Origin: an uncultured Rubrobacteraceae bacterium | Lineage (GTDB): Bacteria > Actinomycetota > Rubrobacteria > Rubrobacterales > Rubrobacteraceae | Direction: 5' to 3' | Assembly (NCBI GenBank): GCA_902806095.1 | Contig: CADCVF010000033.1 | Location: 1,570 to 39,730 of the forward strand | DNA length: 38,161 nucleotides | Shown: piece after piece, positions 1-38,161 of the stretch | How the letters are laid out: each line of letters opens with the position of its first letter | Position numbering within the stretch: position 1 is the first letter of the stretch | Notes under the pieces: model-generated | Databases searched by the model: none | What the model was told of the DNA's origin: nothing | What the model saw: only the letters and a program-made list of their open reading frames with translations | Position numbers and translations under genes: made by a program

Positions 1-2
1 TG

Positions 3-206
3 AACGGAAAGGTCCGGGAGGCCAGGGAGGTGGTCGCCGTGACCCCCGAGAGGGCTCCGGTGGTGGGCGACCTAGCGGAACGGATCGCCGAGCTGCTAGA
101 GGGAGAGTCACACACAGGGGAGGAAGGCCGGAGGATCAGGCTCGCGGCCTTGATCCAGGCCGCCATGCGGGACCTACGGCACGAAGGGGAGGAAGAAGAT
201 GGCTGA
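3..206 (+). CDS. C-terminal end of an unrecognised protein (partial, open at window start)
   Basis: An open frame enters from the left edge and ends at TGA 204-206, giving 67 residues rich in Glu, Arg and Ala with an amphipathic helical look (for example VVGDLAERIAELLEG). I do not recognise a family. The frame overlaps the start of the next gene by 8 bases and supplies its ribosome site (GGGGAGGAAGAAG), so the two are probably co-transcribed and perhaps translationally coupled. The true start lies outside the window. Confidence 0.55.
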   Translation, partial: NGKVREAREVVAVTPERAPVVGDLAERIAELLEGESHTGEEGRRIRLAALIQAAMRDLRHEGEEEDG

Positions 207-1011
207 GGACAACGTGCGTCACATCCTGCTGGTCTCGGGCGGCAAGGACAGCACCGCGCTCGCCGTATATATGCGCGAGAAGCACCCCGAGCTCGACGTC
301 GAGTACGTGTTCTGCGACACCCACAAGGAGCTCGAGGAGACCTACGATTACCTGGCAAAGATCGAGGGGGTTCTAGAGAAACCGATCACCCGCTTATCTT
401 CGGGGTTGGGAGAGCGAGGTTTTGACCACCATTTGAACGTCTACGGCGGGTACTTGCCCTCGCCGTCGGTGCGCTGGTGCACCAAGAAGCTTAAGATCGA
501 GCCGTTCGAGGACTACGTCGGGGACGATCCGGTGCGGCTGTACGTGGGTATCCGGGCCGACGAGCACCGCGAGGGCTACATCTCCACCAAGCCCAACATC
601 GAGGCGGTGTTCCCGTTCAAGGAGGACGGCATCAACAAGGAGGATGTCCTCCGAATCCTCGAGGAGAGCGGAGTAGGTCTACCCAAGTACTACGAGTGGC
701 GCACGCGCTCGGGCTGCTACTTCTGCTTCTTCCAGCGCAAGAAGGAATGGGTAGGCTTGCTTGAGAGGCACCCTGACCAGTTCGAGAAGGCTAAGGCGTA
801 CGAAAAGGTTGAGGAGGGGTACACTTGGGTGCAGAAGGAGAGCCTAACCGAGCTCTCACGTCCCGAACGCGTAGCCCAGATCAAAGAGAACGACGCCAAG
901 CGAAAAGCGCAAGCGGCGGCGCGGAGGAATCCGAGGAACCTCGCGGAAGCGTTTACCGGTGAGCTCAGCGATGCGGACGACGAACAGGGTTGTCTCATCT
1001 GCCATTTGTAA
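199..1011 (+). CDS. PAPS-reductase/DndC-like PP-loop protein
   Basis: 270 residues. The N-terminus carries a PP-loop, SGGKDS at residues 13-18, typical of the adenine nucleotide alpha-hydrolase superfamily (PAPS reductase, DndC, tRNA thiolation enzymes), which activates a substrate with ATP. Cysteines lie in RWCTKKLK (Cys94), SGCYFCFF (Cys173, Cys176), at Cys39 and in a C-terminal CLIC (Cys265, Cys268). The Cys94/Cys173/Cys176 arrangement resembles DndC-type proteins, where such cysteines bind an iron-sulphur cluster. GIRADEHREGY (117-127) is also typical of this branch. A sulphonucleotide reductase or DndC-like DNA sulphur modification role is possible, but no dndB, dndD or dndE is visible; many phages and integrative elements carry solitary members of unknown function. 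Start ATG 199 follows GAGGAAGAAG. It lies beside an attachment site. Confidence 0.8.
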   Translation: MAEDNVRHILLVSGGKDSTALAVYMREKHPELDVEYVFCDTHKELEETYDYLAKIEGVLEKPITRLSSGLGERGFDHHLNVYGGYLPSPSVRWCTKKLKIEPFEDYVGDDPVRLYVGIRADEHREGYISTKPNIEAVFPFKEDGINKEDVLRILEESGVGLPKYYEWRTRSGCYFCFFQRKKEWVGLLERHPDQFEKAKAYEKVEEGYTWVQKESLTELSRPERVAQIKENDAKRKAQAAARRNPRNLAEAFTGELSDADDEQGCLICHL

Positions 1012-1018
1012 TCGGTGA

Positions 1019-1243
1019 GAGGAGTGCGAGAGTTTCGTACTCGGTGACCCTTTAACGTATACACGAAACTCGAGTGACCATATACAAGCAGACCAAGAAG
1101 GCCGCCTTCCCTCCTGGTCCGCTCTTCTCAATCGGTGGAACGCGACCAACCCAAACGAGGAGTTCAAGGACAAGAGCGCCCTCTATAAGGCCTACAGACG
1201 GGCTGTAGAGGCGCTCGTTCCTCCTTACCTACCGTTGACCTAG
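1019..1243 (+). pseudogene. Possible 3' remnant of a coding gene
   Basis: A frame without a credible start runs from just after a stop at 1016-1018 to TAG 1241-1243. Its translation looks protein-like: WSALLNRWNATNPNEEF, then YKAYRRAVEALVPPYLP, with helix-forming periodicity. I do not recognise the family. The missing start and its position directly after the DndC-like gene suggest the 3' end of a truncated gene. It could also be a chance frame. Confidence 0.35.
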
Positions 1244-1264
1244 TGCAGCAACCGTGCAGCAACC
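1243..1264 (+). repeat. Tandem 11-bp repeat GTGCAGCAACC x2 (candidate integrase arm sites)
   Basis: Two perfect head-to-tail copies of GTGCAGCAACC. A second tandem 11-mer pair sharing CAnCAACC lies on the other side of the tRNA fragment at 1472-1493. Short direct repeats on both sides of a core are what tyrosine integrases use as arm-type binding sites. The arrangement is visible; the function is inferred. Confidence 0.5.
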
Positions 1265-1368
1265 TGAGCGAATATGCTGAAAACCCCAGAGGAGTATCTA
1301 CCTGAGAATACACTCATTTGCAGGGGATTCGCAATCTAGAGAAACGCCGGGGAATGTATCAAGACTAA

Positions 1369-1410
1369 CTCTGAATCACTTAGTCCTGGTTCGAATCCAG
1401 GTCCGGCAGC
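1369..1410 (+). other. att core: 3' portion of tRNA-Gln(CUG)
   Basis: The segment begins in an anticodon loop CTCTGAA (anticodon CTG), continues through TCAC and TTAGTC, a T-arm CCTGG-TTCGAAT-CCAGG, then TCCGGCA and G. An acceptor 3' strand ending in A72 with discriminator G73 fits tRNA-Gln (identity pair U1:A72). No 5' half is present: the bases before the loop cannot form a proper anticodon stem, and no D-arm or TGCCGGA is seen upstream. It is therefore a duplicated tRNA 3' end left by integration, not a working tRNA. The integrase stop codon is 25 bases to the right. Confidence 0.8.
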
Positions 1411-1435
1411 TTCTAAACCACCTGCAAACGAGCAG

Positions 1436-2140
1436 TTATATGGGGAGACCCGGTGTTTCTACCGAGCCTCTTGACACCAACCTGACACCAACCCGAGAGA
1501 GGGCATCATCCATGGCACTCACGGCTTTCTCTTGCATGTCGGGCAGTACATGGGTGTAGGTGTCCATCGTCATGGAGATGTTCGCGTGCCCTAGCATCTC
1601 CTGCACTATCTTGGGATGCGTTCCCTTGGATAGTAGGAGCGTTGCGCATGTGTGCCTGAGATCGTGGAACCTGATTCGCGGCAAGTTGGTACGCTTCAGG
1701 AGCGGTCTGAATGAACGGTAGGTGAGATTCCCCACGTTCACGGGCGTGCCGATAGTCGAGGTGAACACTAAACTCGTCTCCTCCCACAAGGAGCCCGCTC
1801 TCGCCCGTTCCTCATTCTGCGCCTCCCTATGGGCCTTCAAGGCCTCAATCGCCATGTCGGTGAGCCTCACCACGCGCGCCTTGCCGCGCTTGGGTGCGGT
1901 GAAGGAGAGTCCGTCTCTGGTGCGGGTCAACTGCCGGCGCACCTGCAAGAGTTCGCGCTCGAGGTCGACGTCCTCCCAGCGCAGACCTAGCAGTTCGCCT
2001 TCCCGCAGCCCGGCGGTGATCGCCAAGATGTACAGGGCTCTCAAGCGGTCCTTGCGGACATTTTCGAGCAATCTCTTGGCCTGTGCTGGAGTAAGTGGTT
2101 GCATATCCTTCTTCGTTTGCCGAGGAGCCGAAGCTTGTCT
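1436..2140 (-). pseudogene. Tyrosine integrase lacking its N-terminal domain
   Basis: The catalytic domain of a phage/ICE-type tyrosine recombinase is intact: first Arg in TAGLREGELLGLRW, the HxxR box in RFHDLRHTCATL, GHANISM, and the nucleophile Tyr in MDTYTHV. Homology to the second integrase of this window starts about APR....MQPL (near 2130; internal Met at 2102-2104). Upstream the frame stays open to 2335 but only translates the structured repeat next door, so the core-binding and arm-binding domains (about 150-180 residues) are missing. A catalytic-domain fragment of about 222 residues is unlikely to integrate by itself. It faces the tRNA-Gln att core, its probable original target. Confidence 0.8.
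1472..1493 (+). repeat. Tandem 11-bp repeat TGACACCAACC x2 (candidate integrase arm sites)
   Basis: Two perfect adjacent copies of TGACACCAACC lie inside the 3' end of the integrase gene. They share CAnCAACC in the same orientation with the pair at 1243-1264. The tRNA-derived core lies between the two pairs, giving an attP-like layout. Confidence 0.45.
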
Positions 2141-2154
2141 TGCCGGAAGCACAT

Positions 2155-2370
2155 CGCAAAGTACCGACCGCATCGCCCGCACCGTCCGTAATGTGGTGTT
2201 TTGCAGGACTTTCTTGCGGTCGGTACTGCCATGAGTTATCGACCGCCATGGGATGGATACCGACCGCTCCCATAAGTACCGCCTGCTTATCGACCGCGTA
2301 GGAATGCGGCGTTTTGCAGGTCTTTCACCCAACATTTGACTCTTGCGGTCGATGCAGTCGGTACTTTGCG
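2155..2370 (+). repeat. Structured repeat, copy A (~216 bp)
   Basis: Bounded by a perfect 14-bp inverted repeat, CGCAAAGTACCGAC (2155-2168) and GTCGGTACTTTGCG (2357-2370). It contains a 68-bp unit (2160-2227) with perfect 13-bp ends AGTACCGACCGCA/TGCGGTCGGTACT, and about eight variants of TACCGACCGC or its complement. Two GTTTTGCAGG-CTTTC blocks occur (about 2199 and 2313). A homologous copy in the opposite orientation lies at 32569-32780. Candidates are a MITE-like element, an iteron-type origin or a protein-binding array. It sits exactly where the integrase lost its N-terminus. Confidence 0.8.
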
Positions 2371-2675
2371 AGTTCTTTCCTCATGGTTCGTATTGTTGGG
2401 TGAAGTGCGCCTCTGCGTGTATCCTTCTGCCAGGCAATATTCATACACCTGCCCAGCGACTACATTACCCCCACGGGTGTGTCGGCGTGAGCTGCTGGCA
2501 ACGGCGCACCCTGACATGGAGTCGGTCGCGACGACGGCCCCGCTGACGTCCCTCTCCATAATCGGGACGTGTGCTCTCCGAAGTTGATCTGCAACCGTGT
2601 ATGACAAAGGCGCTCGTAGGCAGTTCGGGCAAAGATGAAGTTCGCGATGGTCCGGCGAGTTGATGTTCTGGCAGC
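2371..2675. other. Gene-free stretch, nothing recognised
   Basis: No convincing gene. A minus-strand frame contains HLCPNCLRAPLSY and VYEYCLAEGYTQRR, faintly like a zinc-ribbon protein, but it has no supporting start and runs on into the repeat. The block directly right of copy A (TTTGCGAGTTCTTTCC) still resembles the flank of copy B. Confidence 0.4.
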
Positions 2676-3437
2676 CTAGCTCGACAACTCCGCTGCCATC
2701 AGCGTCAGGCCGCCGTCCACGACGAGCGAGGCGCCGGTTGCGTAGGATGACTTCTCCGAGGCGAAGAAGGCAACCCACGCGGCGATCTCGCGTGCGTGGC
2801 CAGGGCGGCCGAGCGGCAACTTCGGGCGATCAATGTTCGTCGGATCCTCGTCCTCGGCGCCGGTCATGGGTGTGGAGATCTCACCGGGTCCGACCGCGTT
2901 GACCAGGATGCCGTACGCTGCTAACTCCATCGCCATGACCTTGGTCAAGAGACCGAGACCGCCCTTCGATGCGCAGTACGCGGAGGCACCAGTGCGCGGG
3001 ATGTGCTCGTGCACGGACGTGATGTTGATGATCCTGCCTCCGTTTCCGGCGTCGACCATCCTCCTCGCTGCCCGCTGGGCACACAGGAATGCTCCCGAGA
3101 GATTGGTGTCTATGACCTGCCGCCACTCCTCATAGGGGAGCTTCAGGAACTCGCCCGTTGGGTCGCCGGTACCAGCATTGTTGACTAGCACGTCGATGCC
3201 ACCCAGAGAGTCGGCCAGCTCGTCGATCACGTCCGCAGCCTCAGGCAACTCCGTGAGGTCCAACCTTCGCACCTCGCCCCTGCGGCCCGCAGCCTCCACG
3301 GCCTCGAGCGTCTCCTGCGCCCCCGCTTCATCGGTACGGTAGGTGATGCCTACGTCGAAGCCATTCTCCGCCAGCTCCTTCGCCGACTCCTGTCCTATCC
3401 CCGAGTCCGATGCGGTCACTATGGCTACCGGGCTCAT
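2676..3437 (-). CDS. SDR family oxidoreductase
   Basis: 253 residues from ATG 3437-3435, which follows GAGAGGAGAGGGC; a longer reading to 3581 lacks family homology. Classical short-chain dehydrogenase: nucleotide-binding TASDSGIG at residues 8-15 (a variant of TGxxxGIG), NNAG in LVNNAGTGDP, Ser of NITSV, the YxxxK pair in AYCASKGG, and C-terminal TGASLVVDGG. The pattern MSPVAIVTASDSGIGQ is shared with SDRs annotated as glucose dehydrogenase-like or sugar/alcohol dehydrogenases; substrate unknown. It appears to be a single gene, with about 390 bases free of genes on its 5' side. Confidence 0.85.
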   Translation of the reverse strand: MSPVAIVTASDSGIGQESAKELAENGFDVGITYRTDEAGAQETLEAVEAAGRRGEVRRLDLTELPEAADVIDELADSLGGIDVLVNNAGTGDPTGEFLKLPYEEWRQVIDTNLSGAFLCAQRAARRMVDAGNGGRIINITSVHEHIPRTGASAYCASKGGLGLLTKVMAMELAAYGILVNAVGPGEISTPMTGAEDEDPTNIDRPKLPLGRPGHAREIAAWVAFFASEKSSYATGASLVVDGGLTLMAAELSS

Positions 3438-3815
3438 GCCCTCTCCTCTCGTCAGCAAGACCTGTCCACTCGGCTCTATGCCCCAGAAGTGGAGAGCACA
3501 AACAGGGTACAGTCGGTACGAGTCGAAGGTGTCAGTATCTACATCGAGGCTATTCAGAAGACGGTAGAAAGCCTGTCCCACGGCATCCTTAGCCTACCCT
3601 CTGCGCACCGCTACCCCGCAGGCCACTCTCCTATGCGATGAGCTGCATCTTCATTCCACCCTCGGCATCTAGGCGCACGTTAAACGGGAGTGCCATCCTC
3701 GCAACCGGCGCGTACCGAGACGAACGCGGTAGCGACAATGTCCCCGCCGACATCTCCGCGCGTACGTGGAAGGATGCTTGAAGGAGGTGTCGGATCCCTA
3801 GCTTGAACGCATGAT
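3438..3815. other. Gene-free stretch
   Basis: No gene or RNA recognised. It must hold the promoter of the minus-strand SDR, but I see no confident -35/-10 pair. Confidence 0.4.
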
Positions 3816-3841
3816 CCGCAAGGTCCTACGAAGCCTTGCGG
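3816..3841. terminator. Hairpin at the end of the glutaredoxin gene
   Basis: CCGCAAGG (3816-3823) and CCTTGCGG (3834-3841) form a perfect 8-bp stem with a 10-base loop, spanning the stop codon of the minus-strand glutaredoxin gene. There is no clear U-tract, so an intrinsic terminator is plausible but not proven. Confidence 0.35.
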
Positions 3842-4068
3842 GCGAGTTCTTTGTCTATCTGTTCCTTGTCGAAGCCCACAATCCAGCGGCTGCCGATCTT
3901 GATCACAGGCACACCCCTCTGCCCTGTCTTGCGCACGATGTCCCGCGCAGCACCCGCGTCGCGTTCTATGTTGATCTCTTTGAACGGAACCCCGCGCTCC
4001 TTGAAATAACGCTTCGCCCTGCGACACCACGAACACGTTGACGTGCTGAACAGTAGCACCTTGGACAT
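3826..4068 (-). CDS. Glutaredoxin-family protein
   Basis: 80 residues, the usual size of a small glutaredoxin/NrdH-type protein. The redox motif is CSWC (Cys12, Cys15) after strand KVLLFSTST; the cis-Pro loop is RGVPVIKIG and the C-terminal helix DKEQIDKELARK. It reduces disulphides in the cytoplasm using a thiol cofactor or thioredoxin reductase. Start ATG at 4068-4066 follows an excellent ribosome site (AAAGGAGGACC). The Ser-Trp between the cysteines and the retained KIGSRWIVGFD segment favour a glutaredoxin-like partner over a thioredoxin. No operon partner is apparent. Confidence 0.88.
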   Translation of the reverse strand: MSKVLLFSTSTCSWCRRAKRYFKERGVPFKEINIERDAGAARDIVRKTGQRGVPVIKIGSRWIVGFDKEQIDKELARKAS

Positions 4069-4298
4069 CGAAGGTCCTCCTTTGCGATGCTGCCGGTTGC
4101 CGTGCGATTATAAGCCGAGAAGGCACCGGGAGTGATGAGCGGAAGGTGTCTCTATTACTAGATAGATGGCGATGCTGCCACTGCCAAGCCTGGTCGTGAA
4201 CGGGCCTGTGGTCGCGTCCTGCTCGTGATCCGAAAGGCAGAAGTGGGGCGACCGAATAATTTAGTGGTTGAGGTAGACGAGATCGCATCCTCTAGATG

Positions 4299-4341
4299 CT
4301 GACCGAAGTCGACACCGAGCGGTTAGAATGACGAATGTCAT
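4299..4341 (+). promoter_or_regulatory. Candidate promoter with small palindrome
   Basis: CTGACC (4299-4304) and TAGAAT (4324-4329) with a 19-base spacer could be a sigma-70-type promoter for the small gene at 4363. ATGAC-GAAT-GTCAT (4328-4341) overlaps the -10 and could bind a regulator. Spacing is long, so confidence is low. Confidence 0.3.
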
Positions 4342-4362
4342 GTAGCCTTCAAGAGGAGCGAG

Positions 4363-4632
4363 ATGACCAGCGGCTACACGCCAGGGAGTATGCCCGAGAA
4401 GGACCAGCCGGGCTTCGACCAGATCCTTAGAGCTCTAAGGGAGGGGCTAAATGAGGACCCGCGGCTCAAAGGGATGCCGGCTGAGGAGGTAGCTAGGCGA
4501 CTCGTCAAGGGTGGGCACCTGGAAGGGGAGCCCCCTCCACCTCTGGTCGCGGAGGCTCTGGAAGGTCTGGAGGCTGAGGAGCAGAGTTTGCAGAACGACG
4601 AGCTTTCCTCTGAGGATGCCAACCCCACCTGA
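4363..4632 (+). CDS. Small acidic hypothetical protein
   Basis: 89 residues beginning MTSGYTPGSMPEKDQPG, preceded by AAGAGGAGCGAG at good spacing. It is acidic, mostly helical by composition (DQILRALREGLNEDP, VAEALEGLEAEEQSL), with no membrane segment and no cysteine. I do not recognise the family. Good ribosome site and codon use support a real gene; it is not clearly linked to its neighbours. Confidence 0.6.
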   Translation: MTSGYTPGSMPEKDQPGFDQILRALREGLNEDPRLKGMPAEEVARRLVKGGHLEGEPPPPLVAEALEGLEAEEQSLQNDELSSEDANPT

Positions 4633-5215
4633 GCAGTGGATGGGCGGTCTTTTCCTGCTAGTGGGAACGCATCTCCATCGAGGGCCAAGAAGATGTTGTG
4701 ACAGCCCTTAGGTAGGTGGGGATACGGCACCCTCCCGACAAGAAGGCGATAGCAATCCGTCCCTGCCGGCGTCTCCCCTAGGCGGCCTAAGGCAGTATCC
4801 TGGGTAAGCTCCCGCGCCTCATCGGCTGGCGCGACTACGTATATGCTGCTGTTGCCCATCGCCTCACGCACCCCGTCCTCAACGCTGGTCCCCTGGTCCT
4901 AGTCACCCGAGTGCGTGGAGGAAGGGGCTTCCTCATAAGTCCATGTGCAGAACCGAGCGTAGGGCCCGGTACTCCGACTCCCACTAACACCAAAGCTTGC
5001 TCGATCGGCGTGCCCGAGCGCCGTAGCTCACAGTAGTGCTCTATGAACTCTGTGGAGTCCTGGGTGCCCGCAAGCATCAGTATGGCTAGGGCAAAAGGAA
5101 GGCGAGGGGAAGGCCGGAGTGCGGCCGAACCGTTTCGGGTATATAGGTTGTGCGAGCGTTGCGGCACGCCCGCCGACACGACGGATCGACGCGACGACTA
5201 CGGAGGTAAGACCAG
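4633..5215. other. Gene-free stretch with a possible transporter remnant
   Basis: No intact gene. On the minus strand around 4920-5095 a frame reads ALAILMLAGTQDSTEFIEHY and then CELRRSGTPIEQALV, faintly like the permease signature of RND efflux pumps (NAI..VE...ELR..G....EAL). It is short and flanked by nonsense, so at best a very old remnant. The last 60 bases contain TATATAGG and GGAGGTAAGACC ahead of the alcohol dehydrogenase. Confidence 0.3.
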
Positions 5216-6409
5216 ATGAAAGCGGTAGCATGGCACGGCAAGCGCGACGTGCGGGTCGATAACGTACCCGACCCGACGGTCCAGGAACCCACGGACGCCA
5301 TTGTCAGGATCACCACGACCAACATCTGCGGCTCGGACCTGCACCTCTACGAGGTCTTGGGACCGTTCATCGAGGAGGGTTACGTTCTCGGCCACGAGCC
5401 GATGGGCATCGTCGAGGAGGTGGGACCCGAGGTCACCCACGTCCGGCCCGGGGACCGGGTTGTGATCCCTTTCAACGTGTCTTGCGGCCACTGCTGGATG
5501 TGCGACCAGGGTCTCCAGTCGCAGTGCGAGACCACCCAGGTGCACGAGCAGGGCATGGGCTCGACCATGCTCGGCTTCGCCAAGCTGTACGGTGAGGTGC
5601 CCGGCGGGCAGGCCGAGTTCCTGCGCGTACCGCAGGCTCAGTACGGGCCCATCAAGGTGCCCGAGGAGGCCGAAGGCATGCCGGACGAGCGCTTCGTCTA
5701 CCTCTCGGACGTCCTGCCCACCTCCTGGCAGGCGGTCGAGTACGCTGGCGTCCCGGAGGGGGGCAGCCTGGTGGTCTTCGGGCTGGGGCCGATCGGCCAG
5801 ATGAGCGCCCGCATCGCCCGCCACAAGGGTTTCCGCGTCATCGCGGTCGACCTCGTGCCAGAGCGGCTGGAGATGGCGCGCCGGCACGGGATAGAGGTGG
5901 TAGACATCCGCGACCACGACGGCGACCTCCCCGACGCCATCCGCGAGATGACCGACGGGCGCGGCCCCGATTCGGTGATCGAGGCGGTCGGGATGGAGGC
6001 GCACGGCTCGCCCGCTACCGGGCTTGCGCAGACAGTCACGGGTCTCTTGCCCGACTCGGTGGCACAAGAGGCCCTAAACAGGGGCGGGGTCGACAGGTTG
6101 AGCGCCCTCTACTCCGCCATCGACACCGTGCGTCGGGGCGGCACGATCTCCCTGATCGGTCTCTATGGCGGCATGGCCGACCCCCTGCCCATGCTCACGC
6201 TCTTCGACAAGCAGATACAGCTCAGGATGGGGCAGGCCAACGTGAAGCACTGGACCGACGACATCATGCCGCTCCTGACCGACGTCTCCGACCCTTTGGG
6301 CGTCGAGGATCTCGCGACCCACAAGTTGCCGCTGGAGGAGGCCCCGCGCGGCTACGAGATCTTCCAGAAGAAGCAGGACGGCGCGATCAAGGTCTTGCTC
6401 AAGCCCTGA
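5216..6409 (+). CDS. Zinc-dependent alcohol dehydrogenase (formaldehyde dehydrogenase-like)
   Basis: 397 residues. Medium-chain dehydrogenase with an N-terminal GroES-like catalytic domain: catalytic-zinc ligands Cys38 (NICGSD) and His60-Glu61 (LGHEP), and the structural-zinc loop Cys90, Cys93, Cys96, Cys104. The central Rossmann domain shows VFGLGPIGQMSARIA, followed by VIAVD, whose Asp suggests NAD preference. Length near 390-400 and the long insert SPATGLAQTVTGLLPDSVAQ place it with glutathione-independent formaldehyde dehydrogenase-like enzymes, which oxidise small aldehydes or alcohols; substrate not certain. ATG follows GGAGGTAAGACC. It appears monocistronic. Confidence 0.9.
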   Translation: MKAVAWHGKRDVRVDNVPDPTVQEPTDAIVRITTTNICGSDLHLYEVLGPFIEEGYVLGHEPMGIVEEVGPEVTHVRPGDRVVIPFNVSCGHCWMCDQGLQSQCETTQVHEQGMGSTMLGFAKLYGEVPGGQAEFLRVPQAQYGPIKVPEEAEGMPDERFVYLSDVLPTSWQAVEYAGVPEGGSLVVFGLGPIGQMSARIARHKGFRVIAVDLVPERLEMARRHGIEVVDIRDHDGDLPDAIREMTDGRGPDSVIEAVGMEAHGSPATGLAQTVTGLLPDSVAQEALNRGGVDRLSALYSAIDTVRRGGTISLIGLYGGMADPLPMLTLFDKQIQLRMGQANVKHWTDDIMPLLTDVSDPLGVEDLATHKLPLEEAPRGYEIFQKKQDGAIKVLLKP

Positions 6410-6448
6410 GCTCGTGGAGCCTATTTACCCGAGTGCGTAGAAGGATCC

Positions 6449-6575
6449 AGCCTGTTGAAAGACTCTTTCGGTGCCCGCTTTCGTTCCAGATTGGCTACCG
6501 AACGCACCGGTTTTGGGGCGTTTCGGGCTCGATTTGTGGTCACCATCAACTCAACGCCGACCTTTTCAACAGGCT
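6449..6575. repeat. MITE-like inverted-repeat element (~127 bp)
   Basis: AGCCTGTTGAAAG at the left edge is matched by the inverse TTTTCAACAGGCT at the right edge, enclosing about 100 bases with no gene. Ends of the GCCTGTTGAAA type resemble insertion-sequence termini, so this may be a non-autonomous element or solo IS remnant. No target-site duplication is obvious. Confidence 0.5.
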
Positions 6576-6715
6576 CGGAGATTCTGCGAATTGCACCTTT
6601 CAGGGTTCTCGGAAGTCGGTATGCAGGGTCGTGCACAGCCCGGCCATGTGGTTTGTGAGACCATCGGATCGGGGTATGAGGAGGGGTAACAAGGACCTAC
6701 AGCAGAGGAGGAACC

Positions 6716-6943
6716 ATGACCGAAGCCTCAAGGCAGCCCAAGGACAAGAACTACAACCTCATCACGGTGCTCTACCAGTCCTCGGATAACGTGGAGTCCC
6801 TGAAGACCTACATCCAGGACGCCGAGCAGGAGGGCGACCAGGAGCTCGTGGAGTTCTTCAGCGGCGTGCTTGAGAACAATCTGGAGGCCGCCCAGAGGGC
6901 CAAGGAGATGCTCGTGCCCCGCTTTCAGAGAGAGCAAGAGTAG
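6716..6943 (+). CDS. Small helical hypothetical protein
   Basis: 75 residues starting MTEASRQPKDKNYNLITVLYQ, preceded by AGAGGAGGAACC. Two amphipathic helices follow (SLKTYIQDAEQEGDQELVEFF and ENNLEAAQRAKEMLVPRF). No cysteine or membrane segment. The pattern, a short helical protein with paired acidic/amide residues, recalls small ferritin-like or coiled proteins, but no function can be assigned. The strong ribosome site supports expression. Confidence 0.65.
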   Translation: MTEASRQPKDKNYNLITVLYQSSDNVESLKTYIQDAEQEGDQELVEFFSGVLENNLEAAQRAKEMLVPRFQREQE

Positions 6944-7062
6944 AACAAGGACATCGTGCCCGGTCGGCATCTCCATCACAATCCCAACCTGGTACGAAGA
7001 GGCGGAGCCTACGACAAGCCGAACAAGAAATCCTCTAGGTTAGCACGAACTACCAACTCACT

Positions 7063-7431
7063 ATGGAAACCAACCTCGAAACCCTGCCCATCGGGGAACA
7101 CGCCCCTCGGCTGCTCAACGCCGTCATAGAGGTCCCTGTGGGTAGCCGCAATAAGTACGAGCCCGAGCTTGGGGTCATCGTGCGAGACCGGGTCCTGCCG
7201 GGAGCCGTCCGTTACCCCACCGACTACGGCTTCGTGCCCTCCACCCTCACCGATCGCGGCGACCCCTTGGACATAGTGGTGGCAGCCTACGACTTCCCGA
7301 ACGAGCCGAGTGCGGCGACATTGGCCACGGAGATAGCTTTAAGGAGCAGCGAGGAGTGGGCGCTGAGACGTTACCTTACGATGGACGCCCTCGAGGCAGA
7401 GAAGCTGAACTCACAACTTTCGAGACATTGA
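7063..7431 (+). pseudogene. Truncated inorganic pyrophosphatase (family I)
   Basis: Residues 20-85 match soluble family I pyrophosphatase: VPVGSRNKYEPELGVIVRDR, YPTDYGFVPSTL and GDPLDIVV, which includes active-site Lys, Glu, Tyr and an Asp used for metal binding. After about residue 85 the match stops and the frame reads an unrelated tail to a stop at 7431. The downstream metal-binding Asp residues of the usual 170-180-residue enzyme are absent, so the product should be inactive. The next gene starts 47 bases later; a deletion probably joined them. Confidence 0.75.
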
Positions 7432-7478
7432 CAGGTCTTGGGTATAAGCTGTTCATTATCGACAGAAAGGACGGTAGG

Positions 7479-8381
7479 ATGTCCCAAGAGCGACACGCGC
7501 AGCAAGATCCAACACTCAAGCATCCGCAACCCACGTCGTTTCCGGAGCAGGACCAGCGGGACAAACATCCTGGCCTTGAAGGACAAATGGAGCCCAGGCC
7601 CGACTACGGAGAGGAGACGTACCGAGGCTGCAGCAGGCTGGAGGACAGGGCCGCCGTCATCACGGGTGGTGACTCCGGCATCGGGCGGGCTGTGGCGTTG
7701 GCCTTCGCTCGCGAGGGTGCGGACGTCCTGATTTCTTACCTCGAGGCTGAGGAGCCTGATGCCGAGGAAACTGCACGGGTGGTCGAGGAGTCGGGCAAGA
7801 GGTGTGTACGGGTACCCGGGGACATCAGCGAAGAGGCGCAGTGCAACAGGGTGATAGAGAGGGCCGTGGAAGAGTTCGGCCGGGTGGACGTCCTGGTAAA
7901 CAACGCTGCCCACCAGCGGACGGTCTCCGGGGTGGTCGATGTCTCCACAGAACTGCTCGACAAGACGTTCAAGACTAACATCTACGCTATGTTCTGGCTC
8001 GTCAAGGCGGCCATCCCGCACATGCCGCAAGGCGGCGCGATCATCAACGTGGGCTCCGCGCAGGCGTTCAAGCCATCGCCAACCCTCCTCCCCTACTCCG
8101 CGACCAAGGGATCCATCGTCACCTTCACCGAAGGCTTGGCCCAGGACGTCGTGCAGTATGGGCTGCGGGCCAACTGCGTCGCGCCGGGCCCGGTGTGGAC
8201 CCCGATCATCCCGGCCTCTATGGAGGGCGAGACGGTCTCTCAGTTCGGCGCACAATCTCCGATGGGCCGCCCCGGTCAGCCCGTTGAACTGGCTCCTGCC
8301 TTCGTCTTCCTGGCCTCTGACGACGCGAGCTATGTTAATGGTTCGGTCATAGACGTCACCGGCGGTCAACCGGTAGCGTGA
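7479..8381 (+). CDS. YghA-type SDR oxidoreductase (general stress protein 39-like)
   Basis: 300 residues. The N-terminal extension before the Rossmann fold (PEQDQRDKHPGLEGQMEPRP, then DYGEETYRG) is diagnostic of the YghA/Gsp39 branch of SDRs. The core has TGGDSGIG, NNAAHQ, the Ser of NVGSAQAF, YSATK catalytic pair, and C-terminal VNGSVIDVTGG. Members are NADP(H)-dependent aldehyde or alcohol dehydrogenases often induced by stress; the substrate here is unknown. Start ATG 7479 follows AGAAAGGACGGTAGG. An in-frame extension to 7356 exists but belongs to the degenerate pyrophosphatase tail. Confidence 0.88.
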   Translation: MSQERHAQQDPTLKHPQPTSFPEQDQRDKHPGLEGQMEPRPDYGEETYRGCSRLEDRAAVITGGDSGIGRAVALAFAREGADVLISYLEAEEPDAEETARVVEESGKRCVRVPGDISEEAQCNRVIERAVEEFGRVDVLVNNAAHQRTVSGVVDVSTELLDKTFKTNIYAMFWLVKAAIPHMPQGGAIINVGSAQAFKPSPTLLPYSATKGSIVTFTEGLAQDVVQYGLRANCVAPGPVWTPIIPASMEGETVSQFGAQSPMGRPGQPVELAPAFVFLASDDASYVNGSVIDVTGGQPVA

Positions 8382-8617
8382 AAGCCTGACACTCTGTCTG
8401 AGCAGCACGACGGTCTGTAGGTCGCGTTCGTTGGCAGGCCAAAACACGTGAAGCAGAGGTGTGGCGTGTTCCGCAAGCATATACGGAGGATCCGGGCGCT
8501 CTGCATCGCCATACCGTTCGCGGTCGTGGTTCTCGAGGTTCCGGGTTTGCTCCTCCGAGGGCGTTCGCGTCCCTGAGCGCCCAAGGGACGAGGCCGTCCT
8601 TGGCTTACCCACAATCC

Positions 8618-8863
8618 TCAAGCGCGAGCTGGCTGACTACCGAATGGCCCGGCCTCAAGGTTGGCGGCGAGCCCTGGCACGGAGGTGGATCCGACATGCT
8701 CGACCGAGAGCGCCACCTCTCCTAAAGCTGCCCGAATCTTTGCCTCCTCCCGGCCGAAGCGCTCGGCCCACGCCGGGTCATAGTCCGCGATGATTATCGT
8801 CTGCGGCTCGATCTCCCCTATGATGGCTCCTCGGAGTCGTTCCTCGATGGGGTCATCAGGCAC
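8618..8863 (-). pseudogene. Truncated GrpB-family (UPF0157) protein
   Basis: A GTG at 8863-8861 starts a frame with the family N-terminus: [20 protein letters not shown], then [20 protein letters not shown] and PGLAA. GrpB proteins are nucleotidyltransferase-fold proteins of about 170-190 residues. Here homology stops immediately after PGLAAN, before the conserved KPxIDI strand with the second half of the active site, and unrelated residues follow. It is a remnant. Confidence 0.7.
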
Positions 8864-9110
8864 GCTGTCCTCCAGACCTCGCTCGGAACCACTGGAGGCC
8901 CAGGACCAACCATACCAGCGAGCCGAAGGCTGCAAGGAGATTCGAGGTTCTCGTAAGGATGTGTCTGTATCCCAAAAGGGTGTTCATGAGGCACACTCTT
9001 CCATATTTGTTTCGAGACTACCAGAGCCAATGAGCTACTACATGGGCCGAACACCCTGGAAAGGCTGACGCTGCCATAAGGCTCAAGCCAACGGGCTACA
9101 ATGTGTCCTC

Positions 9111-10038
9111 ATGAGGGCTGGTGCGAAACGGGAAGGCGGGGATCCGCCGCTCCGGGGTGTACGGGTCCTGACGCTGGCCGTGAACCTGCCGGGTCCCGCG
9201 GCGGCATCCCGACTGTGCTCTATGGGGGCGTCCGTCATCAAGGTCGAGCCGCCTGGCGGGGACCCACGCCCTGATGTGCCCCGGCTACTACGAGGACATG
9301 AGATCCAGGCAGGAAGTAGTACAGCTCGACCTCAAGGACCAGAAAAGCCGCGCTTCGTTTGACGCCAGGCTGGAGGGTATGGATCTGTTGCTGACTGCGA
9401 GCCGGACCGCTGCGCTGGGGCGGCTCGGGCTCTCCTGGTCCGAGCTTCACGCCCGTTTCCCGCGCCTGTGCCAGGTCGCCATCGTGGGGTCTCCCCCTCC
9501 GAATGAAGATGCGCCGGGCCATGATCTTACTTACCAGGCGCGCTTCGGTACGCTGTCGCCGCCAGGGATGCCGCCGGTCCTGGTGGCCGACCTGACGAAG
9601 GCCGAGCGGGCCGTGAGCTCGGCTCTCTCGTTGCTGTTCGCCAGGGAGCGGGGGCAAGGCGCAGGATACGAGCAGGTGGCCCTCTCGGAGGCGGCGCGGT
9701 CTTTCGCCGAGCCGTTGCGCCAGGGACTAACAGCGCCAGGCGGCGTCCTCGGTGGCGGCTTTCCGGGCTACGGGTTGTACCGCTCGCAGGAGGGCCACGT
9801 GGCGCTGGCCGCCCTCGAGCCGCATTTCTGGGAGCGGTTGTTGCAGAAGCTCGGGGTGAAAGACGACCGCCAGGACCTGGGGCGGATCTTCGAAACGAAG
9901 ACCGCCGAACAGTGGGAGGAGTGGGCGGCGGACCGCGACCTTCCGCTCGCCGCGGTGAGAGACGTAGAGCAGAACGAAGTGGACGAGACCGCATCGCAGA
10001 GAATACGAGCGTCTACGAGAGGAGAAGACGAACGATGA
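9111..10038 (+). pseudogene. Class III CoA-transferase (CaiB/BaiF family), frameshifted
   Basis: Two overlapping frames make one protein. Frame 1 (9111-9362) holds the family start GVRVLTLAVNLPGPAAASRL and VIKVEPPGGDP; frame 2 (from about 9274) continues with CPGYYEDMRSRQEVVQLDLK to the C-terminus. The break is near 9262-9276. Class III enzymes move CoA between acyl groups or isomerise acyl-CoA. At the position of the catalytic Asp the sequence reads VALSEAA, a Glu, which occurs in some family members. Total length, about 305 residues, is short for the family (about 380-400), so internal deletion is also possible. It heads the acyl-CoA cluster. Confidence 0.75.
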
Positions 10039-10118
10039 CGGAGATGAACCAGTTCGGGTTACAGGTCATGTGCATCGGCCAAGGCATGTCGACCGCCACG
10101 ATCCCCGAGCGCGGCTGA
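10035..10118 (+). pseudogene. 27-residue C-terminal remnant of a thiolase
   Basis: The frame reads [20 protein letters not shown] and ERG, then stop. This is the last beta-strand and active-site loop of thiolases (GLQxMCxGGGxxxATIxER), including the second catalytic Cys. Nothing else of that thiolase is present. It overlaps the CoA-transferase stop (ATGA) and its own TGA overlaps the next ATG (TGATG), so it may now serve only to couple translation. A complete, different thiolase lies at 11864. Confidence 0.65.
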
Positions 10119-10861
10119 TGGAGATAAGAGGACGCACCTTCCTCGTTGCCGGTGGAGGCTCGGGCCTGGGAGCCGCGACCGCTAGCAGGCTTGCTGCTGG
10201 CGGCGCGAACGTCGTCGTCGCGGACCTCGAAGGCGGGGAGGTAGGAGACGACTTCCGCTTTGTGGAGACCGACGTAACCGATGAGGAGAGCGTGCAGGCC
10301 GCGGTGGACGCCGCCCTGGATCTCGGGGGGCTGTACGGTGCGATCAACTGCGCCGGCGTCGCCGCCGCGGAGAAGGTCCTTGGCAAGGACGGCCCGCATT
10401 CCCTGGCCTCCTTCACCAAAGTCGTCCAGGTCAACCTCGTCGGTACCTTCAACGTCATACGCCTGGCGGCGGCGGCCATGCAAGAGAACGAGCCGGCGGC
10501 GGAAGGGGAGCGGGGTGTGATCGTCAACACCGCATCGGTGGCGGCTTACGACGGCCAGATCGGTCAGGCTGCCTATGCCGCCTCCAAGGGCGGCGTGGTC
10601 TCTTTGACCCTGCCCGTTGCGCGCGAGCTCGCCGATAGCGGTATCCGGGTCGTGGCCATAGCCCCCGGCATCTTCGAAACCCCGATGATGGCCTCCCTCC
10701 CCGAGAAAGCCAGGGAATCCCTGAGCAAGCAGACCCCCTTCCCAGTACGCCTGGGGCGCCCCGAAGAGTATGCGGCCCTCGTCCAGCACATCATCGAGAA
10801 CGAGATGCTCAATGGCGAGGTCATAAGGCTCGACGGGGCGATACGCATGGCCCCGAGCTAG
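10118..10861 (+). CDS. SDR, 3-hydroxyacyl-CoA dehydrogenase-like
   Basis: 247 residues from ATG 10118. Rossmann motif [12 protein letters not shown], acidic VADLEGG after strand 2 (NAD preference), [12 protein letters not shown], Ser in [19 protein letters not shown] catalytic pair and GIFETPMM. Strong resemblance to type II 3-hydroxyacyl-CoA dehydrogenases (HSD17B10 type: [20 protein letters not shown] and the late [10 protein letters not shown]), which oxidise 3-hydroxyacyl-CoA to 3-ketoacyl-CoA before thiolase. The start overlaps the thiolase remnant stop and has no strong ribosome site, suggesting coupled translation. An upstream ATG at 10070 would only add the remnant's alternate frame. 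Confidence 0.85.
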
Positions 10862-10943
10862 GTGCGAAAAGCGCGAACTGCGGAGTCGCTTCGCTAAAGC
10901 GCCCTCTTGAGAGCCGCTTCTCTGCCGGTAAGGAGGTCCGACT

Positions 10944-11024
10944 ATTAGACTCGATGAGGGCCAGAAGGTAGTCTTCATCGGGGCCGGCATTGGCATCGAC
11001 GAGGTTTGTGGAGGGTTGATATGA
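10944..11024 (+). pseudogene. Remnant of an SDR N-terminus
   Basis: After AAGGAGG (10930-10936) a frame opens at ATT, where ATG is expected, and reads IRLDEGQKVVFIGAGIGIDE before ending at TGA 11022-11024. The match to the SDR opening (MRLxGKVxxITGAGSGIGE) is clear but the glycine motif is damaged. Its stop overlaps the next SDR's ATG (ATGA). Confidence 0.45.
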
Positions 11025-11827
11025 GCGCCAGTGAGCTGTTTTCGGTGCAAGGCAAGCGCGTGGTCGTCAGTGGAGGGACCTCGGGCATTGGCCTTATGAT
11101 CGCCCGGGCGTTCGTGGAGAACGGTGCTTCGGTCCTGATCAGCAGCCGCAAGGCCGAAGTGTGCGCCTCGGTGGCGGAAGAGTTGTCCCGCTTCGGCGAA
11201 TGCGTCGCGGTCCCTGAGAACCTCGCTAGCGAGGAGGGATGCCAGCGATTGGCCGACGCGGTGGGAGAGATCTGGGACTCGCTCGATGTGCTGGTGAACA
11301 ACGCAGGGGCCACCTGGGGAGCGCCGCTGGCCGAGCATGACGCCGCGGCGTGGGACAGGGTGCTCGACCTCAACGTGCAAGGGGTTTTCCACCTGACCCG
11401 GTTTCTGCGCCCGCTGCTCGACGCATCCGTGAGTGGAGAGCCCCCGCACGCCGACCCTGCCAGGGTGATCAACGTCGGCTCCATCGACGGGCTCAGGGTG
11501 CCGGGGATGGAGACATACAGCTACACGGCGTCCAAAGCCGGGATGCATCACCTGACCCGCCACCTCGCCTGGGACCTGTCACCCCGGATCACCGTCAACG
11601 CCATCGCGCCAGGACCCTTCGAGTCACGCATGATGGCGGCCACCCTCGAAGCCCAGGGAGAGCAGATCGCCGAGCGGGCACCGATGCGCCGGATCGGTAG
11701 CGAGGAGGATATGGCCGGCGTGTCGATGTACCTGGCATCGCGGGCGGCATCTTACGTGACCGGCGCCGTGATACCGGTTGACGGCGGCCTGTCGACGTGC
11801 CTGGCTACCTGGAATCCGGCATCGTAG
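11021..11827 (+). CDS. SDR family oxidoreductase (RhlG/gluconate 5-dehydrogenase-like)
   Basis: 268 residues from ATG 11021, six bases after GGAGGG. Motifs: VSGGTSGIGLMIA, SSRKAE after strand 2 (Arg-Lys favours NADP(H)), LVNNAGATWG, Ser in NVGSIDGL, YTASKAG and GAVIPVDGG. Sequence around RVPGMETYSYTASKAGMHHL resembles RhlG and related 3-oxoacyl reductases. In this cluster it may act on a hydroxy- or keto-acyl intermediate; the substrate is not defined. It is followed 36 bases later by thiolase. Confidence 0.85.
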   Translation: MSASELFSVQGKRVVVSGGTSGIGLMIARAFVENGASVLISSRKAEVCASVAEELSRFGECVAVPENLASEEGCQRLADAVGEIWDSLDVLVNNAGATWGAPLAEHDAAAWDRVLDLNVQGVFHLTRFLRPLLDASVSGEPPHADPARVINVGSIDGLRVPGMETYSYTASKAGMHHLTRHLAWDLSPRITVNAIAPGPFESRMMAATLEAQGEQIAERAPMRRIGSEEDMAGVSMYLASRAASYVTGAVIPVDGGLSTCLATWNPAS

Positions 11828-11863
11828 ATCCGTGTAACAATGAACTGGGGAAGGCGGTTACAG

Positions 11864-13045
11864 ATGTTCGAGATGAAAGAGCCCGTAATAGTAGAGGCGG
11901 TACGCACCCCTGTAGGCAAGCGGGGCGAGGCACTGGGGGACTGGCACCCGACAGACCTCCTCGCGCACACCCTTTCGGCGCTGGTAGAGAGGACCGGTCT
12001 GGACCCCGAGAGGGTGGACGACGTCATCGCCGGATGCGTCCGCCAGGTGGATGAGCAGAGCATGAACATCGCGCGCAACGCGGTGCTCGGGGCTGGCTTC
12101 CCCGAGTCGGTCCCCGCGACCACCATCGACCGTCAGTGCGGCTCGAGCCAGCAGGCCGCCCACTTCGCCGCCCAGGGGGTCATGAGCGGGGCCTACGAAG
12201 TTGCCATAACGTGCGGCGTGGAGTCAATGACTCGGGTCCCGCTCGGCGAGGCGTTCGAGATCGACGGCCCGATGGGACCGTGGTACGGAGGGTACACGAC
12301 GAGCAGGTACGACTCCGGGCTCGTCAACCAGGGAACCTCAGCGGAGATGATCGCGAAGAAGTGGAAGCTGAGTCGCGAGGAGTTGGACGAGTTCAGCGTG
12401 GAGAGCCACCGGCGGGCCGACCGGGCGACGGAGGAGGGCAGGTTCGAGGGCCAGATCTTGCCCGTCCCTATTCGCACGGAGGACGGCTCGGTCGTAGAGA
12501 TGATCCGTGACGAGGGGATCAGGAAGAACCTCGATCCGGAGAAGATGGCCTCGCTCGAGCCCGTCTTCGACCCTGAGGGCGTCATCACGGCCGGCAACTC
12601 CTCCCAGATAAGCGACGCCGCCGCCGCGCTCTTGATCATGGAGCGCGGCGTCGCAGAGCGCCTGGATCTGAGGCCCCGGGCGCGCTTCGTCTCTTTCGCC
12701 CTCGCCGGGGTAGACCCCATCTACATGTTGACCGGACCCGTCCCAGCAACCCACAGGGTTCTGGAGCGCGCCGGACTAGCCCTCGATGATATAGACCTCT
12801 TCGAGGTCAACGAGGCCTTCGCGTGCATACCCCTCATGTGGCAGCGTGAGACCGGAGCTGACCTGGAAAAGACTAACGTAAACGGTGGTTCCGTGGCCAT
12901 CGGCCATCCCGTTGGCTCCACCGGGGCCCGCCTGATGACCGTCCTCTTGAACGAGTTGGAACGCACCGGCGGGCGCTACGGCCTACAGACGATGTGCGAG
13001 GGTGGAGGACAGGCCAACGCCACGATCATAGAACGTCTGGACTGA
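11864..13045 (+). CDS. Acetyl-CoA acyltransferase (thiolase)
   Basis: 393 residues from ATG 11864; ATG 11840 would add eight non-conserved residues. Catalytic residues are all present: acyl-accepting Cys92 in TTIDRQCGSSQQA, His348 in AIGHPVGSTGAR, and Cys378 in TMCEGGGQANATIIE. N-terminal EAVRTPVGKRGG-like region and VNEAFA are standard. Thiolases cleave 3-ketoacyl-CoA with CoA to acetyl-CoA plus a shortened acyl-CoA, or run in reverse. With the two SDRs and the CoA-transferase this forms a beta-oxidation-like set. Confidence 0.93.
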   Translation: MFEMKEPVIVEAVRTPVGKRGEALGDWHPTDLLAHTLSALVERTGLDPERVDDVIAGCVRQVDEQSMNIARNAVLGAGFPESVPATTIDRQCGSSQQAAHFAAQGVMSGAYEVAITCGVESMTRVPLGEAFEIDGPMGPWYGGYTTSRYDSGLVNQGTSAEMIAKKWKLSREELDEFSVESHRRADRATEEGRFEGQILPVPIRTEDGSVVEMIRDEGIRKNLDPEKMASLEPVFDPEGVITAGNSSQISDAAAALLIMERGVAERLDLRPRARFVSFALAGVDPIYMLTGPVPATHRVLERAGLALDDIDLFEVNEAFACIPLMWQRETGADLEKTNVNGGSVAIGHPVGSTGARLMTVLLNELERTGGRYGLQTMCEGGGQANATIIERLD

Positions 13046-13088
13046 CACTCCTGAGAGGAGAGGTGTGCAGCCACACGGGCGAGCCTTC

Positions 13089-13163
13089 ATGGTAACGGGC
13101 GGGTGCTCCGGTCTCGACGCTGTGGGCGTGAGAGTAATGCTCGCCGTCCAAAGAGCAAGTTAA
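13089..13163 (+). pseudogene. Possible SDR N-terminal remnant
   Basis: ATG 13089 starts a 24-residue frame reading MVTGGCSGLDAVGVRVMLA. This resembles the opening of SDRs (VTGGxSGLGxATVRMLA) with a damaged glycine motif, then stops. It lies alone between thiolase and amidase. It could be chance, but it is the second such fragment in this cluster. Confidence 0.35.
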
Positions 13164-13231
13164 CCTACGGCGGACCGGGCACGGTGGGGACACGCCTCCA
13201 TCGTCCGAAAACCGTAGAGGAGGGAGGGTAA

Positions 13232-14662
13232 GTGCGAGGAGCCGGGATCTGCTTTCTGGAGGCCGCAGAGTTAGCCCGCCTCATCCGCGCGCGGGAGGTG
13301 TCGGCCGAAGAGGCGGTGGCAGCGTGCCTGGAGCAGACCGGGCGGACCAACCCGCGCGTAAACGCCATCGTTACGCTCGTCCCGGAACGGGCCATGCGAG
13401 ACGCGCGCGCCGCCGACCAGCGCCTCGCGGAGGCTATTGCGTACGGGGAGGATGTCGGCCCGCTCCACGGACTGCCTGTGGCCCACAAGGACCTGACACC
13501 GACGAGGGAAATCCGCACCACGTTCGGCTCACCCATCTACGAAGACTTTCTCCCTGAGGAGGATTCTCTCGTCGTCGAACGCTTGCGACGCGCCGGCGCC
13601 ATAACCGTAGGAAAGACCAACACCCCGGAGTTCGGCGCGGGCTCCCAGACCTACAACGAGGTGTTCGGTGAGACCCTCAACCCGTACGACACCACCAAGA
13701 CCTGCGGCGGCTCCAGCGGTGGTGCTGCGGTGGCCCTCGCCTGCGGAATGGTGCCCATCGCGGACGGGAGCGACATGGGTGGCTCCCTGCGTAACCCCGC
13801 ATCCTTCTGCAACGTCGTGGGCTTCAGGCCGTCCCTGGGTAGGGTACCCTCCTGGCCCTCCCAGGCGGCCTGGTCCCAGCTCTCCACGGAGGGGCCGATG
13901 GCTCGCACGGTGCGGGATGTCGCACTCATGCTCGGTGCGATCTCCGGCCCCGACCCGCGCTCGCCGCTCGCGATCTCGGAGCCAGCGAGGGGCCTTTTCC
14001 GGCCCCTGGAGCGAGACTTCTCGGGTGCGCGGGTGGCCTGGAGCCGCGACTTCGGCGGGTTGCCGGTCGACCCGAGGGTGACGGCGGTCCTGGACGGGCA
14101 ACGCTGGGTCTTCGAGGACATCGGTTGTCTGGTGGAAGACGACGAGCCTGACTTTACGGACACCGACGAGATCTTCAAGACGTTACGCGCCTGGCACTTC
14201 GAACTCAGGTACGGGGAGCTGCTCGAGCAGCATCGGGACCGTATGAAGGACACCGTGGTCTGGAACATCGAGCAGGGCGTACGGCTGAGTGGCCCGGACG
14301 TGGGACGCGCCGAGCGCGCACGGACCGAACTCTACCACCGCGCACGAGTCTTCATGGAGGATCACGAGTTCCTCGTGGCGCCCGTGAGCCAGGTACCGCC
14401 CTTCGACGTGAAGCAGCGCTACGTAACGGAGATAAACGGGACGGAGATGGATACGTACATCGACTGGATGAAGAGTTGTTACTACGTGACGGTGACGGGG
14501 CTACCCGCCATCTCCGTGCCCTGCGGTTTCACTCCGGAGGGATTGCCGGTAGGGGTCCAGATCGTGGGCCGCCCCCGGGACGACCTGGGCGTGCTCCAAT
14601 TCGCCCACGCCTTCGAGCAAGCCACGGGCTTCGGGAAGCACCGCTCGCCGATCGCAACGTGA
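13232..14662 (+). CDS. Amidase-signature hydrolase
   Basis: 476 residues from GTG 13232, after GGAGGGAGG. The Ser-cisSer-Lys triad is visible: Lys86 in GLPVAHKDL, Ser161 in CGGSSGGAA and Ser185 in DMGGSLRNPA. The family (amidase, GatA, aryl acylamidase, FAAH) cleaves carboxamides in the cytoplasm; absence of gatB/gatC neighbours and context argue against GatA. No signal peptide. It stands 49 bases ahead of a second amide hydrolase and downstream of acyl-CoA genes, suggesting it releases an acid that the cluster then oxidises. Substrate not determinable. Confidence 0.9.
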   Translation: MRGAGICFLEAAELARLIRAREVSAEEAVAACLEQTGRTNPRVNAIVTLVPERAMRDARAADQRLAEAIAYGEDVGPLHGLPVAHKDLTPTREIRTTFGSPIYEDFLPEEDSLVVERLRRAGAITVGKTNTPEFGAGSQTYNEVFGETLNPYDTTKTCGGSSGGAAVALACGMVPIADGSDMGGSLRNPASFCNVVGFRPSLGRVPSWPSQAAWSQLSTEGPMARTVRDVALMLGAISGPDPRSPLAISEPARGLFRPLERDFSGARVAWSRDFGGLPVDPRVTAVLDGQRWVFEDIGCLVEDDEPDFTDTDEIFKTLRAWHFELRYGELLEQHRDRMKDTVVWNIEQGVRLSGPDVGRAERARTELYHRARVFMEDHEFLVAPVSQVPPFDVKQRYVTEINGTEMDTYIDWMKSCYYVTVTGLPAISVPCGFTPEGLPVGVQIVGRPRDDLGVLQFAHAFEQATGFGKHRSPIAT

Positions 14663-14711
14663 CGCCAGCGGCCGGTAGAACTCGACGGACCTTGCCGCGG
14701 AGGATACTGTA

Positions 14712-17039
14712 GTGGCTCCTGATAGCATCTCATACGCTGTGAGCGGCCCGCGGGCACCAGTCGAGATTCTCATCGACCGCTGGGGAGTGCCCCACGTCTA
14801 CGCTTCCTCCTCCTACGATGCCTTCTTCGCCCAGGGCTTCAACGCCGCCCGTGATCGCCTGTGGCAGATAGACCTGTGGAGGCGGAGGGGTCTCGGGCTG
14901 CTCTCCGAGGTCTTCGGCCCTTCCTTCGTCGAGAAGGACAGGGCAACCCGGCTCTTCCTCTATCGCGGAGAGATGCGCAGCGAGTGGCTGGCCTATGGCC
15001 CGGACACCAGGCGGGTGGTAACGGCGTTCGTCTCCGGAGTAAACGAGTACGTGAGGCTCGTCCGCGAGGATTCGTCACTCCTGCCCGAAGAGTTCATCCT
15101 GATGGGCTACCGGCCGTCCTTCTGGTCGCCTGAGGACGTCGCGCGCATAAGGAGTCATGGCCTCTACCAGAACCTCGCGAGCGAGGTCGAGCGCGCGCTC
15201 GTGCTGAGGGATTTCGGGCCCGAGGTGGAGGCTCTCCGTAAACCCCTCGAGCCATCGCGCAACGTCGCCGTTCCCGAGGGCTTGGATCTCTCCCTGATCC
15301 CCACAGACGTTCTGCGGGTCTACGAACTGGCTACGGAACCCGTCGAGTTCACGGGCGGGCAGCCCCTGCGGGCGAGTGGCCTGGAGGGCTCGAACAACTG
15401 GGCGATCTCACCAGAGCGCACCTCGACGGGCCGCCCCATTCTGGCCAACGACCCTCACCGCGCCCAGTCCGTGCCCTCCCTCCGCTACGCGGTCCACCTC
15501 TCAGCCCCCGGTATGGACGTGATCGGGGCCGGAGAGCCGGCCCTGCCCGGCGTCTCCATCGGCCACAACGGCAAAATTGCCTTCGGCCTCACCATCTTCT
15601 CCATAGACCAGGAGGACCTTTACGTCTACCAAACCAACCCAGAGGCACCCTCCGAGTACCGATGCGGGGGGCGTTGGGAGCCAATGGAAGTGGAACACCA
15701 GCGCATCCCGGTCAGGGACGGTGAGCCGGCCGAAGTCGAACTCGGGTTCACCCGTCACGGGCCCGTCATCTATGAAGACCCGAAGAAGAATGTCGCCTTC
15801 GCCGTGAGGGCTGCGTGGCTGGAGCCAGGAATGGCCCCCTACCTCGGAAGCCTGAATTACATGCGCGCCGGGGACTGGGACGAGTTCCTGGCGGCGATGG
15901 AGCGCTGGGGGACTCCCGGCGAAAACCTGGTCTACGCGGACGTGCGGGGCAATATCGGGTGGAAGCCGGCCGGCCTCGTTCCAAGGAGGTCCAACTGGGA
16001 CGGGCTCTTGCCGGTGCCCGGCGACGGCCGCTACGAATGGGACGGATTTCTGGACGCGGATGAGCTGCCAGCAGAGTTCAATCCTCCCCGGGGCTGGGTC
16101 GCGAGCGCCAACGAGATGAATCTCCCCGGGGGCTACCCTCACGAAGAGAAGAAGGTCGGCTTCGAATGGTATGCTCCGCAGCGCTATCAGCGGATAGCCG
16201 AGGTCCTTCGCGAAAACCCGAGCTTCGGCCTCGAAGACTCGGTGAAGCTCCAGACCGACTACCTCTCCGTGCCAGCACGGCGGATCGTTACCCGGCTGCG
16301 GAGTCTGCGCCCGGCGGATCCCAAAGTGGAGCAGGCCCTGAAGATGCTGACGGGTTGGGACTGTGTCCTCCGCGCCGACTCCGCCCCGGCGGCCCTTTTC
16401 GAGGTGTGGTACCGGCTGCATCTGCGCGAGACGCTCCTGACGAGGGCCATGGAAGGCATCGTCGAGCCTGGACGACTGGCCGAGGCGATGCCCAGGGTGA
16501 TGCAGGTCCAAGATCAGGCAGGCGACGCCAGGATGGACCTGGAGATCCTGGAGAAGCTCGACGCAAGGCTCGGTCCGGAGGCCGTAAACGAGGCGATGTC
16601 GTCGACCTTACGGGAAGCCACGGAGCGCCTGGAACGGCTACTGGGAGCGGACTGGGGGGAGTGGGAGTGGGGCAAACTGCACCACGCCTTCCTAGCCCAC
16701 CCCCTATCCCCGCTCGTCGAAAGGCGAACCCGCAGTCGACTGGACGTAGGACCTGCGCCGCGTGGAGGGAGCGGGGACACGGTGGGCAACACCGCATACC
16801 GCCTGGAGGACTTCCGGCAAACCGGCGGCTCCTCGTGGCGCGTGGTGGTGGACGTCGGAGGATGGGACAACTCTCTCATGATCAACTCGCCGGGACAATC
16901 GGGTGACCCTGCGAGCCCGCACTACTCGGATCTTTTCCATCCGTGGGCCAGAGACGAGGCCGTACCGTTACTGTACAGCAGACGAAAGGTCGAGGCCGCT
17001 ACCGAAGTGAGGATCGTACTCGAGCCAAAGGCACAGTGA
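14712..17039 (+). CDS. Penicillin acylase-family Ntn hydrolase
   Basis: 775 residues from GTG 14712 (GGAGGATACT upstream). An alpha-chain-like region (IDRWGVPHVYA, GFNAARDRLWQIDLWRRR) is followed by GSNNW, where Ser227 would be the autocatalytic N-terminal nucleophile of the beta chain, then NDPH, GVSIGHNGKIAFGLT and GNIGWKPAG, all typical of the penicillin G acylase/AHL acylase superfamily. These enzymes cleave side-chain amides, including N-acyl homoserine lactones. Most family members are exported, but no signal peptide is seen, so the enzyme may be cytoplasmic. It ends the 9.1-17.0 kb block. Confidence 0.92.
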   Translation: MAPDSISYAVSGPRAPVEILIDRWGVPHVYASSSYDAFFAQGFNAARDRLWQIDLWRRRGLGLLSEVFGPSFVEKDRATRLFLYRGEMRSEWLAYGPDTRRVVTAFVSGVNEYVRLVREDSSLLPEEFILMGYRPSFWSPEDVARIRSHGLYQNLASEVERALVLRDFGPEVEALRKPLEPSRNVAVPEGLDLSLIPTDVLRVYELATEPVEFTGGQPLRASGLEGSNNWAISPERTSTGRPILANDPHRAQSVPSLRYAVHLSAPGMDVIGAGEPALPGVSIGHNGKIAFGLTIFSIDQEDLYVYQTNPEAPSEYRCGGRWEPMEVEHQRIPVRDGEPAEVELGFTRHGPVIYEDPKKNVAFAVRAAWLEPGMAPYLGSLNYMRAGDWDEFLAAMERWGTPGENLVYADVRGNIGWKPAGLVPRRSNWDGLLPVPGDGRYEWDGFLDADELPAEFNPPRGWVASANEMNLPGGYPHEEKKVGFEWYAPQRYQRIAEVLRENPSFGLEDSVKLQTDYLSVPARRIVTRLRSLRPADPKVEQALKMLTGWDCVLRADSAPAALFEVWYRLHLRETLLTRAMEGIVEPGRLAEAMPRVMQVQDQAGDARMDLEILEKLDARLGPEAVNEAMSSTLREATERLERLLGADWGEWEWGKLHHAFLAHPLSPLVERRTRSRLDVGPAPRGGSGDTVGNTAYRLEDFRQTGGSSWRVVVDVGGWDNSLMINSPGQSGDPASPHYSDLFHPWARDEAVPLLYSRRKVEAATEVRIVLEPKAQ

Positions 17040-17081
17040 GCTTGCCCCACCGGAACAATTCGTGTCCACAACGGTCTGACT

Positions 17082-17444
17082 CTAGAAACGGTTCATCCGC
17101 TCGCGGATCCAGAGGGCCATCAGGGGATCGGTCGGCTCGGGTCGCGTGTCCATTCTCTTCCTCTCCAGATACCCGGACGCGGCGAGCCCGTCGAGCGCAC
17201 TCTTCAGCGCCCCAGAGCCCTTTATCCCGTGGCGGCGCATGTAGGGTCTGGAGTACGGTTCATCCGTCGGTTCCTTGCAAAGGGCGATGAAGGCGGCCCG
17301 GCGCGACGGACTCATCTCGTCCAGGATCGTGCGGAACTCGGGCTCTGCTTCGTCCAGGGCCTCGTCTTTGGCGACCAGCGCCGTTTCCTCGTCTGCCGCC
17401 TCGCCACCGGTTCTCGCCAGCCTAAAGGCATGGAAGGCCAGCTG
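17082..17444 (-). pseudogene. C-terminal remnant of a P-loop ATPase with winged-helix domain
   Basis: Open frame of 120 codons without a proper start, bounded by TAG at 17447-17445. It reads QLAFHAFRLARTGGEAADEE, a linker, then MSPSRRAAFIALCKEP, KGSGALKSALDGLAASGYLE and DPLMALWIRERM. This is the end of the AAA-type archaeal-ATPase-like proteins, whose C-terminal winged helix follows the nucleotide domain. The whole ATPase domain is missing. An ATG at 17315 could start a 77-residue protein, but the upstream homology shows truncation. Confidence 0.6.
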
Positions 17445-17694
17445 CTAGGCCCGGTGCGGGTGACCTTGACTCCAAACCGCCGTCCTCCGTGCCGAGGACG
17501 AGGATGCCGACAGAGCCCGCGATTATTGGCTAGGTCTCGTCCGAAACGAGTAGCCTTCGTTTCACGACAGCAACGACTTGCGAACAGAACCTGGCTTGGA
17601 TCTCCGCAATAACCTACTTGTTCCGGGATTATTCATGAAGCACTCCGGGCTCGGGTTGCTGAACGACCCTCACATCATGGGGGTCATGCAGGGT
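17445..17694. other. Short gene-free stretch with IS-like end
   Basis: No gene recognised. It contains CCGGGATTATTCATG (17623-17637), one half of a widely spaced inverted repeat, and a plus-strand frame reading LVPGLFMKHSGLG that resembles minus-strand EFLVPRPGLFMDSG at the other half. Confidence 0.4.
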
Positions 17695-18127
17695 TCACGG
17701 ACGCGCCAGCGCCGCCGCAGACTCGATCAGCTCCCCGACTTCCTCGCTCTGGACTGTTTCCTCGTCTGAACCTTCACGTGGCGCATAGTCTTCCCCGTCC
17801 CTTCCAGCAACCCGGCAGGATCGGTTAGTTCGGTCGCCCGGTGCAACTGCAGATTGACGCGCTCGCGGTGCAGCACGATGGAGGCGAACGACTCTTTCAT
17901 GCCGCTGGCCAAGCCGTAGCTGAGGCTGTTGTATCCTCTCATTACCTTCTCCTGCGCGTCAGGCACGAGCTCGAAGACGCGAGCGCGCAAGGAGATGGCA
18001 AGGTGCTGTACCTCCGGGCTAAAGTCGTCGAGTATTCGTCGTCTATGCTGCTCCTTCCGCCAAAGCGTGGCCTTATGATCGGAAATTGTGTCACTCCGTG
18101 CAGCCTGAGTCCATGAATAATCCGGGG
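17622..18127. repeat. Inverted repeat pair around the DUF1801 remnant
   Basis: CCGGGATTATTCATG (17623-17637) pairs with CATGAATAATCCGGGG (18112-18127), about 475 bases apart. Translated outward, both ends give a PGLFM....SG segment, so they look like opposed copies of the same terminal sequence, perhaps of a vanished insertion sequence, with the DUF1801 fragment between them. Confidence 0.4.
17695..18060 (-). pseudogene. DUF1801 (YdhG-like) protein, frameshifted near its C-terminus
   Basis: The frame contains ILDDFSPEVQHLAISLRARV, FELVPDAQEKVMRGYNSLSY, and RVNLQLHRATELTDPAGLLE then GTGKTMRHVKV, matching DUF1801 domain proteins of about 110-140 residues. Near 17745-17760 the frame breaks: the main frame runs to a wrong tail, while the adjacent frame supplies the expected end EEVGELIESAAALARP and a stop at 17695-17697. 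No good start codon is found; the shortest candidate is ATG 17990. The family function is unknown (iron-chaperone-like fold). Confidence 0.6.
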
Positions 18128-18272
18128 CGAGGGACCAGAAACTCTTCGAGTTCTACCTGCTCGAACATTTCAACTACAGGCTCTTCGTCTGTCCCTACCG
18201 AGCTCGCTTCGTGCTCGAGAGCAGCCTCCTGCTTACGGTCCTGGGTATCCGCCGCCCAACGCATGATGTCTA

Positions 18273-18302
18273 ACACGAATATCGTGTACACTATATTCGT
18301 GT
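18273..18302 (+). promoter_or_regulatory. Palindromic operator of vapBC pair 1
   Basis: A perfect 10-bp inverted repeat ACACGAATAT/ATATTCGTGT separated by ten bases lies 26 bases before the antitoxin start. The spacer GTGTACAC core is itself palindromic, and TATATT-like hexamers could serve as -10. VapBC complexes normally repress their own promoter by binding such sites. Confidence 0.65.
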
Positions 18303-18327
18303 AGTGGACTGTAGAGGAGGCTGGGCA

Positions 18328-18552
18328 ATGAAGAACATTACGTTGAGTGCGGACGAGGGTTTGATCGAGGCCGCGCGTGAACGGGCGCGGGCCGAGCACA
18401 CGACCCTGAACGAGCAGTTCAGGCGTTGGCTGAAGGATTATGTGCGACGGGAGCAGCAGGCTGAGGAGGCGATGGCGGTGGTCCGGGAGTTGCGCGGCAA
18501 GGTCCGCACCGGTGGCCGCAAGTTTACTCGGGACGAGATGAATGAGCGGTGA
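18328..18552 (+). CDS. vapB: VapB-type antitoxin
   Basis: 74 residues from ATG 18328 (AGAGGAGGCTGGGCA before it). It starts MKNITLSADEGLIEAARERA, a ribbon-helix-helix-like DNA-binding fold, followed by TTLNEQFRRWLKDYV and a charged toxin-wrapping tail (GGRKFTRDEMNER). It should neutralise the PIN toxin encoded next and autorepress through the palindrome upstream. The reading frame overlaps the toxin gene by 11 bases, standard for type II toxin-antitoxin operons. GTG/ATG alternatives at 18304 lack a ribosome site. Confidence 0.82.
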   Translation: MKNITLSADEGLIEAARERARAEHTTLNEQFRRWLKDYVRREQQAEEAMAVVRELRGKVRTGGRKFTRDEMNER

Positions 18553-18961
18553 TTTCATAGACTCCAACGTCTTTGTCTACCTGTTCGACGAGACAAATGA
18601 GCGTAAGCGTGAAATAGCCGGTGGGATCGTGGAGTCCGCTCTGCAGTCCCACAGCGCAAGCATCAGCTTTCAGGTCGTCAAGGAGACGTTGAACGTAGTA
18701 ACCAGCAAGCTGCCGACGCCGATGACGGCGGAGGACGCCGGACGTTTCCTCGAACAGGTACTCGAGCCTTTGTGGAGAGGCTCGCCTAGACTGGCGCTCT
18801 ACCGTCGCGCCCTGGATCTCCAGTCACGGTACCGCTACAGCTTCTACGACTCACTAATCATCGCAGCTGCCCTCGACGCCGGCTGCACCCGGCTCTACAG
18901 CGAGGACTTGCAGGATGGGCAATGGATCGAAGGGCTCACGATCGAGAATCCGTTTCGTTGA
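18542..18961 (+). CDS. vapC: VapC-type PIN-domain ribonuclease toxin
   Basis: 139 residues, start ATG 18542 inside the antitoxin gene. PIN-domain acidic residues are in place: Asp7 (DFIDSNVFVYLFD), Glu in QVVKETLNV, Asp in YSFYDSLIIAAAL and the late acidic pair in RLYSEDLQDG. VapC toxins cleave RNA, usually tRNA or rRNA, with Mg2+. The gene looks intact. Length matches the family (about 130-140). Confidence 0.88.
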   Translation: MSGDFIDSNVFVYLFDETNERKREIAGGIVESALQSHSASISFQVVKETLNVVTSKLPTPMTAEDAGRFLEQVLEPLWRGSPRLALYRRALDLQSRYRYSFYDSLIIAAALDAGCTRLYSEDLQDGQWIEGLTIENPFR

Positions 18962-19019
18962 ACTGCGAATTGCGTAACCCTTCCCATCCTGGAAATCCCA
19001 AAATCCGAGTTCATTGTCG

Positions 19020-19043
19020 CATCAATATCGATATCGTTTGATG
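19020..19043 (+). promoter_or_regulatory. Candidate operator of vapBC pair 2
   Basis: CATCAA and TTGATG flank TATCGATA, itself palindromic, ahead of the second antitoxin; TATAGT (19044-19049) may be the -10. The sequence differs from the operator of pair 1, so each pair probably regulates itself separately. Confidence 0.5.
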
Positions 19044-19077
19044 TATAGTCTGTGCAAGAGTGAAGGAGGCGAGCACT

Positions 19078-19275
19078 GTGCGCACTACGATCAATCTCGA
19101 TGATGAACTGCTGGATGAAGCCCGGCGCATCACCGGCATAGAAGGACGGACCGCTCTGGTTCACGAGGGGTTGAAGGCACTGATCGAACGCGAGAGCGCC
19201 CGGCGTCTGGCCCGGCTCGGAGGCAGCGAGGCGCAGTTGCGGCCGGTCCCCCGACGCCGTCCCGAATCGGCGTGA
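19078..19275 (+). CDS. vapB: VapB-type antitoxin (MRTTxxLDDELL family)
   Basis: 65 residues from GTG 19078; GAAGGAGG at 19062-19069 sets this start rather than GTG 19060. The N-terminus VRTTINLDDELLDEARRITG is the classic ribbon-helix-helix antitoxin signature, followed by TALVHEGLKALIERESARRL and a basic tail. Its stop overlaps the toxin start (GTGA). Confidence 0.85.
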   Translation: MRTTINLDDELLDEARRITGIEGRTALVHEGLKALIERESARRLARLGGSEAQLRPVPRRRPESA

Positions 19276-19642
19276 TCCTGGGAGACACCTCCGTTTGGGT
19301 CGACCACCTACGTTCGGGAGAGACGGCTTTGGCTGCTGCCCTGGAGGACGGGCGTGTGCTGATGCACCCGTTTGTGCTCGGGGAGCTGGCTTGCGGCAAC
19401 CTCGAGAACAGGAATGAGGTGCTCGAACTCTTGGGGGATCTGCCCGCGGCCCCGACCGCGACGGACCCCGAAGTGCTGGGCTTGATCGAACGCCGCGCCC
19501 TGATGGGCCGGGGCATCGGCTACTTCGATGTACACGTGCTGGCATCGGCGGCCCTGGCCGATGTCGGACGGCTATGAACGCGGGACAGGCGCCTCGCCGC
19601 GGTGGCATCGGAACTGGAACTGGCCTTCGAGGGTGAATTGTG
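19272..19642 (+). pseudogene. vapC: VapC-type PIN toxin with premature stop
   Basis: GTG 19272 opens MILGDTSVWVDHLRSGE; Asp5, Glu of VLGELACG and Asp of IGYFDVHVL are conserved PIN residues. A TGA at 19575-19577 ends the frame after GRL, exactly where the family has Trp (LWTRDRRL). The same frame continues TRDRRLAAVASELELAFEGE to TGA 19640-19642. One base change (TGG to TGA) would explain it. The lost part holds the fourth acidic residue, so the 101-residue product is probably inactive. Confidence 0.8.
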
Positions 19643-19716
19643 AATAATGAGTTACGAGTTGGGAAGGCATGGAGCAATCGGACAGTTCCAAATTCCTTTC
19701 CTGGGAGGGTATCAGG

Positions 19717-20829
19717 ATGGTGAGCAGGAGTGTCGGGGACGTCTCTGGTGGGACGCCTTATCTCTTGATCGACGGCGCGAAGATGGAGAGAAACATACTG
19801 AAGATGGCCGGTGTCGCCCGGGGGAACGGGGTTACGCTGAAGCCACACGTGAAGACGCACAAGATGCCTGGCATAGCCAGAGAACAGGTGGAGGCCGGGG
19901 CTGCGGGGATAACGGTGGCCAAAGTCTCTGAGGCTGAGGTTATGGCGGATGGTGGTATGGAGGATATCTTTATCGCTTACCCACTGGTGACGGAAGCGAA
20001 GATCCGGCAGGCGCTTCGGCTTAGCGAGAGGGTGAGGCTCGTCGTCGGAGTAGATAGCCTGGAAGGGGCCAGGAGACTCTCGGCTGCCGTGGAGGATCGC
20101 ACACTTGAGATCAGGCTCGAGGTTGACACAGGGCTGAGGCGCACCGGGGTCCTTTATGACGAAGCTGTCGGGCTGGCGGGTGAGATCGAGGGCATGGGAA
20201 ACTTGGATCTCACGGGTATCTACACCTACCGCGGCGCCGTCCTGGGCGGCTCGAAGACGTTGGAGCTCGAGAAGGCAGGTCTCGAAGAGGGACACCTCAT
20301 GGTCTCCCTGGCTGATATGCTGAGGGAACGGGGCATAAGGGTGGACGACGTCAGCGTGGGCTCCACCCCGACGGCGGAGCACGTGGCGAAGGTGGATGGG
20401 GTGACGGAGATCCGGCCAGGAACCTACGTGTTCTACGATAGGATGCAGGCCCGGTTAGGCGCCTGTTCGCTTGACGAATGCGCGGCCGTCGTGGTGTGTA
20501 CGGTGATAAGCAGGCCTGCTCCGGACCTGGCCGTTATCGACGGCGGGAGCAAGACCTTCGCCACCGATGTGGGCCCCGGCGCGGAACCGCTGAACCTGGA
20601 GGGGTATGGCCACGTTGTCGGGTATCCTGGCGCCGTGCTGGAGAGGCTCACGGAGGAGCACGGGATGCTCTCTGTGGACGAGGATTGTGATCTCGAAGTA
20701 GGCGACACTTTGCAGGTAATCCCCAACCACATCTGCAGCACGGTGAATCTGCATGATCAGGTGTACCTTGTTGGGGAGGATGGCGTCGTGGAGGAGACGC
20801 GGGTGGCGGCCCGCGGGAAGGTCAGGTAG
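19717..20829 (+). CDS. DSD1/D-threonine aldolase-like PLP enzyme
   Basis: 370 residues from ATG 19717, chosen because GGGAGGG lies seven bases upstream; ATG 19669 has no site. Alanine-racemase-type barrel first: TPYLLIDGAKMERNI, then KPHVKTHK, in which Lys46 should bind PLP. The C-terminal domain ends with PNHICSTVNLHD, whose His338 and Cys340 bind the divalent metal in D-threonine aldolase and D-serine dehydratase. The reaction is cleavage or dehydration of a D-3-hydroxy amino acid; which one cannot be told. RidA, encoded downstream, removes reactive enamines made by such enzymes. Confidence 0.85.
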   Translation: MVSRSVGDVSGGTPYLLIDGAKMERNILKMAGVARGNGVTLKPHVKTHKMPGIAREQVEAGAAGITVAKVSEAEVMADGGMEDIFIAYPLVTEAKIRQALRLSERVRLVVGVDSLEGARRLSAAVEDRTLEIRLEVDTGLRRTGVLYDEAVGLAGEIEGMGNLDLTGIYTYRGAVLGGSKTLELEKAGLEEGHLMVSLADMLRERGIRVDDVSVGSTPTAEHVAKVDGVTEIRPGTYVFYDRMQARLGACSLDECAAVVVCTVISRPAPDLAVIDGGSKTFATDVGPGAEPLNLEGYGHVVGYPGAVLERLTEEHGMLSVDEDCDLEVGDTLQVIPNHICSTVNLHDQVYLVGEDGVVEETRVAARGKVR

Positions 20830-20847
20830 GAGGACGGCGGAGTTGGA

Positions 20848-20885
20848 TGACCCTCGCAGTGAGATCAAACTCCAATAGAGGGTCA
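20848..20885 (+). terminator. Weak intergenic hairpin
   Basis: TGACCCTC (20848-20855) pairs with GAGGGTCA (20878-20885) across a 22-base loop, just after the PLP-enzyme gene. There is no U-tract. It may trim or attenuate the transcript before the next gene. Confidence 0.3.
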
Positions 20886-20956
20886 CCCGCGGCGCAAACC
20901 GGCGGGGCCGGCCAGACGACCTAGTCGGGTAGCGAGCAACCTGCCAGGGAGGTCCG

Positions 20957-21988
20957 ATGAATGGGAAGGTTAGAGTCGGTGTCGTTGGCCTCGGTATCTG
21001 GGGCCAGAATCACGCCCTCGCGTATTCCGATTACCATCGGTGCGAGCTGACCGTTGTTTGCGACCTCGAGGAGGATCGCGCGCGGGAACTCGGGGAACGC
21101 CACAACTGTGACTGGACCACGAGCGTGGAGGAGATCGCTTCCAGCGATGTGGAGGCCGTTTCTATTGCGACCCCCGACTTCGCGCACTTCGAACCCGCAG
21201 ATGCGCTCCTCAGAGCCGGAAAGCACGTGATAGTCGAGAAACCGCTCGCCACCACCGCAGGCGACGCCAAAGCGATGGTCGCTAGCGCTGCCAGGGCGGG
21301 GACGAAGTTCATGGTCGATTTTCACGCCCGCTGGCATCCGCTCTTCATGGGCGCGAAGGCCTACGTCGAGAAGGGCGAACTCGGCGACCCGGTCATGGCT
21401 TACGCCCGCCTCAGCGATACCATCTCGGTTCCGACCGAGATGCTGGGCTGGAGTGGCAGCTCGGGCCCGGAGTGGTTCCTCTTTCCTCACACCATGGACA
21501 TCGTGCGCTGGCTGGTCGGGCGTGATCCCGTTGAAGTTTACGCCAAGGGTTACCGTGGCGTGCTTGCCGACAAGGGTATAGACTGCTGGGATGCGATCCA
21601 GGCGTTGGTCGAGTTCGAAGGGAAAGCTTTCTGCACCTTCGAAACCTCGTGGATCGTCCCTAACAGCTACACCAACGTCGTCGACAACCGGCTGACGCTA
21701 TACGGTACCGAGGGCGGACTCGAGCTCAGGAACGAGCCGAACCTGTGGGTGTTTACCGACAGGTTCCACACGCCGTTCTCCTCAGAGTCGATCACCCGTT
21801 ACGGCAAGGTTTCGGGGTACCAGTACGAGCCGATCCGTTACTTCGTCGATTGTGTGGCCGACGACGTCGTGCCTGAGGCCACGGGGCAGGATGGTCTCAT
21901 GGTGACCGCCCTGATCGAGGCAACCCTGACTTCGCTGCGCGACGGCACTCCTGTCAGAATCCGTGACGTCCTCGACAACGCTTCCTGA
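20957..21988 (+). CDS. Gfo/Idh/MocA family dehydrogenase
   Basis: 343 residues, ATG after GGGAGGTCCG. N-terminal NAD(P)-binding GVVGLGIWGQNHA, family motif VIVEKPLAT with the catalytic Lys, and a C-terminal alpha/beta domain with HTMDIVRWLVG supplying the catalytic His. Members oxidise or reduce sugars, inositols and sugar derivatives. Its place between a PLP enzyme and a sodium symporter suggests one catabolic unit, with the substrate imported by the symporter. Confidence 0.9.
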   Translation: MNGKVRVGVVGLGIWGQNHALAYSDYHRCELTVVCDLEEDRARELGERHNCDWTTSVEEIASSDVEAVSIATPDFAHFEPADALLRAGKHVIVEKPLATTAGDAKAMVASAARAGTKFMVDFHARWHPLFMGAKAYVEKGELGDPVMAYARLSDTISVPTEMLGWSGSSGPEWFLFPHTMDIVRWLVGRDPVEVYAKGYRGVLADKGIDCWDAIQALVEFEGKAFCTFETSWIVPNSYTNVVDNRLTLYGTEGGLELRNEPNLWVFTDRFHTPFSSESITRYGKVSGYQYEPIRYFVDCVADDVVPEATGQDGLMVTALIEATLTSLRDGTPVRIRDVLDNAS

Positions 21989-22076
21989 GGATCACAAGTC
22001 GTACGGACGGCAGCAGATCGATTCCGAGGGGTGTAGGCTTGTGGGCAGAGGAGGAGCCCATGAACGGGGGTAATCG

Positions 22077-23885
22077 ATGAGCACGCAGAATTGGGTGGTA
22101 GTCGCAACCATGGGCGTGTACTTGCTCTTCATGCTTTGGGTTGGCCGCAGGGCTTCCCACCGGGTATCGGACCTCGACAGCTATATACTGGCTGGCCGGA
22201 ACCTCCCTTGGTACATACTCGCCATGACCTACCTCGCCACGGTGGCCAGCACCGTGCAGCTGCTAGGGCAGCCGGGGTTCGCTTACCAGGAAGGCCTCTC
22301 ACTCTATTTCTGGGAGAAGATCGTGGTCATCACCGTCATCATTCTCCTCGTGGTGCCCCTGGCCAGGCGCTTGAGGGGCATTAGGGCTTCGACCCTGGCG
22401 GACGTTGCCCTCGCGCGGTTCCCTGACAGCAAGCGGATACACTACGTTCTGAGCGTCGCGCAGATAATCTGGGGCATCTTCGTGGCGGCCCTCTCCGTGT
22501 TCGGCGGCTCACTCCTGATCACCGCCGTGACGGGCATCCCTTTGCCGGTGGCGCTCGCGGTCATCGTTGGCGTCACACTCGCTTACACCATCCTTGGGGG
22601 CTTGAGCGCCGTCGTCGTGACGGACTCGGTCCAGTGGGGCGTCATAGTTATCGGGTCGGCCATATTCTTGCCGCTGTTGTACGTGGTGGTCGGGCCGTTC
22701 ACCACGTTCTTCTCACGGTACCTGGGACCCGACGGGATGCATCTCACCCAGGCGGCCGCCGACACGGCTATGCAGCCCGGTTTCACTGACATCTACACCC
22801 TGCCGGTCGCCCCGCTGACCGCCATCGCCTTTCTCATAACCTCAGGGGCCCTTCCCGCTGTGGATCCCAGTTACGCCCAGCGTACACTGGCTGCCCGCAG
22901 CGAACGGGAGGGACGGGTGGGGATATACGTGTTCGCCGCCATGTACCTTCTCGTGATGCTCCTCATACTCTCGCTCGGCATGTACGGCGCCGGGCTCAGG
23001 CCGAACCTCGGGAATCCGGATCAGGTCCTGCTGGTAATGGCGCAAGGATACCTCCCGCTATTCGGCAAGGCCCTGTTCCTCACCGCGGTCGCGGCGGCCG
23101 CCATGTCTACCATCTCGGCCTACTTCAACGTCACCGCGGGCTTGATCGTCAAGAATTTCGTCGTGGAGTTGGTGCCAGGAATGTCCCAGGAGCGCCAGGT
23201 GTTCTGGAGCAGGGTGGGTACTGGGGTCGTCGCCCTCGTGGCGCTCTCGTTCGCCCCGATCGCAGCCACCGGCCTCGCCGTCGCGGCGATAGCGGCCCAG
23301 ATCATACTCATAGCCGCCATGGGACCGTTGATCTACCTCGTTCTGTTCTGGCCCCGTCTCACCGAAAGGGCGGCCTTCTGGGGCACAGTGGCAACCGGAG
23401 TGGGGACGTTCGCACTCGTGCTAGCCGTAGGAGGCCCCGAGGCCGCAGTCCTCGGTCCGGGTCTACTGGGGATTCCTGTCCTGTTCTGGGGATTCGCGAT
23501 CGTGGCCCTGGTGTTCGGGGGCCTGAGCCTACTTGAGACCTACAATCCCGACGAGGTATCGCCGAGATTCCGAGACTTTTTCGAGGAAAGCACCTCTGGC
23601 ATTGCGCTTTCGAGGTGGGAGCTTGGCGCAGTCGCCGTCATGTGGTTGGTTTTGTTCATCCCGTGGGCGTATATGAAGGTCACCGGCTCTACGAATGCCT
23701 TCCCTCCTCTGAGCGGCCCCCTAGCCTTGCTGACGGACGGTACCCTCCTGGCCGTTACCGTGATAGTGCTCGCCGCGAGCGCCTACATGCTCACCAAGTT
23801 GGTCAAGTACATGCAGAGGGGTATGCGGGAGATGACCGAAGTCCACGCCGAACGTGAGTCCGGAGGTGATGTTCGCGCCGACTAA
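22077..23885 (+). CDS. Sodium:solute symporter (SSS family)
   Basis: 602 residues with about 13-14 hydrophobic segments, including VVVATMGVYLLFMLWVGRRA at the N-terminus, then SYILAGRNLPWYILAMTYLA. The SSS signature region AVAAAAMSTISAYFNVTAGL and the helix-break TVASTVQLLGQPGFAY are visible. It imports a small organic solute with Na+ across the inner membrane. Sub-type (sugar, amino acid, carboxylate) cannot be read from sequence alone. Start ATG is 88 bases after the dehydrogenase, with GGGGG upstream. Confidence 0.92.
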   Translation: MSTQNWVVVATMGVYLLFMLWVGRRASHRVSDLDSYILAGRNLPWYILAMTYLATVASTVQLLGQPGFAYQEGLSLYFWEKIVVITVIILLVVPLARRLRGIRASTLADVALARFPDSKRIHYVLSVAQIIWGIFVAALSVFGGSLLITAVTGIPLPVALAVIVGVTLAYTILGGLSAVVVTDSVQWGVIVIGSAIFLPLLYVVVGPFTTFFSRYLGPDGMHLTQAAADTAMQPGFTDIYTLPVAPLTAIAFLITSGALPAVDPSYAQRTLAARSEREGRVGIYVFAAMYLLVMLLILSLGMYGAGLRPNLGNPDQVLLVMAQGYLPLFGKALFLTAVAAAAMSTISAYFNVTAGLIVKNFVVELVPGMSQERQVFWSRVGTGVVALVALSFAPIAATGLAVAAIAAQIILIAAMGPLIYLVLFWPRLTERAAFWGTVATGVGTFALVLAVGGPEAAVLGPGLLGIPVLFWGFAIVALVFGGLSLLETYNPDEVSPRFRDFFEESTSGIALSRWELGAVAVMWLVLFIPWAYMKVTGSTNAFPPLSGPLALLTDGTLLAVTVIVLAASAYMLTKLVKYMQRGMREMTEVHAERESGGDVRAD

Positions 23886-24035
23886 TTTCTCCAGGCCGTG
23901 TATTTGCGAAGGTAGTGCGGGGCCCCAAGTGACACAATGTTCCGTCGTGCCAGCATCGGCCACCATTTACGATCACGGTCGAAAATAGATGAGATCCAGG
24001 CAAGTAGCAGTCGATCTAGCAAGAAGGGAGAATCG

Positions 24036-24407
24036 ATGAGAAAGACCGTTATGGCAGAGAAAGGTCCGGCTCCCGCCGGACCGTATTCCCACGCTGTGGT
24101 CGCGGACAACTTCGTGTTCATCTCGGGGCAGGGCCCCGTGAACCCTGAGACGGGCACCATGCCTGACGGCTTCACGGATCAGGTACGCCAGACTTTCGAG
24201 AACGTAAGGACGATCCTCGAGGCCGCCGGCTCGAGCCTTGACAACGTCGTGAAGGTCAACGCTTACGTGACCGACCTCACACGGTTCGCCGAGTTCAACG
24301 AAGTGTACAAAGAGTACTTCGACCACGACCCCCCGGCACGGACGACCGTCGCCGCAGCCCTGCTCGGCATGCTGGTAGAAGTGGACTGCATAGCCGTGGT
24401 CGAATAG
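24036..24407 (+). CDS. ridA: RidA family protein (enamine/imine deaminase)
   Basis: 123 residues from ATG 24036 (AAGAAGGGAG before it). Family hallmarks: GPYSHAVVADNFVFISGQ, the Arg/Glu region with NVKVNAYVTD-like KVNAYVTDL, and PARTTVAAALL containing the key Arg, followed by EVDCIAVV. RidA hydrolyses reactive 2-aminoacrylate and related enamines released by PLP-dependent dehydratases. That fits the PLP enzyme at the head of this block. Downstream is convergent with the minus-strand gene. Confidence 0.9.
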   Translation: MRKTVMAEKGPAPAGPYSHAVVADNFVFISGQGPVNPETGTMPDGFTDQVRQTFENVRTILEAAGSSLDNVVKVNAYVTDLTRFAEFNEVYKEYFDHDPPARTTVAAALLGMLVEVDCIAVVE

Positions 24408-24433
24408 CCCAGACCGTCAGCACCACAGACAAG

Positions 24434-24465
24434 ACCTGAAGCCTGATACCTGTAGCCTGAGACCT
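24434..24465. repeat. Intergenic GCCTGATACCTG repeat, copy 1
   Basis: A run of near-repeats (ACCTGAAGCCTGATACCTG, then TAGCCTGAGACC) between the convergent genes. The 12-mer GCCTGATACCTG recurs exactly at 26694-26705, on the other side of the minus-strand two-gene block. Confidence 0.45.
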
Positions 24466-24469
24466 AAAA

Positions 24470-25693
24470 TCAGGCGATAGCCTGCCTGATCCAGTCCAGA
24501 GCGTCCAGCCGGCAGAAGCCGTAATGGTAGAAGTCGAGACGCCCCAGCCTACGTTCGCGCGCGAGGGCGACCTTCTGGGCCAGGTTGTCGGCCGACCGGC
24601 AGTCCGGCTGCATCGGACGGAGCACGAGCCCGAGTTGCGAGGCGTCGGGGATCAGGGCCTGGTAGGCGGCGAGATCCAGGTCCAGCCTCCTGGGGTCGGC
24701 GGCGTATCCTGTCGCGGCGACGGTGTCGCACACACCGGCAAGCGCGGCGGCGTCGACCCCCATCTGCCACCCGATATCAGGTGCGGCCCCGCCTTCTGGA
24801 TGCCCGGTCGCGAAACCCTTCTCCGCCCCGCAAAGATCCAGAAACGCTAAGCTGGCGCCCCCGCCGGAGGCCGCCGTCGCTACCTCGTCTACGAGCGAAG
24901 TCACCGTCTCCGTCTTCGCGTCGAGATACCCTGACATTTGCTCGCCGCCGAAGGGTTCGAGGTCCTCGCGCGTTAGCCCTTCGGGGTCCTCACCGTCCCT
25001 GCCGTCAGCAAAGCGTCGCCCGAGTTCGTCGCGTACAGAGCGGTGAACCATCGCGGCGTCGACTCCATTGAGGCGGGCCGCCTCCAGGCAATGGTCACAG
25101 AAGCACAGTCCGAGCAGGTAGGCGCCGATAGCCCCGAGTTCATCGAAATAGCGTTCGTGGTGATAGCCGTGCCCGAGGCCGTGGAAGTGGAGCGACTCCG
25201 AGAGGATGGTCGAGACTTCGTAGCGGGCGATGTCCGAGGCGAGTGTGCGCGCGTACACCCGCACGTCGGGGTTCGATGGGCACAGGTCGGTCAGGTAGCG
25301 GTCTCCGAAAGCGTTCTGCGTTGCGCACTCGGGGTGGGCGAAACCCAACCGGTCGTTGTGCAGGAATACGGCCCAGGCGTTTACATGCATTCCTCGGTCG
25401 CCGGCGGCCTCGCACAGCTCACCGAGAGGGTCCCCCGAGCGGGCGAGTTCGCTGACGCGTGGCTGAAGCCGCATACCCTCATAGCGGGCGAAGTCTGGCG
25501 GGAAGAAGACGGCGCCACCCTCCAGATAGCGCACTCTACGGACGGGGTTGTGGGGAAAGATGTCCCTGGCGTCGTGGTAAGCGACGGCCATCGTCAGCCC
25601 ATCTACCCCTGCTCTGTCCTTGACGTTATCGAGCACCGTATCTGTGCCCTCGTCGCGAAGGTCGGTGGCGAAGGCGAGCATCGATGTCTTCAT
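24470..25693 (-). CDS. Unrecognised TIM-barrel-like protein, glycosidase-like
   Basis: 407 residues, MKTSMLAFATDLRDEGTDTV at the start. Alternating strand/helix pattern with strand ends such as LTMAVAYHD, MHVNAWAVFLHND, TILSESLHFHGLGHGYHHER and SLAFLDLCGAE suggests a (beta/alpha)8 barrel; the many His, Glu and Asp at strand ends recall glycoside-hydrolase-like barrels. A Cys pair FCDHC may bind metal. No family assignment is made. It follows an SDR by 49 bases on the same strand and lies opposite the transporter block, so a sugar- or polyol-related role is reasonable but unproven. No signal peptide. Confidence 0.7.
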   Translation of the reverse strand: MKTSMLAFATDLRDEGTDTVLDNVKDRAGVDGLTMAVAYHDARDIFPHNPVRRVRYLEGGAVFFPPDFARYEGMRLQPRVSELARSGDPLGELCEAAGDRGMHVNAWAVFLHNDRLGFAHPECATQNAFGDRYLTDLCPSNPDVRVYARTLASDIARYEVSTILSESLHFHGLGHGYHHERYFDELGAIGAYLLGLCFCDHCLEAARLNGVDAAMVHRSVRDELGRRFADGRDGEDPEGLTREDLEPFGGEQMSGYLDAKTETVTSLVDEVATAASGGGASLAFLDLCGAEKGFATGHPEGGAAPDIGWQMGVDAAALAGVCDTVAATGYAADPRRLDLDLAAYQALIPDASQLGLVLRPMQPDCRSADNLAQKVALARERRLGRLDFYHYGFCRLDALDWIRQAIA

Positions 25694-25742
25694 AGGGGCC
25701 TCAGATTATCTATCCGGAGGCTTACGATCAAGGCGCTCCACG

Positions 25743-26540
25743 TTATGACTGCTCGCCTTGACCCTTGATCATCTCCTCCATCATCAGCATGTTGCCGGCT
25801 GTGAGTCCTCCGTCGACGGGGAGCACGGCGCCTGTGATCCAGGCCGCCTCATCCGAGGCCAGGAACAGGGCGGCCCCGACCACGTCCTCGGGCTCACCGA
25901 CGCGGCCAAGCGGATACCATCTTCTGAGGCGCTCGAAAACATCAGAGTTCTTCTCCCTGCGCTGCTCCCAGGCTGGCGTTCTCAAGGTGCCAGGAGCGAT
26001 GGCGTTCACGCGAATACCGGCAGGTCCATAGCGAACCGCGAGGCTCCTCGTCAGGTTGAGGATACCGGCTTTGGCCGCGCTGTAGGCTTCGTTACCGTAG
26101 TAGCCCAGGGCGTTCACGGAACTGATGTTGAGAATAACCCCAGACCCGTTCTCCACCATGTCAACGAGCACGGTCTGCGAGCACAGAAACGTACCCTTCA
26201 GTGTGACGGTCACGTCCTCATCCCAGGTCTCTCCGCCGAGGCTGAGGAAGTCTTCGTCGGTAGCCTTCGCCGCGTTGTTGACCAGTATATCTACCTGTCC
26301 GAACGCCTCGCGGGTCGCCTCGACCATGGCTCTTACGTCGGACGCGTCGGTTACGTCCGTCGTTTGAGCCAGGGAGTCGCCACCTGCATCGAAAATCTCC
26401 TCCGCAACAGCTCCCGCGCGTCCCCTCGCTATGTCAGCGACCACGACGGCAGCACCCTCCGCTGCGAAACTGTGCGCCAGTATCCGGCCCAGTCCCGATC
26501 CACCTCCCGTTACGATGACAACCCTGTCTTCGAACCGCAT
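25743..26540 (-). CDS. SDR family oxidoreductase
   Basis: 265 residues from ATG 26540-26538, five bases after GGGAGG; a GTG two codons earlier is less likely. Motifs: VTGGGSGLGRILA, VADIARG (Asp after strand 2, NAD preference), LVNNAAKATDEDF, Ser in NISSVNAL, YSAAKAG and GAVLPVDGG. Close in pattern to glucose dehydrogenase/3-oxoacyl reductase-like SDRs. First gene of a minus-strand pair with the barrel protein; probably acts on the same small molecule. Confidence 0.87.
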   Translation of the reverse strand: MRFEDRVVIVTGGGSGLGRILAHSFAAEGAAVVVADIARGRAGAVAEEIFDAGGDSLAQTTDVTDASDVRAMVEATREAFGQVDILVNNAAKATDEDFLSLGGETWDEDVTVTLKGTFLCSQTVLVDMVENGSGVILNISSVNALGYYGNEAYSAAKAGILNLTRSLAVRYGPAGIRVNAIAPGTLRTPAWEQRREKNSDVFERLRRWYPLGRVGEPEDVVGAALFLASDEAAWITGAVLPVDGGLTAGNMLMMEEMIKGQGEQS

Positions 26541-26985
26541 CTTCACCTCCCGATCCCGCCGCCGGCACCAATATAGCCGAAACTATCGTCCCTGGATCAG
26601 GTGAGGCACACTCCCCGAGCTCACAGGAGCCTAGCCATGACCCGGCAGATCAGTTCTCCTCAGCAAGTTGGACTCTCCTGTGTAATTCCTGATGCCTGAT
26701 ACCTGAAGCCGCACTCACTGCAAATTCTCCTCGGAAAGCTTTCTAGGCGACGAACCACCGACGCTTAAGTTCCGCGCCTTGCTGACAGAGGGCGACACCA
26801 AGGTGCACTTCCATCTGGCACGCAGGCTGGTCTAAGTAAGCCATATGTGTAGGCACAAGAGCCGAAATCGACTTCTCTCCCCACCGGAGCCAGGCGGACC
26901 TTACCCTTCTGATTGGAGGGGGCCGGCAAACTCCCGGCTGCTGGTCGAACCTCGGGACGGAACAACACAATTATTCGGTAGCGCC
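26541..26985. other. Gene-free stretch
   Basis: Contains copy 2 of the GCCTGATACCTG motif (26694-26705, within GATGCCTGATACCTGAAGCC). It must hold the promoter of the minus-strand SDR pair; TATATT is seen near 26570 on that strand. A minus-strand frame ending AYLDQPACQMEVHLGVALCQ is not recognised. Nothing else found. Confidence 0.4.
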
Positions 26986-27778
26986 CATGCAGAGGCCTGA
27001 ACCACAACGTCGTAGTTCGCGAGTGGTCTGTTTTGTCCTTTTGGCGCTGCTCTTCGTGCTTGTAGCCTTTGGTCCGTCGGGTCCGCGCTGGAGGAGGATA
27101 GCCCTCGGGCCACAGCGGGCAACCTGAAGGATCGCGGTCTCGTGGTCACTGTCAGCCGGGTGGTAGACGGGGACACCGTAGAGGTCACCCCCGCGGTGGA
27201 TGGTCTCACGGAAGTGCGCCTGATAGGAGTAGACACTCCAGAAATCTCGCATCTTACCTACGGGGAGCAGCCTTACGGGCAGCAGGCCAAGGAGTTCACT
27301 ACCTCACGGCTGGAGGGAGGGCGGGTGGCCCTGGAGTTCGACGTGGAGCGGGTGGACCCTCATGGAAGGCTCTTGGCCTATGTCTAGCTACCTGACCACT
27401 CCATGTTCAACGAGGTGCTGCTCAAGGAGGGCTACGCTCAAATGGCCACGTTCCCACCGAACGTCAAGTACGTCGAGCGCTTGAGGGGCTCAGCGCAAGG
27501 TAAGGGAAGCGGGCAGAGGACTGTAGGATTTGCCGTTAGGCCAACTCTGCCAGAAGGCCGACCGGGGCAATAGGATAGGTGGCAGGTGCGGTACCGACGG
27601 CGGTGCGCAAGAATCGCCTCCCCCCTCGGTACCTTCCAACGTTGGTGGGAGAGAGGATCTGGACTGCTTGGACTTCTCGACCCAGGAGGAGGCTCAATAG
27701 ATTCTAGAGCAGGACCGCAGCGACCCCAACGGCCTGGACGGTAAGGATCACGGGGTGGCCTGTGAGAGCCTACCCTAA
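26986..27778 (+). pseudogene. Secreted thermonuclease (SNase) with Excalibur domain, multiply disrupted
   Basis: Reassembled from three frames. ATG 26986 starts RRSSRVVCFVLLALLFVLVA, a signal peptide or anchor. After about 27085 a frameshift leads to the SNase domain: VVDGDTVEV, RLIGVDTPE, YGQQAKEF and DPHGRLLAYV. TAG at 27385-27387 replaces the expected Trp (YVWLPD), and the frame resumes SMFNEVLLKEGYAQMATFPP. Another shift follows, then the calcium-binding Excalibur motif DLDCLDFSTQEEAQ, a second TAG (27695-27697), DPNGLDGKDHGVACESLP and stop. At least four lesions: non-functional as read. Confidence 0.8.
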
Positions 27779-27843
27779 CCACAGCCCCTTATGAACACCG
27801 GCTATCTCCGCTTGCGTCCCGGTCACGGACCATCCAATGCAGG

Positions 27844-29100
27844 TCAGGGCAGCGTGCGGCTCCTCCAGTAGGGCAGCAACCGCGGATCCCCGTAAGGCGG
27901 GCGAAGCATCACACTCGCGACGTTTAGAAAGGCTCGGCGGAAGTTACGGACATCTTCATAGCGCCACTTGGGGTCCGAGCAGCGCTGATTCCAGCCCTGC
28001 TGCAACGCGCGCCACGAGGGCCGTCCGATAAGCTTCGGGGCTTGCAGCTCGTCCTCCGAGGGCACCACGTCCACCTCGCCGTTGCCATCACAGAACGCTT
28101 CGTAGTCAGGCTTTTCAACCTCAGGAACCGCATTTTTCGCCTGTTCGGTGACGAAACCAAACAAGGCTAGGCTCCTCGCGGAGAGTGGACGGTTATCGCG
28201 ACCCTCCAACACCTCTTTTTGCATCTCTCGATAGTAGCGTAGGACGGTCTCGGCGGGTACCCAGGGCTCTGCCGTGAGAGTTATGGTCCCGCGCCCCATC
28301 TCGTCCCTCGAGAACGTTTCGATATGTCCAGCCAGGGCCACCACCGGCATCGCTTCACCCGTGAGCACAAATCGGGCGGCCTCAGCTTCCCCCCACGCGC
28401 GGCCAGAGTTCTCGGCAAGCCGGCCACTCACCTTCCGCAGCACGTCTAGAACCGAACCGACCTCAACCGGTATCTCCTCCAGGTAGCGCACGTTCAGTAT
28501 GTCCCTGTGGCTGAAGTCGAGTGGCTCGTAAGTGACCTTGCGGAAGCCTTCGCCCGGAGGATCGACGTAGATGTCGTCAAACCTGCACTCCAGCCCGTCC
28601 TCGTCTATGGCCCACCCGTCCGAGTAAACGTGTGAGTAATGCTCTCTTACGGGTATCTGCCGCTCGATGAACCAGGCTATGTCGAAGCACTGGTTGGCGG
28701 CGGATCTGACGAAGGCAAGCGCTTGTTCTGGGGTAAGAAGCTCGCCACCCAGAACCACCTTACGGAAGTAGCGGACGCGCGAGTCCAGCGAAGCACGCAG
28801 CGCCACGTGCTCTCCGAGGACCTCAGCGCGGTTCTTCTCGTAGGCGCCGAGTTCGGGCTTTACCTCCTTAGAGGAGTTCGTCGTGCCGGTTCCAGTGGAA
28901 CCGCGCACATTGGCCTCTGCGAGCGTTTGTTTGTAGGCCTTGAGCTGAATCCGGGTCTGATCGACCAGGTATTCCAACTCGAATTCTCCCTTCTCGTAGT
29001 CCTGGATCAGGTCCCTAGCTAGCAGGCTGTCCCAAACAGGATCTGGGACTCCGTCTCGCCTTAGTGCCTTCGCTAGCCGAACACGCGGCTCTTCGTACAT
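27844..29100 (-). CDS. 418-residue hypothetical protein of the mobile element
   Basis: No family recognised. The N-terminal third is helical and charged (LARDLIQDYEKGEFELEYLV, then a Thr/Ser-rich linker), the centre contains RVRYFRKVVLGGELLTPEQA and FVRSAANQCFDIAWFIE, and the C-terminal half is mixed with GRGTITLTAEPWVPAETVLR. Intact and long, with no membrane segment. It is divergent from the small genes that precede the replication module and is probably part of the same element. Start ATG 29100 has only a weak site (GGATG). Confidence 0.7.
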   Translation of the reverse strand: MYEEPRVRLAKALRRDGVPDPVWDSLLARDLIQDYEKGEFELEYLVDQTRIQLKAYKQTLAEANVRGSTGTGTTNSSKEVKPELGAYEKNRAEVLGEHVALRASLDSRVRYFRKVVLGGELLTPEQALAFVRSAANQCFDIAWFIERQIPVREHYSHVYSDGWAIDEDGLECRFDDIYVDPPGEGFRKVTYEPLDFSHRDILNVRYLEEIPVEVGSVLDVLRKVSGRLAENSGRAWGEAEAARFVLTGEAMPVVALAGHIETFSRDEMGRGTITLTAEPWVPAETVLRYYREMQKEVLEGRDNRPLSARSLALFGFVTEQAKNAVPEVEKPDYEAFCDGNGEVDVVPSEDELQAPKLIGRPSWRALQQGWNQRCSDPKWRYEDVRNFRRAFLNVASVMLRPPYGDPRLLPYWRSRTLP

Positions 29101-29148
29101 GTGTCATCCAGTCGTTACTCGGAACTGACACAGGTACGGTAATACTCG
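29101..29148. promoter_or_regulatory. Divergent promoter region
   Basis: The 48 bases between oppositely oriented genes contain GTGTCA (29101-29106) and TGACAC (29126-29131), an inverted repeat that could be an operator, and TAATAC on the plus side as a possible -10. Confidence 0.4.
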
Positions 29149-29454
29149 ATGGCGACGAAGTCAACACCCCAGACTCAGCGAGCGACCGACGCACAATGCA
29201 GGAGTCAAGCGTTGGGGAGCGAGCCGAAAACTCAACGACAGCCAGTCGAGGCGGCGTGCCTGGACGCGACGGAGAACCCCAGCATCACCTACTCTCCTCG
29301 CTCCGACGCCACGCCCGAGGGTGAGCTAGTTGCGCTGGCGGCGGTGTACGCGCTCGTCATCCAGGCCCACGAACGGAACAAGGCCGCCGCTCCCGCGAAC
29401 AAGAGACGAAAGGGGGTGAACTCGGAGGAGCGGCGGCAGGGCCAAGGTCAGTAA
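29149..29454 (+). CDS. Small hypothetical protein
   Basis: 101 residues beginning MATKSTPQTQRATDAQ. The first 60 are low complexity and Thr/Gln/Pro-rich, probably disordered; then a short helix ELVALAAVYALVIQAHERNK and a basic tail (NKRRKGVNSEERRQGQGQ). No family known. It lacks a strong ribosome site, and lies 20 bases before the next small gene. Confidence 0.5.
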   Translation: MATKSTPQTQRATDAQCRSQALGSEPKTQRQPVEAACLDATENPSITYSPRSDATPEGELVALAAVYALVIQAHERNKAAAPANKRRKGVNSEERRQGQGQ

Positions 29455-29474
29455 ACCCTACTTCTGGAAAGGGG

Positions 29475-29786
29475 GTGAACAACGTGCGAGACAAAATCCA
29501 GCTCAAAAGCAGCCATTGGCCATCCAGAGAGGAGCTGTTGAAGAAGGCTGCCGAGGGTTCGGTCAGCCGGTGCCTCACGGTCGAGGCCAGCTTCCATGAG
29601 GGCGAAGAGGTCCTCGTCATTGGCCACGCCGACTCTGAATTGCGTGACCGGGAGGTCCCTATGCGCCTTCAAGTCATCGACGGCACAAGCCAAGAGAAGT
29701 TCCTCTACTTGTTGCAAGAGATTGAAGAGGAGGCCAGGAATCACTGGGAGAGGTTCCGCCTCTTTGCGGTTTTGGACGGTCGCTGA
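29475..29786 (+). CDS. Small hypothetical protein
   Basis: 103 residues from GTG 29475 preceded by AAAGGGG. Alpha/beta composition with HEGEEVLVIGHADSELRDRE and QEKFLYLLQEIEEEARNHWE. Unrecognised. It is followed immediately by a strong terminator, so it closes the transcript started near 29149. Confidence 0.55.
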   Translation: MNNVRDKIQLKSSHWPSREELLKKAAEGSVSRCLTVEASFHEGEEVLVIGHADSELRDREVPMRLQVIDGTSQEKFLYLLQEIEEEARNHWERFRLFAVLDGR

Positions 29787-29797
29787 CCAAGTAAGAG

Positions 29798-29827
29798 GAG
29801 GCCGCGACGCCCCAGCGTCGCGGCCTC
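29798..29827 (+). terminator. Strong intrinsic hairpin
   Basis: GAGGCCGCGACGC (29798-29810), loop CCCA, GCGTCGCGGCCTC (29815-29827): a perfect 13-bp GC-rich stem followed by TTAGAA. It separates the small genes from the replication module. Confidence 0.8.
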
Positions 29828-29879
29828 TTAGAACCCCCAGAGCCGTCACGCTAATCGACCCTATTAGGAAGGAGTTCCT

Positions 29880-30434
29880 GTGCAAGGGTATAACCTTCAC
29901 CCGGACGGAACAATGCCGTCCTTCAGCAATCTGGACGAAATCAACACCATGAGCGTCCCCGAGGCGGCCATCGATTACCAGGGCCGCGGTCTCACTGTAA
30001 CCCCACTTCATGGCAAAAGGCCCGTACTTCGAAGGTGGCAAGAGCGCTACCTCAGCGAGAGCGAACTGCCCGATTACTTCGTCGACGGGCGCAACCTCGG
30101 AATAGTGCTTGGCGGCGCCGCCGCTGCCGGCCTGGTAGATGTAGACCTCGACAACCCCGTGGCCGTCGACGTGGCGGATCTTCTCCTGCCGGACACCGTG
30201 AAGAGCGGCAGAATGAAGAATCCACGCTCGCATCACTGGTTTGTCTGCGATCCTGCTCCTCCCTCAAGGAGATACTTCCTGACCAAGCCCATGGTCGACC
30301 GTTTGATGATCGAGTCCGGAGAGGCAACGCTGGTGGAGTTGCGGAGCACAGGACATCAAACCGTAGTCGCGCCGAGCATCCATCCTGTAGACGGTGACCG
30401 CTATATGTGGCACCAGGCGAGATATGCGAGATAG
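29880..30434 (+). CDS. Primase-polymerase (prim-pol), N-terminal part, frameshifted
   Basis: 184 residues from GTG 29880, after AGGAAGGAG. Archaeo-eukaryotic primase superfamily, bifunctional prim-pol type: AAIDYQGRGLTVTPLHGKRP, metal-binding Asp87/Asp89 in GLVDVDLDNP, SHHWFV, and VELRSTGHQTVVAPSIHP. It would prime or synthesise DNA for the element. The frame ends at DRYMWHQARYAR, whereas the next frame begins with the expected continuation, so one indel near 30405-30415 splits the protein. The catalytic half is complete. Confidence 0.85.
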   Translation: MQGYNLHPDGTMPSFSNLDEINTMSVPEAAIDYQGRGLTVTPLHGKRPVLRRWQERYLSESELPDYFVDGRNLGIVLGGAAAAGLVDVDLDNPVAVDVADLLLPDTVKSGRMKNPRSHHWFVCDPAPPSRRYFLTKPMVDRLMIESGEATLVELRSTGHQTVVAPSIHPVDGDRYMWHQARYAR

Positions 30435-30793
30435 ACGGCGAGGAGCTGGCCGGTCTCGTCCTCGACGTCGCCGTCGCCGCCCTACTTGCTATCAACCGCC
30501 CTTTGGGCAGCCGAGAGTGGTTTCTCATCCATGCCTTCGGCTTCCTGTGCCCGCGCTTAGGACCAGAGCAGGCCCAGAGAATCGTGGAGGCCGCCTCGAT
30601 GGCCTTCGACGACGAGGAGCACGACGAGCGGATGCTGGCGGTGCACTCGTTTCTGCGCAAGCCCGTCGACGACGACGCCCCGATGATGGAGGGTCTCCTG
30701 GCGGCGGAGTTAGAGAGACTGGCCCCAGGCGTCCTCGGCGCCATCTCCCGTTGGTATGAACGAGGCCGTCGCCATCGGGGAGGTGCGAGATGA
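30407..30793 (+). CDS. Prim-pol C-terminal part (split by frameshift)
   Basis: 128 residues opening at GTG 30407 with APGEICEIDGEELAGLVLDV, the linker that normally follows the VWH strand of prim-pol, then a helical primase C-terminal-like domain (SREWFLIHAFGFLCPRLGPE, ERLAPGVLGAISRWYERG). Together with the preceding frame it gives a protein of about 310 residues. Either a frameshift mutation, a sequencing error, or programmed frameshifting. It overlaps the next gene by four bases (ATGA). Confidence 0.65.
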   Translation: MAPGEICEIDGEELAGLVLDVAVAALLAINRPLGSREWFLIHAFGFLCPRLGPEQAQRIVEAASMAFDDEEHDERMLAVHSFLRKPVDDDAPMMEGLLAAELERLAPGVLGAISRWYERGRRHRGGAR

Positions 30794-32433
30794 GCCAGGT
30801 CCAAGACATCATTCGTTACGCTAGGGAGGGCGCCTGGCTCTTCCACGCCCCCGACGGAACCGCCTACGCGGCCGTCGAGGTCGATGGCCACCTCGAGACC
30901 CACTCGATAAGGAGCGTCCGCTTTAGGGATTGGATCCTGATTCGCTTTCTCCACCAACACGGCAGAGCCCCCAACTCCCAGTTGCTCACCGACGCCCTCA
31001 ACACCATCAGGGCCATCGCCGTCTACCACGGGCCTGAGATGCTCGTGTTCGTCAGGGTCGCCGAGCACGAGGGCGACGTATTCATAGACCTCGGCAACGA
31101 AAACTGGGATGTGGTAAGGGTCACGCGCGAGGGCTACGAGATCGTTCCCCGTCCGCCTGTCGGGTTCGTGCGCAAGGCCGGCTTCGCCAGGCTGCCCTAC
31201 CCGGTCGACGTCGCCGTCGATGACCTCAGGCCTTTCCTGAACCTCGCAACCGACGGCGACTTCATGCTGGTGGCGGCCTGGGCGGCTTTCTCCCTGAGCC
31301 CGCGGGGACCCTACCCCGTCCTCGTCTTACAGGGCGAGCAGGGCTCGGCCAAATCCACCACCGTCAGGGTGCTACGTTCCCTCGTCGACCCTGCCGTCGA
31401 GCCTTTAAGGGCTTTGCCCAAGAACGAGCGCGACCTGGCCATAGCCGCCGGTAACGCGTGGGTCTTGGCCTTCGACAATCTCAGCGGCATCCGCGACCAG
31501 CTCTCCGACGCCCTGTGCCGCCTGGCCACGGGTGGCGGATTCGCCACCCGCCAGCTCTACACCGACGACGAGGAGATCATCTTCAGCGCCAAACGCCCTA
31601 TCATATTGAATGGAATTGACGACATAGCCACCCGCGGCGACCTGCAGGAGCGCTCGCTCCTGATCTCGCTGCCCTCCATACCTGAGGAGCGGCGCGTCGA
31701 GGAGGTTGCGTTCTGGGCGGACTTCCAGGCTGCTAAGCCCAGGATATTCGGGGCGCTGCTTGAAGGGGTGAGTGCGGCCTTACGCAAGGCAGATGATGTT
31801 CATCTGGAACGCAAGCCCCGCATGGCCGATTTCGCGATCAGGGCCACTGCCATGGAGGAGTGCTTCGGGTGGGAGCCAGGCTCCTTCGTCGAGATCTACT
31901 CGGCCAACCGCCAGCAGGCCAGCGAGACGCTACTCGCAAACGAGCCAATCGCCGACGCCATCGAGAAGCTCCTAGGGGATGGTCGAGAGAACGTCTGGAT
32001 CGGTACGGCCACAGAGTTGCTGGAGATGCTGGGCTTCTACGTAAACGACACCGTCAAGCGCTCAAGAGCTTGGCCAGGAGGACCGCAGGCGCTGAGCCGC
32101 AGGCTGAAGCGTATGGCGCCGGCCCTGAGGTCTGCGGGCATCGAGTACACCGAGCACGAACAGGGCCACCGCAAGCGGAAGGTCAAGGTCCTCAGGAAGC
32201 TCGTTTGGGGCGATGAGCAAGCTCAGGACACCGGCGAAGAAACCAGCGAGGATGAGGTCTCCGATGACGAGGCCTCCGATGACGAGGCCTTCGATGACGA
32301 GGCCTCCGACGGCGAAGAAGACCACGAGGAGCAGCCCGATACCCATGGCAAAGAACGGAGGCGCGGCAACCCCTTCAGGTCTCGCTTCGACTTCGACAAC
32401 CCACGCGAACCAGAGGATCAGGGGGCAGAGTGA
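30790..32433 (+). CDS. Primase/helicase-type ATPase of an integrative element
   Basis: 547 residues. ATPase core with Walker A GEQGSAKST (182-190) and Walker B VLAFDN (225-230), followed by a sensor-like IILNGIDDIATRGDLQERSL with an Arg finger candidate. The layout matches plasmid and phage primase-helicases that unwind DNA at an origin. A winged-helix-like region (QALSRRLKRMAPALRSAGIE) precedes an acidic tail of repeated SDDEA units (about 475-505) made of a near-perfect 15-bp repeat. The start overlaps the prim-pol stop, so both act together in replication. Confidence 0.8.
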   Translation: MSQVQDIIRYAREGAWLFHAPDGTAYAAVEVDGHLETHSIRSVRFRDWILIRFLHQHGRAPNSQLLTDALNTIRAIAVYHGPEMLVFVRVAEHEGDVFIDLGNENWDVVRVTREGYEIVPRPPVGFVRKAGFARLPYPVDVAVDDLRPFLNLATDGDFMLVAAWAAFSLSPRGPYPVLVLQGEQGSAKSTTVRVLRSLVDPAVEPLRALPKNERDLAIAAGNAWVLAFDNLSGIRDQLSDALCRLATGGGFATRQLYTDDEEIIFSAKRPIILNGIDDIATRGDLQERSLLISLPSIPEERRVEEVAFWADFQAAKPRIFGALLEGVSAALRKADDVHLERKPRMADFAIRATAMEECFGWEPGSFVEIYSANRQQASETLLANEPIADAIEKLLGDGRENVWIGTATELLEMLGFYVNDTVKRSRAWPGGPQALSRRLKRMAPALRSAGIEYTEHEQGHRKRKVKVLRKLVWGDEQAQDTGEETSEDEVSDDEASDDEAFDDEASDGEEDHEEQPDTHGKERRRGNPFRSRFDFDNPREPEDQGAE

Positions 32434-32568
32434 CGGACTAACCGGATCGTCATTCCGCGGACCTTGACCAGGTCTCTGCGGGGAAGTACGGGGCGGGCAT
32501 CGGGATGACACTGGTGCCCGCCTCATCCGTCATAAAGTACGGCGAACACTGAAGGCAACGGAGAACTT

Positions 32569-32780
32569 CGTAAAACACCGACCGCACCGACCGCTCCGAA
32601 GTTGAAGTGTAAGAAAGACCTGGTAAACCGCCGATTCCTATGTGTTACTCCGCGGTCGCTATCCCCGGCGGACGATATAGCCGTCTCCGTACGTGGTATT
32701 TACGAAGAATACCGACCGCATGAAAGGCCTGCAAATGACCATATTATCGATGATGCGGGCGTTGCGGTCGGTATTTTGTG
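32569..32780 (-). repeat. Structured repeat, copy B (~212 bp, inverted relative to copy A)
   Basis: On the minus strand it aligns end to end with copy A. Its 68-bp unit 32708-32775 has perfect 13-bp ends AATACCGACCGCA/TGCGGTCGGTATT and matches the corresponding 68 bases of copy A at 56 positions by hand count. Also shared: TAGGAAT-CGGCG, CAGGTCTTTC, GCGGTCG-TGC-GTCGGT. It lies 135 bases after the helicase gene. Confidence 0.8.
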
Positions 32781-32831
32781 GATGTTGCGACAGAAGTTCG
32801 TCCTCCTGGCCGTCCCGATCTGCCGACCTCG

Positions 32832-32905
32832 ACCATAGCCCTCCAGAACCGCCTCGAACGCCGTTGAAGCCGCCGCGCGGGTCCTCGATGACCCAGAGGG
32901 CCTGA
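32832..32905 (-). pseudogene. Short coding remnant with a GFNxV motif, copy 1
   Basis: Minus-strand frame reads QALWVIEDPRGGFNGVRGGS then GGLW. It shares its pattern and many bases with the fragment at 34546 (VEGPPHGFNEVYSGFEELW). Family unknown; probably the end of a gene carried by a repeated mobile sequence. Confidence 0.35.
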
Positions 32906-32945
32906 AACCCATGCTGCGGTCTTCCAAGCGGCTTACATATCCGGA

Positions 32946-34217
32946 CTACTCCTTCACGCGCACCGGCCAGAAACCGAAGCCGACAATGCGCGATGGGATT
33001 TTGCGCACGACGGGGATGCGAAGGAGCAATCGCAGGGGGAGGGGTGGAGAGAAGGGCTCCTTCGAGCGGAGCGCGCGGGCGAGGACCTGCTGCTGGATCA
33101 GGGCTTGGGCCCTCTGGATGAGGCGCGTCGGCAGCTCGCGTCGGCGCTGGACCGCCGCCAGGTGCCTCACGTCGAGGTCCACGAGCCGCACCTGGCTCTC
33201 CTTCAGCGGTTCGGAGAGCACGTTCGCAGCGACCACGGCATCCTGGATGGCGTAATTGATCCCGACCCCGCCGACCGGGCTCATGACGTGTGCGGCGTCC
33301 CCGATGAGCAACAGCCCCGTCCTGTACCAGCGCGGGCAGCGGCTCGACTCGACCGAAAGCAGCGACATCTGCTGCCAGTCCTTCAGGTGCCTGATGCGGT
33401 CGGCGTACTCCGGTATGAGCTCTGCGAACTCCCGGCGGAGCGCCGCGATGCCCTCGCGGCGCATCTCGGGATACGTGCCTTTAGGGATGACATAGCCGGC
33501 CTGCCAGTAGTCTTCGCGGTCGAGCATCACCGCTATGTGCCCCCGTCCGAATCGGCCGACTATCCCGGCGGGGTCCTCTTTCTTCCTCGGTAGCTTGAAC
33601 CAGAGGACATCCATCGGCGGTGAGGTCTTTACTGGCTCGAAACCGGCCAGCTTTCGCACCCGGCTCCCACGCCCGTCCGCCCCCACCGTAAGGACGGCGC
33701 GTACCTCGTGGCGGCCGTCTTCCGACTCGTAGCGGACGCCCCGGATCACACCGTCGTCCTCGACCAGCTCCCGCACCCGCGCCCCCATAACGAGCCGGAA
33801 GTTCGGATAGCGCTTGGCCTCCCGGGTGACGAACTCGAGGAAGCTTGTTTGGGGCATCATCGTGATGTACGGGAACTTCGTCTTGAGGTCGCCGAGGTCC
33901 ACGGGTGTGAAGGGGCCCGATGCGGTCTGGAGGGTGAAGTTGCGCAGCTCGGAGTGACGCAGCTCCAGCAGACTCTCGGCGAGGCCGAGCTGGTCCATGA
34001 TCTCCATGACCGAAGGGTGCAACGTATCACCCCTGAACTCGCGGTCGAAGTCAGGATGCGCCTCGAGCAGCGTCACGTCGACACCCGCTCTTGCCAGCAA
34101 CAGCGACATAACGGCCCCACCGGGCCCGCCGCCGACCACACAACAGGTGGTGCGCCTCACGTCGCGGACCTCTGACGCCGGTTCGACGCGCTCCTCTAGG
34201 GGTCTCTCGGTCTGCAT
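32946..34217 (-). CDS. FAD-dependent monooxygenase (PHBH-fold)
   Basis: 423 residues. N-terminal FAD motif CCVVGGGPGGAVMSLLLARA, followed by VTLLEAH; middle DG motif VGADGRGSRVRKLAG; late GD motif LLIGDAAHVMSPVGGVGINY binding the FAD ribityl chain. Class A flavoprotein monooxygenases hydroxylate aromatics or polyketides using NAD(P)H and O2; some close relatives are halogenases or reductases, and the substrate here is unknown. The basic C-terminal tail PLRLLLRIPVVRKIPSR may touch the membrane. ATG 34217 follows TAGGAGGGCGC, in which TAG is the stop of a truncated TetR gene. Confidence 0.9.
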   Translation of the reverse strand: MQTERPLEERVEPASEVRDVRRTTCCVVGGGPGGAVMSLLLARAGVDVTLLEAHPDFDREFRGDTLHPSVMEIMDQLGLAESLLELRHSELRNFTLQTASGPFTPVDLGDLKTKFPYITMMPQTSFLEFVTREAKRYPNFRLVMGARVRELVEDDGVIRGVRYESEDGRHEVRAVLTVGADGRGSRVRKLAGFEPVKTSPPMDVLWFKLPRKKEDPAGIVGRFGRGHIAVMLDREDYWQAGYVIPKGTYPEMRREGIAALRREFAELIPEYADRIRHLKDWQQMSLLSVESSRCPRWYRTGLLLIGDAAHVMSPVGGVGINYAIQDAVVAANVLSEPLKESQVRLVDLDVRHLAAVQRRRELPTRLIQRAQALIQQQVLARALRSKEPFSPPLPLRLLLRIPVVRKIPSRIVGFGFWPVRVKE

Positions 34218-34225
34218 GCGCCCTC

Positions 34226-34339
34226 CTAACGTTCGGGTCGAAGGCCTTCCAGGAAAAGGTCAACCACCATCTCTATGCGTTCTTCGTTGGTCAGTTCGTC
34301 TTCCCTGATTAGCCGGGAAGAACAGCTTGCCTTCACTCC
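34226..34339 (-). pseudogene. C-terminal remnant of a TetR regulator
   Basis: 37 in-frame codons end directly before the monooxygenase ribosome site: EDELTNEERIEMVVDLFLEG then LRPER. This matches the last helix of TetR-family regulators (ELT.EERVE..VDLFLxGLRP). The DNA-binding and ligand domains are missing, upstream of a stop at 34342-34340. The monooxygenase has probably lost its regulator and promoter. Confidence 0.6.
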
Positions 34340-34545
34340 CTAATAATCAGTTCCTTCCAAGAACCTTCAGTATATGCGGCAGGAGCCTTCTGGACTAATC
34401 CGGCTCGATATGGCCCTCTAAGCCCGCGAAGTGGGGTCTGGGAGCGAGAAGAGTTTACTCAAAGGGGACATGGGACCGCGACGCACCCCTGACATAGGCC
34501 GGTAAAGGTTCCCGTTTCCTTTGCCTACCCCCAAGCCATGATCCT

Positions 34546-34620
34546 CCAGAGCTCCTCAAAGCCGCTGTAAACTTCGTTGAAGCCGTGAGGCGGACCCTCG
34601 ACGGCCCTGGGACCTTGCAC
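34546..34620 (-). pseudogene. Short coding remnant with a GFNxV motif, copy 2
   Basis: Minus-strand frame reads GPRAVEGPPHGFNEVYSGFE then ELWRIMAW. Aligned without gaps to the fragment at 32832, GFN, V, G and LW coincide. It lies between the truncated TetR gene and the insertion sequence. Family unknown. Confidence 0.35.
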
Positions 34621-34667
34621 ATGGGACAATGGCCTAAAATGGCTTGTACACGCCTGCGCCAGGACAG

Positions 34668-35677
34668 GTCTAAGACGAGTGATGTGCAACGAGCTAGACC
34701 AACAGGTCCGCCAGATGGCGCAGCGGTCGGCCGAGGGAGTCGTTGATCTGTTGTGCGCAGGTGTAGGCCGCGATCTTGGCGGCCAGACGCGTCAGCAGCC
34801 CTCCCAACGTCTTCGCACGATGACGCTCCAAGCCGAAGAAGTCCTTGAGTTGGCCGATCACCCCTTCGATGATCTGGCGTTTGCCAGAGGCCCAGCGGCG
34901 ATCGGACTTCGACCACGCCCGCCGGGAGTTGTTTTTCGGGGCGGCCGCAACGAGCGCGTCGTAAACCTCTAGCCACAGCCGCTCCCACTCGACCCCCGTG
35001 AAGCCCTTGTCGGCCAGGTAGGCTCCGTGGCGGTCTTGGGCTATGAGGGCCTCCCCTATAGGCCTCTCGTCCGAGGCTGCAGCAGCCAGCCCGAAAGCGG
35101 TGATTACGCCCTCGGGGTCCACCACCAGCGCCACCTTGAAGCCGTAGATCCACTCGGTCTTGGAGGCGCTGCGTCCGAAGCTCGCTTGGCCGGCGAACAG
35201 CCCCTTGCGGCAAGCCCTCACCCTCACGATCGCCGGGATGAGGGTCGTGTCCAAGACGCGGTAGACCGCCGAAGGCTCCGAAAGCTCCTCGGCGAAGGTA
35301 CGCTGCAAGAGGCGCAACTCTGGCTCCAGGGCTCGGACACGCCGGTTGAGTTGGCCTTGGGAGCACAACCTCGGGAAGTAGGGGCGCAGGTGCGCATGTG
35401 CGAAGCGCCAGAAGTCGCGCTCGCTGCGGAAGCGAGGCCACTGGGCGAGGATGGCCAGGGTGAGGACCTCCGAGTCGCTCAGGAGAGCGGGACGGCCGGG
35501 GCGGCGTGTGGCCGAGGGGTGGTTGGCCTTCCACCAGTCGTCTATCTGGACGTACAATGAAACCAAGAAGGAGTCGAGATCCACTATGGGGCACCGCCTT
35601 TGGGAGAAGGTTCGGTGCCAGCATAAGGTTTCGGCTCCTTCCTCGTCGTCTGCAATTACGCATCAGTCGTCTAAGAC
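34668..35677 (-). mobile_element. IS982-like insertion sequence (~1010 bp)
   Basis: Imperfect terminal inverted repeats: left GTCTAAGACGAGTGATG, right (reverse complement) GTCTTAGACGACTGATG, extending with G-AA matches. They enclose one transposase gene. Element length fits IS982 family members (about 1 kb). The right end lies inside the second integrase gene. The sequence left of the element does not continue the integrase, and no target duplication is seen, so a deletion probably followed insertion. Confidence 0.8.
34694..35584 (-). CDS. IS982-like DDE transposase
   Basis: 296 residues. LLSDSEVLTLAILAQWPRFR and SERDFWRFAHAHLRPYFPRL are the IS982/IS4-like N-terminal pattern. The catalytic acids are in VLDTTLIPA (first Asp), ADKGFTG (second Asp) and RQIIEGVIGQLKDFF (Glu, in a YREK-like helix). 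Complete and uninterrupted, so potentially active. It cuts and pastes the element between its inverted repeats. Confidence 0.88.
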   Translation of the reverse strand: MDLDSFLVSLYVQIDDWWKANHPSATRRPGRPALLSDSEVLTLAILAQWPRFRSERDFWRFAHAHLRPYFPRLCSQGQLNRRVRALEPELRLLQRTFAEELSEPSAVYRVLDTTLIPAIVRVRACRKGLFAGQASFGRSASKTEWIYGFKVALVVDPEGVITAFGLAAAASDERPIGEALIAQDRHGAYLADKGFTGVEWERLWLEVYDALVAAAPKNNSRRAWSKSDRRWASGKRQIIEGVIGQLKDFFGLERHRAKTLGGLLTRLAAKIAAYTCAQQINDSLGRPLRHLADLLV

Positions 35678-36388
35678 ATGGCGACCTGCTTCCCGCACTA
35701 GAGCACGCCCCACGCGCAGTGTCCCACGCTCCAGGTCCACGTCCTTCCAGCGAAGTCCCAAGAGTTCGCCGCGCCTTAGGCCTGTGCTGATCCCCAACAT
35801 ATACAGGGGCTCAAAGCGGTCGTCGCGTGCGGCGTCCAAGAACGCGCGAGCCTCGGCTTCTGAGAGTGGTTGCATCTCTTCCGGAGCTGGACGGGGCGCA
35901 TTCACGTCGGCAGCGTTGCGCGGGATCAGTCCATCCGCGACGGCCTGTGAGAGCGCCTTGTGGAGGGTAGAGTGGATCTTGCGAACCGTGGCGGGGGCGA
36001 GCCCGGCATCCAGCTTCTCGCTGTGTAGCCCGCGCACGTGCGCTGGGGTGAGTTTCTTGAGCCCAACACGCCCCACAGACGGCTTGATGTGCAGTCGTAT
36101 GATTCCTTCGTGACGCTCGGAGTTTGAAGGGCGTACCGTGCCCCTCACGGAGTCGGAAAGCCAGCTGTCCAGGTGCTCCCCTACCGTTAGATTCCCCGCG
36201 TCGAAGATGAGCCCGCCGTTCCTGTCCGCCATAGCCTTGGTGAGCTTATCCGCCACCACTGCCCTGGTCTTGCCGTAGAGGTAGCGATACTGGGGGCCCG
36301 TGGCGGTGTATACGGTGTATTGCCCGACCCAGCGCCCGTCTTTGCGTCGGTAGATACTTCCCTCTCCGTTGCCTCGCTTCTTGCTCAC
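35663..36388 (-). pseudogene. Tyrosine integrase truncated by the insertion sequence
   Basis: About 241 residues from GTG 36388-36386 (AAAGGAGG upstream; ATG 36415 is the alternative). N-terminal arm-binding region RGNGEGSIYRRKDGRWVGQY, a SAM-like core-binding domain (TVGEHLDSWLSDSV, LTPAHVRGLH, ATVRKIHSTLHKALSQAVAD), then the start of the catalytic domain MQPLSEAEARAFLDAA and first Arg in STGLRRGELLGLRW. It ends at GRHVLDD with a stop supplied by the insertion-sequence end. The HxxR box and Tyr are lost, so it cannot recombine. It is a paralogue of the integrase at 1436. Confidence 0.85.
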
Positions 36389-36415
36389 CCTTCTGCGCCT
36401 CCTTTGTCGACTCAT

Positions 36416-36549
36416 GAGCTAACTATGCTACAACTATCAATTAATACTACATCAATATAACATATTAAGGCAGTTATTTCACTATTATCCGGCACAATTC
36501 TTGTAACGAGGCAAGAGAAAGCCCCAGCGCGGCTGCAACCGCCCGGGGC
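36416..36549. promoter_or_regulatory. AT-rich divergent control region with leader hairpin
   Basis: The 36416-36490 stretch is strongly AT-rich for this DNA (TATCAATTAATACTACATC), with TATTAATTGATA near-palindrome, and probably carries promoters for integrase (minus) and the small-gene operon (plus). Further on, GCCCC (36521-36525), GCGG, CCGC and GGGGC (36545-36549) form a stable two-part hairpin just before the ribosome site AAGGAGCGCTT. Confidence 0.5.
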
Positions 36550-36569
36550 ACGGCCCATAAGGAGCGCTT

Positions 36570-36950
36570 ATGGACGGATCGAGTGTAACCCGCGAGGCAC
36601 ACCACGCTGCCCCGCGCTGCCTCATCTCCCTCCACGAGAGAGCCAACGGCACCTCCCTCGACGGTGAGGGCATCCAGGCGTGGCTGGAGTGGGAGTGGGA
36701 GGCGATGAGGTGGCGCGTGCCTGTGGAGATCTCCAGGGATGAGCTGGAGGCGCTGGTGGAGCGGAGCACCGTCGTGTTGGAGCGGGAAAAGCACCGCCTC
36801 ATTCATGAGACCGACTGGCGCAGGTGGGGTGCCAGGGGCGGCAGGGAGACCTTGAGGCGCTACGGCCCGCGGTGGTTCTCGCTACTCGCTCGCAGGAGAT
36901 GGGGGCGGATCGGACCGGAGGAGCTCGAGGCTGCGAGGTGGACCCAGTGA
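36570..36950 (+). CDS. Hypothetical protein of an integrative element
   Basis: 126 residues, first of a tightly packed operon. Trp- and Arg-rich: QAWLEWEWEAMRWRVPVEIS, ELEALVERSTVVLEREKHRL, RRYGPRWFSLLARRRWGR. Probably a basic, nucleic-acid-binding protein; family unknown. ATG follows AAGGAGCGCTT. Its stop overlaps the next GTG (GTGA). Confidence 0.65.
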   Translation: MDGSSVTREAHHAAPRCLISLHERANGTSLDGEGIQAWLEWEWEAMRWRVPVEISRDELEALVERSTVVLEREKHRLIHETDWRRWGARGGRETLRRYGPRWFSLLARRRWGRIGPEELEAARWTQ

Positions 36951-37042
36951 GGCGGTTCGAGCGGGAAGTAAGCGACGTGGCTAGTAGCCAGAACGTCGCT
37001 CCAAAGCCCCCTAGGTTCGCGTTCAACGCGAGGAGCGGCTGA
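36947..37042 (+). CDS. 31-residue small protein
   Basis: GTG 36947 overlaps the previous stop and the frame ends at TGA overlapping the next ATG (TGATG). It reads RRFEREVSDVASSQNVAPKP then PRFAFNARSG. Too short to classify; the double overlap in an otherwise gap-free operon supports translation. Confidence 0.45.
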   Translation: MRRFEREVSDVASSQNVAPKPPRFAFNARSG

Positions 37043-37314
37043 TGAGGGCGCCCCTCCCCCTCGGACGGGTTGTGGCCACTCCTGGGGCCTTGAATCTCCT
37101 TGGGAAGAGCGGAGAGCACCCCTTCGACTTGCTGGCCCGCCACGCGACTGGTGACTGGGGAGACCTCTGTGCCTTCGACCGCCGCCAGAACGAGCGGGCG
37201 CTGCGCGAGGGCTACCGCGTCCTCAGCTCCTACGAGGTCCCCGCGGGGAGGTTCTGGATCATCACCGAGGCCGACCGCTCCGTCACCACCATCCTACTGC
37301 CAGAGGAGTACTAA
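37042..37314 (+). CDS. Conserved element protein (GDWGDL type)
   Basis: 90 residues: VATPGALNLLGKSGEHPFDL, LARHATGDWGDLCAFDRRQN, ERALREGYRVLSSYEVPAG and EADRSVTTILLPEEY. This pattern recurs in a widespread family of small plasmid and integrative-element proteins; some database entries label it a type I restriction subunit, which the sequence does not support. It has no known activity. TGATG overlap before, TAATG overlap after. Confidence 0.7.
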   Translation: MRAPLPLGRVVATPGALNLLGKSGEHPFDLLARHATGDWGDLCAFDRRQNERALREGYRVLSSYEVPAGRFWIITEADRSVTTILLPEEY

Positions 37315-37580
37315 TGAGCTGCGAGCTGTGTGGAGGGGGAGACATGTGGATCAAGACCTGCCTGACCACCGAGGGCTCTCGCCTGCTGGTCTGCGACCCT
37401 TGCTATGAGGAGCACTCCTCAATCCTGGTGATCGTGCCGGGCGACAGGGTGGTGATGGCGAGGTGCGACTACTGCTGGTGCTACGGCAACCCCAGAGAGT
37501 TCGTAGAGGTCAGCCCTGGAGGCCGCAAGAACGCCTACTCTGGGACGTGCGCTGCGTGCGCGAGTGAGGAAGGGTCGTGA
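37314..37580 (+). CDS. Small cysteine-rich zinc-ribbon protein
   Basis: 88 residues with four Cys pairs: CELC near the start, CDPC, CDYCWC and CAAC near the end, suggesting two zinc-binding knuckles. Likely binds nucleic acid or protein; family not recognised. ATG overlaps the preceding TAA, and its own TGA overlaps the next start (GTGA). Confidence 0.65.
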   Translation: MSCELCGGGDMWIKTCLTTEGSRLLVCDPCYEEHSSILVIVPGDRVVMARCDYCWCYGNPREFVEVSPGGRKNAYSGTCAACASEEGS

Positions 37581-37768
37581 TGCGCTCGGAGGAACCTCGC
37601 CTTCCTCCCGGCTACCGGCTGGACAGGAGCGATCCCGACGTTTGGGCGCTGCGCCGGCCCGAGGGTTGGGTGGTGGCCCACTTCAGTGCCCGTGGCGCCA
37701 CCAAGGAGGCCATCGAGCAGGTGGCTTGGAAGGACCACCACAGCGCAGGAGAGGAGGAGTACCCGTGA
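37577..37768 (+). CDS. 63-residue small protein
   Basis: GTG 37577 (or ATG 37580) begins MRSEEPRLPPGYRLDRSDPD, then VWALRRPEGWVVAHFSARGA and TKEAIEQVAW. The middle (GYxLxxSDPDVWxLRRPxGWVVAHFS) is a small beta-sheet pattern seen in element-encoded proteins; no function known. Overlaps the next gene by four bases. Confidence 0.55.
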   Translation: MMRSEEPRLPPGYRLDRSDPDVWALRRPEGWVVAHFSARGATKEAIEQVAWKDHHSAGEEEYP

Positions 37769-38161
37769 AGAAGACCTACGATTATATCCACCGCTACCGT
37801 GGCTACTGGTCTGGCGGGGGCAAGTGCCGCATACGGATCTTCCAAGAAGACGGGCGCACCCCTATGGTGGTCTGCTCGCAGCTGCCGGACAACGGGAATA
37901 CTAGCGTGACCAACATGGCCGAGTACCTGGCTGCCGAGGTGGTCGTAGACCATTCCCTGCCCACGCCCTTCGCCTGGATCGAGCACTACCCTGAGCATAG
38001 AGGGAAGCCCAGCGAGTATTCACTGGTCACTTTTTCTTCCTGGGAGAGTGGAGAAGTGTGCCTTGGAGGGGTGTGGCGTTGCCGGGTGGGATCTCCAAAG
38101 TGGGTATCATTGCGCCCTGGAGCCAGAGTGCTCCTCGTGGGAAGGAAGACGAGCAGGGCGT
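37765..38161 (+). CDS. Hypothetical protein, partial (leaves the window)
   Basis: GTG 37765 overlaps the previous stop. The frame is open for 132 codons to the window end: MKKTYDYIHRYRGYWSGGGK, CRIRIFQEDGRTPMVVCSQL, MAEYLAAEVVVDHSLPTPFA. Mixed alpha/beta, with an IEHYPEHRGKPSEYSLVTFS segment. Not recognised. Sixth gene of the overlapping series. Confidence 0.6.
   Translation, partial: MKKTYDYIHRYRGYWSGGGKCRIRIFQEDGRTPMVVCSQLPDNGNTSVTNMAEYLAAEVVVDHSLPTPFAWIEHYPEHRGKPSEYSLVTFSSWESGEVCLGGVWRCRVGSPKWVSLRPGARVLLVGRKTSRA

Follow-up and report, generated by a model that had tools for sequence, protein, structure and literature searches.

The phased repeats in a 38,161-nucleotide stretch of DNA (the window) from an uncultured Rubrobacteraceae bacterium are most probably (probability of roughly 0.8) the iterons of the replication origin of prim-pol/helicase integrative elements, read by the element's own helicase. 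They form two arrays: copy A (2145-2380, minus strand), a solo array of nine TAYCGACCGC-type sites, and copy B (32565-32785, plus strand), which has seven sites, is inverted relative to copy A and is the proposed origin of a prim-pol/helicase element. The layout of the array is conserved, the array is linked to the helicase gene, and the iteron word covaries with the winged helix of the helicase.

All eight sites listed in a preliminary description of this DNA were located, and match TACCGACCGC with zero to two mismatches. Copy A holds one further site, CATCGCCCGC at 2171 on the plus strand, which forms a 9-bp-spaced pair with TACCGACCGC at 2162 (2162-2180, plus strand) and thereby adds a second such pair to that of CATCGACCGC (2345) and TACCGACTGC (2354) on the minus strand (2345-2363). 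Between the two pairs lie TACCGACCGC (2216-2225, minus strand) and, on the plus strand, TATCGACCGC (2237-2246), TACCGACCGC (2258-2267), the degenerate TACCGCCTGC (2277-2286) and TATCGACCGC (2288-2297), and the array is bounded by 37-nt terminal inverted repeats that are 84% complementary (2145-2181 and 2344-2380). The sites of copy B are at 32576, 32585, 32652, 32668, 32710, 32755 and 32764, and the two copies can be aligned to each other in inverted orientation. A position-weight scan, whose weights were derived in part from the copy A and B sites themselves, returned nine sites in A and six strong sites in B against an expectation of 0.22 per 240 bp (Poisson: P = 2e-12 for A and P = 1e-7 for B, before correction for about 160 windows). 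No AT-rich melting region was seen, no 40-bp stretch in A or B exceeding 55% AT. The inverted orientation of A and B might suggest a single transposon with one copy at either end. We rejected this reading, as the interval contains SDR, thiolase, amidase and transporter genes, and other copies of the array are solo or in direct orientation.

Homologous copies were sought by DNA and profile searches in 39 genomes of the family, and the same array was found in G021, G035 and G037 and at C82:1739 of the source genome. Counted from the last site in the orientation of copy B, the site offsets are -192, -183, -126, -115, -96, -75, -54, -9 and 0 in copy A, and -192, -183, -126, -114, -95, -75, -54, -9 and 0 in L054, which comes from another genus of the family and is about 72% identical to copy A where alignable; all nine positions thus agree to 1 bp. 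The remaining copies keep most positions, with a few sites shifted or missing, and identity between copies is 77% in iteron columns vs 52% in spacers. Since the offsets are nearly constant across homologous copies, where the preliminary description had named loss of phasing as the refuting observation, the phasing is a conserved property of the array. The helical character that had been claimed for it holds for the internal sites, which are spaced at 19-21 bp, but the spacing kept across the wider family is that of the 9-bp tandems at both ends (0.86 turn).

Copy B lies about 130 bp downstream of the stop codon of a gene on the same strand (30790-32433, plus strand) for a helicase of 547 residues. 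Sequence searches with this protein gave no significant match in the PDB and only sub-threshold matches in Pfam. In the AlphaFold2 model (mean pLDDT = 85.5), about residues 386-470 form a helix, a strand, helices and two strands, as in a winged helix, with a disordered tail after them; Foldseek matched the model to the C-terminal region of NrS-1, SCCmec Cch (5dgk), SaPI5 Rep (7ola) and D5/E5-type helicases. The protein is predicted to be a hexameric helicase with a C-terminal DNA-binding domain, and we propose it as the iteron-binding initiator. The preliminary description had stated that the element has no recognised initiator, which is contradicted by this predicted winged helix and by the iteron array 3′ of the gene in most relatives. 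Searches for relatives of the helicase yielded matches in 10 family genomes (source genome included), 48 genome loci belonging to many phyla and eight viral contigs. A Prim-Pol domain (PF09250) is encoded by a separate ORF 5′ of the helicase gene (29880-30434, plus strand), the frame of which is broken near 30430, the remainder seemingly lying in another frame when inspected by eye. The copy B element looks decayed and, with this frame broken, is probably inactive; neither an integrase nor a pair of att repeats was found for it in the window.

We tested for the array at the 3′ end of the helicase gene in 53 loci from many phyla, with Rubrobacter, Thermus, Proteobacteria, Chloroflexi, Planctomycetes and archaea among the sources. 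The test took 450 bp at the helicase 3′ end, and called for a 7-mer repeated as a tandem pair at a spacing of 8-13, followed 40-320 bp after the first pair by an inverted tandem pair. It was passed by 34 of the 53 helicase loci vs 38 of 825 windows taken elsewhere in these loci (Fisher's exact test: P = 9e-28), and a 9-bp spacing was found in 31 of the 53 loci vs two of 1060 dinucleotide shuffles. Direct reading nevertheless reveals an array in at least two of the 19 loci that failed this strict test, namely L105 (locus of L053) and L144 (locus of L061). The layout, with terminal tandem sets in opposite orientation, persists while the iteron word varies between elements: it is ACCGTCACG in L057, ATCGTCCCG in L059, TAATTCCAC in L060, TAATGCCAC in L061, CAACCACCG in Thermus/Meiothermus (with arrays at the helicase 3′ end in the Thermus loci L135, L139 and L142) and TTTGCGTCA in L125. 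In several relatives, internal sites are 18-22 bp apart, and in several the array lies within the coding sequence of the helicase tail. Iteron similarity was significantly correlated with identity of the winged-helix/C-terminal domain (28 loci, Mantel test: rho = 0.22, P = 0.003), but not with identity of the ATPase domain (rho = 0.07, P = 0.22); the covariation is modest and driven mainly by the closest pairs. The non-iteron motif AAAGWCCTGCAAA seemed conserved in Rubrobacter arrays and was discarded, as it is exact in only two of the 53 loci of the wider set and, with one mismatch allowed, shows no enrichment there (7 of 53 vs 135 of 963 other windows).

Copy A does not belong to the copy B element as a working part but sits within what is left of a different integrated element. 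It adjoins a tyrosine integrase gene (1436-2150, minus strand) that retains the catalytic part, lacks the N-terminal half and ends at the copy A boundary, and beyond this gene lies the 3′ half of a tRNA-Gln gene (1368-1411, plus strand), an att site. Two complete relatives have att repeats, integrase and primase-helicase all present, L060 in an element of 7.3 kb with a 45-bp att repeat at tRNA-Val, and L057 in one of 8.9 kb with a 43-bp att repeat at tRNA-Arg and one in-frame stop in the helicase gene. Their gene order is att, int, other genes, origin and helicase, and eight ORFs from the two gave integrase, HicA, HTH, primase-related and TubC_N domains, with no terminase or capsid among them. 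Copy A matches this arrangement in order and orientation but lacks the helicase and the genes in between, and therefore reads as an origin remnant left by deletion beside a truncated integrase at the tRNA-Gln att site. The TubC_N docking domain (PF18563) of L057 (8427-8774) is in the gene after the helicase, as in several Rubrobacter elements, and is unusual beside replication genes. C33:1-1572 and positions 1-1411 of the window hold an element that carries a PAPS-reductase-like gene and another, large gene and ends at the 3′ half of tRNA-Gln. The intact tRNA-Gln of the source genome (C2:54688-54759) is accompanied by another integrase, both near the end of contig C2 (54688-57388); contigs C2 and C33 therefore probably join. 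Elsewhere in the window (34455-36415), a second integrase gene, with its N-terminal part at 35663-36415, runs into an ORF that, by eye, looks like that of an IS982-type transposase.

Solo arrays also stand between ordinary genes at L051, L052, L054, L055, L056 and C82:1739, and several solo copies so placed are in G000, G021, G035 and G037. They have terminal inverted repeats and often share with copy B a further segment, the "tail" (32810-32945, plus strand, by copy B), of about 130-170 bp with a hairpin-like core (CTTCAAAGTCGCCTTAAAGGCCATTGAAG in L055). The tail is common to copy B and most solo arrays, being also present at C82:1850-2100, L052:2468-2637, L052:4692-4775 and L055:8842-8928, and it occurs once without an array (G024:C1:4040030-4040201). 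A search of G035 and of G037, the latter only 75% complete, gave no match to the helicase, and solo arrays from two genera keep the nine-site layout and the tail, even in the absence of any helicase match. Contig C82 carries in addition a repeat of about 36 bp (L095:2247-2282) that is dispersed, often in many copies, in most if not all of the genus's genomes.

Other functions can be envisaged for such repeats. The position of copy A, bordering the integrase gene on its 5′ side and close to the att site, would suit arm-type or excisionase sites or an operator of that integrase; this is very unlikely to be the role of the repeats, given that the integrase is truncated at copy A, that copy B and most arrays of relatives are instead by the helicase 3′ end, and that other genes separate the array from int and att in L060 and L057. 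Inverted, phased short repeats are found at par and operator sites as well, and the array might be a centromere or operator bound by another protein of the element, such as the 418-residue product (27844-29100, minus strand) that the preliminary description had put forward as a possible binder. We consider this quite improbable too. The 418-residue gene matches only one of 52 relative loci and is not conserved with the arrays, its product has no Pfam match, no detectable DNA-binding domain and no relative among the compared family loci, and the iteron word tracks the C-terminal domain of the helicase. The idea of an initiator-bound array is supported, with the helicase as a better candidate for the binder than the 418-residue protein.

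The intergenic position of several solo copies, with their terminal inverted repeats and frequent tail, is also what one would see if the solo arrays, copy A included, were dispersed repeats of a MITE-like or REP-like kind, with copy B as one more insertion that happened to land beside a helicase gene. This is unlikely as a general account, since the same layout built from unrelated words follows the helicase gene across phyla, which ties the layout to the helicase; moreover, neither a target duplication nor an empty site has been established for the solo copies, G023 carrying the flanking gene for an empty-site comparison. The solo copies themselves could nevertheless lead a repeat-like life. 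They might even, though we regard this as rather doubtful, be more than scars, either bare origins that travel as passengers and use a resident element's helicase in trans for their replication, or decoys in the chromosome by which this helicase is titrated. The solo arrays of G035 and G037, in which no helicase was found, are a point against the origin model. A structured noncoding RNA would account for the folding of copy A, which is far better than that of its shuffles (z = -7.8), but is scarcely credible: copy B has no clear folding advantage over its shuffles (z = -1.4), no Rfam family was matched, and the differences between the arms are noncompensatory (GACCGC vs GCGGGC).

Under the preferred reading of the repeats as origin iterons, we infer binding, hexamer loading, melting and priming as follows. 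The origin would lie at the 3′ end of the helicase gene, as copy B does, and helicase monomers would bind the 9-bp-spaced iterons via their C-terminal winged helix, and the two inverted terminal tandem sets would seat two hexamers face to face. The DNA between the hexamers would then open and be primed by the prim-pol. Copy A would represent the same type of origin, still in place although the rest of its element has been deleted.

This arrangement resembles that of SaPIs and other PICIs, the origins of which are two sets of iterons directly 3′ of rep (Rep being a self-loading helicase), with an iteron word that varies between elements (PMC6092414), and in which Rep and Cch2 bind the origin directly downstream of their gene through a C-terminal dsDNA-binding domain (PMC7581432). 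Such a domain is predicted here, and the helicase matches SaPI5 Rep (7ola) in fold, although sequence identity between the two is only about 10%. The arrays described here differ in combining 9-bp tandem sites at either end with internal sites spaced at 18-22 bp, in showing no AT-rich tract between the sets, and in often lying inside the helicase coding sequence, and no PICI gene set was seen. The P4 alpha protein is likewise a primase-helicase initiator that binds its origin repeats with a winged helix (PMC4234260), which is predicted for the present helicase, but in P4 a TOPRIM primase is fused to the helicase, whereas here an archaeo-eukaryotic prim-pol (PF09250) is encoded by a separate ORF. 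ORF904 of pRN1 shares prim-pol, helicase, winged helix and an origin just downstream of the gene (PMC4234260); that origin, however, is a 100-bp stem-loop without iterons, in contrast to the iterons found here and to the folding of copy B. There is also some likeness in gene content to the ICETh2-like elements of Thermus, which, according to the accessible part of their description (PMC7693054), have a tRNA att repeat, tyrosine integrase, excisionase, prim-pol, helicase and sometimes HicA/B. The Thermus matches found here carry arrays at the helicase 3′ end, but that part of the description defines no origin, and for ICETh2-like elements the array is only predicted.

Integrative elements with a prim-pol and a helicase are widespread and little studied, and in the literature searched, including the accessible parts of the ICETh2 and AEP-family papers, we found no report of iteron origins for them. 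Our result predicts the location of the origin and the iteron word in about 30 elements from many phyla, together with the domain that would read the word, and these natural pairs of iteron and winged helix may serve as a set for working out the rules of recognition.
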